Assembly: GCF_000341245.1 (NCBI RefSeq)
Contig: NZ_ANAD01000017.1
Span: forward strand, 1-42,841
DNA length: 42,841 bases
Reading direction: 5' to 3'
Source: Nocardiopsis halophila DSM 44494
Lineage (GTDB): Bacteria; Actinomycetota; Actinomycetes; Streptosporangiales; Streptosporangiaceae
Part shown: one piece after another, positions 1-42,841 of the stretch
Position numbering within the stretch: position 1 is the first letter of the stretch
Layout of the letters: each line of letters begins with the position of its first letter
The notes under the pieces: model-generated
The model's database searches: none
What the model saw: only the letters and a program-made list of their open reading frames with translations
Told to the model about the DNA's origin: nothing
Position numbers and translations under genes: made by a program

Positions 1-90
1 CTCACGGGTGCAGGGGTCGCCGCCTAGTAAACACTCAGGCGATCGGCAGGAGCGGGCCTCCCCCGCTCGTGGACGGCCTGGCCCATGTGC
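1..90. other. Flank beyond the distal end of the CRISPR array
   Basis: No gene or repeat is recognised. If the 61-bp period continued leftwards, a repeat should lie at 30-57, and nothing there resembles one, so the array ends at 91. The first five bases (CTCAC) equal the last five of the repeat as read on the plus strand, so another array could end at the window edge, but five bases are not evidence. Confidence 0.4.
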
Positions 91-362
91 GGTCCATCCC
101 CGCGCCTGCGGGGCTCACGAGGGCGGCCGCCTCGGGGACTCGATGTGGATCGGTCCATCCCCGCGCCTGCGGGGCTCACAATTGGTACGGAATGAATGGC
201 GCCCCCTGGTGCGGTCCATCCCCGCGCCTGCGGGGCTCACGCCGGAGGCCAACGTCCTCCCGACCGCGATCCGGGTCCATCCCCGCGCCTGCGGGGCTCA
301 CGCTCGACGAGGGCGACGGCGGCCGCGGCACTCTGGTCCATCCCCGCGCCTGCGGGGCTCAC
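91..362 (-). CRISPR. Type I-E CRISPR array, 5 repeats and 4 spacers
   Basis: Five identical 28-bp repeats start at 91, 152, 213, 274 and 335. The period is exactly 61 bp, so all four spacers are 33 bp (119-151, 180-212, 241-273, 302-334). Each repeat holds the inverted core CCCCGCG/CGCGGGG-type stem typical of type I-E. Read on the minus strand it begins GTGAGCCCCGC and ends GCGGGGATGGACC, which is the orientation of known I-E repeats (an ATAAACC-like end forms the crRNA 5' handle). Transcription should therefore run leftwards from a leader right of 362. All repeats are intact and no cas gene lies in the window, so Cas proteins would have to come from elsewhere. Spacer origin cannot be judged here. 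Confidence 0.96.
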
Positions 363-486
363 CCTTTGTGAGCTGGGTTGATGGCGGACGTTACCGAAAA
401 GCAACCGAAGTCGCTCCCTCTTCGGACAGGTCCTGTCCTCAATTCCCCTCCCAAGTCTCAGGCCGATGGAAGTTGGTCGCCTTCAC
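363..486 (-). promoter_or_regulatory. Probable CRISPR leader
   Basis: This stretch separates the first-transcribed repeat from the stop of the lactonase gene. It is clearly richer in A+T than its surroundings (for instance TTGCTTTTCGGTAACG on the minus strand, about 35 bases from the repeat). Position and composition fit a type I-E leader holding the promoter and the integration site. No firm -10/-35 boxes were identified. Confidence 0.55.
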
Positions 487-1536
487 TCACTCTCCCGCCG
501 GGAGGATGCAGGCCGGGTCCGGGATGGACAGGCGGTCGATCGGGGCCTGCGCCACCCCCGAGCCGTCGATCGGGAGGCTCGTGATCGTGCCGCTGTTCTG
601 GTTGGCGACCACGATGTGGGAGTCGACGATGGCGAAATGGCGCGGCCACTCACCACCCGTCTCCACCTCCTCCAAGAAGCGGAGGGACGCCCCTCCCTCC
701 TCCACCGCGAAGGTCGTCACCGTGTCCGCGCCCCGGTTGGCCACGTACAGCCGCTCTCCCGAGGCCGACAGGGCGATCTCGCTCGGGTAGACCGCCTCCT
801 CCCCCTTCGCCTGGGACGCGTCCACCGCTCCCAGTACTTCGGCCGTCGCCCCCCAGCGGACGATGTGCACCCGCGCGTCGAGCTCCCCCGCCACGTACAC
901 GAACCCCGCCGGGCTCACCGCCATGTGTCGGGGGCCGGTTCCCGGCTCAAGGCGGATCGGGTCCCGTTCCCCACCGACCGGATCGGCCGTATCCGGGTCG
1001 AAGGGGTGCACCCGGATCACGTCGGCGCCGAGGTCGGCGATGAGCAGGTACCGCCCCTCCGGCCCCATGGCAGTGCTGTGCGCGTGCGGCCCTGTCTGCC
1101 GGCCCTCCACCGGCCCCGAGCCCTCCCCCACAAGGCGGGCGATGGCGGCCCCCGGTGTGGAGTCGCCGTCGATCGGGTGGACGCTCACCGTTCCGTCGGC
1201 GTAGTTCGACGTGATGATGTGCCGCCCTGCCGGGTGCACCATCACGTGGCACGGCGAACCCCCGCCGGTCGGGGTCTCCCCCAGCGTCACCGAGGCCCAC
1301 CCCTCACCGGCCGCGAACCAGGACAGCGCCCCCTCCGCGCGCTCGGAGACCGCGTACACCTTGGCGCCGTCCGGGTGCATCGCCAGGAACGACGGCCCCG
1401 ACGCCTCCACCGCCGCGCTGCCGCCCCCGAGGCGGCCGGTCCGGGTGTCCAGCCACGCGAGGTAGACGCCGACCCCGCGCCCCACCGGCTCCGAGTCACG
1501 GGTGTAGGTCCCGACCCACAGCAGCCTCTCGCTCAT
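487..1536 (-). CDS. Lactonase family protein (6-phosphogluconolactonase-like beta-propeller)
   Basis: A 349-residue protein of the YbhE/Pgl type lactonase family (seven-bladed beta-propeller). Members hydrolyse 6-phosphogluconolactone in the pentose phosphate pathway or other lactones. Visible family features are the opening strand LLWVGTYT, repeated blades with motifs such as PSFLAMHPDGAKVYAVSE, PCHVMVHPAG and GPRHMAVSPAG, and GPHAHSTAMGP in the middle. There is no signal peptide, so it should be cytoplasmic. Length matches the family. It is divergent from the sensor kinase at 1700, with 163 bp between the starts. The lactone substrate cannot be read from the sequence; 6-phosphogluconolactone is the default. 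Confidence 0.85.
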   Translation of the reverse strand: MSERLLWVGTYTRDSEPVGRGVGVYLAWLDTRTGRLGGGSAAVEASGPSFLAMHPDGAKVYAVSERAEGALSWFAAGEGWASVTLGETPTGGGSPCHVMVHPAGRHIITSNYADGTVSVHPIDGDSTPGAAIARLVGEGSGPVEGRQTGPHAHSTAMGPEGRYLLIADLGADVIRVHPFDPDTADPVGGERDPIRLEPGTGPRHMAVSPAGFVYVAGELDARVHIVRWGATAEVLGAVDASQAKGEEAVYPSEIALSASGERLYVANRGADTVTTFAVEEGGASLRFLEEVETGGEWPRHFAIVDSHIVVANQNSGTITSLPIDGSGVAQAPIDRLSIPDPACILPAGE

Positions 1537-1699
1537 CCGCAGCGCCTTTCCGTCCCGTCCTCGTCACGTGCACGACCGAGGATCGCACGACGCCTGCGCC
1601 GCCCCGACGGGTCGGGCCGGGAATGCGGGCCGGGCCCGCAGGCCGGCCCTGACTTTCGATAGATGACGCCGGTGACCACCTCTGGCTAGCGTCCTGGCC

Positions 1700-3178
1700 A
1701 TGCACGTTCTGCGTCGTCGCCCCTCCCTCGGCCAGGCGGCCCTGGCCTGCGTTGTCCTGGCCGGGCTGGCCGCGTGGTGGTGGCCGCCATCGCTGCTCGC
1801 CCTCCCGGTCGCGGCGCTGCTGACCGGGCGCCTGTCCGCAGACCCGCGCCCGGCGGCGGCGGTGTACTGCGTCGGGATCGCGGCGTGGGCGCTGCGGTTC
1901 GGCATCGCCGGGGAGCCGGTCGGGATGTGGGTCACCGGGAGCGGCCTGGCAGTGTTCACGGTGCTGTTGCCCTGGCTGGTGGGCCTGTACCTGCGCAGCA
2001 CGGCCGCCTTGGAGCAGGCCGGCTGGGAAAGGGCCCGGCGGCTGGAGCACGAGGCCCGACTGGTGGCCGAGCGCGCGCGTATGCGGGAGCGGTCGCGCAT
2101 CGCCCAGGACCTGCACGACGCGGTGGGCCACGAGCTGAGCCTGCTCGCCCTTCGGGCCGGCGGCTTGGAGATGGCGTCCGACCTCTCCGACGCCCGAAGG
2201 GCTCAGGCCTCCGAGCTTCGGGAGGCGGCCGGCAGGGCCGCCGACCGCCTTGTTGAGGCGGTCGGCGTACTGCGCACCGACACCGCCCCTGAGGCGCCGG
2301 CGCTCCACCCGACGGGCGACGGGGAGACCGCCCTTGCCGTCCTCGTGGAGCGCGCGCGGGAGTCCGGGATGGACGTGGCTCTTGAGGACGGGGGCGGCGT
2401 GCGCGATGTACCGGTGCTGGTCGAGCGCGCCGTCCACCGGGTCGTGCAGGAGGGGCTGACCAACGCGGCCAAACACGCGCCGGGCGCGAACGTCCGTGTG
2501 GCGGTGCAACGGCGGGCGGACGAGGTGACGGTCCAGGTGATCGATTCCGGTGCGGAAGAGCAGGTGTCCGCCGCCGCGGTCCCGGGTGGCGGGACCGGGC
2601 TCGTCGGCCTGAAGGAGCGCATGCGTTCTGTGGGCGGAGTCCTTGCGGCCGGCCCCTGGGCGGAGGGTGCCGAGGGCACAGAGGGTCCCGGTTGGTCGGT
2701 GACGGCACGCATTCCGCTTCGAACTGCGGGAGGACTGGCGGGCCCGGGCTCTCTGGGAGACGAACCGCCAGAGGAGAAGGTGGGCGGCACAGGCTCCGCT
2801 GACGCGCAGCTCCAGCGTTCAAGGCGTCGGGCCGGGTGGGCCATCGCGGCGGCAGTCGGTCTGCCCATCGGGATGGTGGTCGCCGCCTACACGGTGTCGC
2901 TCGCCTACACCGCCTTTCAGGCCGCCACCGCGACTCTGGACACGTCCGCCTTCGAGCGCCTGGAGCCGGGACAGGAACGCGCTGAGTTGGACGGGCTCCT
3001 TCCTGCGAGGGACCTCTACGAAGGGCCCTTGGCGAGCGGTGAGCGCCCCGAGGGGCCGGACGGGCTGGAGTGCCTCTACTACCGCTCTGACGGCGGAGGG
3101 ATCGGCGGAAGCGGGAACCCGTACCGCCTGTGCTTCGATGGCGATGTGCTGGTCTCGGCGGAGACGGCGGGCCGGTGA
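1700..3178 (+). CDS. NarL-type sensor histidine kinase with an extra C-terminal membrane segment and outside domain
   Basis: A 492-residue HisKA_3 (DesK/NarX-like) kinase. Residues about 10-100 hold several hydrophobic membrane segments, followed by a coiled linker. The H-box is RIAQDLHDAVGHE with phospho-His139. The ATPase domain has VVQEGLTNAAKH (Glu251, Asn255) and the glycine-rich GGGTGLVGLKERM near 296-309. A canonical kinase would end near 342. Here a linker (about 342-377) leads into a further hydrophobic helix (about 380-406) and an 85-residue tail with two cysteines (458, 478) and the pattern LEPGQERAELDGLLP...ECLYY...YRLCFDGDVLVS. That tail recalls small BamE/SmpA-like lipoprotein folds and would lie outside the cell. 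The partner regulator follows after 39 bp. The signal sensed is unknown. Confidence 0.9.
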   Translation: MHVLRRRPSLGQAALACVVLAGLAAWWWPPSLLALPVAALLTGRLSADPRPAAAVYCVGIAAWALRFGIAGEPVGMWVTGSGLAVFTVLLPWLVGLYLRSTAALEQAGWERARRLEHEARLVAERARMRERSRIAQDLHDAVGHELSLLALRAGGLEMASDLSDARRAQASELREAAGRAADRLVEAVGVLRTDTAPEAPALHPTGDGETALAVLVERARESGMDVALEDGGGVRDVPVLVERAVHRVVQEGLTNAAKHAPGANVRVAVQRRADEVTVQVIDSGAEEQVSAAAVPGGGTGLVGLKERMRSVGGVLAAGPWAEGAEGTEGPGWSVTARIPLRTAGGLAGPGSLGDEPPEEKVGGTGSADAQLQRSRRRAGWAIAAAVGLPIGMVVAAYTVSLAYTAFQAATATLDTSAFERLEPGQERAELDGLLPARDLYEGPLASGERPEGPDGLECLYYRSDGGGIGGSGNPYRLCFDGDVLVSAETAGR

Positions 3179-3217
3179 CATGGATTGGGGCGGGGACGGG
3201 CGTTGGAGAGGCCGAAC

Positions 3218-3895
3218 GTGATCCGAGTTCTGCTGGTGGACGACGAGGCGATGATCCGCGCAGGCGTGCGGTCGATTCTCGATGCGGATGCCGACGTCGA
3301 GGTGGTGGCCGAGGCGGCGGACGGGCGCGAAGGGGTGGACCTCACCCTGTCGCACCGGCCCGACGTGGTACTCCTCGACATCCGCATGCCGGGGATGAAC
3401 GGTCTGGACGCGGCGGCCGAGATCAAGCGCGCGGCGCCTGCGGTGGGTGTGGTCGTCCTCACGACCTTCGGCGAGGAGGAGTACGTGGCCCGGGCGCTGT
3501 CGGAGGGCGCGGACGGCTTCCTGCTGAAGACGGGCGACCCGAGGGAGCTGTTGCTGGGCGTTCGAGCGGTCGCCGAAGGCGGCGCGTTCCTGTCTCCGAA
3601 GGTCGCGCGGCGGGTACTCCAACGGCTCGACCACGACCGTTCTGTGGACCGCCTCAAAGCGCGGGGCAAGCTGTCACAGCTGACGGGGCGTGAGCGCGAG
3701 GTCCTGGCGCTGCTGGCGGCGGGGATGTCGAACGGTGAGATCGCGCGGAGGCTGTTCCTGGTCGAGGGCACGGTCAAGGGGCATGTGAGCACGATTCTGA
3801 CCAGGGTGGGCGCACGCAACAGGGTCGAGGCGGCCGTCATGGCCCACGAGGCCGGGCTGGTGCAGGGAACCGAGGGGCGCGAAGGCTCCGATTAG
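3218..3895 (+). CDS. NarL/FixJ-family response regulator
   Basis: A 225-residue regulator, partner of the kinase just upstream. The receiver domain occupies about residues 2-120, with the acidic pair DD at 8-9 and phospho-acceptor Asp54 in VVLLDIRMPGM. A LuxR-type HTH spans about 150-215 (LTGREREVLALLAAGMSNGEIARRLF...TVKGHVSTIL). GTG 3218 is chosen as start because GGAGAGG lies 7 bases upstream and the product then begins MIRVLLVDDE, as is usual for this family; an upstream in-frame TTG at 3185 lacks such support. It probably controls its own operon and unknown targets. The kinase stop and this start are 39 bp apart, so the two are one operon. Confidence 0.93.
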   Translation: MIRVLLVDDEAMIRAGVRSILDADADVEVVAEAADGREGVDLTLSHRPDVVLLDIRMPGMNGLDAAAEIKRAAPAVGVVVLTTFGEEEYVARALSEGADGFLLKTGDPRELLLGVRAVAEGGAFLSPKVARRVLQRLDHDRSVDRLKARGKLSQLTGREREVLALLAAGMSNGEIARRLFLVEGTVKGHVSTILTRVGARNRVEAAVMAHEAGLVQGTEGREGSD

Positions 3896-3912
3896 GAATC
3901 GGGGACCGATTC
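3896..3912 (+). terminator. Hairpin directly after the two-component operon
   Basis: GAATCGG, a 3-base loop and CCGATTC form a perfect 7-bp stem that begins at the base after the stop codon. There is no U-run, which is common in high-GC actinomycetes. Confidence 0.4.
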
Positions 3913-4339
3913 GTCGAGTGGAATGCGGTTACACATTTCACCGCCCCCTGATGGCGATGGTGAACACACCGGTTCAGACACCCACGTCTCCGACAAAAGG
4001 AGGGGTTGCTTCCGTTCCAGTGGCGGACAGGCTCGCGAATATCGCTGCTCCTACAGGGTCTCCCCTCACCGGCATGCCTAGACCGGTGCTTCGCCTGCGC
4101 GAGGCGACTCCACGGCTCCGATCATCAAGGGTGGCGGTTTCGTTACCCCGAGCCACCGCAGGTGATTATCCTATCATTCCCTCCCCCATTTCCCGACCAC
4201 GCCACCCACGGACGCCCCTGCTTTACCTTCGGTTTACCTGGTGGCCAGAGACGGCCGCATTCGTACAAACGCGCCTTCTGCATTCACGGATGCCGCTACA
4301 TTCTCAACGGCAGTTTGCACCAATCAGAAAGAAACCCCC
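3913..4339. other. Long lower-GC intergenic region
   Basis: About 430 bp without a supportable gene. Its A+T content is visibly higher than that of its neighbours (for example the run around 4160-4190). Short open frames cross it but show no ribosome binding site or recognisable protein sequence. It must hold the promoter of the DUF4352 gene at 4340; no clear boxes or operators were found. Confidence 0.4.
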
Positions 4340-4978
4340 ATGGCCTACGGCAACAACACTCCCCCACCTCCGCCGCCCAGCCAGCCGCCGAAGCGCGGCA
4401 TGTCCACCGGTGCCAAGATCGGGCTCGGTTGCGGGCTGGCGGTGGTCCTCGTCTTCATCCTGGTCATCGGGGGATGCATGGCCGCGATCGTCTCCAGCGA
4501 CTCGGACGGCGGCGGAGGCTCGTCGTCCGACGGCGGGGACGGCGGGAACTCCGAGGGCGGCGGCTCCGAGACCGCGGCGATCGGGGACACCGTGGAGTCC
4601 GGCGCCTTCGCGTTCACCGTCACCAACGTGGAGACCGGCGTCACCGAGGTCTCCGATGAATCCGGAATGCTGACCGAGACGCCCGACGGCCAGTACGTGG
4701 TCGTGGACGTCACCGTCGAGAACGTCGGTGACGAGTCCGGAATCTTCGATTCGTCGTCGCAGAAGCTGATCGACGCCGACGGCAAGGAGTACAGCACCGA
4801 CACAGCGGCTGAGATGACCGGCGGCACGGACAGCTTCGTGAACGAGGTCAACCCCGGAAACTCGGTCGAGGGTCAGCTGATCTTCGACGTGCCCGAGGGG
4901 GTGGAGCTCGACACTCTGGAGCTTCAGGACTTCATCAGCCTCGACTCCTCGGCCGTGGTGGACGTGTCCGGGGCCTAG
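4340..4978 (+). CDS. Membrane-anchored DUF4352 protein
   Basis: A 212-residue protein exposed on the cell surface. It has a proline-rich cytoplasmic start (about residues 5-18), one membrane helix (about 27-50, GLGCGLAVVLVFILVIGGCMAAIV), a Gly/Ser/Asp-rich linker and a DUF4352 immunoglobulin-like domain (about 88-205) with strands such as FAFTVTNVETGV and YVVVDVTVENVGDES. This layout is common in actinobacteria; its function is not known and binding or scaffolding is usually assumed. ATG 4340 is used because the protein sequence becomes typical only from MAYGNN; the ribosome binding site (AGAAAG) is weak. Upstream in-frame codons run into non-protein-like sequence. Confidence 0.82.
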   Translation: MAYGNNTPPPPPPSQPPKRGMSTGAKIGLGCGLAVVLVFILVIGGCMAAIVSSDSDGGGGSSSDGGDGGNSEGGGSETAAIGDTVESGAFAFTVTNVETGVTEVSDESGMLTETPDGQYVVVDVTVENVGDESGIFDSSSQKLIDADGKEYSTDTAAEMTGGTDSFVNEVNPGNSVEGQLIFDVPEGVELDTLELQDFISLDSSAVVDVSGA

Positions 4979-4984
4979 GGGCGA

Positions 4985-5022
4985 GCCTGCGCCCGGCGGC
5001 TTCCGTCCCGACAGGCGCAGGC
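4985..5022 (+). terminator. Hairpin after the DUF4352 gene
   Basis: GCCTGCGCC (4985-4993) pairs perfectly with GGCGCAGGC (5014-5022), starting 7 bp after the stop codon and lying between convergent genes. Confidence 0.5.
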
Positions 5023-5052
5023 CTTCCGCCGCCCACGGCGATCCTGCTCTTC

Positions 5053-5085
5053 CGCCCCGCGCCCGGCCCCGGTCGGCGCGGGGCG
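5053..5085. terminator. Strong hairpin between convergent genes, probably bidirectional
   Basis: CGCCCCGCGCC (5053-5063) and GGCGCGGGGCG (5075-5085) form a perfect 11-bp stem with an 11-base loop. It lies 8 bp from the stop of the leftward LapA-like gene and also downstream of the rightward DUF4352 gene; TCTCTC follows on the plus strand. Confidence 0.65.
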
Positions 5086-5093
5086 TCTCTCGC

Positions 5094-5396
5094 TCAGCGC
5101 CGCTTGTCCGCCTTCTTGCGCCCCGTCGGCCTGAGGAGGAAACCGATCACCGCCCCCACCACCACCGCTCCGGCCAGGGTCGCCCACAGCGGTGCGACCA
5201 CCGAGATGAGCAGGACCTGAATCTGGGTGGTGTCCCGGTTCTGGAACACGAACAGCAGCGCCACCACCAGCAGGACCAGACCGACCCACACCCTCGGCGG
5301 GACCGACCGGAGCACGCTCTTCCGCTCCCTCGGCCCCTCCCCCGCCGCCGCACTGCCCGGCAGGCCGCCTTCGACCATGGTGCCCCCGTACGTCAT
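5094..5396 (-). CDS. LapA-family (DUF1049) membrane protein
   Basis: About 100 residues. After a short polar start there are two membrane helices, WVGLVLLVVALLFVFQN and VAPLWATLAGAVVVGAVIGFLL, ending in a basic tail (GRKKADKRR). The FxxQN motif after helix 1 and the helical hairpin are the hallmark of the LapA domain (lipopolysaccharide assembly protein A in E. coli; role unknown in Gram-positive bacteria). The start is uncertain. ATG 5396 is preceded by GCGAGG, while ATG 5378 has GGGGG closer by. Codons further upstream to 5483 are open but look non-coding. The stop of the TetR gene lies 88 bp upstream on the same strand. Confidence 0.75.
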   Translation of the reverse strand: MTYGGTMVEGGLPGSAAAGEGPRERKSVLRSVPPRVWVGLVLLVVALLFVFQNRDTTQIQVLLISVVAPLWATLAGAVVVGAVIGFLLRPTGRKKADKRR

Positions 5397-5483
5397 CCGG
5401 CTCGGCCTCGCTACCTCCGGCCCTTCATCACCTGCCCGGAAATCCCCTGTCTCCAAGGCAAGGGACGGCCAACACTTCGCCAC

Positions 5484-6107
5484 CTACGCCGACGGTGCTC
5501 CCACGAGCCTTACAGCCGCCCTGCGCCCCTGTACGGCCGCCGCCGGCTCCCCGGTGATGCCTGCCGTCACGATCGCTCCCTCGGCCAGAAGGAAGACGGC
5601 GTCGGCGATCCGCTCGCAGCCCCCTTCGGGGCCGTCATCCCCCGTTCCCCCTGTGGATCCCGCGGAGCACGCACCCCGGACCCACGCTCCGATCTGCTCC
5701 CTGAACGCCCGCTTGTGTGCGCGCACTTCGGCCTGGACCTCCTCCGAGTCGGTCCCCATCTCTCCATGGGCGTTGATCCAGGCGCATCCGCGGAAGCCCG
5801 GTTCGGCAAACCACTCGGCGAGCCAGTCGAACACCGCCCCCACCCTCTCGCGCGGATCGGGCACCGCTTCGACGTGCGCCGCGAGCCGCCCCCTCCACCG
5901 CTCGTCGCGGCGCCGGAGCACCGCCACGACCAGCTCCTCCTTCGACGGGTAGAAGCGGTAGATCCGCTTGAGCGGCAGCCCGGAGAGCGCACGGACCGCG
6001 TCCATGCCGACCGCCCGTATGCCGTGCTCGTAGAACAGCCCTTCCGCGGCGTCGAGCAGCGCTTCGCGGTCCAGCCGGTTCTGCTCCTCGCTGATCGGGG
6101 CGGGCAT
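5484..6107 (-). CDS. TetR-family regulator, probable repressor of the divergent DUF1348 gene
   Basis: A 207-residue TetR/AcrR protein. The N-terminal HTH runs over about residues 15-60 (ALLDAAEGLFYEHGIRAVGMDAV, recognition part LPLKRIYRFYPSKEELV). The remainder is a helical ligand-binding domain containing GFRGCAWINAHGEMG, typical of a group of actinobacterial TetR proteins. AAGGAGG sits 5-6 bases before ATG 6107. The start lies beside a pair of matching palindromes shared with the divergent gene at 6194, so it very probably represses both itself and that gene. The inducer is unknown. Confidence 0.9.
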   Translation of the reverse strand: MPAPISEEQNRLDREALLDAAEGLFYEHGIRAVGMDAVRALSGLPLKRIYRFYPSKEELVVAVLRRRDERWRGRLAAHVEAVPDPRERVGAVFDWLAEWFAEPGFRGCAWINAHGEMGTDSEEVQAEVRAHKRAFREQIGAWVRGACSAGSTGGTGDDGPEGGCERIADAVFLLAEGAIVTAGITGEPAAAVQGRRAAVRLVGAPSA

Positions 6108-6120
6108 CGACGCCTCCTTG

Positions 6121-6177
6121 ACGTAGAGAACGAACGTTCTCTACGTTAGTCCACACCACTGGAGAACGACCGTTCTC
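6121..6177. promoter_or_regulatory. Two matching operators between TetR and the DUF1348 gene
   Basis: Site 1 has the core GAGAACG-AA-CGTTCTC (6126-6141), and its dyad extends to perfect 12-bp arms over 6121-6146. Site 2 is GAGAACG-AC-CGTTCTC (6162-6177). The centres are 36 bp apart. Site 1 touches the ribosome binding site region of the TetR gene and site 2 ends just before that of the DUF1348 gene. This is the classic layout of a TetR repressor acting on a divergent promoter pair. Confidence 0.85.
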
Positions 6178-6193
6178 GACCACAGGAGGCCCC

Positions 6194-6655
6194 GTGCCCG
6201 AGTCCCGACCCCCGGTCCCGCCCTTCACCCTGGAGACGGCCCTGCAGAAGGTGCAGGCCGCCGAAGACGCCTGGAACACCCGCGACCCCCACCGCGTGGC
6301 GCTCGCCTACACCCCCGACTCGGTCTGGCGGAACCGCGACACGTTCCTTCAGGGTCACGACGAGATCATCGCCTTCCTGACGCGCAAGTGGGAGCGCGAA
6401 CTGGACTACGCGCTGCGCAAGAGCCTCTGGGCCTTCCACGGGAACCGGATCGCGGTCCGGTTCCAGTACGAGTCCCGCGACTCTGCCGGCCAGTGGTGGC
6501 GCAGCCACGGCAACGAGCAGTGGGAGTTCGACGCGCAGGGCTTGATGCTGCGCCGCGAGGCCAGCATCAACGACGTTGCCATCGCCGAGTCCGACCGGCG
6601 CATCATCGGCCCCCGCCCCGAGGCGGAGTACGGCATCGAGATCCCCCTCCGGTAG
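6194..6655 (+). CDS. DUF1348 / NTF2-like (SnoaL-fold) protein
   Basis: A 153-residue protein with the DUF1348 signature: [27 protein letters not shown], then [21 protein letters not shown] and a C-terminal ASINDVAI. The fold is a nuclear-transport-factor-2-like cone that usually binds or transforms a small hydrophobic ligand. Its reaction is not known. GTG 6194 has AGGAGG (6184-6189) upstream, a strong start. The TetR gene and two operators lie directly upstream, so expression is probably induced by a small molecule, perhaps a toxic or reactive compound (inference). A shared terminator follows. Confidence 0.85.
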
Positions 6656-6674
6656 GCCGACCACCCGATAGGCC

Positions 6675-6697
6675 GCCCACCCGAGCCTCGGATGGGC
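6675..6697. terminator. Bidirectional terminator between convergent genes
   Basis: GCCCACCCGAG and CTCGGATGGGC form an 11-bp stem with one mismatch around a single central base, midway between the convergent stops at 6655 and 6705. Confidence 0.5.
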
Positions 6698-6704
6698 GTC
6701 CCGG

Positions 6705-7448
6705 TCAGACCCACCCCGGCAGGTCAGGGAGTCCTTGAGGGCACGTGAGCCGCTCCCCCCTCGTGCGCCCGGCGAGCCAGCCGAGGAGGTCTCCAGGGGC
6801 TCCTGCGACCGTGCGGCTCGCCTTCCCTCGGCCGCCCAACACCCCGACAGGTGCCCCGTGGAGGTCGCGCAGCTCCATCGGCGGAACGTCCTCATGGGCG
6901 GAGAAGTAGCGGACCACGTCTTCTAGAACGATGCGGGTCGCATCCTCCGGAGCGGCTGAGAGTTCGTATCCCATGTCCAGGTCCGCATGGTGGACCTCCA
7001 GCTCCCTGAGGCGGATGACGAGGATCCTCCGTGGCGTGCACTCCTCACCCGTGAACGGCCGGATGCGCCGCCCCCACGCCGCGTCCGGCAGGACGAGCAT
7101 GCTCTGCTCCAGATCGCCTGCCGTACGGACGATGTCCGCGACCAGGTCCGCGGCCGACCGGTCCGCCCCCTGCTCGATCTCGGTGTCCCGCGCCTCGCGG
7201 CTGGGGTACTGGGGGTTCTCCACGCCCGTACGCGCCCACTCCAACAGCCGCCCGAGCGCCGGCGCCTGGCGGGCGAGGTGGTTGAGCACGTGCCCGCGCG
7301 TCCACCCGGGCAGGGACGTGGGCGCGGCGATGTCCGCGTCCGTCAGGCGCTCGCACGTGGCCGACAGCCGTGCGGTGGCGTCCCGCAGCAGCCGGAGGCC
7401 GTCCGGTTCGGGAGGCAGTTCGAGGGGCTCACGGGGATGGGCGGGCAC
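6705..7448 (-). CDS. Maleylpyruvate isomerase family mycothiol-dependent enzyme
   Basis: About 247 residues of the DinB-like maleylpyruvate isomerase/mycothiol S-transferase family. Visible signatures are the N-terminal PGWTRGHVLNHLARQ (metal His) and RLRELEVHHADLDMGY (further metal ligands), with a C-terminal small domain ending LTCPQGLPDLPGW. Members use mycothiol, the actinobacterial thiol, to isomerise maleylpyruvate in gentisate breakdown or to conjugate other electrophiles; no gentisate genes lie nearby, so the substrate is open. The start is uncertain. GTG 7448 has GGAAGG 6 bases upstream; ATG 7478 is an alternative without a close ribosome binding site. Confidence 0.82.
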   Translation of the reverse strand: MPAHPREPLELPPEPDGLRLLRDATARLSATCERLTDADIAAPTSLPGWTRGHVLNHLARQAPALGRLLEWARTGVENPQYPSREARDTEIEQGADRSAADLVADIVRTAGDLEQSMLVLPDAAWGRRIRPFTGEECTPRRILVIRLRELEVHHADLDMGYELSAAPEDATRIVLEDVVRYFSAHEDVPPMELRDLHGAPVGVLGGRGKASRTVAGAPGDLLGWLAGRTRGERLTCPQGLPDLPGWV

Positions 7449-7552
7449 GGCGACCTTCCACGGGACATGGATTCTCATATCGCGAAATTTTCTTTCCGTT
7501 ATTTGGATCCATGGTCGCAGAAGGATCCGCCGCACATCCGCCCGGGAGCCGG

Positions 7553-10003
7553 TCAGTCGTCGGTCAGCCCTTCGGCAGGTGCCACCCGGGCCGCCCGGCG
7601 GGCCGGTACCACCGAGGCCGCCACCCCGATCACCGACGACGCGGCCGCGACCAGGGCGAGCGACCCCCAGGGGACGTCGACCACGAGGGGCGCGGTCGCC
7701 CCGACGATCGCGCCGACGCCCGCGATCCCGAACGGCACACCGATGAGGATCCCCAGCGCCGCGCCGAGCAGCCCGATCACCACCGCCTCGGCCGCCAGCG
7801 TCCCCCGCAGTCCCGCCCTGGACAGGCCCAGCGCCCTCAGGAGCGCCGACTCCCGCGTGCGCTCAAGGACCGACAGGCCCAGGGTGTTGGCGACGCCCAC
7901 CGCCGCAATCACCACGGTCACCAGGAGCATCGCCAGCGACAGGCCGACGAGCATGTCGAGCACTTCGGTGATGTCGCCGCGCTCGCTCAGCGCGCCGCCG
8001 ACGAGGATCTGCGGGTCGTCGGCCGCGATGCGGGCCATCCCGTCCGCGATCATGTCGCGGTCGGCGCCGTCCTCGGCCACGCCCCACACCATCGAGCGAA
8101 CGGTCTCCACTCCCAGCGCGTCCAGGACGTCGTCACGGACCACCGGCGCCGGTGTCCCCGACGCCGAGGCGAGCTCCGACGTGCGGACCGTGAAGTCGCG
8201 CTCGGTGCTCCCGCCTGAGGACTCCAGGGTCAGGCGGACCCTGTCGCCTGCTCTCGCGCCGAGTGTGCTCATCTGGTCGTCGGTGACGAGCAGCGTGGGG
8301 TCGGCGCCGCCGTCCAACCGTCCGACGTCGGCCTCCGAGGCCAAAGCCTGCGAGACCCCGACCAGCCTCGTCTCGCCCAGCGCCCCCATCCGCACGTCGG
8401 CCGTGCGCACGGGCTCCGCCGCCCTCAGGGAATCGAGCGATTCGATCGACCGGACGGTGTCGGGCGAGACCGGTCCGTCCGCCACGCGCGCGCTCACGTC
8501 CACCGGGTAGCGGTCGCGCAGATCCGCGTCGATCGTCGCCCGTCCCGTCGCCGCCGCCGTGGAGAGGGCCGTGATGAGTCCGAGCCCCAGGACGAGGGCG
8601 AGGGTCGCCGTGGCCGCACGCCCCGTGTTGCGCGCCAGGTTCGCCCCGGCCAGGGACGCCACCCCGCCCATTCCGCGCATCAGGACCTGCACGCCCTGGA
8701 GGCACCGGGCGATGGGGTACCTGAGCGCCGCCAGCAGTCCGAGCGCAGCGGCGAACCCTGCGACCACCGTGACGACCGGGGACGAGGCGGCCGTCCCGAC
8801 CGCCATCCCCACCGCCCCTGCCACGGCCGCGAGCGTTCCCGCCGCGTGCACCGCGCCGAAGCGGACCGATCCGCTCAGCGCCGCCGAGCGCAGCGCCTCC
8901 ACGGGGGCCGTCGCCGCCGCCCGGCGCGCCGGAAGCCATGCGGCGCCGACCGCGGTGCCCGTTCCCACGAGGAAGGCCGCCAGCAGAGCCCACAGGCCCA
9001 CTCTGAAGCCGTCCCCTGCCAGCCCCATCGCCGCGGCGCCCGCGTACCCGAGGGCCGTCCCTCCGGCGGTGCCCGCCAGCGCACCCGCCGCCCCGGTGAT
9101 CGCCGCCTCCATAGCGACCAGCGCCCGTACCTGGCCGCGATGGGCCCCCACCAGGCGCAGCAGGGCCGTGTCGCGGCGGCGCTGCGCCAGCAGGACGGTG
9201 AAGGTGTTGGCGATGACCATGCCCGACGCGAGCAGGGCGACCAGGGCGAACGCCAGCAGCACCACCTCGATCTGCCGCGAGCCGCCCGCGAAGCGGTCGG
9301 CGGCCTCCTCCGCCTGCCGCTCGGCGGTGGAGGCCTCCAGGCCCGCCGGCAGCCCGGCGTTCAACCGCGCGACCGCCTCCTCGGGACTCGTGCCCGGGGC
9401 GGTCAGCGCCAGCGCGGTGTCCGGGGTGTCGCCGGCGAAGAAGCCTTCCGGGGCGTAGAGCCGGTACTGCACGCCGGTCAGCGGCCGGAAGTCGAGGTCG
9501 GCGACGCCCACCAGGGTCGCCTCGGCCTCGGCCCCGTCGGCGTCGAGGAGCCGGACCCGGTCGCCCACGCCCAGTCCGGCGTCGCGGACCGTGGCGGGGT
9601 CGGCCATGACCTCGCCGGGCGCTTCGGGCCACCGCCCCTCGGCCGGCTCGAACCAGCGCAGGTCGGGCCGTTCGGCGATGCCGGAGACGTTGGCCGTACC
9701 GCGCCGTTCCTCGGTGAGGAGCTGGACGGTGCGGGCGTGGACGGGGGCGACGGCCGCGATTCCGGACCGTTCGGCGATGCCGTCGGCCCAGTCGGGGCCG
9801 GGGTCCGCGGCGTCGGGGTCGCGGTCGACGACCACGTCGGCGGCGGACAGCGGAGCGGCGGCGACCGCGCGCAGTCCGGCGTCCGTGGTCGCGGTGAACA
9901 CGGCCGTCGCTGCGAGGAAGGCGGTGCCGAGCGCGACGGCGAGCAGGACGGCGGCCAGGCGGACGGGACGGGCGCGCACGTGCGCCCAGGCCTGAAGGAG
10001 CAT
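7553..10003 (-). CDS. ABC transporter permease with two FtsX/MacB domains
   Basis: An 816-residue permease. An N-terminal helix (VRLAAVLLAVALGTAFLAATAVF) is followed by a large outside MacB-like domain, a bundle of helices near 245-365, more central helices, a second outside domain (about 480-680) and a final helix set (about 690-800) ending PARRAARVAPAEGLTDD. This duplicated FtsX layout is typical of actinobacterial exporters of lipids, peptides or antibiotics. Its ATG overlaps the TGA of the ATPase gene by one base (TGATG), so the two are translationally coupled. The substrate cannot be inferred. Confidence 0.9.
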   Translation of the reverse strand: MLLQAWAHVRARPVRLAAVLLAVALGTAFLAATAVFTATTDAGLRAVAAAPLSAADVVVDRDPDAADPGPDWADGIAERSGIAAVAPVHARTVQLLTEERRGTANVSGIAERPDLRWFEPAEGRWPEAPGEVMADPATVRDAGLGVGDRVRLLDADGAEAEATLVGVADLDFRPLTGVQYRLYAPEGFFAGDTPDTALALTAPGTSPEEAVARLNAGLPAGLEASTAERQAEEAADRFAGGSRQIEVVLLAFALVALLASGMVIANTFTVLLAQRRRDTALLRLVGAHRGQVRALVAMEAAITGAAGALAGTAGGTALGYAGAAAMGLAGDGFRVGLWALLAAFLVGTGTAVGAAWLPARRAAATAPVEALRSAALSGSVRFGAVHAAGTLAAVAGAVGMAVGTAASSPVVTVVAGFAAALGLLAALRYPIARCLQGVQVLMRGMGGVASLAGANLARNTGRAATATLALVLGLGLITALSTAAATGRATIDADLRDRYPVDVSARVADGPVSPDTVRSIESLDSLRAAEPVRTADVRMGALGETRLVGVSQALASEADVGRLDGGADPTLLVTDDQMSTLGARAGDRVRLTLESSGGSTERDFTVRTSELASASGTPAPVVRDDVLDALGVETVRSMVWGVAEDGADRDMIADGMARIAADDPQILVGGALSERGDITEVLDMLVGLSLAMLLVTVVIAAVGVANTLGLSVLERTRESALLRALGLSRAGLRGTLAAEAVVIGLLGAALGILIGVPFGIAGVGAIVGATAPLVVDVPWGSLALVAAASSVIGVAASVVPARRAARVAPAEGLTDD

Positions 10004-10794
10004 CAGTCCCCCGCCCCGGCCATGGCCGCCATGACGCCCTCGGCGGTGGGGCGGTCCACCGTTCCGTTCAGCGCGCCGTCGGACATCAGGACGGCCCGGT
10101 CGGCGTAGGTGGCGGCGACGGGGTCGTGGGTCACCATGACGATGGTCCGGCCCAGCCGGTCGCAGGCGGCCCGGAGGTGGTCGAGGAGTTCCCGGCCTGT
10201 GGCGACGTCGAGGGCCCCCGTGGGCTCGTCGGCGAAGATGACGGCAGGCCGGGTGAGGAGCGCGCGGGCGACCGCGACCCGCTGCTGCTGGCCTCCGGAC
10301 AGGTGGCCGGGCCGATGGTCGAGGCGGTCCCCGAGGCGCAGCGAGGAGACGATCTCGTCGTAGAGCGCAGGGTCGGGTCGCTGCCCCGAGAGCTTGAGGG
10401 GCAGGAGGATGTTCTGCTCGGCGGTGAGTGCGGGCAGGAGGTTGAAGGCTTGGAAGACGAAGCCGATGCGTTCACGCCGCAGGGCGGTCAGTTCGCGGTC
10501 GCTGAGCGCCGCAAGGTCGTGCCCTTCTACGGCGACGGTCCCGCCCGTCGGGGTGTCGAGCCCCGCGAGCAGGTGCATGAGCGTGGACTTGCCCGAGCCC
10601 GAAGGGCCCATGACGGCGGTGAACTCCCCGCGGGAGAAGGCGAGGTCGACCCCTGCCACGGCGGTGACGGCCGTGGGCCCCTGCCCGTACCGCTTCACCA
10701 GTCCGGTCGCTTGGAGGGCGTGTTCGTGCCCCGTGCGGGGCGGTGTGGTCCCGGTGGCCTGTGTGGCCTTCGTGCTCCGTGTAGCTGGACGCAT
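10003..10794 (-). CDS. MacB/LolD-type ABC transporter ATP-binding protein
   Basis: A 263-residue ATPase that powers the permease encoded immediately downstream. Walker A is GPSGSGKST (about 63-71), the Q-loop lies in [11 protein letters not shown], the signature is LSGGQQQR, Walker B is [13 protein letters not shown], and the switch His is in VMVTHDP. The GFVFQxFNLLP and DEPTGALD motifs are characteristic of the LolD/MacB subfamily. The first 25 residues are non-conserved, so a slightly later start is possible. No regulator gene is next to it. Confidence 0.92.
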
Positions 10795-10949
10795 GTCTCC
10801 GCTTCCGTGTCGTGTCCGGCCGTGGACGGCACGTTATGAAGCGGGGGACCAGCGTCGACAGCGCCGATCGGCAGGGAGGTACCCCTTGCTTTCGTCAGGG
10901 TTCCACCGCCCGGCACGGTGCGGGGGATCGTGTGCGGGGGGCGTCGTGT

Positions 10950-10976
10950 GCGGGGCCGACGGCCGGTCGGCCCCGC
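10950..10976 (-). terminator. Terminator of the LysE-family gene
   Basis: GCGGGGCCGAC (10950-10960) and GTCGGCCCCGC (10966-10976) form a perfect 11-bp stem with a 5-base loop, four bases after the leftward stop codon at 10981. Confidence 0.7.
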
Positions 10977-10980
10977 GGCC

Positions 10981-11634
10981 TCAGCGCACGTCCAGGACCA
11001 GGCGGGCGGCGAGGGCACCGAAGACGGCCGCGCACGCCCGGTCGATCCACCGGCGCACGGGCCCGCGGCGGAGCAGGCGCTCGGAGAGCATGCCGGCCAT
11101 GATGCCGACGGTCCCGTCCACCAGCAGCCCGATGACGACGAACAGGCACCCCAGGAGCAGGAGCTGGGCGGTCACCGGGAGGGCCCCCGGACCCGTCGTC
11201 ACGAACTGCGGGAGGAACGCCAGGTAGAACAGGACGACCTTGGGGTTGGCCAGGTTGGTCAGCGTCGCCATGGCGTAGACCCGGCGGAGTGAGCGCGCGG
11301 CCGGGACCGGTGCCGCGCCGGTGGCGTCAGGGGCCTCGTCCTTGCGGCGGCGGCTGTCGCGGAGCGCGGTGAACGCGAGGTAGGCGAGGAAGGCGGCGCC
11401 CAGCAGGCGCACGGCGTCGAGGAGGTGGGGGGCGGCGCTGATGAGCGCCCCGAGGCCGAAGGCGGCGGCCAGAGTGTGGCCGAACAGCCCCGTGCACATC
11501 CCCAGGGCCGCGACCACCCCGACCTTGCGGCCGCCGGCGGCGGCGTTGGCCATGATGTAGAGCATGTCGGGCCCCGGCGCGATGCTGAGGAGGAGGACGG
11601 CGAGGGAGAAGGCGGCGACCATGGCGGGATCCAT
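10981..11634 (-). CDS. LysE/RhtB-family amino-acid exporter
   Basis: A 217-residue inner-membrane protein with about six helices. The family motif is LLLSIAPGPDMLYIMANAAAGGRKVGVVAALG near the start, and the second conserved block is TNLANPKVVLFYLAFLPQFV. RhtB-type members export homoserine, threonine, leucine or related metabolites by proton exchange. Length is normal and ATG 11634 gives the usual family start. The gene stands alone: a strong terminator follows, and the 64-bp palindrome lies 103 bp upstream. The substrate is unknown. Confidence 0.9.
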   Translation of the reverse strand: MDPAMVAAFSLAVLLLSIAPGPDMLYIMANAAAGGRKVGVVAALGMCTGLFGHTLAAAFGLGALISAAPHLLDAVRLLGAAFLAYLAFTALRDSRRRKDEAPDATGAAPVPAARSLRRVYAMATLTNLANPKVVLFYLAFLPQFVTTGPGALPVTAQLLLLGCLFVVIGLLVDGTVGIMAGMLSERLLRRGPVRRWIDRACAAVFGALAARLVLDVR

Positions 11635-11736
11635 GCCGGGATTCTGCCACGCGGCGCCTGTGCGCTGGGAGTAGGGGCGTCACGTGGGGATACGGGAGGA
11701 CATCCGTCTGAAAGGCGCCCCACCGGCCCGAACCCG

Positions 11737-11800
11737 CGTTGATCTCGGGGGAGTCGGCCTTGTACCGGCCGGTACAAGGCCGACTCCCCCGAGATCAACG
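11737..11800. repeat. Perfect 64-bp palindrome
   Basis: Two 32-base arms (11737-11768 and 11769-11800) are exact reverse complements with no loop; symmetry stops at 11736/11801. The outer ends read CGTTGATCTCGGGGGAGTCG and the centre is GTACCGGCCGGTAC. It lies between the divergent LysE gene (start 11634) and the BtrH-like gene (start 11896), so it is not at the 3' end of either. It may be a dispersed palindromic element or a large cruciform or operator site. Confidence 0.95.
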
Positions 11801-11895
11801 AGAACCGGCCGGAGCCGCCCCACTGCCCGCACGGCCGCGCGACCATAATGGGGGCCCGGCCGTTCGCCTCGGTTCGGGAACGGAGAGGGGCCGCC

Positions 11896-12930
11896 ATGGA
11901 GCTCGGCAAGGTGATCGTGGACGGGGCGGAAGCCCGCGGGATGCAGCACTGCGAGACGACGGCGCTCGGCGTGCTCCTTCGGCACCGAGGGATCGATCTG
12001 TCCGAGCCCATGCTCTTCGGCCTAGGGGCCGGACTCTCCTTCGTCTACTGGGACAGCAAGCAGATGCCCTTCCCCTTCCTCGGGGGACGGGTCAAGCCTT
12101 TCGAGCTCACCAAGAACCTGGCCTCCGCACTCGGGCTGGAACTCTCGGTCCGCGAGACGACCTCCGCGCGCAAGGCGTGGGAGAACGCGGCCTCCCTCAT
12201 CGACGCCGGGTGCCCTGTCGGCTTGCAGCTCGACAGTTACCACCTGGACTACTTCGGCTCGAAGGTGCACTTCGGGGGCCATGTCGTTGCCATGTACGGC
12301 TACGACGAGCACGACGCGTACCTGATCGATACCGACCAGCAGGGCGGGACGGTCTCCACGAGCCGGTCCTCACTCGCTCAGGCCAGGGCCGCGCGCGGTC
12401 CGATGACCGCCAGGAACCGGTCCTTCTCGGTCGCCGCCGTACCCGACAGGGCGGGGGATCCGTCCCCGCTCCGGGAGCGGATCGTTCCCGCCGTCACCGC
12501 GTGCGCCCGCGCCTTCCTCGACCCGCCCATCGCCAACCTGGGCCACCGCGGAATCGACAAGGCCGGCACGCTGGTCAGGGGATGGCTCCGGAGGACCGAG
12601 GATCCGGAGGTCGACCTCCCACAGGCCGCCCTGCTGATGGAGAAGGGCGGTACCGGAGGGGCCCTGTTCCGCAACCTCTATCGGGACTTCCTCGGCGAGT
12701 GCACCGGGCTGGTCGACAGTCCCCGCCTGCGCACCGGCCACCGCCTCTACGGCGAGGCGGCCCCCCTATGGACGGAAGCCGCGGATCTCATCGCGAAGGC
12801 CGGTCGAACGGGTGAAACGCGGTACCTGGACCAGGCGGGGACGGTTCTGGGCGATCTCTCACGCATCGAGCGTGAGGCGATGCAGGCCCTGAGCCTTCTG
12901 GGAGACGAGGACCCGAGGCCTGCCGTCTAG
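11896..12930 (+). CDS. BtrH N-terminal domain / DUF4872 protein
   Basis: A 344-residue protein. The N-terminal half matches the BtrH_N family: GMQHCETTALGVLLRHRGIDLSEPMLFGLGAGLSF, then FGGHVVAMYGYDEHDAYLIDTD. BtrH of butirosin biosynthesis is an acyltransferase with a papain-like fold; here Cys19, His129 and Asp145 could form the triad. The C-terminal half is the helical DUF4872 region. GAGAGGGG lies 5-6 bases before ATG 11896. No carrier-protein or aminoglycoside genes are near, so an acyl transfer, amidase or peptidase-like role remains an inference. The adjacent 3' gene is on the other strand. Confidence 0.8.
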   Translation: MELGKVIVDGAEARGMQHCETTALGVLLRHRGIDLSEPMLFGLGAGLSFVYWDSKQMPFPFLGGRVKPFELTKNLASALGLELSVRETTSARKAWENAASLIDAGCPVGLQLDSYHLDYFGSKVHFGGHVVAMYGYDEHDAYLIDTDQQGGTVSTSRSSLAQARAARGPMTARNRSFSVAAVPDRAGDPSPLRERIVPAVTACARAFLDPPIANLGHRGIDKAGTLVRGWLRRTEDPEVDLPQAALLMEKGGTGGALFRNLYRDFLGECTGLVDSPRLRTGHRLYGEAAPLWTEAADLIAKAGRTGETRYLDQAGTVLGDLSRIEREAMQALSLLGDEDPRPAV

Positions 12931-12987
12931 GTGCGGCGTTCCCGGCCTCTCCGGGAACCGAACACCGCTCCAGGCCTCGGGTGCCGG

Positions 12988-13769
12988 TCATGCCATGTCG
13001 GTGTAGCGGTGCACGCGGTCGAAGCGCAGGGCCGCAAGGTCCCGACGGCGGAGCACCCAGTGGATCACGCCGCCGTCCAGCTCCTCGACGTCGTCCCCGC
13101 ACCTCCACGTGGCCAGGAGCGCCCAGTCCTCAGCCTCCTCCCCGGCCTTCTCGCGGGCCCAGTGGACAGGGTCGTTCTGGAGGACGATCGGGTGCCCGCC
13201 GATCTGGAGGTCCCATCCGGGCGGCAGGCCGTACACCTCCCTCCATGCGTCGTCCAATTCCTCAGCGAGCTCGAAGTGCTCGTCCTCAGGCGCGGGCCCC
13301 CACCGGTCGACGGCGAAGCTCTCGCAGGACTGCGGCTCCAAGCGTCGATACGACCGGGTCGCCTGCTTCGCCGTGAAGGGGACGCGCTCGCCGACGGGGC
13401 GGGCGACCGCGGCCGACCCCTCGGGGACGTGCACGACCTCGCCGGGCGCCGGCCCCTGTCTCCTGTCAGCGGGGTCGGCGAACAGCAGGAGGTGCCCTCC
13501 CGCCGGCAGGGGGAGGTCGGTTCCGCCGGACGGGAGGGCTGCGCAGTCGATCGAGGCGACGAAGGGCGACGGAGGGTCGGGCGCCCCTGCGGAAGAGTCG
13601 GGTTCCCGCCCAGCCTGGCCACAGGCGGTCCGTCTCCGCTGTCGCCGCCGTCTCCGAGGTAGACCGCAGGCAGGACGTCTCGGATCCACTCCTCCGTCTC
13701 GTCGGCGGGAAGGTTCCGCGATGCGGCCTCGGCGCGGAACCGGTCTCCGTTGGTGGATTCATCGGGCAT
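12988..13769 (-). pseudogene. DUF1963 (YwqG-like) gene broken by a one-base deletion
   Basis: The N-terminal part (ATG 13767-13769, MPDESTNGDRF...) reads in one frame to GGNPTLPQG, and the rest (APDPPSPFVASIDCAALP to the stop at 12988) reads in another. The span is 782 bp, one base short of whole codons. Restoring a single G in the minus-strand GGGG tract (13584-13587) joins the halves into a continuous 260-residue protein with the usual DUF1963 order: GG-P-LP, then FVASIDCAALP, LPAGGHLLLFAD and GGHPIVLQNDP. DUF1963 proteins (for example YwqG) have no settled role; one has been placed in toxin/immunity contexts. This may be a true frameshift or an assembly error in a homopolymer. Confidence 0.85.
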
Positions 13770-13779
13770 GGCGGACACC

Positions 13780-15006
13780 CTAGGCAGACGGGCGCCGTGC
13801 GGCCGCCGCGAGGAGCGCTCCCAGGAGGAGCACCCCTGCGACCACGACGACGATCCCGGCGAACCCGAGCCCCGCGGCACCGGCGGCCAGCTGGGGGCCG
13901 ATGCCCGCACCGACGAACATGGAGAAGGCGTAGAGCGCCGTCCCCACCCCCTGGCGCTCCGGCCCCGCGTGTTCGCCGATGCTCTGCACCAGCGCGGGCG
14001 CCGCGACCAGGATGGCGGCGGTGAAGACCAGCAGGACGGCGCCGAGGCCGATGGTGCTGCCTCCCATGAGAGCGGTGGCCAGGACCGAGAGCGCTGCGAG
14101 GGCGAGACCGGCGACGGCACGCGTCCCGGCGTTCCATCGCCCCAGGACGCCCGCGAGGAAGGGGACGGCCACCATCGCGGGCAGCGCGGAGGCGCGCAGG
14201 ACGAGCAGGGCGCCGTCGTCGCCCGCGATCTCCGGCGGCCCTGCGACGGTGACGGCCGTGTAGACCGCGACGAACCCGCCGAGCAGCGTGGCGGTGGCGG
14301 CGAAGAGCGCCGCCGGCCGGGGCTCGAAGAACAGGCCGGGCATGGCGGCGAAGGCCCCGAGCAGGCCGCGCCGTCCGTCGTTCCGGGACGGAAGGAGGAC
14401 GGCGCGTGCGACGGGGGCGGCGGCCAGCAGGGCGGCGGCACTGACCAGGAAGACCGCCTGCCAGCCCGCGACGAGGGTGATGCCCTGCGCGGCGATCTGC
14501 ATGACGGGGGCGGAGGCCAGGGCGGCCCCGCTGACCGCCGTCATCGCGGCCGGGCGGTGCTCCGGGCGGATGTGCTCGGCGACGTAGGCGAACGCGGCCG
14601 GGGCGAGCGTGGCGGTGGTCAGCCCCTGCAGCGCACGCAGGGCGATGGCCGACTCGGGGGACTGCGCGGCGGCCACGAGCGCGGTGGTGGCGGCCGTGGC
14701 GACCAGGCCCCAGGTGATGGTGGCGCGGGGGCCGAAGCGCGCGCACAGGGGGCCCGCGAAGAGGAAGCCGACGGCGTAGGCGAGGGCGAAGGCCGTGGAG
14801 ACCCAGGTGAGGGCGTGCGGGGTGGATCCCAGGTCCTCGGCCATCGGCCCGAGCAGGGCGAGGACGGAGTACATCTGGCCGACCATCGGGATCGCGGCGG
14901 CCGCGAGCAGGGCGATGGCGGGGCCCGTGCGCGCCCAGGCCGGAGCGGCGCCGCCGGGACCGGCGGCGGGCGGGGACGGGGGAACCGCGGAGGTAGGTGG
15001 GGTCAT
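13780..15006 (-). CDS. MFS efflux transporter
   Basis: A 408-residue major facilitator with about 12 helices. Visible elements are a helix-1/2 region (IALLAAAAIPMVGQMYSVLALLGPMAEDLG), the motif-A-like loop LFAGPLCARFGPRATITWG, and LRALQGLTTATLAPAAFAYVAEHIRPEHR, typical of drug exporters of the DHA1 type. ATG 15006 is preferred because the MTPPTSAV start follows AAGGT at good distance and the promoter boxes end just upstream; open codons further out cross the regulator gene. It is divergent from a TetR gene with an operator in its promoter, so it is probably induced by its own substrate. Confidence 0.88.
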   Translation of the reverse strand: MTPPTSAVPPSPPAAGPGGAAPAWARTGPAIALLAAAAIPMVGQMYSVLALLGPMAEDLGSTPHALTWVSTAFALAYAVGFLFAGPLCARFGPRATITWGLVATAATTALVAAAQSPESAIALRALQGLTTATLAPAAFAYVAEHIRPEHRPAAMTAVSGAALASAPVMQIAAQGITLVAGWQAVFLVSAAALLAAAPVARAVLLPSRNDGRRGLLGAFAAMPGLFFEPRPAALFAATATLLGGFVAVYTAVTVAGPPEIAGDDGALLVLRASALPAMVAVPFLAGVLGRWNAGTRAVAGLALAALSVLATALMGGSTIGLGAVLLVFTAAILVAAPALVQSIGEHAGPERQGVGTALYAFSMFVGAGIGPQLAAGAAGLGFAGIVVVVAGVLLLGALLAAAARRPSA

Positions 15007-15015
15007 GGCCGGGAC

Positions 15016-15043
15016 CTTATACAACCAACCTTTCGGTTGGCAA
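15016..15043 (-). promoter_or_regulatory. MFS promoter with an operator between -35 and -10
   Basis: On the minus strand TTGCCA (15043-15038) and TATAAG (15021-15016) are separated by 16 bp. Between them lies the inverted repeat CCAACC-N4-GGTTGG (15025-15040). A TetR dimer here would block RNA polymerase directly. The TetR gene starts at 15094 in the opposite direction. A second weaker dyad (CCGAC/GTCGG, 15058-15073) lies before that start. Confidence 0.75.
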
Positions 15044-15093
15044 CTTCTCCACGGCTCCCGACAGACCGGTCGGTGGGCGGTACCCTGTCCGCC

Positions 15094-15759
15094 ATGCCCC
15101 GCGACGCCGCTGCCACCCGCGCCAAGCTCCTCTCCGCCGCCCGCGACGAGTTCGCCGAGCACGGGGTCGGGGGTGCGCGCGTCGAACGCATCGCCAAGCG
15201 CGCGGGCGTCAACAAGGAGCGCATCTACGGGCACTTCGGCAACAAGGAGGCCCTGTTCGAGGCGGTGATGGTCGACGCCCTCGCCGAGCACACGAACGGC
15301 ATCGGCCTGCCCTCGGGCGACATCGCCGAGTACGCGGGGCGGCTCTACGAGTTCCACCGCAAGAACCCGCAGCTGCTGCGCCTGCTCATGTGGGAGTCGC
15401 TGCACTACGGGGAGGACGCCGAACTCCCCGGACGGGAGAACCGCCGGGCCCTCTACACCGAGAAGGTGGGGGCCTTGGCGGGGCTGCTGGGCACGCGGGC
15501 CGACCGGCGGACGACGTCGCTGATGATGGTGCTGATCGGCCTGGCGGCCTGGCCGTCCACCCTGCCGCAGCTGAACCGCCTGATCTCGGACGTGTCCGAG
15601 GAGCCGACCTCCGGGGAGGACCTGGACACCGCCGTCCGGGACACCATCGTCGAGGTGGTCCGCAAGGCGACGGCGGACTGGAGCGACGGGGGACCCGACG
15701 GCGGCGGTGGGCCCGGCGGGGACGGCCCCGGCGGGGACGGCCGGCCGGAGGGCTCCTGA
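15094..15759 (+). CDS. TetR-family repressor of the divergent MFS gene
   Basis: A 221-residue protein with a canonical N-terminal HTH: RAKLLSAARDEFAEHGVGGARVERIAKRAGVNKERIYGHFGNKEALFEAVM (about residues 9-58). The C-terminal ligand domain contains FHRKNPQLLRLLMWESLHYG, and the extreme tail is a low-complexity Gly/Asp/Pro stretch. Its start is 88 bp from the divergent exporter start, and the operator between them fits a TetR dimer. It is probably a drug-responsive local repressor; the ligand is unknown. Confidence 0.9.
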   Translation: MPRDAAATRAKLLSAARDEFAEHGVGGARVERIAKRAGVNKERIYGHFGNKEALFEAVMVDALAEHTNGIGLPSGDIAEYAGRLYEFHRKNPQLLRLLMWESLHYGEDAELPGRENRRALYTEKVGALAGLLGTRADRRTTSLMMVLIGLAAWPSTLPQLNRLISDVSEEPTSGEDLDTAVRDTIVEVVRKATADWSDGGPDGGGGPGGDGPGGDGRPEGS

Positions 15760-15766
15760 CGGACGG

Positions 15767-16288
15767 TCAGGCGCGCCAGGCCCCGGGGTAGTCCGGCAGG
15801 GGGCGGCGGATCTCCAGCCCCGCGCTGAGCCACCACGGGCCCGCGCACAGCAACGCCGCGACCACCGTCCAGGCAGGGTTCCAGGGCACGAACACCCCGA
15901 GGATCAGCACGACGGGGAAGACCAGCGAGAACAGCCACCGGGGCCACACGTGGCGGCGCTGCCCCAGGAACGGGGCCACGGTCAGGGCGGTCCGGCGCTT
16001 CCACACGGGCCCGAGGACCACCGGCGTGAGCACGAAGGGCAGGACGGTGAAGGGGAAGCCCTCCCCTTCCTGCCACACGAGTCCGAGCAGCGTCACCGTG
16101 ACGGCGGCGGCCCCTCCGGAGAACAGCCCGAGCCCCAGGCAGAAGAGCACGTACGACCTGCGCAGCCGCGCCACCACCGCCCAGTGCTCACGCCAGGCCT
16201 GCTCGCCCAGGGGCGTGCCGATCAGGGCCTCCATCCGCGACCACGAGGCCACGGCTTGCATGAGGACGGGCTGCTGGGGTGCGGACAC
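15767..16288 (-). CDS. Unknown integral membrane protein
   Basis: About 173 residues with no recognised family. A soluble start (about residues 1-45, ALIGTPLGEQAWREHWAVVARLRRS) precedes three to five hydrophobic segments: YVLFCLGLGLFSGGAAAVTVTLLGLVW, FPFTVLPFVLTPVVLGPVW and WLFSLVFPVVLILGVFVPW...VVAALLCAGPWWLS. GTG 16288 is chosen because GGAG lies five bases upstream; an earlier start at 16342 is open but lacks a ribosome binding site. It converges with the TetR gene (stops 8 bp apart) and is divergent from the gene at 16424. Confidence 0.7.
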   Translation of the reverse strand: MSAPQQPVLMQAVASWSRMEALIGTPLGEQAWREHWAVVARLRRSYVLFCLGLGLFSGGAAAVTVTLLGLVWQEGEGFPFTVLPFVLTPVVLGPVWKRRTALTVAPFLGQRRHVWPRWLFSLVFPVVLILGVFVPWNPAWTVVAALLCAGPWWLSAGLEIRRPLPDYPGAWRA

Positions 16289-16423
16289 GCGCTCTCCGTT
16301 CGGGGGGTCGAGGGGGTGTGCGGTCGGAGCCGGTCGGAGCACGAATCACCTTATACAGGTGCCTTCCGCACCGCAGGTGGCTACCATCGGCCTCCTGTGC
16401 CCGGACGACCCCAGGAACCTCCC

Positions 16424-17167
16424 ATGTCCGATCTCGCCCGTATCCGCTCCGAACTCCTCAGGGACGTCCTCTTCTCTGAGCACACGACCGCCGGCACCGG
16501 CAGTGAGGGCATCGAGAAGGCCGTGAACCGGGCCCGCGCGCTGCTGAAGCCCGAGAGCCGCGACCCGTGGCCGCACTACCTCCTGGGCCTGGCGCTGGCC
16601 ATGCGCTACCTCGACAGCGGCGCCCAGGCCGACATCGACGGCGGCCTGGAGCACCTTCGCGAGGCGATCAGACTGGGCGGGAGCGAGGACCCCCACGCCG
16701 CGATGTACCGCCAGCAGCTGGCGGGGGCCCTGGGGGCCCAATGGTCGGCGTCCGCCCTCAAGGACCCCGGCAAGGACCCCACCGAGCTGAGTGAGAGCCT
16801 ACGCCTGGCCCGCGAGGCGTTGGAGATGACCGATGCCGGCAGCCCGCACCTTCCGGTTCGCCTGCTCCAGGTGGCCGAGTTCCTCGGGCAGGGCGCCGAC
16901 GGCCCGGACCGCCTCGACGAGGCGTTGGAGTTCGCCGAGCGCGCGCTGCAGGTCGCCCACCCCGACGACCCCCGCATGTCGAAGTACCAGCACACCCACG
17001 CCCAGCTGCTGCTGCACATCGCCGCCGGCAAGGAGAGGAAGGCCGAAGCCGCCGTGGAGGCCGAGAGGTCGGCCATCAGGGCGGGCCACCTCGCCCACCC
17101 CTACGACCCGACCCAGACGAAGATCGTGGGGACGCTCCAGCGCGCCCGCCTGCTCCAGGCAGGCTGA
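16424..17167 (+). CDS. TPR-like helical repeat protein
   Basis: A 247-residue soluble protein made of helical hairpins with TPR-like spacing: PWPHYLLGLALAMRYLDSG, then GLEHLREAIRLGG..., LAREALEMTDAGSPHLPVRLLQVAEFL, and DEALEFAERALQVAHPDDPRMSKYQHTHAQLLLHIA. Similar repeats precede CHAT protease or NB-ARC domains in actinobacteria, but here the protein ends after the repeats. It probably mediates protein contacts; no partner can be named. ATG 16424 follows CCAGGAACC. It converges with the Lrp gene. Confidence 0.72.
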   Translation: MSDLARIRSELLRDVLFSEHTTAGTGSEGIEKAVNRARALLKPESRDPWPHYLLGLALAMRYLDSGAQADIDGGLEHLREAIRLGGSEDPHAAMYRQQLAGALGAQWSASALKDPGKDPTELSESLRLAREALEMTDAGSPHLPVRLLQVAEFLGQGADGPDRLDEALEFAERALQVAHPDDPRMSKYQHTHAQLLLHIAAGKERKAEAAVEAERSAIRAGHLAHPYDPTQTKIVGTLQRARLLQAG

Positions 17168-17222
17168 GCGGGCGGGGCGGGACCGCGGCCGGCCCCCTGC
17201 CCCTTCGCATCCGTGCGGTGGC

Positions 17223-17239
17223 GCGCGCTTCAGGCGCGC
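17223..17239. terminator. Possible terminator between convergent genes
   Basis: GCGCGC, TTCAG and GCGCGC form a short perfect stem-loop just before the stop of the leftward Lrp gene (17243) and 55 bp after the rightward TPR gene. Confidence 0.3.
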
Positions 17240-17242
17240 TCG

Positions 17243-18280
17243 CTACCGGCCTCCGCCCCTGCTCGTGAACGGCAGCCTCGCCTCTCCCAGGAGGCCCTTG
17301 TCCCGGTCGATCCAGTACCGGCGCAAGACCTCCAGCAGGACCGAGGACCTGACGTCGGCGATCCCCGGCAGCGCCGCCAGGTCCTCGGTGATGAACCGCC
17401 CCAGCTCGCGTTCGTCCCGGAAGGCACCGTGGTGGATCAGGGACACCTCCCCCGCGACCACCGACACATAGCGCGCCGACGGGTGGGCCGACAGCTTCTC
17501 GGCCACGTGGGCGATCGCCCCCGGACGCACCGTCAGGGACAGGATCACCTCCAGGTGCATCCCCAGGCGCTCCGGCTCGACCTCCACCCGCGGGCGCACG
17601 ACGCCGCGCTCCAGCAGCGACTGCACCAGCCGGTACGCGGTCGACTGGCTGACCCCCAGTTCCCTGGCCACGTCCCCCGACCCCACGCGCGCGTCGGCGT
17701 GGAGGACGCCCACCACCGCGATCTCGTCGTCCGACAAGGGTCCTGAGGCGACCGCTCCCTCGTCCGGCTCGGGCACGTGCGTCCGATAGGGGCGAAGCGC
17801 CTCAAGGCGACCGAGCGGCAGGCGGTCCAGTGTCCAGGCGTCGGCGCGGGTCACGGGGCGCAGGACGAGGTCGGACTGGGTCCCCCGCACCCCTTCCACC
17901 GATGGGATCTCGGTGGTCAGCAGCTCCGCGGCGCGTGCGCGCTCCGCCGGATGCACCACGCAGTAGATGTCGGCGCGTCCGCTGCTGAGCGCCACCAGCT
18001 GCGTCTCGGGCATGCGCGCGAGGCGGCGGGCGACCTCCACCGCCCTGCCCGACTCGGCGTGGAGCCACATGTGGCGCGGGTGGGCGTCGGAGACCAGCGA
18101 CCAGTCGAGCTGTCCGACCACCCTGAGCTGGCCCGAGGACTGGAGCCTCTGCAGGCGCCGGCCCACCGTGCTCGGGGAGCTGTCGAGGACCTCGGCGAGC
18201 GCGCTGCTGGGCGCGCGGGGGGCGTACTGCAGGGCCGCCACCAGGTCGAGGTCGAGTTCATCCATCTCCTGTGCACCCAC
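17243..18280 (-). CDS. Tandem-domain Lrp/AsnC-family regulator
   Basis: A 345-residue regulator that repeats the Lrp/AsnC unit. HTH 1 is near residues 8-55 (LDLDLVAALQYAPRAPSSALAEVLDSSPSTVGRRLQRLQSSG) with a RAM-like region to about 150. HTH 2 is near 183-230 (LSDDEIAVVGVLHADARVGSGDVARELGVSQSTAYRLVQSLLERG), followed by a second ligand domain (VILSLTVRPGAIAHVAEKLSAHPSARYVSVVAGEVSLIHHGAF). Single AsnC proteins are about 150 residues, so this is the known double form. GTG 18280 or ATG 18265 could be the start. It diverges from the AbgT gene, 113 bp away, and probably controls it in response to an amino acid or peptide. Confidence 0.88.
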   Translation of the reverse strand: MGAQEMDELDLDLVAALQYAPRAPSSALAEVLDSSPSTVGRRLQRLQSSGQLRVVGQLDWSLVSDAHPRHMWLHAESGRAVEVARRLARMPETQLVALSSGRADIYCVVHPAERARAAELLTTEIPSVEGVRGTQSDLVLRPVTRADAWTLDRLPLGRLEALRPYRTHVPEPDEGAVASGPLSDDEIAVVGVLHADARVGSGDVARELGVSQSTAYRLVQSLLERGVVRPRVEVEPERLGMHLEVILSLTVRPGAIAHVAEKLSAHPSARYVSVVAGEVSLIHHGAFRDERELGRFITEDLAALPGIADVRSSVLLEVLRRYWIDRDKGLLGEARLPFTSRGGGR

Positions 18281-18286
18281 ATGTGG
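18277..18286. promoter_or_regulatory. Candidate Lrp operator
   Basis: CCACATGTGG, with weaker outer symmetry over 18275-18288, sits right at the start of the Lrp/AsnC gene in the divergent region shared with AbgT. AsnC-type regulators often bind such dyads and control themselves. This is an assignment by position only. Confidence 0.4.
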
Positions 18287-18393
18287 ATGATAGCCACTAC
18301 ACCATCCCCCTCTGCTGACTTAATCGCCCATTTTCATGCTCGATATTGACAAGACTGACCACCGCGAGGGACTCTTGCTCGTCATAGGGCGAC

Positions 18394-19998
18394 GTGACGC
18401 AGCTCATGGCGACACGCCCCTCCCCTGCCCTTCCGATCCCCGAGGAGTCGACGGTGGCCACTGCCGACCTCCGCAGCACCGGCCGCACCATGGCCGGGCT
18501 CATGCGGTTCCTCCAGTTCATCGAGCGCGCGGGCAACCGGCTGCCGCACCCGTTCTGGCTGTTCATCCTGATGGGCGCCCTGGTCGTGGTGCTCAGCGCG
18601 GTCCTCGACGCCCTCGGCGTCGGCGCCGTCTCGCCCGCCGACGGGGAGCGCATCGCGGTCGAGAGCCTGCTCAGCTCCGAGGGCGTGCAGGTGATCTTCG
18701 GCGACGCGGTCGACAACTTCGCCGCCTTCCCGCCCATGGCGCTCATCGTGGTCGTGATGCTCGGCGTGGCGGTGGCCGAGCGCGCCGGCATGCTCAACGC
18801 CGCGCTGCGCGGCAGCGTCACCCGCGTGCCGGACAAGCTGCTGACCTTCGCGCTGTCCGCGGTCGGCGTCAGCGCGAGCGTGGCCTCCGACGCCGCCTAC
18901 GTGGTGCTCGTCCCCCTGGGCGCCATGATCTTCAAGGCCGCGGGGCGCAGCCCCGTCCTCGGCCTGGTGGTGGCCTTCGGCTCGATCTCGGCCGGCTACA
19001 ACGCCTCGGTGGCCCTGACACCCGGCGACGCCCTGTTCGCGGGGCTCACCACCGGTGCCGCGCAGATCATCGACCCGGAGTACGTGGTCACCCCGGTGGC
19101 CAACTACTTCTTCACCGCGGTCAGCGCGGTGCTGCTGGCACTGATCATCACCGCGGTCGCCGAGTTCGTCCTGGCCCCGGCCACCGCCCGGATGCAGGTC
19201 GACGGCGAGGACGCCGACGCCGAGCTGGGCGAGATGCGCCTGACCGCCGACGAGCGGCGCGGCCTGCGCAACGCCGGGCTGGTGTTCGCCGGGGCGGCGG
19301 CGCTCATCGCGGCCGTGCTGATCCCCTCCGGCTCGCCGTTCCGCGGCGAGGACGGCGGTGTGCTCGGCTCGCCCCTGATCACCGGAATCGCCTTCATCAT
19401 GGGCCTGCTGTTCCTGGTCATGGGCGCGGTTTTCGGCCGCACCACCGGCAGCATGCCCCGGGCCCGCGACATCCCCGAGGCGATGGCCACCGGCGTGCGG
19501 GACCTGGCGCCGGTGCTGGTGCTGTTCTTCGCCGCCTCCCAGTTCCTGGCCTACTTCACATGGACCGGCCTGGGCGAGGTGCTGGCGGTGCGCGGCGCCG
19601 AGCTGCTGGACGCGGCGGGCGTGCCCACCCCGGTGATGCTGGTCGGGATGGTCCTGGTGTGCACCGTCATGAACATCATGATCACCAGCGGGTCGGCGCA
19701 GTGGGCGCTCGTGGCACCGGTGTTCGTGCCGATGTTCATGCTGCTGAGCATCCCGCCGGAGACCACCCAGGCGGTGTTCCGCGTCGCCGACTCCCCTACC
19801 AACGTGATCAGCCCGATGAGCCCCTACTTCGCGATGGCGCTGGGCTTCCTGCAGCGCTACCGGCGCGACGCGGGCATCGGCACCCTGCTGTCGATGACGC
19901 TGCCGATCTCGGTGGCCATGCTCGTGGGGTGGACGCTGATCCTCCTGGCCTGGTGGGGCCTGGGCCTTCCGCTCGGCCCTGGCGCTCCGGTCCGATGA
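18394..19998 (+). CDS. AbgT-family p-aminobenzoyl-glutamate-type transporter
   Basis: A 534-residue membrane protein of the AbgT family. It shows the N-terminal FIERAGNRLPHPFWLFILMGALVVVLSAVL, the region VSASVASDAAYVVLVPLGAMIFKAAGRSPVLGL, and the C-terminal pattern NIMITSGSAQWALVAPVFVPMFMLL...DSPTNVISPMSPYF. E. coli AbgT imports p-aminobenzoyl-glutamate, a folate breakdown product; MtrF-type members have been reported to export sulfonamides. The neighbour is a CPG2-like peptidase that would split an acyl-glutamate, which favours uptake here. GTG 18394 is used, with ATG 18406 as alternative. Confidence 0.92.
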   Translation: MTQLMATRPSPALPIPEESTVATADLRSTGRTMAGLMRFLQFIERAGNRLPHPFWLFILMGALVVVLSAVLDALGVGAVSPADGERIAVESLLSSEGVQVIFGDAVDNFAAFPPMALIVVVMLGVAVAERAGMLNAALRGSVTRVPDKLLTFALSAVGVSASVASDAAYVVLVPLGAMIFKAAGRSPVLGLVVAFGSISAGYNASVALTPGDALFAGLTTGAAQIIDPEYVVTPVANYFFTAVSAVLLALIITAVAEFVLAPATARMQVDGEDADAELGEMRLTADERRGLRNAGLVFAGAAALIAAVLIPSGSPFRGEDGGVLGSPLITGIAFIMGLLFLVMGAVFGRTTGSMPRARDIPEAMATGVRDLAPVLVLFFAASQFLAYFTWTGLGEVLAVRGAELLDAAGVPTPVMLVGMVLVCTVMNIMITSGSAQWALVAPVFVPMFMLLSIPPETTQAVFRVADSPTNVISPMSPYFAMALGFLQRYRRDAGIGTLLSMTLPISVAMLVGWTLILLAWWGLGLPLGPGAPVR

Positions 19999-20112
19999 GG
20001 ACCGAGGCCGCCAGCGGGGCCGCCGGTCCGCCCCTTCAGGCGGCCCACGGCCCCGCCCCGCACACCCCCCGTGTTCCCTGTCCCTGGTTCCGACCGACGA
20101 GAAGGTGACGAC

Positions 20113-21270
20113 GTGAGCGATGCGTCCCTGCCCGGGCTGGCCGAGGCGGCCCGGCGCGACCTGCCCCTGATCCTCGACGACCTGCGCCGCCTGGTGGAGA
20201 AGGAGACGCCCAGCAGCGACAAGCGCCTGCTGGACGCCGGGCTGGAGGACATCGAGGCGTGGGCGGTGGAGCGTCTGGGCGCCCCGGCCGAACGCGTCCG
20301 GAGGGACGGCGGCGTCCACGGCGACGTGCTGGAGATGCTGTACCCGGGTGACGGCGGCGGCGAGGTGCTGCTGCTGTGCCACTACGACACCGTGTGGCCG
20401 GAGGGGACCCTGGAGGAATGGCCGGTCGGCATCGACGGCGACCGGTTCAGCGGCCCGGGGTGCTTCGACATGAAGGCCGGCATCGTGCAGGGCGTCTGGG
20501 CGGTCAAGACCCTCCGTGATGCAGGGCTGCCCCTGCCGTCGATCCGTTTCCTCTTCAATGGCGACGAGGAGGTCGGCAGTCCGGCTTCCAGCCCGCACAT
20601 CGAACACGCGGGCCGGGCCGCGGACGTGACGCTGGTGCTGGAGCCCAGCAGGGAGGGCATGGTCAAGACGGGCCGCAAGGGCATGGGCCTGTTCGACGTG
20701 ACCGCGACCGGGATCGAATCGCATGCGGGGCTGGACCCGCAGGCGGGGGCGAGCGCCGTGCACGCCCTGGCCGAGCTCGTGCCCAGGATGGCGGCCCTGG
20801 CCGCCCCCGAGCGCGGAACCACGGTCAACGTGGGGGTCTTCAGTGGCGGAACGGCCCGCAACGTCGTGGCGGGCAAGGCCTCGTGCCAGGTGGACGTGCG
20901 TATTCAGGACCCGGAGGAGCCCGCGCGCGTCGACGCCGGGCTGGCGGCGCTGGCGCCCTCGGACGGCCGGGTGAAGGTGGAGGTGTCGGGCGGGTGGAAC
21001 CGTCCGCCGATGAACCCCGGGCCGGCCACCGACCGCGCCTTCGGGCTGGCCCGCGAGGTGGCGGCCGGGCTCGGCGAGGACCTGGGGCAGATCTCGGTGG
21101 GCGGGGCCAGCGACGGCAATCTGGTCGCCGCCCTGGGCCGCCCGGTCCTGGACGGCCTGGGCGCGGCCGGCGCGGGCCCCCACTCCCGCGACGAGCACGT
21201 GAGCATCGGCCGCACCCCGCACCAGGTGGCCCTGCTGTCCGGGCTGCTGACACGCCTGTCCGAGGGGTGA
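20113..21270 (+). CDS. M20 metallopeptidase, glutamate carboxypeptidase (CPG2)-like
   Basis: A 385-residue zinc peptidase of family M20. Predicted metal and catalytic residues are His90 in LLLCHYDTVWPEG, Asp119 in GPGCFDMKAG, the Glu pair 152-153 in FLFNGDEEVGS, Glu177 in VLEPSR and a late His in GPHSRDEHV. The HxDTV...GPG..DMK pattern is that of carboxypeptidase G2, which removes glutamate from folates and p-aminobenzoyl-glutamate. GTG 20113 follows GAAGGTGA. It lies 114 bp after the AbgT gene on the same strand, so the two probably form an operon for import and cleavage of an acyl-glutamate. No signal peptide, so cytoplasmic. Confidence 0.9.
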   Translation: MSDASLPGLAEAARRDLPLILDDLRRLVEKETPSSDKRLLDAGLEDIEAWAVERLGAPAERVRRDGGVHGDVLEMLYPGDGGGEVLLLCHYDTVWPEGTLEEWPVGIDGDRFSGPGCFDMKAGIVQGVWAVKTLRDAGLPLPSIRFLFNGDEEVGSPASSPHIEHAGRAADVTLVLEPSREGMVKTGRKGMGLFDVTATGIESHAGLDPQAGASAVHALAELVPRMAALAAPERGTTVNVGVFSGGTARNVVAGKASCQVDVRIQDPEEPARVDAGLAALAPSDGRVKVEVSGGWNRPPMNPGPATDRAFGLAREVAAGLGEDLGQISVGGASDGNLVAALGRPVLDGLGAAGAGPHSRDEHVSIGRTPHQVALLSGLLTRLSEG

Positions 21271-21935
21271 GAGGACCGGCCCCGGGGCCGCCTGTGCAGT
21301 CTGGGCGGCTTGCGCGGCCTGCGCGGTTCATGGGGCCTGCAGGGGTTCATGCGGCCTGCACGCCCTGCACGGACCGCTGTGCCCGCGCCGCCTCCATGGC
21401 CGGCCCGCACAGTCTGCGATGTCCGTGCCCCAGCGGCCTGAGGACCGCGGGCCGTGAAGCCGGGGAAGCGCTCCGCCCGACCCGTGCGGGTCCCGTCCCG
21501 GGGCGCTTTCCCCTTTCTCCTCCTTCCGGATCGCTGGAGGACGACGGGAGAACGCCAGGGCGGCGGGCCGGTCACCCCCGCCGTCGCGGCCCTATACCTC
21601 CCTATACCGCCCTGCACCGAGGCCGGGCCAGGCATGGCCGAAACCGGCCTGGTTCGCACGACTAGGTCCGCAATTGGGCCGGTTTCCTCCTAGGCTTTCC
21701 CCCTCGTCGCGCCCGAGGGCGGCGCGGCGGCCCCGTGGCCGGGCGCGCACCCCCTCGTCGCGCGTCGCGCACGGGGTTCGCACGGCCTTCCCGGGAAGGC
21801 CCACGCCCTTGAGCGGCGGACCGGCCTTCCTCCTCTGGGGTCGGGGGCGCCGCGGCCCGGGACCGCCCTTACGCGGAGCGGCGGTCCCGGGCACCATTGC
21901 CTCCCTCTCCCTTCGCCCCCGTGCCGGGGCCGCGG
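21271..21935. other. 665-bp intergenic region between convergent operons
   Basis: No supportable gene. At 21277-21290 lies CGGCCCCGGGGCCG, 7 bp after the peptidase stop. From 21290 to 21380 there is low-complexity sequence with many GCGGCCTGC-like repeats. A perfect 18-bp palindrome GGCCTTCCCGGGAAGGCC occupies 21784-21801, and a long hairpin follows at 21855-21892. A short rightward open frame near 21454-21693 has no ribosome binding site or family features. Confidence 0.5.
21855..21892 (-). terminator. Terminator of the MFS-Dabb operon
   Basis: GCCCGGGACCGCC (21855-21867) and GGCGGTCCCGGGC (21880-21892) form a perfect 13-bp stem with a 12-base loop, 43 bp past the leftward stop at 21936. 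Confidence 0.65.
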
Positions 21936-22352
21936 TCAGTCGCCGTGCGGGCCCGGTGCGGCGCTGCCGACGTACTCGCCCAGATCGGAAACGAGCTTGG
22001 TGATGTCGGGCAGGCTGTCGAACCGGCGCTGGTGCAGGGCGGCGATCCTCTCGCCGAAGTCCGGGGAGGGGTCGTCGGTGATGTCGAACGAGGCGAACCT
22101 GTCGACCAGCGGCAGCCCGACCCGGTCGGTGTGCAGGTGGGCGGGGTGGATGAGGTACTCCCAGTAGCCGTCGAGGTCTTCGATCGCGAAGGCGGCCCCC
22201 CACTCGTACTCGCCGCCGTAGTCGCGGCCGACGACGAAGGAGGTCACGGCCGGGATGGCCCGCCCCTGCTCGCGCAGGCTCTCCAATGCCTCCTCGCGCT
22301 GCTCCGGCGTGACGCCGGACTTGAAGGTGAAGCGGATTCCGTGCTGGATCAT
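21936..22352 (-). CDS. Dabb (stress-response A/B-barrel) protein
   Basis: A 138-residue protein with the dimeric alpha/beta-barrel pattern: IQHGIRFTFKSGVTPEQREEALESLREQGRAIPAVTSFVVGRDYGGEYEWGAAFAIEDLDGYWEYLIHPAHLHTDR. The His-rich YLIHPAHLHT loop is conserved in this domain. Some relatives are polyketide cyclases or degrade small aromatic compounds; others are stress proteins. It starts 30 bp after the stop of the MFS gene and is very likely in the same operon, under the TetR protein at 24.5 kb. Confidence 0.87.
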   Translation of the reverse strand: MIQHGIRFTFKSGVTPEQREEALESLREQGRAIPAVTSFVVGRDYGGEYEWGAAFAIEDLDGYWEYLIHPAHLHTDRVGLPLVDRFASFDITDDPSPDFGERIAALHQRRFDSLPDITKLVSDLGEYVGSAAPGPHGD

Positions 22353-22382
22353 CGTTCTTTCCTTTCGGTGGGGTGAGGAGCC

Positions 22383-23765
22383 TCAGTGCGAGGCGCCGTG
22401 GTCCCGGCCTGTGCGGGCCGCCCATGGCCCGATGACGGCGAGGGCGGCGACTGCCGCCATCGCGCCGCCGGTCCAGGTGAACGCGGCGGCGAGGCCGGTG
22501 GCGTGGACGAGGGGGTGGACGGCGAGCGGCGAAAGGAACTGCCCGAGGAAGATCGCCGTGACCAGGCCGCTGAGGACCCGGCCGCGCCGGTCGGGGCGGG
22601 CGAGCTCGCTGAGCCGCAGATTGAGGTTGGGGACGATGAACCCGACGCCGACGCCGCCGACGAGCAGCCCGGCCGCGATCGGTCCGACGGTGCCGGCCGT
22701 GCCGACCAGCAGCCAGCCCGCGCCGAGCAGGGCGACGCTGATCGCGGTGATCGCGGAGGGCGTCAGGCGGCGGCGCAGGGCCGGGAACGCCAGCGCGCCG
22801 ACCGCGCCGGTGAGGGTGCTTCCGGCGATCACCGCGCCGGTGAGGGCGGGCCCGGTTCCGTGACCGCTGAGCAGGAAGGGCAGTTGGGTGGGCGCCATGT
22901 AGAACACCAGGGTGGCGACCAGCGCCAGCACGTAGACGCCGAGGATGCGGCTGGTCGTCGTCCGGACGGGCGGACGGGGCGGGCGGCGGGACGGGCGGCG
23001 GGGCGCTGCGGCGTGCTCCGCGTGCCCGGTGCGCCGGATGCGCGGCTCCGTGCGCAGAGCGCCGATGGCGAACGCGGCGACGCCCGCCGAGACGGCGTAG
23101 ATCCAGAACGGCGCCCGCCAGTCGACCGCGGCCAGTGTCCCGGCCAGGGGCAGGAACACGACGCCGCCCAGACTGGCGAACGCCTGCTGCAGGCCGAGGA
23201 AGGACGCGCGCCGCGGCCCGTCGAACCAGTCGGTGATCAGGGCGCCGACCGCCGTCATGATCCCGCCCACCGCGACGCCGAGCAGCGCCCTGGTGGCCAG
23301 CAGCACGTACAGATCGGTGACCAGGAGTCCGGCGGTGCCGCTGACCGCGGCGAGCACCAGGCCGGACACGAGCAGCGGTCGGCGCCCCACGCGGTCGGCG
23401 ACCAGTCCGGACAGGGGGGCGCTGACGGCGATGGCGAGGGAGGTGACGGTCAGCGCGGAGCGGACGAGGAGGTCCGCTCCGGGGGTGTCGGCGAACACCT
23501 CGCGCATCGCGGGCAGGCTGGGCGAGATGATCGCCGCCGCCATGATCGTCATCATCGCCGCGGCCAGCACCGCGGCGCGCGCCGGGCGCGACGGCTCCTG
23601 GCGCGGCCGGGCAGGCCGGGTCGACGCGAGCGGCATGGCAGGTGCTCCTCTCTCGGAGGTCGGGCCGGGAGACCGGCCGACGGGCCGGTTCCCGAGCGCG
23701 GCCCTGAGGGCCGACGCGGGGGGTGGGGAGGCGGACGCGTCGGCAGGGTCCGGCGGGGCGGTCAC
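22383..23765 (-). CDS. MFS transporter (probable exporter)
   Basis: About 460 residues with 12 helices. Motif A appears as PLSGLVADRVGRRPLLVSG and the helix-4 part as LLATRALLGVAVGGIMTAVGALITDWF, both typical of DHA1 drug exporters. A Pro/Arg-rich cytoplasmic loop (RIRRTGHAEHAAAPRRPSRR) lies in the centre. GTG 23765 is chosen because GAGGAGG stands five bases before it; this gives a disordered N-tail of about 60 residues. ATG 23636 (MPLASTRPAR) is the alternative. A perfect 18-bp palindrome lies about 25 bp upstream, and the TetR gene is next upstream on the same strand. Confidence 0.87.
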   Translation of the reverse strand: MTAPPDPADASASPPPASALRAALGNRPVGRSPGPTSERGAPAMPLASTRPARPRQEPSRPARAAVLAAAMMTIMAAAIISPSLPAMREVFADTPGADLLVRSALTVTSLAIAVSAPLSGLVADRVGRRPLLVSGLVLAAVSGTAGLLVTDLYVLLATRALLGVAVGGIMTAVGALITDWFDGPRRASFLGLQQAFASLGGVVFLPLAGTLAAVDWRAPFWIYAVSAGVAAFAIGALRTEPRIRRTGHAEHAAAPRRPSRRPPRPPVRTTTSRILGVYVLALVATLVFYMAPTQLPFLLSGHGTGPALTGAVIAGSTLTGAVGALAFPALRRRLTPSAITAISVALLGAGWLLVGTAGTVGPIAAGLLVGGVGVGFIVPNLNLRLSELARPDRRGRVLSGLVTAIFLGQFLSPLAVHPLVHATGLAAAFTWTGGAMAAVAALAVIGPWAARTGRDHGASH

Positions 23766-23788
23766 AACGGCCTCCTCAACGTGCAGTA

Positions 23789-23806
23789 TGAGTGGTCGAC
23801 CACTCA
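23789..23806. promoter_or_regulatory. TetR operator before the MFS-Dabb operon
   Basis: TGAGTGGTCGACCACTCA is a perfect 18-bp palindrome just upstream of the MFS start. A second copy with four changes overlaps the TetR start (24567-24584), tying both to the same regulator. Confidence 0.82.
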
Positions 23807-23995
23807 CTCTTCGGGCCGAAGAAACGGCCATCGGGGCGGCGGTACGGGCAGCGGGGGCGCTCGGCGCCACGGCATGGACGGCGTCCCCGTCCAGGGCGGT
23901 CCGGGCACGCGCCCGCCCGCCCCCGTGAAACCGGCCGCCCCGAGACCGGCACGGGGCGCGGGCCATGCCCCCGCCTCCGCCCCGCCGTGCGGGCG

Positions 23996-24565
23996 TCAGA
24001 AATGGCGGAGCCCGTCGGACAGCGTCCGCGCCCACGGGGCGTCGATGCGGCCGGCATCGAGGGCGACCACGAGGTGGCACAGCATGCCCGTGGCGAAGAA
24101 CCGTTGGACGTCGGCCTCCGCCGCACCGGAGACCCCGCGGACGTACTCGACCAGCCGGGCGTACCCCGCCCGCACCACCTCCCCGATCGCGGGCTCCGAA
24201 GCCGCCGCGCACTGCGCGTGCAACTGGAGCATCAGCAGGTCGCGGTCGGCGATGAGCCGGGCGTAGGCCTCGCCCATCGCGTCCAGGACCGCCTCCGGCG
24301 AGCTGCCGTCGGCCGCGGCGGCACCGTCGCCCAGACTTTCGCGGATCAGGGCGAAGCAGTGCTCCACCACCGCCGTGAACAGCGCCTCCTTGCCGGGGAA
24401 CAGCCGGTAGACATAGGCCTGCGAGATGCCCGCCCGCTGGGCCACGGCCGTGGTCGTGGTGCCGAAGTAGCCCCCTTCGGCGAAGGCGCTGATCGCGGTC
24501 CGCAGGACCGTCCTCCTGCGCTCGTCGGCGGTGGACAGCTGTCGGCGGGACTCTGGCGTCGTCAT
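23996..24565 (-). CDS. TetR-family regulator of the MFS/Dabb (and perhaps SDR) genes
   Basis: A 189-residue TetR protein. The HTH covers about residues 18-63 (TVLRTAISAFAEGGYFGTTTTAVAQRAGISQAYVYRLFPGKEALFTAVV); this TTxxVAxxAGISQ.YVYRLFPGKE pattern marks repressors of multidrug exporters. The ATG is preceded directly by an operator-like dyad and a TATTAC box rather than a ribosome binding site, so the message may be leaderless. The two operator copies before the MFS gene and before this gene fit autorepression plus control of the exporter. Confidence 0.9.
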   Translation of the reverse strand: MTTPESRRQLSTADERRRTVLRTAISAFAEGGYFGTTTTAVAQRAGISQAYVYRLFPGKEALFTAVVEHCFALIRESLGDGAAAADGSSPEAVLDAMGEAYARLIADRDLLMLQLHAQCAAASEPAIGEVVRAGYARLVEYVRGVSGAAEADVQRFFATGMLCHLVVALDAGRIDAPWARTLSDGLRHF

Positions 24566-24566
24566 G

Positions 24567-24584
24567 TGAGTAATAAACCACTCA
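24567..24584. promoter_or_regulatory. Second, degenerate TetR operator at the TetR start
   Basis: TGAGTAATAAACCACTCA matches the perfect 18-bp palindrome at 23789-23806 in 14 of 18 positions, with all changes in the centre. It begins two bases upstream of the TetR ATG. Confidence 0.7.
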
Positions 24585-24619
24585 CACTCCTCCCCGTCAA
24601 CCTCCCCTCCCCTCTTTGC

Positions 24620-24632
24620 TTCCTAATAGGAA
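24620..24632. promoter_or_regulatory. Short palindrome before the SDR gene
   Basis: TTCCTA-A-TAGGAA is a perfect dyad in an A+T-rich patch in the divergent region between TetR and SDR. It is unlike the TetR sites, so it may be a different operator or part of the SDR promoter. Confidence 0.35.
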
Positions 24633-24715
24633 TACTCGACAGCCGTCTCCCGTTCCCTCATAGCCGGGCGACGACGCAGGGCCGCCGCCCGCATGAGAGG
24701 ACGTGGAGGTCCACC

Positions 24716-25444
24716 ATGGGACGGGTCGAAGGCAAGGTCGCGATCGTCACCGGCGGCGCGCGGGGTCTGGGGGCCGCGCAGGTCCGGGCACTGGTGCACG
24801 AGGGGGCGCGGGTCGTCATCGCCGACGTGCTGGACGACGAGGGCGTGGCGCTCTCCGCCGAACTGGGCGATGCCGCCGGGTTCGTGCACCTCGACGTGAC
24901 CGATGCCGAGGCGTGGAAGGACGCGGTCACCGCGGCCGAGCGGCTCTTCGGGCCGGTGGACGTGCTGGTGAACAACGCGGGCATCGTGCACAACCAGCCC
25001 TTGGAGGAGATGTCCGAGGAGGACTTCCGCAGGGACATCGACGTCAACCAGGTCGGGGTGTTCCTGGGCATGAAGGCGGTCATCGGCTCGATGCGCACGG
25101 CCAGCGGCGGCTCGATCGTCAACATCTCCTCGATCGGCGGCATCATCGCCTTCTCGGGGATCATGGGCTACACCGCCACCAAGTGGGCGGTGCGCGGCAT
25201 GACCAAGGGCGCCGCACAGGAACTCGGTCCGGAGGGCATCCGCGTGAACTCGGTGCACCCCGGCTTCGTGACGACACCGATGACGGAGGGCTCCGGCGTC
25301 GACGACCTGGCGAGGATCCAGCCCCTGCGCCGCACCGGCCGCCCGGAGGAACTGGCGAACCTGGTCCTGTTCCTGGCGTCCGACGAGTCAAGCTACTCCA
25401 CCGGCTCGGAGTTCATCGCTGACGGCGGCTACACGTCCATGTGA
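24716..25444 (+). CDS. Short-chain dehydrogenase/reductase (hydroxysteroid dehydrogenase-like)
   Basis: A 242-residue classical SDR. The cofactor motif is TGGARGLG (12-19), Asp37 in VVIADV after strand 2 suggests NAD(H), then NNAG (86-89), Asn111, Ser139 in NISSIGG, and Tyr152/Lys156 in GYTATKWAV. It resembles bacterial 3-alpha/20-beta-hydroxysteroid dehydrogenases, but the true substrate is unknown. GGAGGT lies 5 bases before ATG 24716. It diverges from the TetR gene and may be under it. The last codons and the following bases are duplicated about 1 kb downstream (26439-26473). Confidence 0.92.
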   Translation: MGRVEGKVAIVTGGARGLGAAQVRALVHEGARVVIADVLDDEGVALSAELGDAAGFVHLDVTDAEAWKDAVTAAERLFGPVDVLVNNAGIVHNQPLEEMSEEDFRRDIDVNQVGVFLGMKAVIGSMRTASGGSIVNISSIGGIIAFSGIMGYTATKWAVRGMTKGAAQELGPEGIRVNSVHPGFVTTPMTEGSGVDDLARIQPLRRTGRPEELANLVLFLASDESSYSTGSEFIADGGYTSM

Positions 25445-25455
25445 CGGCCTCCGCC
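25421..25455 (+). repeat. 35-bp direct repeat, copy 1 (3' end of SDR gene)
   Basis: Begins GACGGCGGCTACACGTCCAT, spans the SDR stop codon and ends in CTCCGCC. It matches 26439-26473 in 34 of 35 positions, 1018 bp apart. Confidence 0.93.
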
Positions 25456-25484
25456 ACGGAACGCGCGCGGCCGGACGACACGGA

Positions 25485-25520
25485 GCCGCCGGTGACTCCG
25501 GAGATCGGCTCACCGGCGGC
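25485..25520 (+). terminator. Terminator of the SDR gene
   Basis: GCCGCCGGTGA (25485-25495) and TCACCGGCGGC (25510-25520) form a perfect 11-bp stem with a 14-base loop, 40 bp after the SDR stop. Confidence 0.65.
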
Positions 25521-25972
25521 GCCGCACACCACAACCATTGAGTGACCGACATCACGCACCCCTCATTCCTTGCACTCGGGCACTCCGCCGCACCAGGGAA
25601 TTTCAACGCGAATCAAAACCCTCGACAATGCACGGGCGATCTCTCTCGTCGCCGGATCAGGGCAGGCCAGCGCCCCGCCACCCCTTCTACTCGCCGCACT
25701 TCCAACGTACCCTCATGCAATTTGCGACCCCCGCAGGCGACAGCTAGCGTCTGAACCGGCGAAATGAGGAAATCTTTCAGGGATAGATCCTTCATTACCG
25801 CCCCAACGGGCGGAGTCGGAGCCGTCACACAGGACACTGGGGCGTTTACGTGCGCCCGCTCCGCCCGCCCTCCCCTGAAGGCCATACCTACAAGGGGTCC
25901 GAAAGAAGCCTGGCGTTGTATCGCGCCGGGCTTCGGACGACGAGAATTTTCACCCGACGAGGGGAATCCCGC
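25521..25972. other. A+T-richer leader region of the secreted-protein gene
   Basis: About 450 bp without a supportable gene. Composition is much less GC-rich than that of the flanking operons (for example around 25600-25630 and 25755-25800). Several overlapping rightward frames are open but show no conserved protein features. It must hold the promoter of the gene at 25973. Confidence 0.4.
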
Positions 25973-26236
25973 ATGAAGCGCATCAAGAAGGGCGCGGCCA
26001 CGCTCCTGGTGGCCGCGGCTGCGACCTCCGGCGCCTTTCTCGCCACGGCACCCGCCGGAGCCGACACCGCGGGAACCTACGGCCCGCCGAACGACACGAG
26101 GCTCGAGCAAAAGGACCTCCCCGAGCCCATGTGCGAGTATCTCGCCGACACTTACACCTTCCTTTCTTCCACCCGCGACTACTGGTGTGTCACCAGCAAT
26201 CCCCCCAAGATGAACCTCATGAGCCGCAGTAAATAG
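25973..26236 (+). CDS. Small secreted protein of unknown function
   Basis: An 87-residue precursor. MKRIKKGAATLLVAAAATSGAFLATAPAGADT is a clear Sec signal peptide with a basic start, a hydrophobic core and a likely AxA cleavage near APAGA-D. The mature part is only about 56 residues, with two cysteines (CEYL and WCVT) that could form one disulfide. No family is recognised. GAGGGG lies 8 bases before ATG 25973 and a strong terminator follows the stop, so it is a one-gene transcript. The gene and its A+T-richer surroundings are bracketed by 35-bp direct repeats, which suggests acquisition or local duplication. Confidence 0.72.
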   Translation: MKRIKKGAATLLVAAAATSGAFLATAPAGADTAGTYGPPNDTRLEQKDLPEPMCEYLADTYTFLSSTRDYWCVTSNPPKMNLMSRSK

Positions 26237-26255
26237 TGGCTCGCTGACGGCTTCG

Positions 26256-26295
26256 AGCGCTGTCGGTGTGCGCATCCGAGGACACCGACAGCGCT
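26256..26295 (+). terminator. Strong terminator of the small secreted-protein gene
   Basis: AGCGCTGTCGGTGT (26256-26269) and ACACCGACAGCGCT (26282-26295) make a perfect 14-bp stem with a 12-base loop, followed by TTGCTTTG. It starts 20 bp after the stop codon. Confidence 0.85.
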
Positions 26296-26554
26296 TGCTT
26301 TGCCCTACGGGCGCCCGCATCCGCAGCCCCGCCCCGTTTCCCGCGCACCGGAGCGGCCTGCACGACCGCACCGGCTACCGCACAGGGCCCTCCGAGCAGT
26401 TCTGCTCGGTGAAGTCCGACAGGGCCGTGTCATCGCCGGACGGCGGCTACATGTCCATGTGACGGCCTCCGCCGCGAAGGGCGTGTGGCCGGGGCACCCG
26501 TGACGGGCGCCCCGGACGCCCCAGGGCGGGTCCGCCGCCCGCACCCGAGGGGAC
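26296..26554. other. Spacer holding a short relic of an SDR 3' end
   Basis: No gene. It holds a small dyad CCGAGCAG-TT-CTGCTCGG (26392-26409), the second copy of the SDR-tail repeat, and a GGGGCACCCG...CGGGCGCCCC-type hairpin near 26489-26512 between convergent genes. Confidence 0.5.
26439..26473 (+). repeat. 35-bp direct repeat, copy 2
   Basis: Begins GACGGCGGCTACATGTCCAT and matches 25421-25455 with one C-to-T change. In frame it would encode DGGYMSM and a stop, the last residues of an SDR, but no upstream SDR body remains. Confidence 0.93.
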
Positions 26555-27295
26555 TCACTCCCCCTTCGGCGCTCCGCCCATCGAACGGCCCTTGATCCAG
26601 TAGCCGCGGGCGGTGACGGCGTCCTTCGGGAGGCCGCAGGTGTCGCGCAGGAGAGTGCGCACGCGCTTGGTGGTGCCGGTGTCCGTGGCCACCCACGCCC
26701 TCCACCCGTCGAGTTCGCCCTTCAGCGCCTCGACCGCCTTCGGCAGCCCGTCCTCTTCCACGACCCAGGTGAGTTCGTCGCCCTCGCGCACTGCGGTGGG
26801 CAGGTCCATGTCCTCGACATGCTGGCGCTGGAGGAGCACGCGCGCGCGGGTCCGCTCAGGCAGTGCGCGCAGTATGTCGTTGATCGCGGGGAGCGATGCG
26901 GGGTCCCCGACGAGCAGGTACCCGGCAGGAGCCGGCTCCGGGACCGAGAAGGACTTGCCCGGGTAGACGGTCACCTTGAGGCGGTCCCCCTTCTCCGCCG
27001 CGCGCGCCCAGTCGGAGGCCAGGCTCCCGCCCTCGTGCAGGACGAACTCGACGGAGAACTCCCCGTTCTCCCGGTCCACGTCGGTGACGGTGTATCCGCG
27101 CTGGTACTCATCGCCCCCGCTGGGGAACCAGAGCCGCAGCCAGAAACCCGGAGGGGTGGCGTGTTCGGCGAGCAGGTCGGGGCCGTGGAAGCGGACCCTG
27201 CGGTAGTGGGGCGTCACGTCGGCGGCGCCCTGCACCGTGATCCAGTGGTCGGGGGCCCTCAGCACCCGCAGAACGGCGCGTTCGAACCGGCTCAT
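26555..27295 (-). CDS. Siderophore-interacting protein (FAD-dependent ferric-siderophore reductase)
   Basis: A 246-residue SIP-family flavoprotein (ViuB/YqjH type) that releases iron by reducing ferric siderophores in the cytoplasm. The FAD-binding barrel includes RRVRFHGPDLL and YQRGYTVTDVDRENGEFSVEFVLHEGGSLASDWARAAEKGD, followed by the characteristic YPGKSFSVPEPAPAGYLLVGDPASLPAI and the C-terminal NAD(P)H-binding part ending TARGYWIKGRS. GGAGAGG precedes ATG 27295. A near-perfect iron box lies 45 bp upstream, so expression should rise under iron limitation. Confidence 0.93.
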   Translation of the reverse strand: MSRFERAVLRVLRAPDHWITVQGAADVTPHYRRVRFHGPDLLAEHATPPGFWLRLWFPSGGDEYQRGYTVTDVDRENGEFSVEFVLHEGGSLASDWARAAEKGDRLKVTVYPGKSFSVPEPAPAGYLLVGDPASLPAINDILRALPERTRARVLLQRQHVEDMDLPTAVREGDELTWVVEEDGLPKAVEALKGELDGWRAWVATDTGTTKRVRTLLRDTCGLPKDAVTARGYWIKGRSMGGAPKGE

Positions 27296-27339
27296 TCGGT
27301 CCCCTCTCCGGGAGGCGTCGACGACGATGGCGGTCGATA

Positions 27340-27358
27340 TTAGGTGAGCCTAATCTAA
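27340..27358. promoter_or_regulatory. Iron box (DmdR1/IdeR/DtxR operator)
   Basis: TTAGGTGAGCCTAATCTAA matches the actinobacterial iron-box consensus TTAGGTGAGCCTAACCTAA in 18 of 19 bases. It sits 45 bp upstream of the siderophore-interacting protein start, the usual place for iron-dependent repression. Confidence 0.93.
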
Positions 27359-27377
27359 CTTGCCATCGCGCCGAGGT

Positions 27378-28361
27378 CTACCGCCCCAGGACCCGCCTCA
27401 GCCAGCTGAGCCGGGCGTCGCGCGCCGCACGGGACACGGCCGCGCCGGGGGCCATCCAGTCGTAGCCGTGGAAGCCGCCCGCCCACACGTGCAGTTCCGC
27501 CTGCCCGCCCGCCGCCCAGAGGGCGGAGGCATAGGCGGCGGCCTCGTCGCGGAAGCCCTCCGCCGAGCCGACGTCGATGAAGGCCTGCGGGAGGCCGGAC
27601 AGGTCTCCGGCCCGGGCGGGGGCGGCGTACGGAGAGACGTCCGGACCGCCGGCCGCCTCGCCGAGCAGGGCCGTCCAGCCGACGTGGTTGGCCGGGCGGT
27701 CCCACATGCCGAGTCCGTCCATCTGCCGCATGGAGACGCTGTCGTTGCGGTCGTCGAGCATGGGGCACAGGAGCATCTGCCCCTTGAGGTCCGGTCCCTT
27801 GCGGTCGCGGGCCATCAGGGCCAGCGCGGCGGCCAGGCCGCCGCCGGCGCTCCCCCCGCCGACGACGATCCGGTCGGGGTCCACGCCGATGGCGGCGGCG
27901 TTCTCCGCCGCCCAGAGCAGCCCGGCGTAGCAGTCCTCGACGGGCGCCGGGTGCGGATGCTCAGGGGCCAGCCGGTACTCGACCGAGACGACCGCGAACC
28001 CCTCCTCCGCGGCCCAGGAGACCACTTCCGGCATGCCGAGCCGGTTGTCGCCGATGACCATCCCCCCGCCGTGCGAGTAGTACAGCGCGGGGACGGGGCC
28101 GTCCACGACGGCCGGACGGCAGATCAGCAGAGAGATGTCGGGAGCCCCGTCCGCTCCGGGGACCGTGCGCTCCTCGACATCGATGGCGCCGCCGCGCCGC
28201 AGGTCCTCGTCGGCCACCGAGGCGACCTCAGCGTAGGCGGCGCGGATGGCGGCGATCTGGTCCAGGCTTTCGAGGGGCGGCCCCACAGCGCGCGCGGCAC
28301 GCAGGGCCGGCACCACCTCGGCGTCGAAGGGCACGGGCGGCGGGACAGGGGGTTCGGACAT
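27378..28361 (-). CDS. HSL-family alpha/beta hydrolase (esterase)
   Basis: A 327-residue esterase of the hormone-sensitive lipase family. The oxyanion motif is HGGG (97-100), the nucleophile Ser171 lies in VVGGGSAGGG, and the rest of the triad is probably the Asp/Glu in FIDVGSAEGFRDE and His in AGGFHGYDW. EYRLAPEHPHPAPVEDCYAGLLW is a typical family block. No signal peptide. GAGGAGG lies before ATG 28361. Such enzymes hydrolyse short acyl esters; the natural substrate is unknown. It is upstream of the siderophore gene on the same strand but the iron box separates them. Confidence 0.9.
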   Translation of the reverse strand: MSEPPVPPPVPFDAEVVPALRAARAVGPPLESLDQIAAIRAAYAEVASVADEDLRRGGAIDVEERTVPGADGAPDISLLICRPAVVDGPVPALYYSHGGGMVIGDNRLGMPEVVSWAAEEGFAVVSVEYRLAPEHPHPAPVEDCYAGLLWAAENAAAIGVDPDRIVVGGGSAGGGLAAALALMARDRKGPDLKGQMLLCPMLDDRNDSVSMRQMDGLGMWDRPANHVGWTALLGEAAGGPDVSPYAAPARAGDLSGLPQAFIDVGSAEGFRDEAAAYASALWAAGGQAELHVWAGGFHGYDWMAPGAAVSRAARDARLSWLRRVLGR

Positions 28362-28475
28362 GAGGCCCTCCTCGGGGATGGGACACCGGGACCCTAGCCC
28401 CCCTCCCCCTGTCCGGTGGAGGGGGTGTACGGCCTGTCTGCCCTCGAATCGTCAGAGGCCGAGGCGATAATCCTG

Positions 28476-28499
28476 CCTGCCCCGTGGCCACGGGGCAGG
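28476..28499. repeat. Perfect 24-bp palindrome in a divergent intergenic region
   Basis: CCTGCCCCGTGG is followed directly by its reverse complement CCACGGGGCAGG. It lies between the esterase (start 28361) and the DinB-like gene (start 28567). A weaker stem CCCCCTCC/GGAGGGGG (28399-28425) is nearby. It could be an operator for either gene; no regulator gene is adjacent. Confidence 0.6.
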
Positions 28500-28566
28500 T
28501 CGCGTACCGAGCCGAGGAGCGTCAGATGCCGTCACCAGCACCGGGCCCGCGCCGTGGAGCCCACCG

Positions 28567-29202
28567 ATGAGCGGCCGTGAGGACCTGTGGCCGCTGATCC
28601 ACCAAGAGCGGGCGGCGCTGGCCGAGGACCTGGCGGACCTGACCGATGAGCGGTGGGCGACCCCGTCGCTGTGCGAAGGCCTGACCGTGCGGCAGGTCCT
28701 CGCCCACATGACGGCCGCGGCCACCTTGAACGGCCTGCGATGGTTCGCCGGGGTCGTCCGCTGCCGGTTCGACTTCGACGCCCAGGTCGCGATGCGCCTG
28801 GAGGAGCAGATGGGGGCCTCCGGGGCCGAGACCCTGGAACGCTTCCGGGCGGTCATCGACAGCACGACGTTCCCGCCCCTGCCCAAGCCCGCCATCCTCG
28901 GCGAGGCGGTCGTCCACGGCGAGGACATCCGGCGGCCGCTGGGCATCCCGAGTGACCGTCCGATCGCCGTGCTGACCCGTGTGGCGGACTACTACAAGGG
29001 CTCGGACCAGGTCGTCGTGGCCAAGAGCCGGGTCGAGGGGCTGGAGCTCCGCGCCACCGACGGGCCGTTCGCCTCCGGGGCCGGACCGCTCGTCTCCGGG
29101 AGCACCCTCGCCCTGATCATGGCGATGACCGGACGGCCAGCCCACCTGGACGACCTCAGCGGCGACGGAGTGCGGATCCTGCGCGAACGCATGGAGGACT
29201 GA
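28567..29202 (+). CDS. DinB-like maleylpyruvate isomerase family protein
   Basis: A 211-residue protein of the mycothiol-dependent/DinB superfamily. The first part reads LWPLIHQERAALAEDLADLTDERWATPSLCEGLTVRQVLAHMTAAA (metal His in VLAHM) and the second ligand region is LGEAVVHGEDIRRPLGI. The closing TGRPAHLDDLSGDGVRILRERM is also usual. The reaction is unknown. ATG 28567 has only a weak ribosome binding site. It is the second member of this superfamily in the window (compare 6705-7448), but the two are not close copies. Confidence 0.85.
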   Translation: MSGREDLWPLIHQERAALAEDLADLTDERWATPSLCEGLTVRQVLAHMTAAATLNGLRWFAGVVRCRFDFDAQVAMRLEEQMGASGAETLERFRAVIDSTTFPPLPKPAILGEAVVHGEDIRRPLGIPSDRPIAVLTRVADYYKGSDQVVVAKSRVEGLELRATDGPFASGAGPLVSGSTLALIMAMTGRPAHLDDLSGDGVRILRERMED

Positions 29203-29236
29203 CGCGTCCCGGACGCGGCGGGCGCCGACCGCCCGG

Positions 29237-30022
29237 TCACCCTGCCAGGAGTTCCGGCCACAGCAGGGCCGCGCCCGCCACGGCCGCCGCGACGGCCATG
29301 ACGAGGACGGCGAAGGCCCGCTTCAGCCGCTCGGCGGGGATCCGACGGGCCAAGCGCCCCATCACCAGGGACGACACCACCGCAGCGGCCGCGAACACGG
29401 CCACCGTGCCCGCCCCCTCCAGGGGCGCCGAACCCCAGTGCGCGACCAGCCCGGACGCGGAGTTGAGCGCCACCACCAGTAGCGAGGTCGCCACGGCCTC
29501 GGCCGCGTCCAGCCCCAGGAGCAGGGCCAGCGCGGGCACCACGACGAACCCGCCGCCCACCCCGAACAGCCCGGTGAGCAGGCCGACCGCGGCCCCGGCG
29601 GCGGCCGCCTTGGGCAGGCAGGAGCGCCAGTCCACCCCGCCCGAGCGGGTGCGGCACGCCCCGTCCTCGCCCGGCGACGCGACGAGCATGCGCACGGCGA
29701 CCGCGACCATCACGGCCGCGAAGCCGAGCATCAGCCACTGCTCCGGGAGCCGCTGCCCGATCGCCGTCCCCGCGAACGCCGCCGGGATCCCCGGGACAGC
29801 GAACGCCAAGGCGACGCGCCAGCGGATGACGCCCTGCCGCAGACGCGGCAGGACCCCGGCCACCGACGAGGCCCCGACCACGGCGAGCGATGCGGGGATG
29901 GCGGCGTGGACCGACAGGCCGACGCCGAACACCAGGGCGGGAACGGCGAGGATCGACCCGCCCGCACCGAGGACCCCCATGAGGGCGCCGATGGCCAGTC
30001 CGGACAGGAGCGCCGCTAACAC
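29237..30022 (-). CDS. tauE: TauE/SafE-family sulfite (sulfur anion) exporter
   Basis: A 261-residue membrane protein with about eight helices in two homologous halves. The conserved glycine motifs are LMGVLGAGGSILAVPAL in the first half and LTGLFGVGGGFVVVPALALLLG in the second. TauE/SafE proteins are proposed exporters of sulfite, sulfoacetate or related anions. It follows the rhodanese gene by 52 bp on the same strand and closes a sulfane-sulfur gene set, where it would remove sulfite or thiosulfate made by the MBL-rhodanese enzyme. The equivalent gene stands in Staphylococcus cst loci. Confidence 0.92.
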   Translation of the reverse strand: MLAALLSGLAIGALMGVLGAGGSILAVPALVFGVGLSVHAAIPASLAVVGASSVAGVLPRLRQGVIRWRVALAFAVPGIPAAFAGTAIGQRLPEQWLMLGFAAVMVAVAVRMLVASPGEDGACRTRSGGVDWRSCLPKAAAAGAAVGLLTGLFGVGGGFVVVPALALLLGLDAAEAVATSLLVVALNSASGLVAHWGSAPLEGAGTVAVFAAAAVVSSLVMGRLARRIPAERLKRAFAVLVMAVAAAVAGAALLWPELLAG

Positions 30023-30074
30023 GGCCGCCCCCGCGCGCTCTCGGGTACGCGGGCGCCGACGCGACAGACGGCGC

Positions 30075-30680
30075 TCACCGGGAGCCCCCGGCGTCCGGGC
30101 CGGTCAGCGCCGTGAGCATCGTTCCCGAATCGCAGGACACGGCGCGGTTCCACGGCATCAGCGCCAAGACGCGGGCCATCCCGCAGGTGTCGGTGACCGC
30201 CGAGAACACCAGCCCCGCTCCGATGATCGCGGCGATCCAGGTCAGCGGAGGGAAGGCGAGGCCGGCGAGGACCGACACCAGGACGATCGCCCCGGCCGTG
30301 AAGCGGACCTGCCGCTCCATGGACCAGGTGCCGCGCCCCTTCTCGACCGGCGCGCCCGCCGTCTCCCAGGCGGTGACACCGCCCTGGAGCACGCTGATGC
30401 CGGTGAGACCGGCCGCGTCGACCAGCTTGCGCGCCTCGTCGGCACGCATGCCGGAACGGCAGACCAGCACGACCGGGTCGGAGTGGTCGGCCGTGAGCTC
30501 GTTGCGGTGCTCCTGCAGCAGGTTCAGGGGAACGTTGTAGGAGCCGGGGATGTGCACTGAGGCGAACTCGCCCGGAGTCCGCACATCGATCAGGCGCACG
30601 CGGGGGTCGTTCTCTCTCAGCGCTCGCAGCTCGTCGACGGTGAGGGAGGCGGAGTGGGCGGAGGGAATGGACTCGTTCAT
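30075..30680 (-). CDS. Rhodanese with C-terminal DUF2892 membrane domain (YgaP-like)
   Basis: A 201-residue protein. The rhodanese domain (about residues 12-110) has RLIDVRTPGEFASVHIPGSYNVPL and the active-site loop LVCRSGMRA with Cys74, which would carry the persulfide. Two membrane helices of the DUF2892 type follow (FTAGAIVLVSVLAGLAF and LTWIAAIIGAGLVFSAVTDTCGMARVL). The same order is found in E. coli YgaP, a membrane sulfurtransferase. ATG 30680 is used; codons upstream of it belong to the operator region. It probably forms an operon with the exporter after it, driven by the promoter at 30.7-30.8 kb. Confidence 0.92.
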   Translation of the reverse strand: MNESIPSAHSASLTVDELRALRENDPRVRLIDVRTPGEFASVHIPGSYNVPLNLLQEHRNELTADHSDPVVLVCRSGMRADEARKLVDAAGLTGISVLQGGVTAWETAGAPVEKGRGTWSMERQVRFTAGAIVLVSVLAGLAFPPLTWIAAIIGAGLVFSAVTDTCGMARVLALMPWNRAVSCDSGTMLTALTGPDAGGSR

Positions 30681-30764
30681 GGTTCCTCGATCTCGGTGCT
30701 CAGGATTCGGGGTGGGGGCAGTGAGCGGGTCGGGGACGGTGATGGCGGCCGGGCAGGGACCGGC

Positions 30765-30827
30765 GATCGAGAGTGGTGAATTCACCACTCCACGCCGCCG
30801 ATAGTGGTGATTCCGCCACTCTCGATC
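30765..30827. promoter_or_regulatory. Paired operators before the rhodanese-TauE operon
   Basis: Site 1, GAGTGGTGAATTCACCACTC (30771-30790), is a perfect 20-bp palindrome. Site 2, AGTGGTGATTCCGCCACT (30803-30820), matches the inner 18 bases of site 1 in 15 positions. In addition GATCGAGAGTGG (30765-30776) and CCACTCTCGATC (30816-30827) are perfect 12-bp inverted repeats around the whole. This fills the 354-bp gap between the two sulfur operons; the rest of that gap shows nothing else. The sites differ from CstR/CsoR sites, so a second regulator is implied. Confidence 0.8.
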
Positions 30828-31034
30828 CGTTTGGAGGGCACGCGGCGCGGGCCGGGTATCTCGGCACAGCGCACGCGCACGGGACGCGCGACCGATGCGG
30901 TGCGGCGGACCGCCCCGCCAGTGCGGTCGAGGTGGCGGCTCCGTCGCGCTCCCTGAGCTTCGGACCGTCCGCCGCTCCAACGCCTCCGACGGCCGCCATC
31001 GCGAGGGGCCTCAGGGGCCTACGGGACAGGACCT

Positions 31035-32429
31035 TCACGCCACCGCCATCGGCACGCCCTCGGACTCAGCCCGGTCGAAGGCGTCGTCCACGAGCACGAC
31101 CCGGCGCCCGGCGCGCGCCAGCAGCGACGCCGCCGCCGTGGCGCGGTACCCGCTGCCGCAGTGCACCCACACCGCGCCGTGCGGGACGTCGTCCATGCGT
31201 CCCGCCAGCTCGGGCAGCGGGATGTGCACGGCACCGCGCACGTGCGAGGCATCCCATTCGTTCTTCAGGCGCACGTCGAGCACGACGTCAGGGGCGGGAA
31301 GACCGTCGGGGACCGCGCCGTCCATGGCCGAGGCCAGGCCGTCGAAGGTGGCCGTCGGCAGGGAGCGGAGCTGGTCGGGCGAGGCGGCAAGCTCCTCGGG
31401 CGCACCCGCGGCAGCGGCGGCGATGCGGTCGATGCCGATCCGCACCAGTTCGCGCCGGGCCTGCGCGACCTGGTCGGGCGTCTCGCCGAGCAGGGTGACG
31501 GGGGCGCCCCACTCGATCATCCATCCGAGCCAGGTGGCCATCGGCCCGTCCAACCCCAGACTCACGGTCCCGGCCAGGTGGGAGCCGACGTAGGCCTTGC
31601 GGTTGCGCAGGTCCACCACCCACTCGCCGCGCTCCAGGCGGTCGCGCAGCTCCCGCGGGTCGGCCTGGACCGGCGTGCGCAGGTCGACCGGCTCGGGCCC
31701 GGCGAGGTTGGCCACGCCCATGTGGGCGTAGTAGGCGGGGTAGGCGTCGAGCCCGGCCAGCGTCTCGTGGACGAATTCGTCGGCGGCCAGGCGCAGGGCG
31801 GGGTTGATCTGCTTCTCCCTGCCGAGGGTGGAGTCGTCGCCGGAGGCCTGGGTGGCCGAGCAGAAGCTGCCGAAGCCGTGGGTGGGCCACACCCGCACGC
31901 CGTCGGGCAGCAGCTCGGCGAGGCGGCGCGCGGAGGCGTGCTGGTGGCGGGCCAGGTCCTCGGCGTGGTGGTGGCCGAGCAGGTCGGTGCGGCCGGTGGT
32001 GCCGAACAGCAGGGACCCGCCGGTGAACACGCCTTCGGGGCCGTCCGGGCCGTCGAGGGCGTAGGAGAGGTGGTGGAAGGTGTGCCCGGGGGTGGCCAGG
32101 ACCTTCACCCGCATGGACGACGAGACCTCCACGACGTCGCCGTCGGCCAGCGGGACGCGTTCGAAGGGGACCTCGTCGGCGGCGGCGACCCCGTACGCGG
32201 CACCGGTCAGCCGGGAGAGCTCCAGCCCGCCGGAGACGTAGTCGTTGTGGATGTGGGTCTCCAGGACGTGGGTGATGCGCACGCCCAGGCGGCCGGCCAG
32301 GGCGAGGATGCGGTCGACGTCGCGCTGGGGGTCGACCACGAGGGCGGCCTCGCCGTCGGTCGCGAGGTAGCTGCGGTCCCCCAGGGACGAGGTGCTGATG
32401 ACGTGGACGTCGTTGGCCTGCGCCGTCAT
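31035..32429 (-). CDS. CstB-like fusion: metallo-beta-lactamase fold, pseudo-rhodanese, rhodanese
   Basis: A 464-residue protein laid out like CstB, the persulfide dioxygenase-sulfurtransferase that turns persulfides into thiosulfate. MBL domain, about 1-245: THIHNDYVSG (His59, His61, Asp63, Tyr64 where many MBL enzymes have His), PGHTFHH (His116) and PTHGFGSFC (His184). Rhodanese 1, about 250-340, has no active-site Cys. Rhodanese 2, about 365-464, has VWVHCGSGYRA with Cys424. The usual metal-ligand Asp of the TGD motif is replaced: TGGS (136-139). ATG 32429 has GGAGG 6 bases upstream; an earlier frame to 32489 is less likely. It lies between the CstR-like gene and the rhodanese-TauE operon. 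Confidence 0.9.
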   Translation of the reverse strand: MTAQANDVHVISTSSLGDRSYLATDGEAALVVDPQRDVDRILALAGRLGVRITHVLETHIHNDYVSGGLELSRLTGAAYGVAAADEVPFERVPLADGDVVEVSSSMRVKVLATPGHTFHHLSYALDGPDGPEGVFTGGSLLFGTTGRTDLLGHHHAEDLARHQHASARRLAELLPDGVRVWPTHGFGSFCSATQASGDDSTLGREKQINPALRLAADEFVHETLAGLDAYPAYYAHMGVANLAGPEPVDLRTPVQADPRELRDRLERGEWVVDLRNRKAYVGSHLAGTVSLGLDGPMATWLGWMIEWGAPVTLLGETPDQVAQARRELVRIGIDRIAAAAAGAPEELAASPDQLRSLPTATFDGLASAMDGAVPDGLPAPDVVLDVRLKNEWDASHVRGAVHIPLPELAGRMDDVPHGAVWVHCGSGYRATAAASLLARAGRRVVLVDDAFDRAESEGVPMAVA

Positions 32430-32535
32430 GTCGGCCTCCGTATCGGTGAAGTCGGTCGGTGGGGCGGGCCGGGCATCGGCTCGCGGCACCGGGGCCCGGT
32501 GACTACTTTCAGTTAAAACTCATTCCTTTTAGTCA

Positions 32536-32552
32536 CACACCCTGGGGGGTAT
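32536..32552. promoter_or_regulatory. Probable CstR/CsoR-type operator before the CstB-like gene
   Basis: On the minus strand ATACCCCCCAGGGTGTG resembles the CsoR/CstR half-site arrangement ATACCCC-N-GGGGTAT. It lies about 110 bp upstream of the CstB-like start, between it and the CstR-like gene. Confidence 0.55.
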
Positions 32553-32601
32553 GGACCGGGCAAAAAGAGACGGCGCGCGAACGCGCCGCGCCCGCCGCCC
32601 G

Positions 32602-32979
<378 letters not shown>

Positions 32980-33273
32980 TCAGCGGGGGCTGGCCGACAA
33001 CGCGAGGCCCACCTCGTAGGCGCGGATGACGGTCTGCACCCGGTCCCGCAGCCCCAGCTTGCGCAGGATCCGGCCCACATAGGTCTTCACCGTCGCCTCG
33101 GACAGCACGAAGTGCTCGGCGATCTCGCCGTTGGTCATGCGGTCGGCGATCGCCGCCATGACCTCGACCTCCAGCGGGGTCAGTTCCCCGAGCCCCGGGG
33201 CCGACCGCGCCGTCGGCGGAAGCGGTGGTGGTGTCGGCGGTGTCAGAGGAGTCGACGCGAAAATGGGTCCGCC
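32980..33273 (-). pseudogene. Remnant of a NarL-family response regulator (HTH only)
   Basis: Residues read from about 33192 to 32980 form a full LuxR/NarL-type DNA-binding domain: LGELTPLEVEVMAAIADRMTNGEIAEHF, then TVKTYVGRILRKLGLRDRVQTVIRAYEVGL. A normal member has a 120-residue receiver domain in front. Here the frame instead continues into a Pro/Thr-rich stretch (STPLTPPTPPPLPPTA) and then non-protein-like sequence up to 33489, which contains the 35-bp repeat at 33328. No receiver is found in any frame upstream. It is most likely the 3' end of a broken gene, though a small stand-alone HTH protein cannot be excluded. Confidence 0.68.
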
Positions 33274-33327
33274 GACCCTCGCCCCTGGGACCCGCCCCGC
33301 CCATGCCTGTGACACGATCCAACCGGA

Positions 33328-33362
33328 CGAGCAGGGCCCGGGGCATCCGACCGTGGTCGACA
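33328..33362 (+). repeat. 35-bp direct repeat, copy 1 (second secreted-protein locus)
   Basis: Begins CGAGCAGGGCCCGGGGCATC and ends CCGTGGTCGACA; it contains the dyad CGACC-GT-GGTCG. It matches 34128-34162 in 34 of 35 positions, exactly 800 bp apart. Confidence 0.93.
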
Positions 33363-33605
33363 CTTCGACGCGGGCCGGACGGACACGGGCGGGGCTCCTC
33401 TTCGACCGGGGAGCCCCGCCTCTCAGTGGTGGTGCGTACCGACGGTGCCGCTGCGGGATTCCCACGGCCCGTGCGTCACCTCCGGCCACACGAACGGCCT
33501 AACGGCCGGGATCTCATGGTCCGGGGGAAGGCCGGGAGCGTAGGAACTGCCTGCGAGGCGGTGCGGGGATGGCGCGCAGATCGCGCACGACCGTGGCCCC
33601 GCGGG

Positions 33606-34001
33606 TCAGCAGTTGATGAGGACGACCCGGTCCACGAGGTCATTGATCTTGTGCCACCCGGAACCGACCGTCGTCGGCCGCGGGTACTTCCCGGTGGAGT
33701 AGTGAGTGCCCGTGCAGCCGTTCGGCACGTAGTACCCGTCGGCGTCCTTCATGTGGTCCTTGGAGCTCTCCAGCTGGTAGAGGCGGACCTTGTTGCCGCA
33801 GGCCGTGCCGCTTCCGCCGCAGTTCCAGTCGTCGGCGACGACCAGCCACTTCTCCGACCGGGCGGCGTTCGTGATCTCGCCGCCCGTGAACTGCGCCTCC
33901 ACCTCGCCGGCCGAGGCCGGCGCCGCCATCGCAAGAGAGCCCGCGACTCCCAGGACACCGATCGCCGCCGCAAGCCCGAAGGAACGCCTGATTCGTGCCA
34001 T
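33606..34001 (-). CDS. Small secreted cysteine-containing protein of unknown function
   Basis: A 131-residue precursor. Its signal peptide is MARIRRSFGLAAAIGVLGVAGSLAMAAPASAGE, with cleavage after ASA. The mature part of about 100 residues has four cysteines (NCGG, ACGN, NGCTG and the C-terminal LINC), enough for two disulfides, and a basic/aromatic middle (HYSTGKYPRPTTVGSGWHKI). No family is recognised; the spacing resembles small secreted actinobacterial proteins and inhibitors but no function can be claimed. GGGAG precedes ATG 34001. The upstream region is A+T-rich, with the dyad CCTAG-AAAA-CTAGG (34032-34045). The gene lies between two 35-bp direct repeats. Confidence 0.78.
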   Translation of the reverse strand: MARIRRSFGLAAAIGVLGVAGSLAMAAPASAGEVEAQFTGGEITNAARSEKWLVVADDWNCGGSGTACGNKVRLYQLESSKDHMKDADGYYVPNGCTGTHYSTGKYPRPTTVGSGWHKINDLVDRVVLINC

Positions 34002-34127
34002 GCCATCTCCCTGTTTTCCGGGGCAACAAACCCTAGAAAACTAGGAATTTCAGACCTTAGGGAGCAATATATTTCAACTATGCTCAAAATAGGACGGTCA
34101 CGGCGGAATGACGCGTCTCGCGGCGAC

Positions 34128-34162
34128 CGAGCAGGGGCCGGGGCATCCGACCGTGGTCGACA
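34128..34162 (+). repeat. 35-bp direct repeat, copy 2 (second secreted-protein locus)
   Basis: Begins CGAGCAGGGGCCGGGGCATC; one change (G for C) from the copy at 33328-33362. It lies 66 bp before the end of the hydrolase gene at 34228. Confidence 0.93.
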
Positions 34163-34227
34163 TTCGAGGACCTCGTGTGCGGGACAGTGCCCTCGTGCGG
34201 GCAACGGCCGGGGAGCCGACCTCCTTT

Positions 34228-35202
34228 TCAGGCGGGGGTGCCGAGGCGGTCGTGGAAGAAGTCCACGGTGGTGGTGAAGCACGAGAGCACGTCCTCCTCC
34301 GGCAGGGCCCGCCACTGGTGGTCGCCGCCCGGGACCGTTCGGAGATCGGCTTGGGCCCCGGCCGCGTGGAGGGCTTCGGCGAGGCGGACGGACTGGTGCA
34401 GGGCGACGGTGCGGTCCTCGTCGCCGTGCATCAGCAGGAACGGGGGCGCCCCCGGGGCGACTCTGCCGACGGGGCTGTGGGCCAGGGCGTGCTCCGGGTC
34501 CTCGGCGGGAGGCACACCCAAGAGACGCGCCTCGGAGCTGTCCGGGTCGCGGGGGTCGAAGCGCTCCTTCGGGTGGTCGGTGCCGAAGTTGGTGAGGTCG
34601 GAGGGGGCGTACCAGGCCGCGCACCCCCGGACGGTGACACTCCCGGAAGCGGCACCGGTCTCCGTGCCCGCCGCCGGTGCCGTCGGCCCAGTGGGCGCCG
34701 TTGGCGCTGTCAGGGCCGCCAGGGCGGCGAGGTGGCCCCCGGCCGACTCGCCCCACATCACCGTGCGGCCGGGGTCGACGCCGATCTCGTCGGCGCGCGC
34801 CCCCAGCCAGGCGAGGGCGTCGGAGAGGTCTTCGAGCTGCGCGGGCGCCGTCGCCTCCGCGCTCAACCGGTAGTCCGGGCACGCCACCGCGATCCCCTGC
34901 CGGGCGATCCGGGCGAAGGGGCCGGGCTGCCACGCCCGGAAGCGCGGGCCCAGGTCATCACGCCTGCCGATGCGCCACCCTCCCCCGTGGACGAAGACGA
35001 CCACGGGTACCGGCGCGCCGCGGTCACGCGGCAGCCAGAGGTCCATGGACAGGGGGCGCGACCCCGGGCGCTGGGCGTAGAAGGCACCGCGGAGGAGCTC
35101 CACGCCGGGGTCGGGGAAGGCGGCCGGGGGCAGCGGGAGAGTGCCCGGGTCCTCCGGGGCCGGGAGGCGGGTCGAGTGCGTCGGGGGTGTTGCCGGGCTC
35201 AT
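34228..35202 (-). CDS. Alpha/beta hydrolase (esterase/lipase, BD-FAE-like)
   Basis: A 324-residue hydrolase. The oxyanion motif HGGGW is at 72-76, nucleophile Ser153 in WGESAGGH, the acid in LMHGDEDRTV and the catalytic His in PGGDHQW. CPDYRLSAEATAPAQLEDLSDALAWL is a typical block of the family. A repetitive insert of TAPTAPTGPTAPAAGTETG follows the nucleophile helix and is probably a flexible loop. GGAGG lies 8 bases before ATG 35202. No signal peptide. The substrate is unknown; short-chain esters are likely. Confidence 0.9.
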   Translation of the reverse strand: MSPATPPTHSTRLPAPEDPGTLPLPPAAFPDPGVELLRGAFYAQRPGSRPLSMDLWLPRDRGAPVPVVVFVHGGGWRIGRRDDLGPRFRAWQPGPFARIARQGIAVACPDYRLSAEATAPAQLEDLSDALAWLGARADEIGVDPGRTVMWGESAGGHLAALAALTAPTAPTGPTAPAAGTETGAASGSVTVRGCAAWYAPSDLTNFGTDHPKERFDPRDPDSSEARLLGVPPAEDPEHALAHSPVGRVAPGAPPFLLMHGDEDRTVALHQSVRLAEALHAAGAQADLRTVPGGDHQWRALPEEDVLSCFTTTVDFFHDRLGTPA

Positions 35203-35419
35203 TGATGTGTCCTCCGCTCGGCGGTCGGCGCCTGGCTCAGCGAGCGCCACGTGTTCTCAGTGGTCGGGGGTGTGCAGGACCGGCTTGGGACGAGGTGTCC
35301 GGCGGAGCCGGGACCGGTGGTGCGGGCGAACGCCCTCATGGCTCATCCCTCAATGACCCATCAGAGAGGGCGTCGACCGGTACGCCCGCCGGAGGGGCCT
35401 GGACGAACGGCACGACGGC

Positions 35420-35980
35420 TCAGCTCCCCGTTCGCCACTGATGGCCCGGTAGGAACCCGACGTCGAAGCGCTCTGGCACAACCGCGAACGCATGTGCCTC
35501 GGGAACGACCGGCTCGGTCGGCATGACGAGCTCGTCGGTGGGCTCGCCGAGGTTCTCGAAGAAGCGCTCGAACGTGCCGCCCGGCCCGGCGGCCACGCCC
35601 ACGATGCGGCTGTGGTGGCGTTCGATGCGGTAGGCGTGCGGGCAGTCCTTGGGCACGAATCCGAAGTCGCCCGGAGTGAGCACCTTCTCGTGCTGCCGTC
35701 CCTTCAGGTCCTCTACGAAGAGCCGCACCGCCCCCTCGACGACGTAGAACACCTCGTAGGTCTCGGGATGGGAGTGGGCCGGAATGGTGTCGCCCTTAGG
35801 GCCTTCGACGGTGAAGAAGTTGAAGGTGTTCTCGGTCTGCTCGCCTCCGGCGTAGACGGTGATCAGGTCGGCGAACAGGTGCGCCCGGTCCCCCATGCCT
35901 TTCTCGATGAAGTACGGGACACCGGGGTCGGGCGGGATGTGGGAGCGGGAACGGTACGGGGTGGCGAATTCGATGGTCAC
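35420..35980 (-). CDS. Quercetin 2,3-dioxygenase-like cupin
   Basis: A 186-residue cupin resembling bacterial quercetin dioxygenases (QdoI/QueD type). These cut the central ring of flavonols and release CO with a metal held by His/His/Glu/His. Here the motif is AHSHPETYEVFYVVEGAVRLFVE, giving His69, His71 and Glu76, with the fourth ligand His115 in PKDCPHAYRIE. It begins TIEFATPYRSRSHIPPDPGVPYFI. GTG 35980 has GGAGG five bases upstream. It diverges from an AraC-family gene and may be induced by it in the presence of a plant-type aromatic compound (inference). Confidence 0.85.
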   Translation of the reverse strand: MTIEFATPYRSRSHIPPDPGVPYFIEKGMGDRAHLFADLITVYAGGEQTENTFNFFTVEGPKGDTIPAHSHPETYEVFYVVEGAVRLFVEDLKGRQHEKVLTPGDFGFVPKDCPHAYRIERHHSRIVGVAAGPGGTFERFFENLGEPTDELVMPTEPVVPEAHAFAVVPERFDVGFLPGHQWRTGS

Positions 35981-36233
35981 ACGGCCCTCCAAGGGGACAG
36001 GGCTTCAGGGGCAGGGATCGTGCGGCGGGCAGGCCATGACGGGCTGGGAGCCGCGTCCCGCCTCGGGCGGCCACGACGTCGCCGACAGGCCTGCGCGGGC
36101 TTGCTCGTACGCGGTGGAACGGGGTGCCTTCCGACCGTCGCCTTTCGGACAGGAGACGAGGGAGCGGTGGCCCCGGACTCCCCCAACGCTAAGGAGGCAT
36201 GGCGGGCGGAGGCCCCTAAACTCAGGTCACAGA

Positions 36234-37214
36234 ATGAAGAGAAACGGACAGGATTCGCCGCGCGGGGCTCACGCGGTGATCCCGCCGGTCCCCTACCGCC
36301 CGGCACCGGGGGTGCCTCCCGGGGTGGAGGTGGTCGGTCTCCCCCACATGGCGGAGCGCGCCGGAGGCGACGGTGCAGCCGGTCTGCACCGGCCTCGCCG
36401 ACCGGCTTTCCATGAGCTCCTGGTGGTCCGGTCGGGGCGCCTGCACTGCTCGGTGGACTTCCGCGACTGCGACGCGGGGCCCGGCACCTGGCTGTGGGTG
36501 CGCCCCGGCCAGGTGGTGCGGTTCCACGCGCCCACGGAGCAGGCGCAGGGGACGGTGGTGCTGTTCCCGACGGGGTTCGTGAACACCCGGGGCGCCGTGG
36601 CCGCCGGGAACCGGAACCCGGTCTGCCGCCCGGTCACCCCCGCCGGCACCGACCGTTCGCAGCTGGAGTGCCTGCTGGAGGCGCTGGAGCAGGAGTACCG
36701 GCGCCTGGGCGACCTCCCGCTCGACGACCACATCGAGGTCATGCGCCACCTGACGTCGGCGCTGATGGTCCGCTTGGCGCACCTGGAGGAGGAGACTCAG
36801 CACTCGCCCACAGCCCGGAGCGAGGCCTTCCTCCGGTTCCGCGATGCGGTCGAGGAGGGGTTCGCGCACACGCACCGGGTCGAGGACTACGCGCGCCGAC
36901 TGGGCTACAGCCTGCGCACGTTGACGAGGGCGACGCGGGAGGCCGCCGGGGTGGGCGCGAAGCGGTTCCTGGACGACCGGGTACTGCTGGAGGCCAAGCG
37001 CATGCTGGTGCACACCACCGCGCCGTCCGCCGAGATCGGTGCGCTCCTGGGGTTCCCCGAGGCCACCGCCTTCAGCGCGTTCTTCCGCCGGCGCACCGGC
37101 CTGTCCCCGAGCGCCTTCCGCCGCGAGACGACGGGGGCGGAGGAAGGGACGTCCGGGGCACCGCGGCCCCGGGGGACGACCGGTCCGGCGTGCGGGGCGG
37201 ACGGCGTCGCCTGA
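36234..37214 (+). CDS. AraC-family transcriptional activator
   Basis: A 326-residue regulator. The N-terminal cupin-like sensor domain covers about residues 30-120 (FHELLVVRSGRLHCSVDFRDCDAGPGTWLWVRPGQVVRFHA). The C-terminal double HTH covers about 200-300 (VEDYARRLGYSLRTLTRATREAAGVGAKRFLDDRVLLEAKRMLVHTTAPSAEIGALLGFPEATAFSAFFRRRTGLSPSAFR). The start is uncertain. ATG 36234 has no strong ribosome binding site but follows a TAAACT box, so the message may be leaderless; GTG 36276 is an alternative. It is divergent from the cupin dioxygenase gene, its likely target. Confidence 0.88.
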   Translation: MKRNGQDSPRGAHAVIPPVPYRPAPGVPPGVEVVGLPHMAERAGGDGAAGLHRPRRPAFHELLVVRSGRLHCSVDFRDCDAGPGTWLWVRPGQVVRFHAPTEQAQGTVVLFPTGFVNTRGAVAAGNRNPVCRPVTPAGTDRSQLECLLEALEQEYRRLGDLPLDDHIEVMRHLTSALMVRLAHLEEETQHSPTARSEAFLRFRDAVEEGFAHTHRVEDYARRLGYSLRTLTRATREAAGVGAKRFLDDRVLLEAKRMLVHTTAPSAEIGALLGFPEATAFSAFFRRRTGLSPSAFRRETTGAEEGTSGAPRPRGTTGPACGADGVA

Positions 37215-37264
37215 CCTCTGCCCCGCTGCTGCGCTGTGCGCGCGCTCGGCTCCGGGACGTCTTC

Positions 37265-37295
37265 TTGACTTCACGTTAACTGGAACTTCTAGGTT
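37265..37295 (+). promoter_or_regulatory. MerR-type promoter before the imine-reductase-like gene
   Basis: TTGACT (37265-37270) and TAGGTT (37290-37295) are separated by 19 bp, the long spacer typical of MerR-activated promoters. A dyad with mismatches, ACTTCACGTTAACTGGAACT (37268-37287), is centred in the spacer on GTTAAC. MerR proteins bind such sites and untwist the DNA to bring the boxes into register. No MerR gene lies in the window. Confidence 0.72.
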
Positions 37296-37409
37296 CGGAT
37301 CCGCAGGGCGGCCGGACGCGCCGCGCCCCCTCCGGCCCTGCCCCGGCGGCAGGGGGCGGACGCGGAAGGGCGTCTTGCCCGACCACTCTGACGCGACCAG
37401 GAGGCCCCC

Positions 37410-38303
37410 ATGGCCACGACGCCCTCCGACGACTCCGCCACCCCGATCACCGTGCTGGGGCTCGGTGCGATGGGCTCGGCCATCGCCCGGACCTTCCTCG
37501 ACCGCGGGCACCCGGTGACGGTCTGGAACCGCACCGCCGCGAAGGCCGTCCCTCTGGCCGAGGCCGGCGCCGCGACGGCCGCCACCGCGGCCGAGGCCGC
37601 CGCGGCCAGTCCGCTCGTGGTGGCCTGCCTCCTCGACCACGAGGCGGCCGAGGAGGTGCTGGCCGACGTGGGCGGGGCGGCTGCGGGAAAGGTGCTGGTG
37701 AACCTCACCAGCGGCTCGCCCGCCCAGGCCCGCGAGGCCGCGCGTTGGGCGGGCGAGCACGGCGCCGAGTACATCGACGGCGGCATCATGGCCGACCCGC
37801 CGGACCTGGGGACACCCCACGCGCACTTCTCCTTCAGCGGCTCCCGGGCGGCGTTCGACGCCCACGAGGCGACGCTGCGCGAGCTGGGCACCGGCACCTA
37901 CTACGGCGCCGACGCCGGCCTGGCCTCGGTGGAGTTCATGGCGCAGGTGGCGACGGCCTACGAGCTGCTGATCGGTTTCCTGCACACCCTTCGGCTGGTC
38001 CAGGCGGAGGGCGCCGACCCCGCCGAGTTCGCCGACCGGGCCGCGGATTCGGTGGCCGACGACTACCCGGCACTGCTGAGGGGCATCGGCAAGGCCGTGC
38101 GCGACGGCGCGTTCCCTCCGGACATGGGACCGCTGTCGGTCCAGGCCGCCCTGATGGACGACCTGATCGACCACCGGCGTTCCCTCGGCGTCGACACGAC
38201 CCGGATGCGGGAGGTCAAGCACCTCATGGACCGGCGGATCGCCGACGGCCACGGAGACGAGGGCTTCTCCGGGCTGTTCCCCCTGCTCGGCGACGATTCA
38301 TGA
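37410..38303 (+). CDS. NAD(P)-dependent imine-reductase-like oxidoreductase
   Basis: A 297-residue protein of the beta-hydroxyacid dehydrogenase/imine reductase group. The Rossmann motif is VLGLGAMGSAIA (about 15-26) with GHPVTVWNRTAAKA following; the Arg after Asn fits NADPH. The central blocks VVACLLDHEA, VNLTSGSPAQAREAARWA and YIDGGIMADPPDLGTPHAHFSFSGSRAAFDAHEATLRELG...YYGADAGLAS are typical of imine reductases. The C-terminal helical half forms the dimer and active site. The natural substrate is unknown. The gene lies 115 bp after a MerR-type promoter, so it is probably induced by a small molecule. Confidence 0.88.
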   Translation: MATTPSDDSATPITVLGLGAMGSAIARTFLDRGHPVTVWNRTAAKAVPLAEAGAATAATAAEAAAASPLVVACLLDHEAAEEVLADVGGAAAGKVLVNLTSGSPAQAREAARWAGEHGAEYIDGGIMADPPDLGTPHAHFSFSGSRAAFDAHEATLRELGTGTYYGADAGLASVEFMAQVATAYELLIGFLHTLRLVQAEGADPAEFADRAADSVADDYPALLRGIGKAVRDGAFPPDMGPLSVQAALMDDLIDHRRSLGVDTTRMREVKHLMDRRIADGHGDEGFSGLFPLLGDDS

Positions 38304-38394
38304 CCACGAGTTAACTACCCCCTTAGACACAAGGACAGACGGACCGAGCGAACTTGGCCCACCCGACGGATTGATAGCAGGACGCACAAAAAAC

Positions 38395-39192
38395 TCACAT
38401 GACCTTCTCGAATCGCTTCCACCCCTTCTCAGGACTCCAGAAGAACACGTCACCCGAGTTCCAGGTACTCATAACCCAGAGGTGGGTGATCTCCTTGGGC
38501 ATCGAAGGAGCCACGGCAGGCAGAGGGCCACTCGGTCTCATCAGAGGGTCGTAAGCTTCGAATGGCGCCACAGTGAAACCCGGAAGAATCAAGAATAAAT
38601 GCCTCTCGTCGGCGCCAGAACGCTGCAACTTACTAAGGTTGTCCGCCTGAGATGGCTGGCGAAGCCAACTTCCTACCCAGCGCGCGAAGGCATCCCCCGT
38701 GTCACCTACCATGCCACCACTTCGCTCTAGCGGAAGTTCAATAGTGATGTAGATACTTCCGGGGTAATCAGTGGCAGATTGATGGGCGTGCACCACACCC
38801 AGTCGTTGCGCTCGATTGATTAGGTGACGGCTATACCCGTGCAGGTCACTCAGATTCTGGGCTCCCAGCCGTTCCAGTTCCACGAGTAACGCAGGGAGAT
38901 CTGCCCAGATCCGCTTGGCGCGCGCAGTCGACGTAAGCGCAACCAACCATCCACCATCCAGATCCTCACGAATCCATCGTCCACCACCGTTCATGATTTT
39001 CCAAAGCGCCAGCGACGCAGAATCCGCGGCAGTCGTCACTTCCACTGCCGCAAATCTATGCCCACCACGGAAGAGGTTGAAGTCGTGAACGGCGTCAGCC
39101 CTACCATCATCGTTATGGGAAACCTCTACACCCGGCAGAGCAACCTGCATACATACTTGCGCCCAAGCCTCTTCATTTCTCATCTTCTGCAT
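38395..39192 (-). CDS. Unknown protein with a possible nuclease-like core, lower GC than neighbours
   Basis: About 265 residues, no family named with confidence. The pattern VHDFNLFRGGHRFAAVEVTTAADS (about 36-58) places Asp37 and Glu51 as in PD-(D/E)XK-like folds (D...EVT), but the usual Lys is absent. Later conserved-looking blocks are WKIMNGGGRWIREDLDGGWLVAL, IYITIELPLERSGGMVGDTGDAFARWVGSWL, GADERHLFLILPG and THLWVMSTWNSGDVFFWSPEKGWKRFEKV. Similar proteins of unknown role occur widely in actinomycetes (from memory, not searched). Composition is plainly less GC-rich than both neighbours, suggesting transfer. ATG 39192 or 39183 could be the start; neither has a clear ribosome binding site. 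Confidence 0.75.
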   Translation of the reverse strand: MQKMRNEEAWAQVCMQVALPGVEVSHNDDGRADAVHDFNLFRGGHRFAAVEVTTAADSASLALWKIMNGGGRWIREDLDGGWLVALTSTARAKRIWADLPALLVELERLGAQNLSDLHGYSRHLINRAQRLGVVHAHQSATDYPGSIYITIELPLERSGGMVGDTGDAFARWVGSWLRQPSQADNLSKLQRSGADERHLFLILPGFTVAPFEAYDPLMRPSGPLPAVAPSMPKEITHLWVMSTWNSGDVFFWSPEKGWKRFEKVM

Positions 39193-39281
39193 GTACTTAC
39201 TATGCCGACTCGGCGCACGTCTCGCACGACACCTGAGACGAGAACCCCGGGTGATGCGGCCCCGCTTTGAACAGGCTGCCC

Positions 39282-39875
39282 TCACTCAGTCGTGGCCTTC
39301 ACCCCGGCGAGGAGGCGGTCGAGCGCGCGCTCTGTCTGCTCCAGGGCGTCCGGGCCCTCCGAGCGGGCCAGCCATAGGGCCGCCTCGTTCATCGCCCCGG
39401 AGAGGAGCCGGGCGAGCGGTTCCACGGGCTGCTCGGGGATGGTGCCGGCCGCCACGAGGTCGGTGAGCGCCTCGGCCAGGTGCCGGGCCGACGAGTCCTC
39501 GTCCATGGCCCGCCATTCGTCCCAGCCGAGCACCGCCGGGGCGTCGGTCAGGACGATGCGGCGCACCGTCGGGTCGCTCCCCGCGGCGAGGAAGGCCCGG
39601 CATCCGGCCCGCAGTCGCTCCCAGGGGTCGTCCTGCCGGTCGGCGGCCTCGGCGACCCGCTCCCCGAGTTCGCGCTGCACGTCGGCGACCACCGCGCGGA
39701 AGAGCCCCGCCTTGCTGGTGAAGTGGTGGTAGGCCGCCCCCTTCGTGACGCCCACCGCCTGGGCGACGTCGGCCAGCACCACGGCCTGGTACCCCTCCTC
39801 GGCGAACCTCCGCCGCCCTTCCGCCAACAGCGCCCCGCGCGTCGCCGCCCGCTGCTCGGCCCGCGTGCCGGCCAT
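39282..39875 (-). CDS. TetR-family repressor of the divergent VOC gene
   Basis: A 197-residue TetR protein. HTH at about residues 8-55: [55 protein letters not shown]. The ligand domain includes [39 protein letters not shown], typical of one large actinobacterial TetR group. ATG 39875 has GGGGAG about ten bases upstream. Two similar dyads lie between this gene and the divergent VOC gene, the usual self-plus-neighbour control. The inducer is unknown. Confidence 0.9.
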
Positions 39876-39894
39876 CTCCGCCCCACTCCCCTCT

Positions 39895-39948
39895 TTCACA
39901 TACCTCGGGTATGCTAGCGTTCCATTTCACATACCCCGGGTATGTGAA
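39895..39948. promoter_or_regulatory. Two matching TetR operators in the TetR/VOC divergent region
   Basis: Site B (39926-39948) is a perfect 23-bp dyad: TTCACATACCC, one C, GGGTATGTGAA. Site A (39895-39917) has the same left arm, one change at the centre and a degraded right arm (ACCTCGGGTATGCTAG). The sites start 31 bp apart. Core consensus: CATACCNCGGGTATG. Confidence 0.87.
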
Positions 39949-39979
39949 CCCAATCTCCACGGACGAGGGGACCGAGCGC

Positions 39980-40414
39980 ATGCAGAGCGAACTCAAAGGC
40001 TTCTACCCGGTGATCGCCAGCCGCGACGTGGCCGAGGCGCGCCGCTTCTACACCCGGCTCTTCGGTTTCGCGGTCACCTTCGAGGCCGACTGGTACGTCA
40101 GCCTCCACCGCCCGGACGCCCCGCACTACGAACTCGCCCTCCTCGACCACGCCCACCCGACCCTGCCCGAGGGGCACCGGGCGCCGGTCCAGGGCGGCCT
40201 GCTGCTCAATTTCGAGGTCGACGACGTCGACGCCGAGCACCGCAGGCTGGTCGGCGAGGAGGGCCTGACCGAACTGCTCCCCCTGCGCACGGAGGAGTTC
40301 GGGCAGCGCCACTTCATCGTCGCCGCGCCGGACGGCGTCATGATCGACGTCATCACCGTCGTCCCCGCGAACGAGGAGTTCGCCGAGCAGTACGCCCCCG
40401 GCCACGCCCCCTGA
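39980..40414 (+). CDS. VOC (glyoxalase/bleomycin-resistance) family protein
   Basis: A 144-residue vicinal-oxygen-chelate protein with two beta-alpha-beta-beta-beta units: [38 protein letters not shown], and the second half [25 protein letters not shown]...[23 protein letters not shown] proteins include glyoxalases, fosfomycin or bleomycin binding proteins and ring-cleaving dioxygenases; which applies cannot be read here. GAGGGG lies 9 bases before ATG 39980. Divergent control by the TetR gene with two operators suggests a response to a reactive or toxic molecule (inference). Confidence 0.9.
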
Positions 40415-40604
40415 ACCTGCGCAGCCGCGACGCTCCAGCGAGCACCACGGCCTGTCCCGCGAAGCTCGGCGCCGCCACCAGCCAACAGTCACCAGCCGAC
40501 ATGGGGCGGCTGCCGACGTGCCGGACGCCTTCACTCAGCGGCCGTGCACGCGACCGACGGGAAGCATGGACGGCGTCCGGGGTCGCGGGCGATGGGCCGC
40601 AGTT

Positions 40605-40664
40605 CAGTACAGACCAGTACAGGCCTGCACAGGTCGGAGCAGGTCAATGCTGCTCAGTGCAGAT
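40605..40664. repeat. Six degenerate 10-bp tandem units
   Basis: Units CAGTACAGAC, CAGTACAGGC, CTGCACAGGT, CGGAGCAGGT, CAATGCTGCT and CAGTGCAGAT follow each other without gaps. The first two differ by one base; later ones decay. The last one and a half units overlap the 3' end of the leftward gene at 40654. Ten base pairs is close to one helical turn. Confidence 0.55.
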
Positions 40665-41439
40665 CAGCCTGGAAGGCATGAGCATGGTCGGCCGGGCAGG
40701 CGAAGATGCGCAGGTCCCCCCACCGGCCGACCACGACCTCTGTCTCGTCGTCGCTGGCCACGGTGAACAGCAGTGCCATCTCGGTGCCGCAGTCACGGCA
40801 GGCGAAGACTCTGGGGTGCGTCAGGTGCCAGGTCGGCCAACCACCGAGTTTCCAGCCGGCGAGGCGGGTGACGCCGTCTCCACCGTCTCCGGCCCGGACC
40901 AGGTCCTCGAGCCGTGCACGGAGTTCTGCCGGGAGTTCTTCGCGGAAGGGCAGGTCGGTGACGGGATCGCCGGTAATGGTGCACGCCTGCGGAAGGTAGC
41001 CGTCCTCGTCGCACCGCGAGGGCGACGGCGGGGTCGTCAGCCGGTCGGTCACGTCCGCGGCCCGACGCCATCGCACCTCGAGCACAGGAGCGGCGTCGGC
41101 CTGGCGGGCCGGGGGATCCCAATGCTCGTTGGGACACCACAGGACCTGCAGGACGTCCCTGTCGGCGGGCCACCAGGGTCCCGGGGCGTCGTGCCGGTAG
41201 ATCTGCGCGACGGGCACCATCGCCGTTGCGGGAACGCCCTCAGGATCGGTCTCGTCGGGCAGGGAGCATTCGGGCCACGGTTCGTCACGGGGCCATAGCA
41301 GCGGTCCGCCGATCGAACTGTCACGGAAGCCAGGCTCTGCGCGCTCGGGATGGAGGACGACGGCGTCGCGCGTGTAGGGCACGAGTTCGGGAATCTCAGC
41401 GAGAACCGCGTCGGCCGTCAGAGAGGGAGTGCTGGTCAT
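40654..41439 (-). CDS. DUF1963-like protein with a CxxC motif
   Basis: A 261-residue cytoplasmic protein that looks like a DUF1963/YwqG relative. It has FRDSSIGGPLLWPRDEPWPEC near residue 38, a middle PVAQIYRHDAPGPWWPADRDVLQVLWCPNEH (the usual beta-strand block), then GGWPTWHLTHPRVFACRDCGTEMALLFTVAS with Cys-x-x-Cys, a possible metal site. The function of the family is not settled. ATG 41439 is used; upstream codons are not protein-like. A second DUF1963 gene, frameshifted, lies at 12988-13769. Confidence 0.75.
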   Translation of the reverse strand: MTSTPSLTADAVLAEIPELVPYTRDAVVLHPERAEPGFRDSSIGGPLLWPRDEPWPECSLPDETDPEGVPATAMVPVAQIYRHDAPGPWWPADRDVLQVLWCPNEHWDPPARQADAAPVLEVRWRRAADVTDRLTTPPSPSRCDEDGYLPQACTITGDPVTDLPFREELPAELRARLEDLVRAGDGGDGVTRLAGWKLGGWPTWHLTHPRVFACRDCGTEMALLFTVASDDETEVVVGRWGDLRIFACPADHAHAFQADLH

Positions 41440-41578
41440 GGTGCTTTCGAATCGGCGAGGCGTCGAGCGCCCACAGTTTAGAGGGCACCTGCGACACCCG
41501 CTCTCTTGAGGTGTGACCAGCGACGCCGTAAGCAAGGACGGGGATGCGAAGACGGGGTCAGACGCCGGGGTTGCCAGG

Positions 41579-42043
41579 TCAGGGCCAAGGGGCCAGGCCC
41601 GTGAACACCAGGTTCATCTTCGGCTCGTTCCCGTCCTGCCCCCGGAGGTCCAGCTCGTAGAAGAAGCGGTCGCGGATCTGTTCGACCGTGCAGGAGTCAC
41701 CCCAGCCGGTCGCCTGTCCGGCGGGCACGGTGACGGGCGTCGGTTCAGATGCGGAGGCGGCGTCATTCCAGGGCAGCAGGACACGGGGGCCGCAGTCCGA
41801 ATACGCCTCCAGGTGCAGCTCCCCACCGGTCTGGTTGATGAACTCCATGCTCCATGACACCTCTACGCCGTCCCGGACCTGAGACGAAGAGATGCTGAGG
41901 AGCTGAACGTATCCGAAACCGTCATCGTCATGGCTCTCGTCAGCGGGAACGACGGGTCTGATCACGAACACCGACACGGCCGCCAGGGCGACGAGTGCGG
42001 CAATTCCCGTAAGTGCCTTGGCGGCGGTCGATCGACGGCGCAT
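41579..42043 (-). CDS. Anchored or secreted protein of unknown function
   Basis: A 154-residue protein. A basic start (MRRRSTAAK) and hydrophobic helix (ALTGIAALVALAAVSVFVI) form a signal anchor. The outside part of about 120 residues is beta-rich (VQLLSISSSQVRDGVEVSWSMEFINQTGGELHLEAYSDCGPRVLLPW), with two cysteines (DCGP, DSCT) likely to pair. It resembles small Ig-like surface domains but no family is assigned. GGAAGGAACC stands directly before ATG 42043. A terminator separates it from the gene pair to its right. Confidence 0.72.
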   Translation of the reverse strand: MRRRSTAAKALTGIAALVALAAVSVFVIRPVVPADESHDDDGFGYVQLLSISSSQVRDGVEVSWSMEFINQTGGELHLEAYSDCGPRVLLPWNDAASASEPTPVTVPAGQATGWGDSCTVEQIRDRFFYELDLRGQDGNEPKMNLVFTGLAPWP

Positions 42044-42102
42044 GGTTCCTTCCGGAGTGGGGGCTGCTCCGGCGCTCAGGATAAGGGCGGTCACCGCATG
42101 CG

Positions 42103-42131
42103 GCGGGGCCCTCCTTTGGGGAGGGCCCCGC
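42103..42131 (-). terminator. Strong terminator of the leftward gene pair at the right edge
   Basis: GCGGGGCCCTCC (42103-42114) and GGAGGGCCCCGC (42120-42131) form a perfect 12-bp stem with a 5-base loop, 41 bp past the stop at 42173. Confidence 0.85.
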
Positions 42132-42172
42132 TCTGGGCTGTGGTGGGTGGGGTCTGTCGGGGTCGGGCGGGG

Positions 42173-42430
42173 TCACGGGCTCGCTCGGCGCATGAGGGTC
42201 CGGGCGATGCGGGCCGCGCAGGCCAGGTGCTGGACGTAGTCGTGCTGGACGTCGCGGTCCGGCGCGCTGCGGTCGAGCACGATCTCGGTGGTCGGGGAGA
42301 GCGTGAGGGTGATCCGGTCGCCGTTCTCCTCGATGCGGATCTGGTCCGGGCTCAGCCTCGACAGGGTGCGGTGCCCCTCGGAACCGCTCTCCGGGTCGGG
42401 GCCGGGGGTGTCGGGCGGCCGCGCGGTCAC
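42173..42430 (-). CDS. Small unknown protein, translationally coupled to its upstream gene
   Basis: An 85-residue protein of no recognised family. It opens with a disordered Pro/Gly/Asp stretch (RPPDTPGPDPESGSEG), then RIEENGDRITLTLSPTTEIVLDRSAPDRD, two beta strands, and a helix VQHDYVQHLACAARIARTLMRRA. Its GTG overlaps the TGA of the upstream gene by four bases (GTGA), so the two are coupled. A terminator follows. The compact two-gene unit could be part of a larger operon outside the window. Confidence 0.62.
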   Translation of the reverse strand: MTARPPDTPGPDPESGSEGHRTLSRLSPDQIRIEENGDRITLTLSPTTEIVLDRSAPDRDVQHDYVQHLACAARIARTLMRRASP

Positions 42431-42841
42431 CGGGCCCCTCCCGGACGGGCGACGGGGCCGGCGGGCAGGGCGGGGGCCGGGGCGAGCAGGTCACCGGGCG
42501 GGCGGGGCCGGCCGGCGGGCAGGCCCGGGACCGCGGGAGCAGCACCGGTCACAGCGGAGTCGGTGGCGCGGGCGGCCGGGGCCTTAGGGCCGGAGGCCTG
42601 GGCGGGCAGGTAGGCGCGGGCGTGGCCGGGCGGGGTGAACTCGCTCAGCGCGAAGTCCAGGGCCCCGATGTCGGTGGCGGCCAGGGTGGTCTCCTCTTCG
42701 GCACGGTGGTGGGCCTGGTAGGGGGCGCGGTCGGCGGGCTCGTAGGTCAGGCGCCACAGGGCGCGGTGGCGCACGGCGGCCTCGCAGAATCGGGCGTAGT
42801 CGGGCACCGCGAGCGGGGCGGTGTAGGGGCGCGGGCGCGCG
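42427..42841 (-). CDS. Partial gene of unknown function, cut by the right window edge
   Basis: The frame stays open to the last base, so the start lies outside the window; a GTG at 42807 is possible but the upstream codons (RPRPYTAPLAV) look coding. The visible part reads PDYARFCEAAVRHRALWRLTYEPADRAPYQAHHRAEEETTLAATDIGALDFALSEFTPPG, then a Pro/Ala-rich disordered tail. No family is recognised. Four-base overlap with the downstream gene shows they are co-expressed. Confidence 0.6.
   Translation of the reverse strand, partial: ARPRPYTAPLAVPDYARFCEAAVRHRALWRLTYEPADRAPYQAHHRAEEETTLAATDIGALDFALSEFTPPGHARAYLPAQASGPKAPAARATDSAVTGAAPAVPGLPAGRPRPPGDLLAPAPALPAGPVARPGGAR

Follow-up and report, generated by a model that had tools for sequence, protein, structure and literature searches.

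A 62-bp palindromic hairpin module, dispersed in a REP-like manner, is present in high copy number in the genome of Nocardiopsis halophila DSM 44494, and its most probable role, to which a probability of roughly 0.6 is given from sequence evidence, is that of a hairpin that terminates, or forms the 3' end of, transcripts from either direction. Length and ends are fixed, the arms covary, the free-standing copies strongly favour convergent gaps and the 3' ends of genes, and the module is present where relatives carry another G+C-rich hairpin. The copy from which the analysis started lies in a stretch of 42,841 nucleotides, here called the window, where positions 11737–11800 form a perfect 64-bp palindrome, i.e., 32-base arms pairing at 32/32 positions with no loop. 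As the sequence-only reading had stated, this palindrome sits between divergent genes, namely a minus-strand gene for a LysE-type translocator and a plus-strand BtrH_N/DUF4872 gene (Table 1). It is by far the longest of the perfect inverted repeats in the window, and pairing breaks immediately beyond it, with one mismatch at an arm of 33 bp and six at 39 bp. RNA folding gave -62.7 kcal/mol for the hairpin of either strand. The conserved repeat unit, as defined by comparison with other copies, excludes the outermost C/G pair and is thus 62 bp long (11738–11799).

Table 1. Coordinates of the palindrome and of its surroundings in the window.
Feature	Position	Strand	Remark
LysE-type translocator gene	10981..11634	minus	Pfam PF01810; start 104 bp from palindrome
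Block situated where three relatives have a short LysE-MFS gap	11654..13789		~2.1 kb; palindrome, BtrH-like gene and DUF1963 gene
64-bp palindrome of the sequence-only reading	11737..11800		62-bp unit plus one extra C/G pair
Left and right arms of the 64-bp palindrome	11737-11768, 11769-11800
62-bp dispersed palindrome, window copy	11738..11799		perfect; centre TTGTACCGGCCGGTACAA
BtrH_N + DUF4872 gene	11896..12930	plus
DUF1963 gene	12988..13689	minus	same accessory block as BtrH-like gene

The window palindrome is real. An assembly foldback is unlikely, as the flanking genes are unrelated and the symmetry stops at the repeat boundary, and it is also disfavoured by dozens of independently placed copies with the same ends. 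Counting copies of the arm, as had been proposed earlier, revealed 160 genomic occurrences of its 11-base segment GTTGATCTCGG (84 forward, 76 reverse) against 0 for the reversed control, i.e., a frequency far above chance. When the palindrome region was compared by BLAST with the 6.3 Mb of its own genome, which comprises 299 contigs, at least 40 places emerged, and a covariance model built on 40 copies found at least 75; the 75 copies were extracted with their flanks, and all copy numbers are lower bounds. The guess of a dispersed palindromic element of REP or MITE type was thus borne out as to dispersal, some copies lying inside MITE-like elements. Several contigs end at a palindrome arm or within about 45 bases of one (G000 C24:5, C49:7722, C22:47901, C94:31260 and C93:39091), so that the repeat breaks the draft assembly and copy number is underestimated; such repeats help to account for breaks in draft assemblies.

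Nearly all copies are 62 bp long, with one of 60 bp (L037), and 55 of the 61 matches in a long-palindrome scan of the copy-bearing loci were of the 62-bp type. The ends are constant, i.e., GTTGATCTCGGG...CCCGAGATCAAC, with the outer 12 bases almost invariant and a hairpin foot GTTG/CAAC in nearly all copies, and the interiors sort into subfamilies. In an alignment of 40 copies, 92.3% of the cells were paired and both sides had changed at 16 of 31 pairs; the covariation score was 0.215, compared to 0.101 for shuffled and 0.034–0.068 for slid controls, which indicates that the arms change together. A recent inverted duplication of the window site, as once suggested, is not supported, given the membership of its arms in a genome-wide family and a symmetry ending at the family boundary. 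The idea that the unit had inserted in an older hairpin's loop was rejected, since past the 62-bp boundary no more than two flanking positions pair outward above chance, namely the nearest ones. Six loci searched against Rfam 15 gave no match at the gathering score, the window matches being generic hairpins far under the cut-off. A phage or plasmid origin was rejected, as the exact palindrome pattern was not found in viral contigs and no plasmid record was similar to it. No published description of the palindrome was found by sequence and keyword in the open-access literature.

The placement of the free-standing copies was analysed on the 37 with both neighbours called by a home-made gene caller. 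Seventeen were located in convergent gaps, 17 in same-strand gaps and three, including the window copy, in divergent gaps, compared to 33, 144 and 50, respectively, for the palindrome-free gaps of the same loci. The convergent share (17/37) compares with 15% expected by gap count (p ~5e-6), and the excess persists by intergenic bases, with 46% of the free copies in 17% of the bases (p ~5e-5). A gene 3' end adjoins 34 of the 37, at a median distance of 31.5 bp. The earlier remark that the palindrome is not behind a gene thus stands for the window copy and fails for the free copies as a group, which are gene-3'-end repeats. Among 14 copies listed in relatives, seven were convergent, seven same-strand (two of them listed twice) and none divergent. 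The ten neighbour genes inspected were ordinary, e.g., for NAD synthase, MurB or allantoicase, with no transposase among them.

In relatives, exact 62-bp matches numbered 45 in G002, 187 in G003 and 53 in G025, which belongs to another genus, for 59 in the own genome. The remaining three congeners had none and carried instead 6, 7 and 9 palindromes ended by GATGATC, nearly all of 62 bp; the latter type was also present in 39 copies in G002 and 94 in G003. Of the own copies, 22 have orthologous gaps that can be aligned, and in these gaps the palindrome is missing from most relatives; the comparison proposed in the sequence-only reading revealed no clean empty site with a target duplication, the gaps being too diverged to display one. 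Among 32 orthologous convergent gaps lacking the palindrome, 66% had a different stem of 10 bp or longer, a figure to which relatives contribute non-independently, versus 25% of 12 gaps of the own genome after masking of the palindrome and 14% of its divergent gaps. This alternative hairpin in the relatives' convergent gaps is G+C-rich. A palindrome of another subfamily occupies the orthologous gap in at least one relative at four loci (L013, L007:4739, L059 and L064), and at the first of these the flanks are orthologous in three relatives while the interior is inverted in one. In G003, a cluster of three 62-bp palindromes of different subfamilies lies within 370 bp (L082:1194-1562).

The formation of a hairpin on both strands, taken together with the placement, is what argues best for a two-way 3'-end hairpin. 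A transcript of either strand would fold into one near-perfect hairpin that would end or cap both converging mRNAs; a copy in a convergent gap would thus be tolerated or useful and could substitute for a resident terminator-like hairpin. Observations that speak against a terminator include the position of the window copy itself in a divergent gap and the absence of a U-tract after the hairpin, where 0.59 T per 8 nt was counted for a background of 1.07. As no U-tract is present, termination would be independent of one, or the hairpin would mainly protect 3' ends. Replication template switching is known to make the arms of inverted repeats identical and to flip spacers (PMC8604942; PMC8794818). 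The matched arms and the flipped interior at L013 fit such a process, which would here keep arms identical and flip interiors, possibly assisted by selection for the hairpin. Perfect arms are thus no proof of recency: where identical arms had been taken as either recent or actively maintained, recency disagrees with a family old enough for diverged subfamilies, and maintenance agrees with the covariation and the inverted interior.

The second explanation in order of probability, considered possible and distinctly less probable, is a selfish mobile hairpin with its own trans-acting enzyme recognising the GTTGATC ends, gene-end placement then being a survivorship effect. A terminator would not require the constant GTTGATC ends, which suggest that a protein recognises them; these ends are conserved across actinomycete families despite different interiors. 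The sharp 62-bp boundary, the very uneven copy numbers among congeners (0 to 187) and the occupation of the same sites by different subfamilies point in the same direction, and insertion at the least harmful sites could be an alternative cause of placement at gene ends. However, no candidate enzyme was found, none of 35 free copies had an abutting direct repeat of at least 3 bp as target-site duplication, the presence of Y1 transposase does not follow copy number, and the strong excess in convergent gaps holds per base as well.

Of the 75 copies, about 35 sit inside three MITE-like families and about 40 are free-standing, so that a large share of the copies is carried by MITE-like elements, which may be the spreading route of those copies. 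The first carrier is 223–254 bp long, has 26-bp ends GTCGTGTCCGC... and in some of its copies shows short direct duplications, the second is roughly 310–590 bp long with ends AGTACTGCAACGACAGG, and the third has ends CTAGTAGTACTTCGTTAGG; since these ends are unrelated, the palindrome is the common part. Two copies of the GTCGTGTCCGC MITE (L182 and L184; G000:C202:11807-11980 and C185:17386-17549) lost 47 bp of the palindrome and kept its last 15 bases; because both palindrome-less copies retain these bases, they are deletions and not the pre-insertion, i.e., empty, form of the element. In a foldback MITE-like element (L079:1421-1642), the palindrome is central between perfect 80-bp flanking arms, which both carry a base change unseen in the asymmetric relatives L069–L071; this common change points to an inverted duplication, or a conversion of the arms, with the palindrome at its centre. 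On the strength of the carried copies, the palindrome might be viewed solely as an internal part of MITEs, free copies being relics of decayed MITEs. This is improbable, given that the free copies have neither MITE ends nor target duplication, that most of them are only tens of bases from stop codons, that the three MITE families are unrelated and have the palindrome as their common part, and that relatives have copies of other subfamilies at gene ends.

A site bound by a regulatory or nucleoid protein, such as an operator, would be in keeping with the palindromic symmetry, the constant ends and the position of the window copy between divergent genes, and is nevertheless even less credible, as nearly complete pairing over 62 bases, with an interior that varies and covaries, far exceeds the needs of a protein site and divergent gaps hold only 3 of the 37 free copies, of which one may belong to a MITE that escaped recognition. 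The divergent setting of the window copy may itself be secondary, as suggested by sequence comparison of the locus. In G001 and G002, LysE lies about 110 bp downstream of the end of the MFS gene, and the gap has a different G+C-rich inverted repeat; in G003, a 62-bp palindrome of another subfamily directly follows the MFS stop codon. In the window genome, LysE and MFS are separated by about 2.1 kb, of which the BtrH_N/DUF4872 and DUF1963 block (11896–13689) is missing from the LysE-MFS gap of all three relatives, and a 150-base fragment of the BtrH_N/DUF4872 gene had no match in five congeners. In its divergent gap beside an accessory gene block, the window copy is probably displaced or non-functional. 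The last explanation is mobilisation of a REP/BIME element by the Y1 transposase RAYT. It is in keeping with short dispersed extragenic palindromes at gene 3' ends and is rejected as largely refuted, since the sole Y1_Tnp gene of this genome is IS200/IS605-like and lies beside tnpB-like remnants with no palindrome within ~1.5 kb, Y1_Tnp was not matched in two genomes of another family that have 140 and 51 pattern matches, and no such palindrome lies near any of the four Y1 loci checked in relatives.

With neither U-tract, target duplication nor linked Y1/RAYT, the palindrome fits none of the categories REP, MITE or canonical terminator. The foot of REP hairpins is a GTAG-type tetranucleotide, whereas here it is GTTG/CAAC. 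REP/BIME elements are many-copy, extragenic and palindromic, and often lie between convergent genes (PMC1525189). The present palindrome resembles those mobilised by RAYT (TnpA-REP) in all these respects, and to that extent the earlier guess of a REP-like element stands; it differs in being near-perfect, of almost fixed length and ended by GTTGATC, and membership in REP fails on the transposase. Like MITEs, it is short, non-coding and repeated, but the 62-bp unit has neither separate terminal repeats nor target duplication; terminal inverted repeats of a known transposase were not found, the free copies consisting of the hairpin alone. Of the features of an intrinsic terminator, a stable stem-loop behind stop codons is found for the free copies, the window copy differing in position. 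In Streptomyces, Term-seq revealed bidirectional transcript 3'-end positions where converging transcripts end close together (PMC8269248); the likeness lies in these end sites of converging transcripts, but the Streptomyces sites are individual, whereas here one sequence is repeated, lacks a U-tract and is known from sequence alone. Finally, the paired DNA-uptake sequences of Neisseria and Haemophilus, i.e., repeated inverted pairs at gene ends, act as terminators; the likeness is one of layout, and the arms of the palindrome are far longer. The module can be regarded as an actinomycete REP-like repeat independent of REP transposase, and as a natural experiment in which terminators can be followed as they are acquired, replaced and kept perfect.

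Beyond the genus, the pattern GTTGATC...GATCAAC with 36–60 bases in between is common in some other actinomycete families, reaching up to 140 matches per genome, with controls near zero; the low counts of most genomes look like chance matches, many being non-palindromic. In the two genomes listed at length, the interiors are lineage-specific and the lengths mostly 60–62 or 71–72 bp. Tentatively, GTTGATC-ended palindromes of ~60–72 bp might form a superfamily of mobile two-way terminators that spans the actinomycete class, in which a factor would recognise the ends, lineages would amplify their own interiors, newcomers would replace resident hairpins or older palindromes, and palindromes would seed foldback MITEs by inverted duplication. 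The shared GTTGATC ends offer a concrete handle for seeking a spreading factor.

Two further inverted repeats were observed in the window, namely one with arms of 25 bases, 88% complementary, around a 13-base loop (30765–30827), and, in the gap separating a TetR gene from a divergent glyoxalase gene, an imperfect palindrome TTCACATACCTCGGGTATG...CATACCCCGGGTATGTGAA (39895–39948), possibly a TetR operator.
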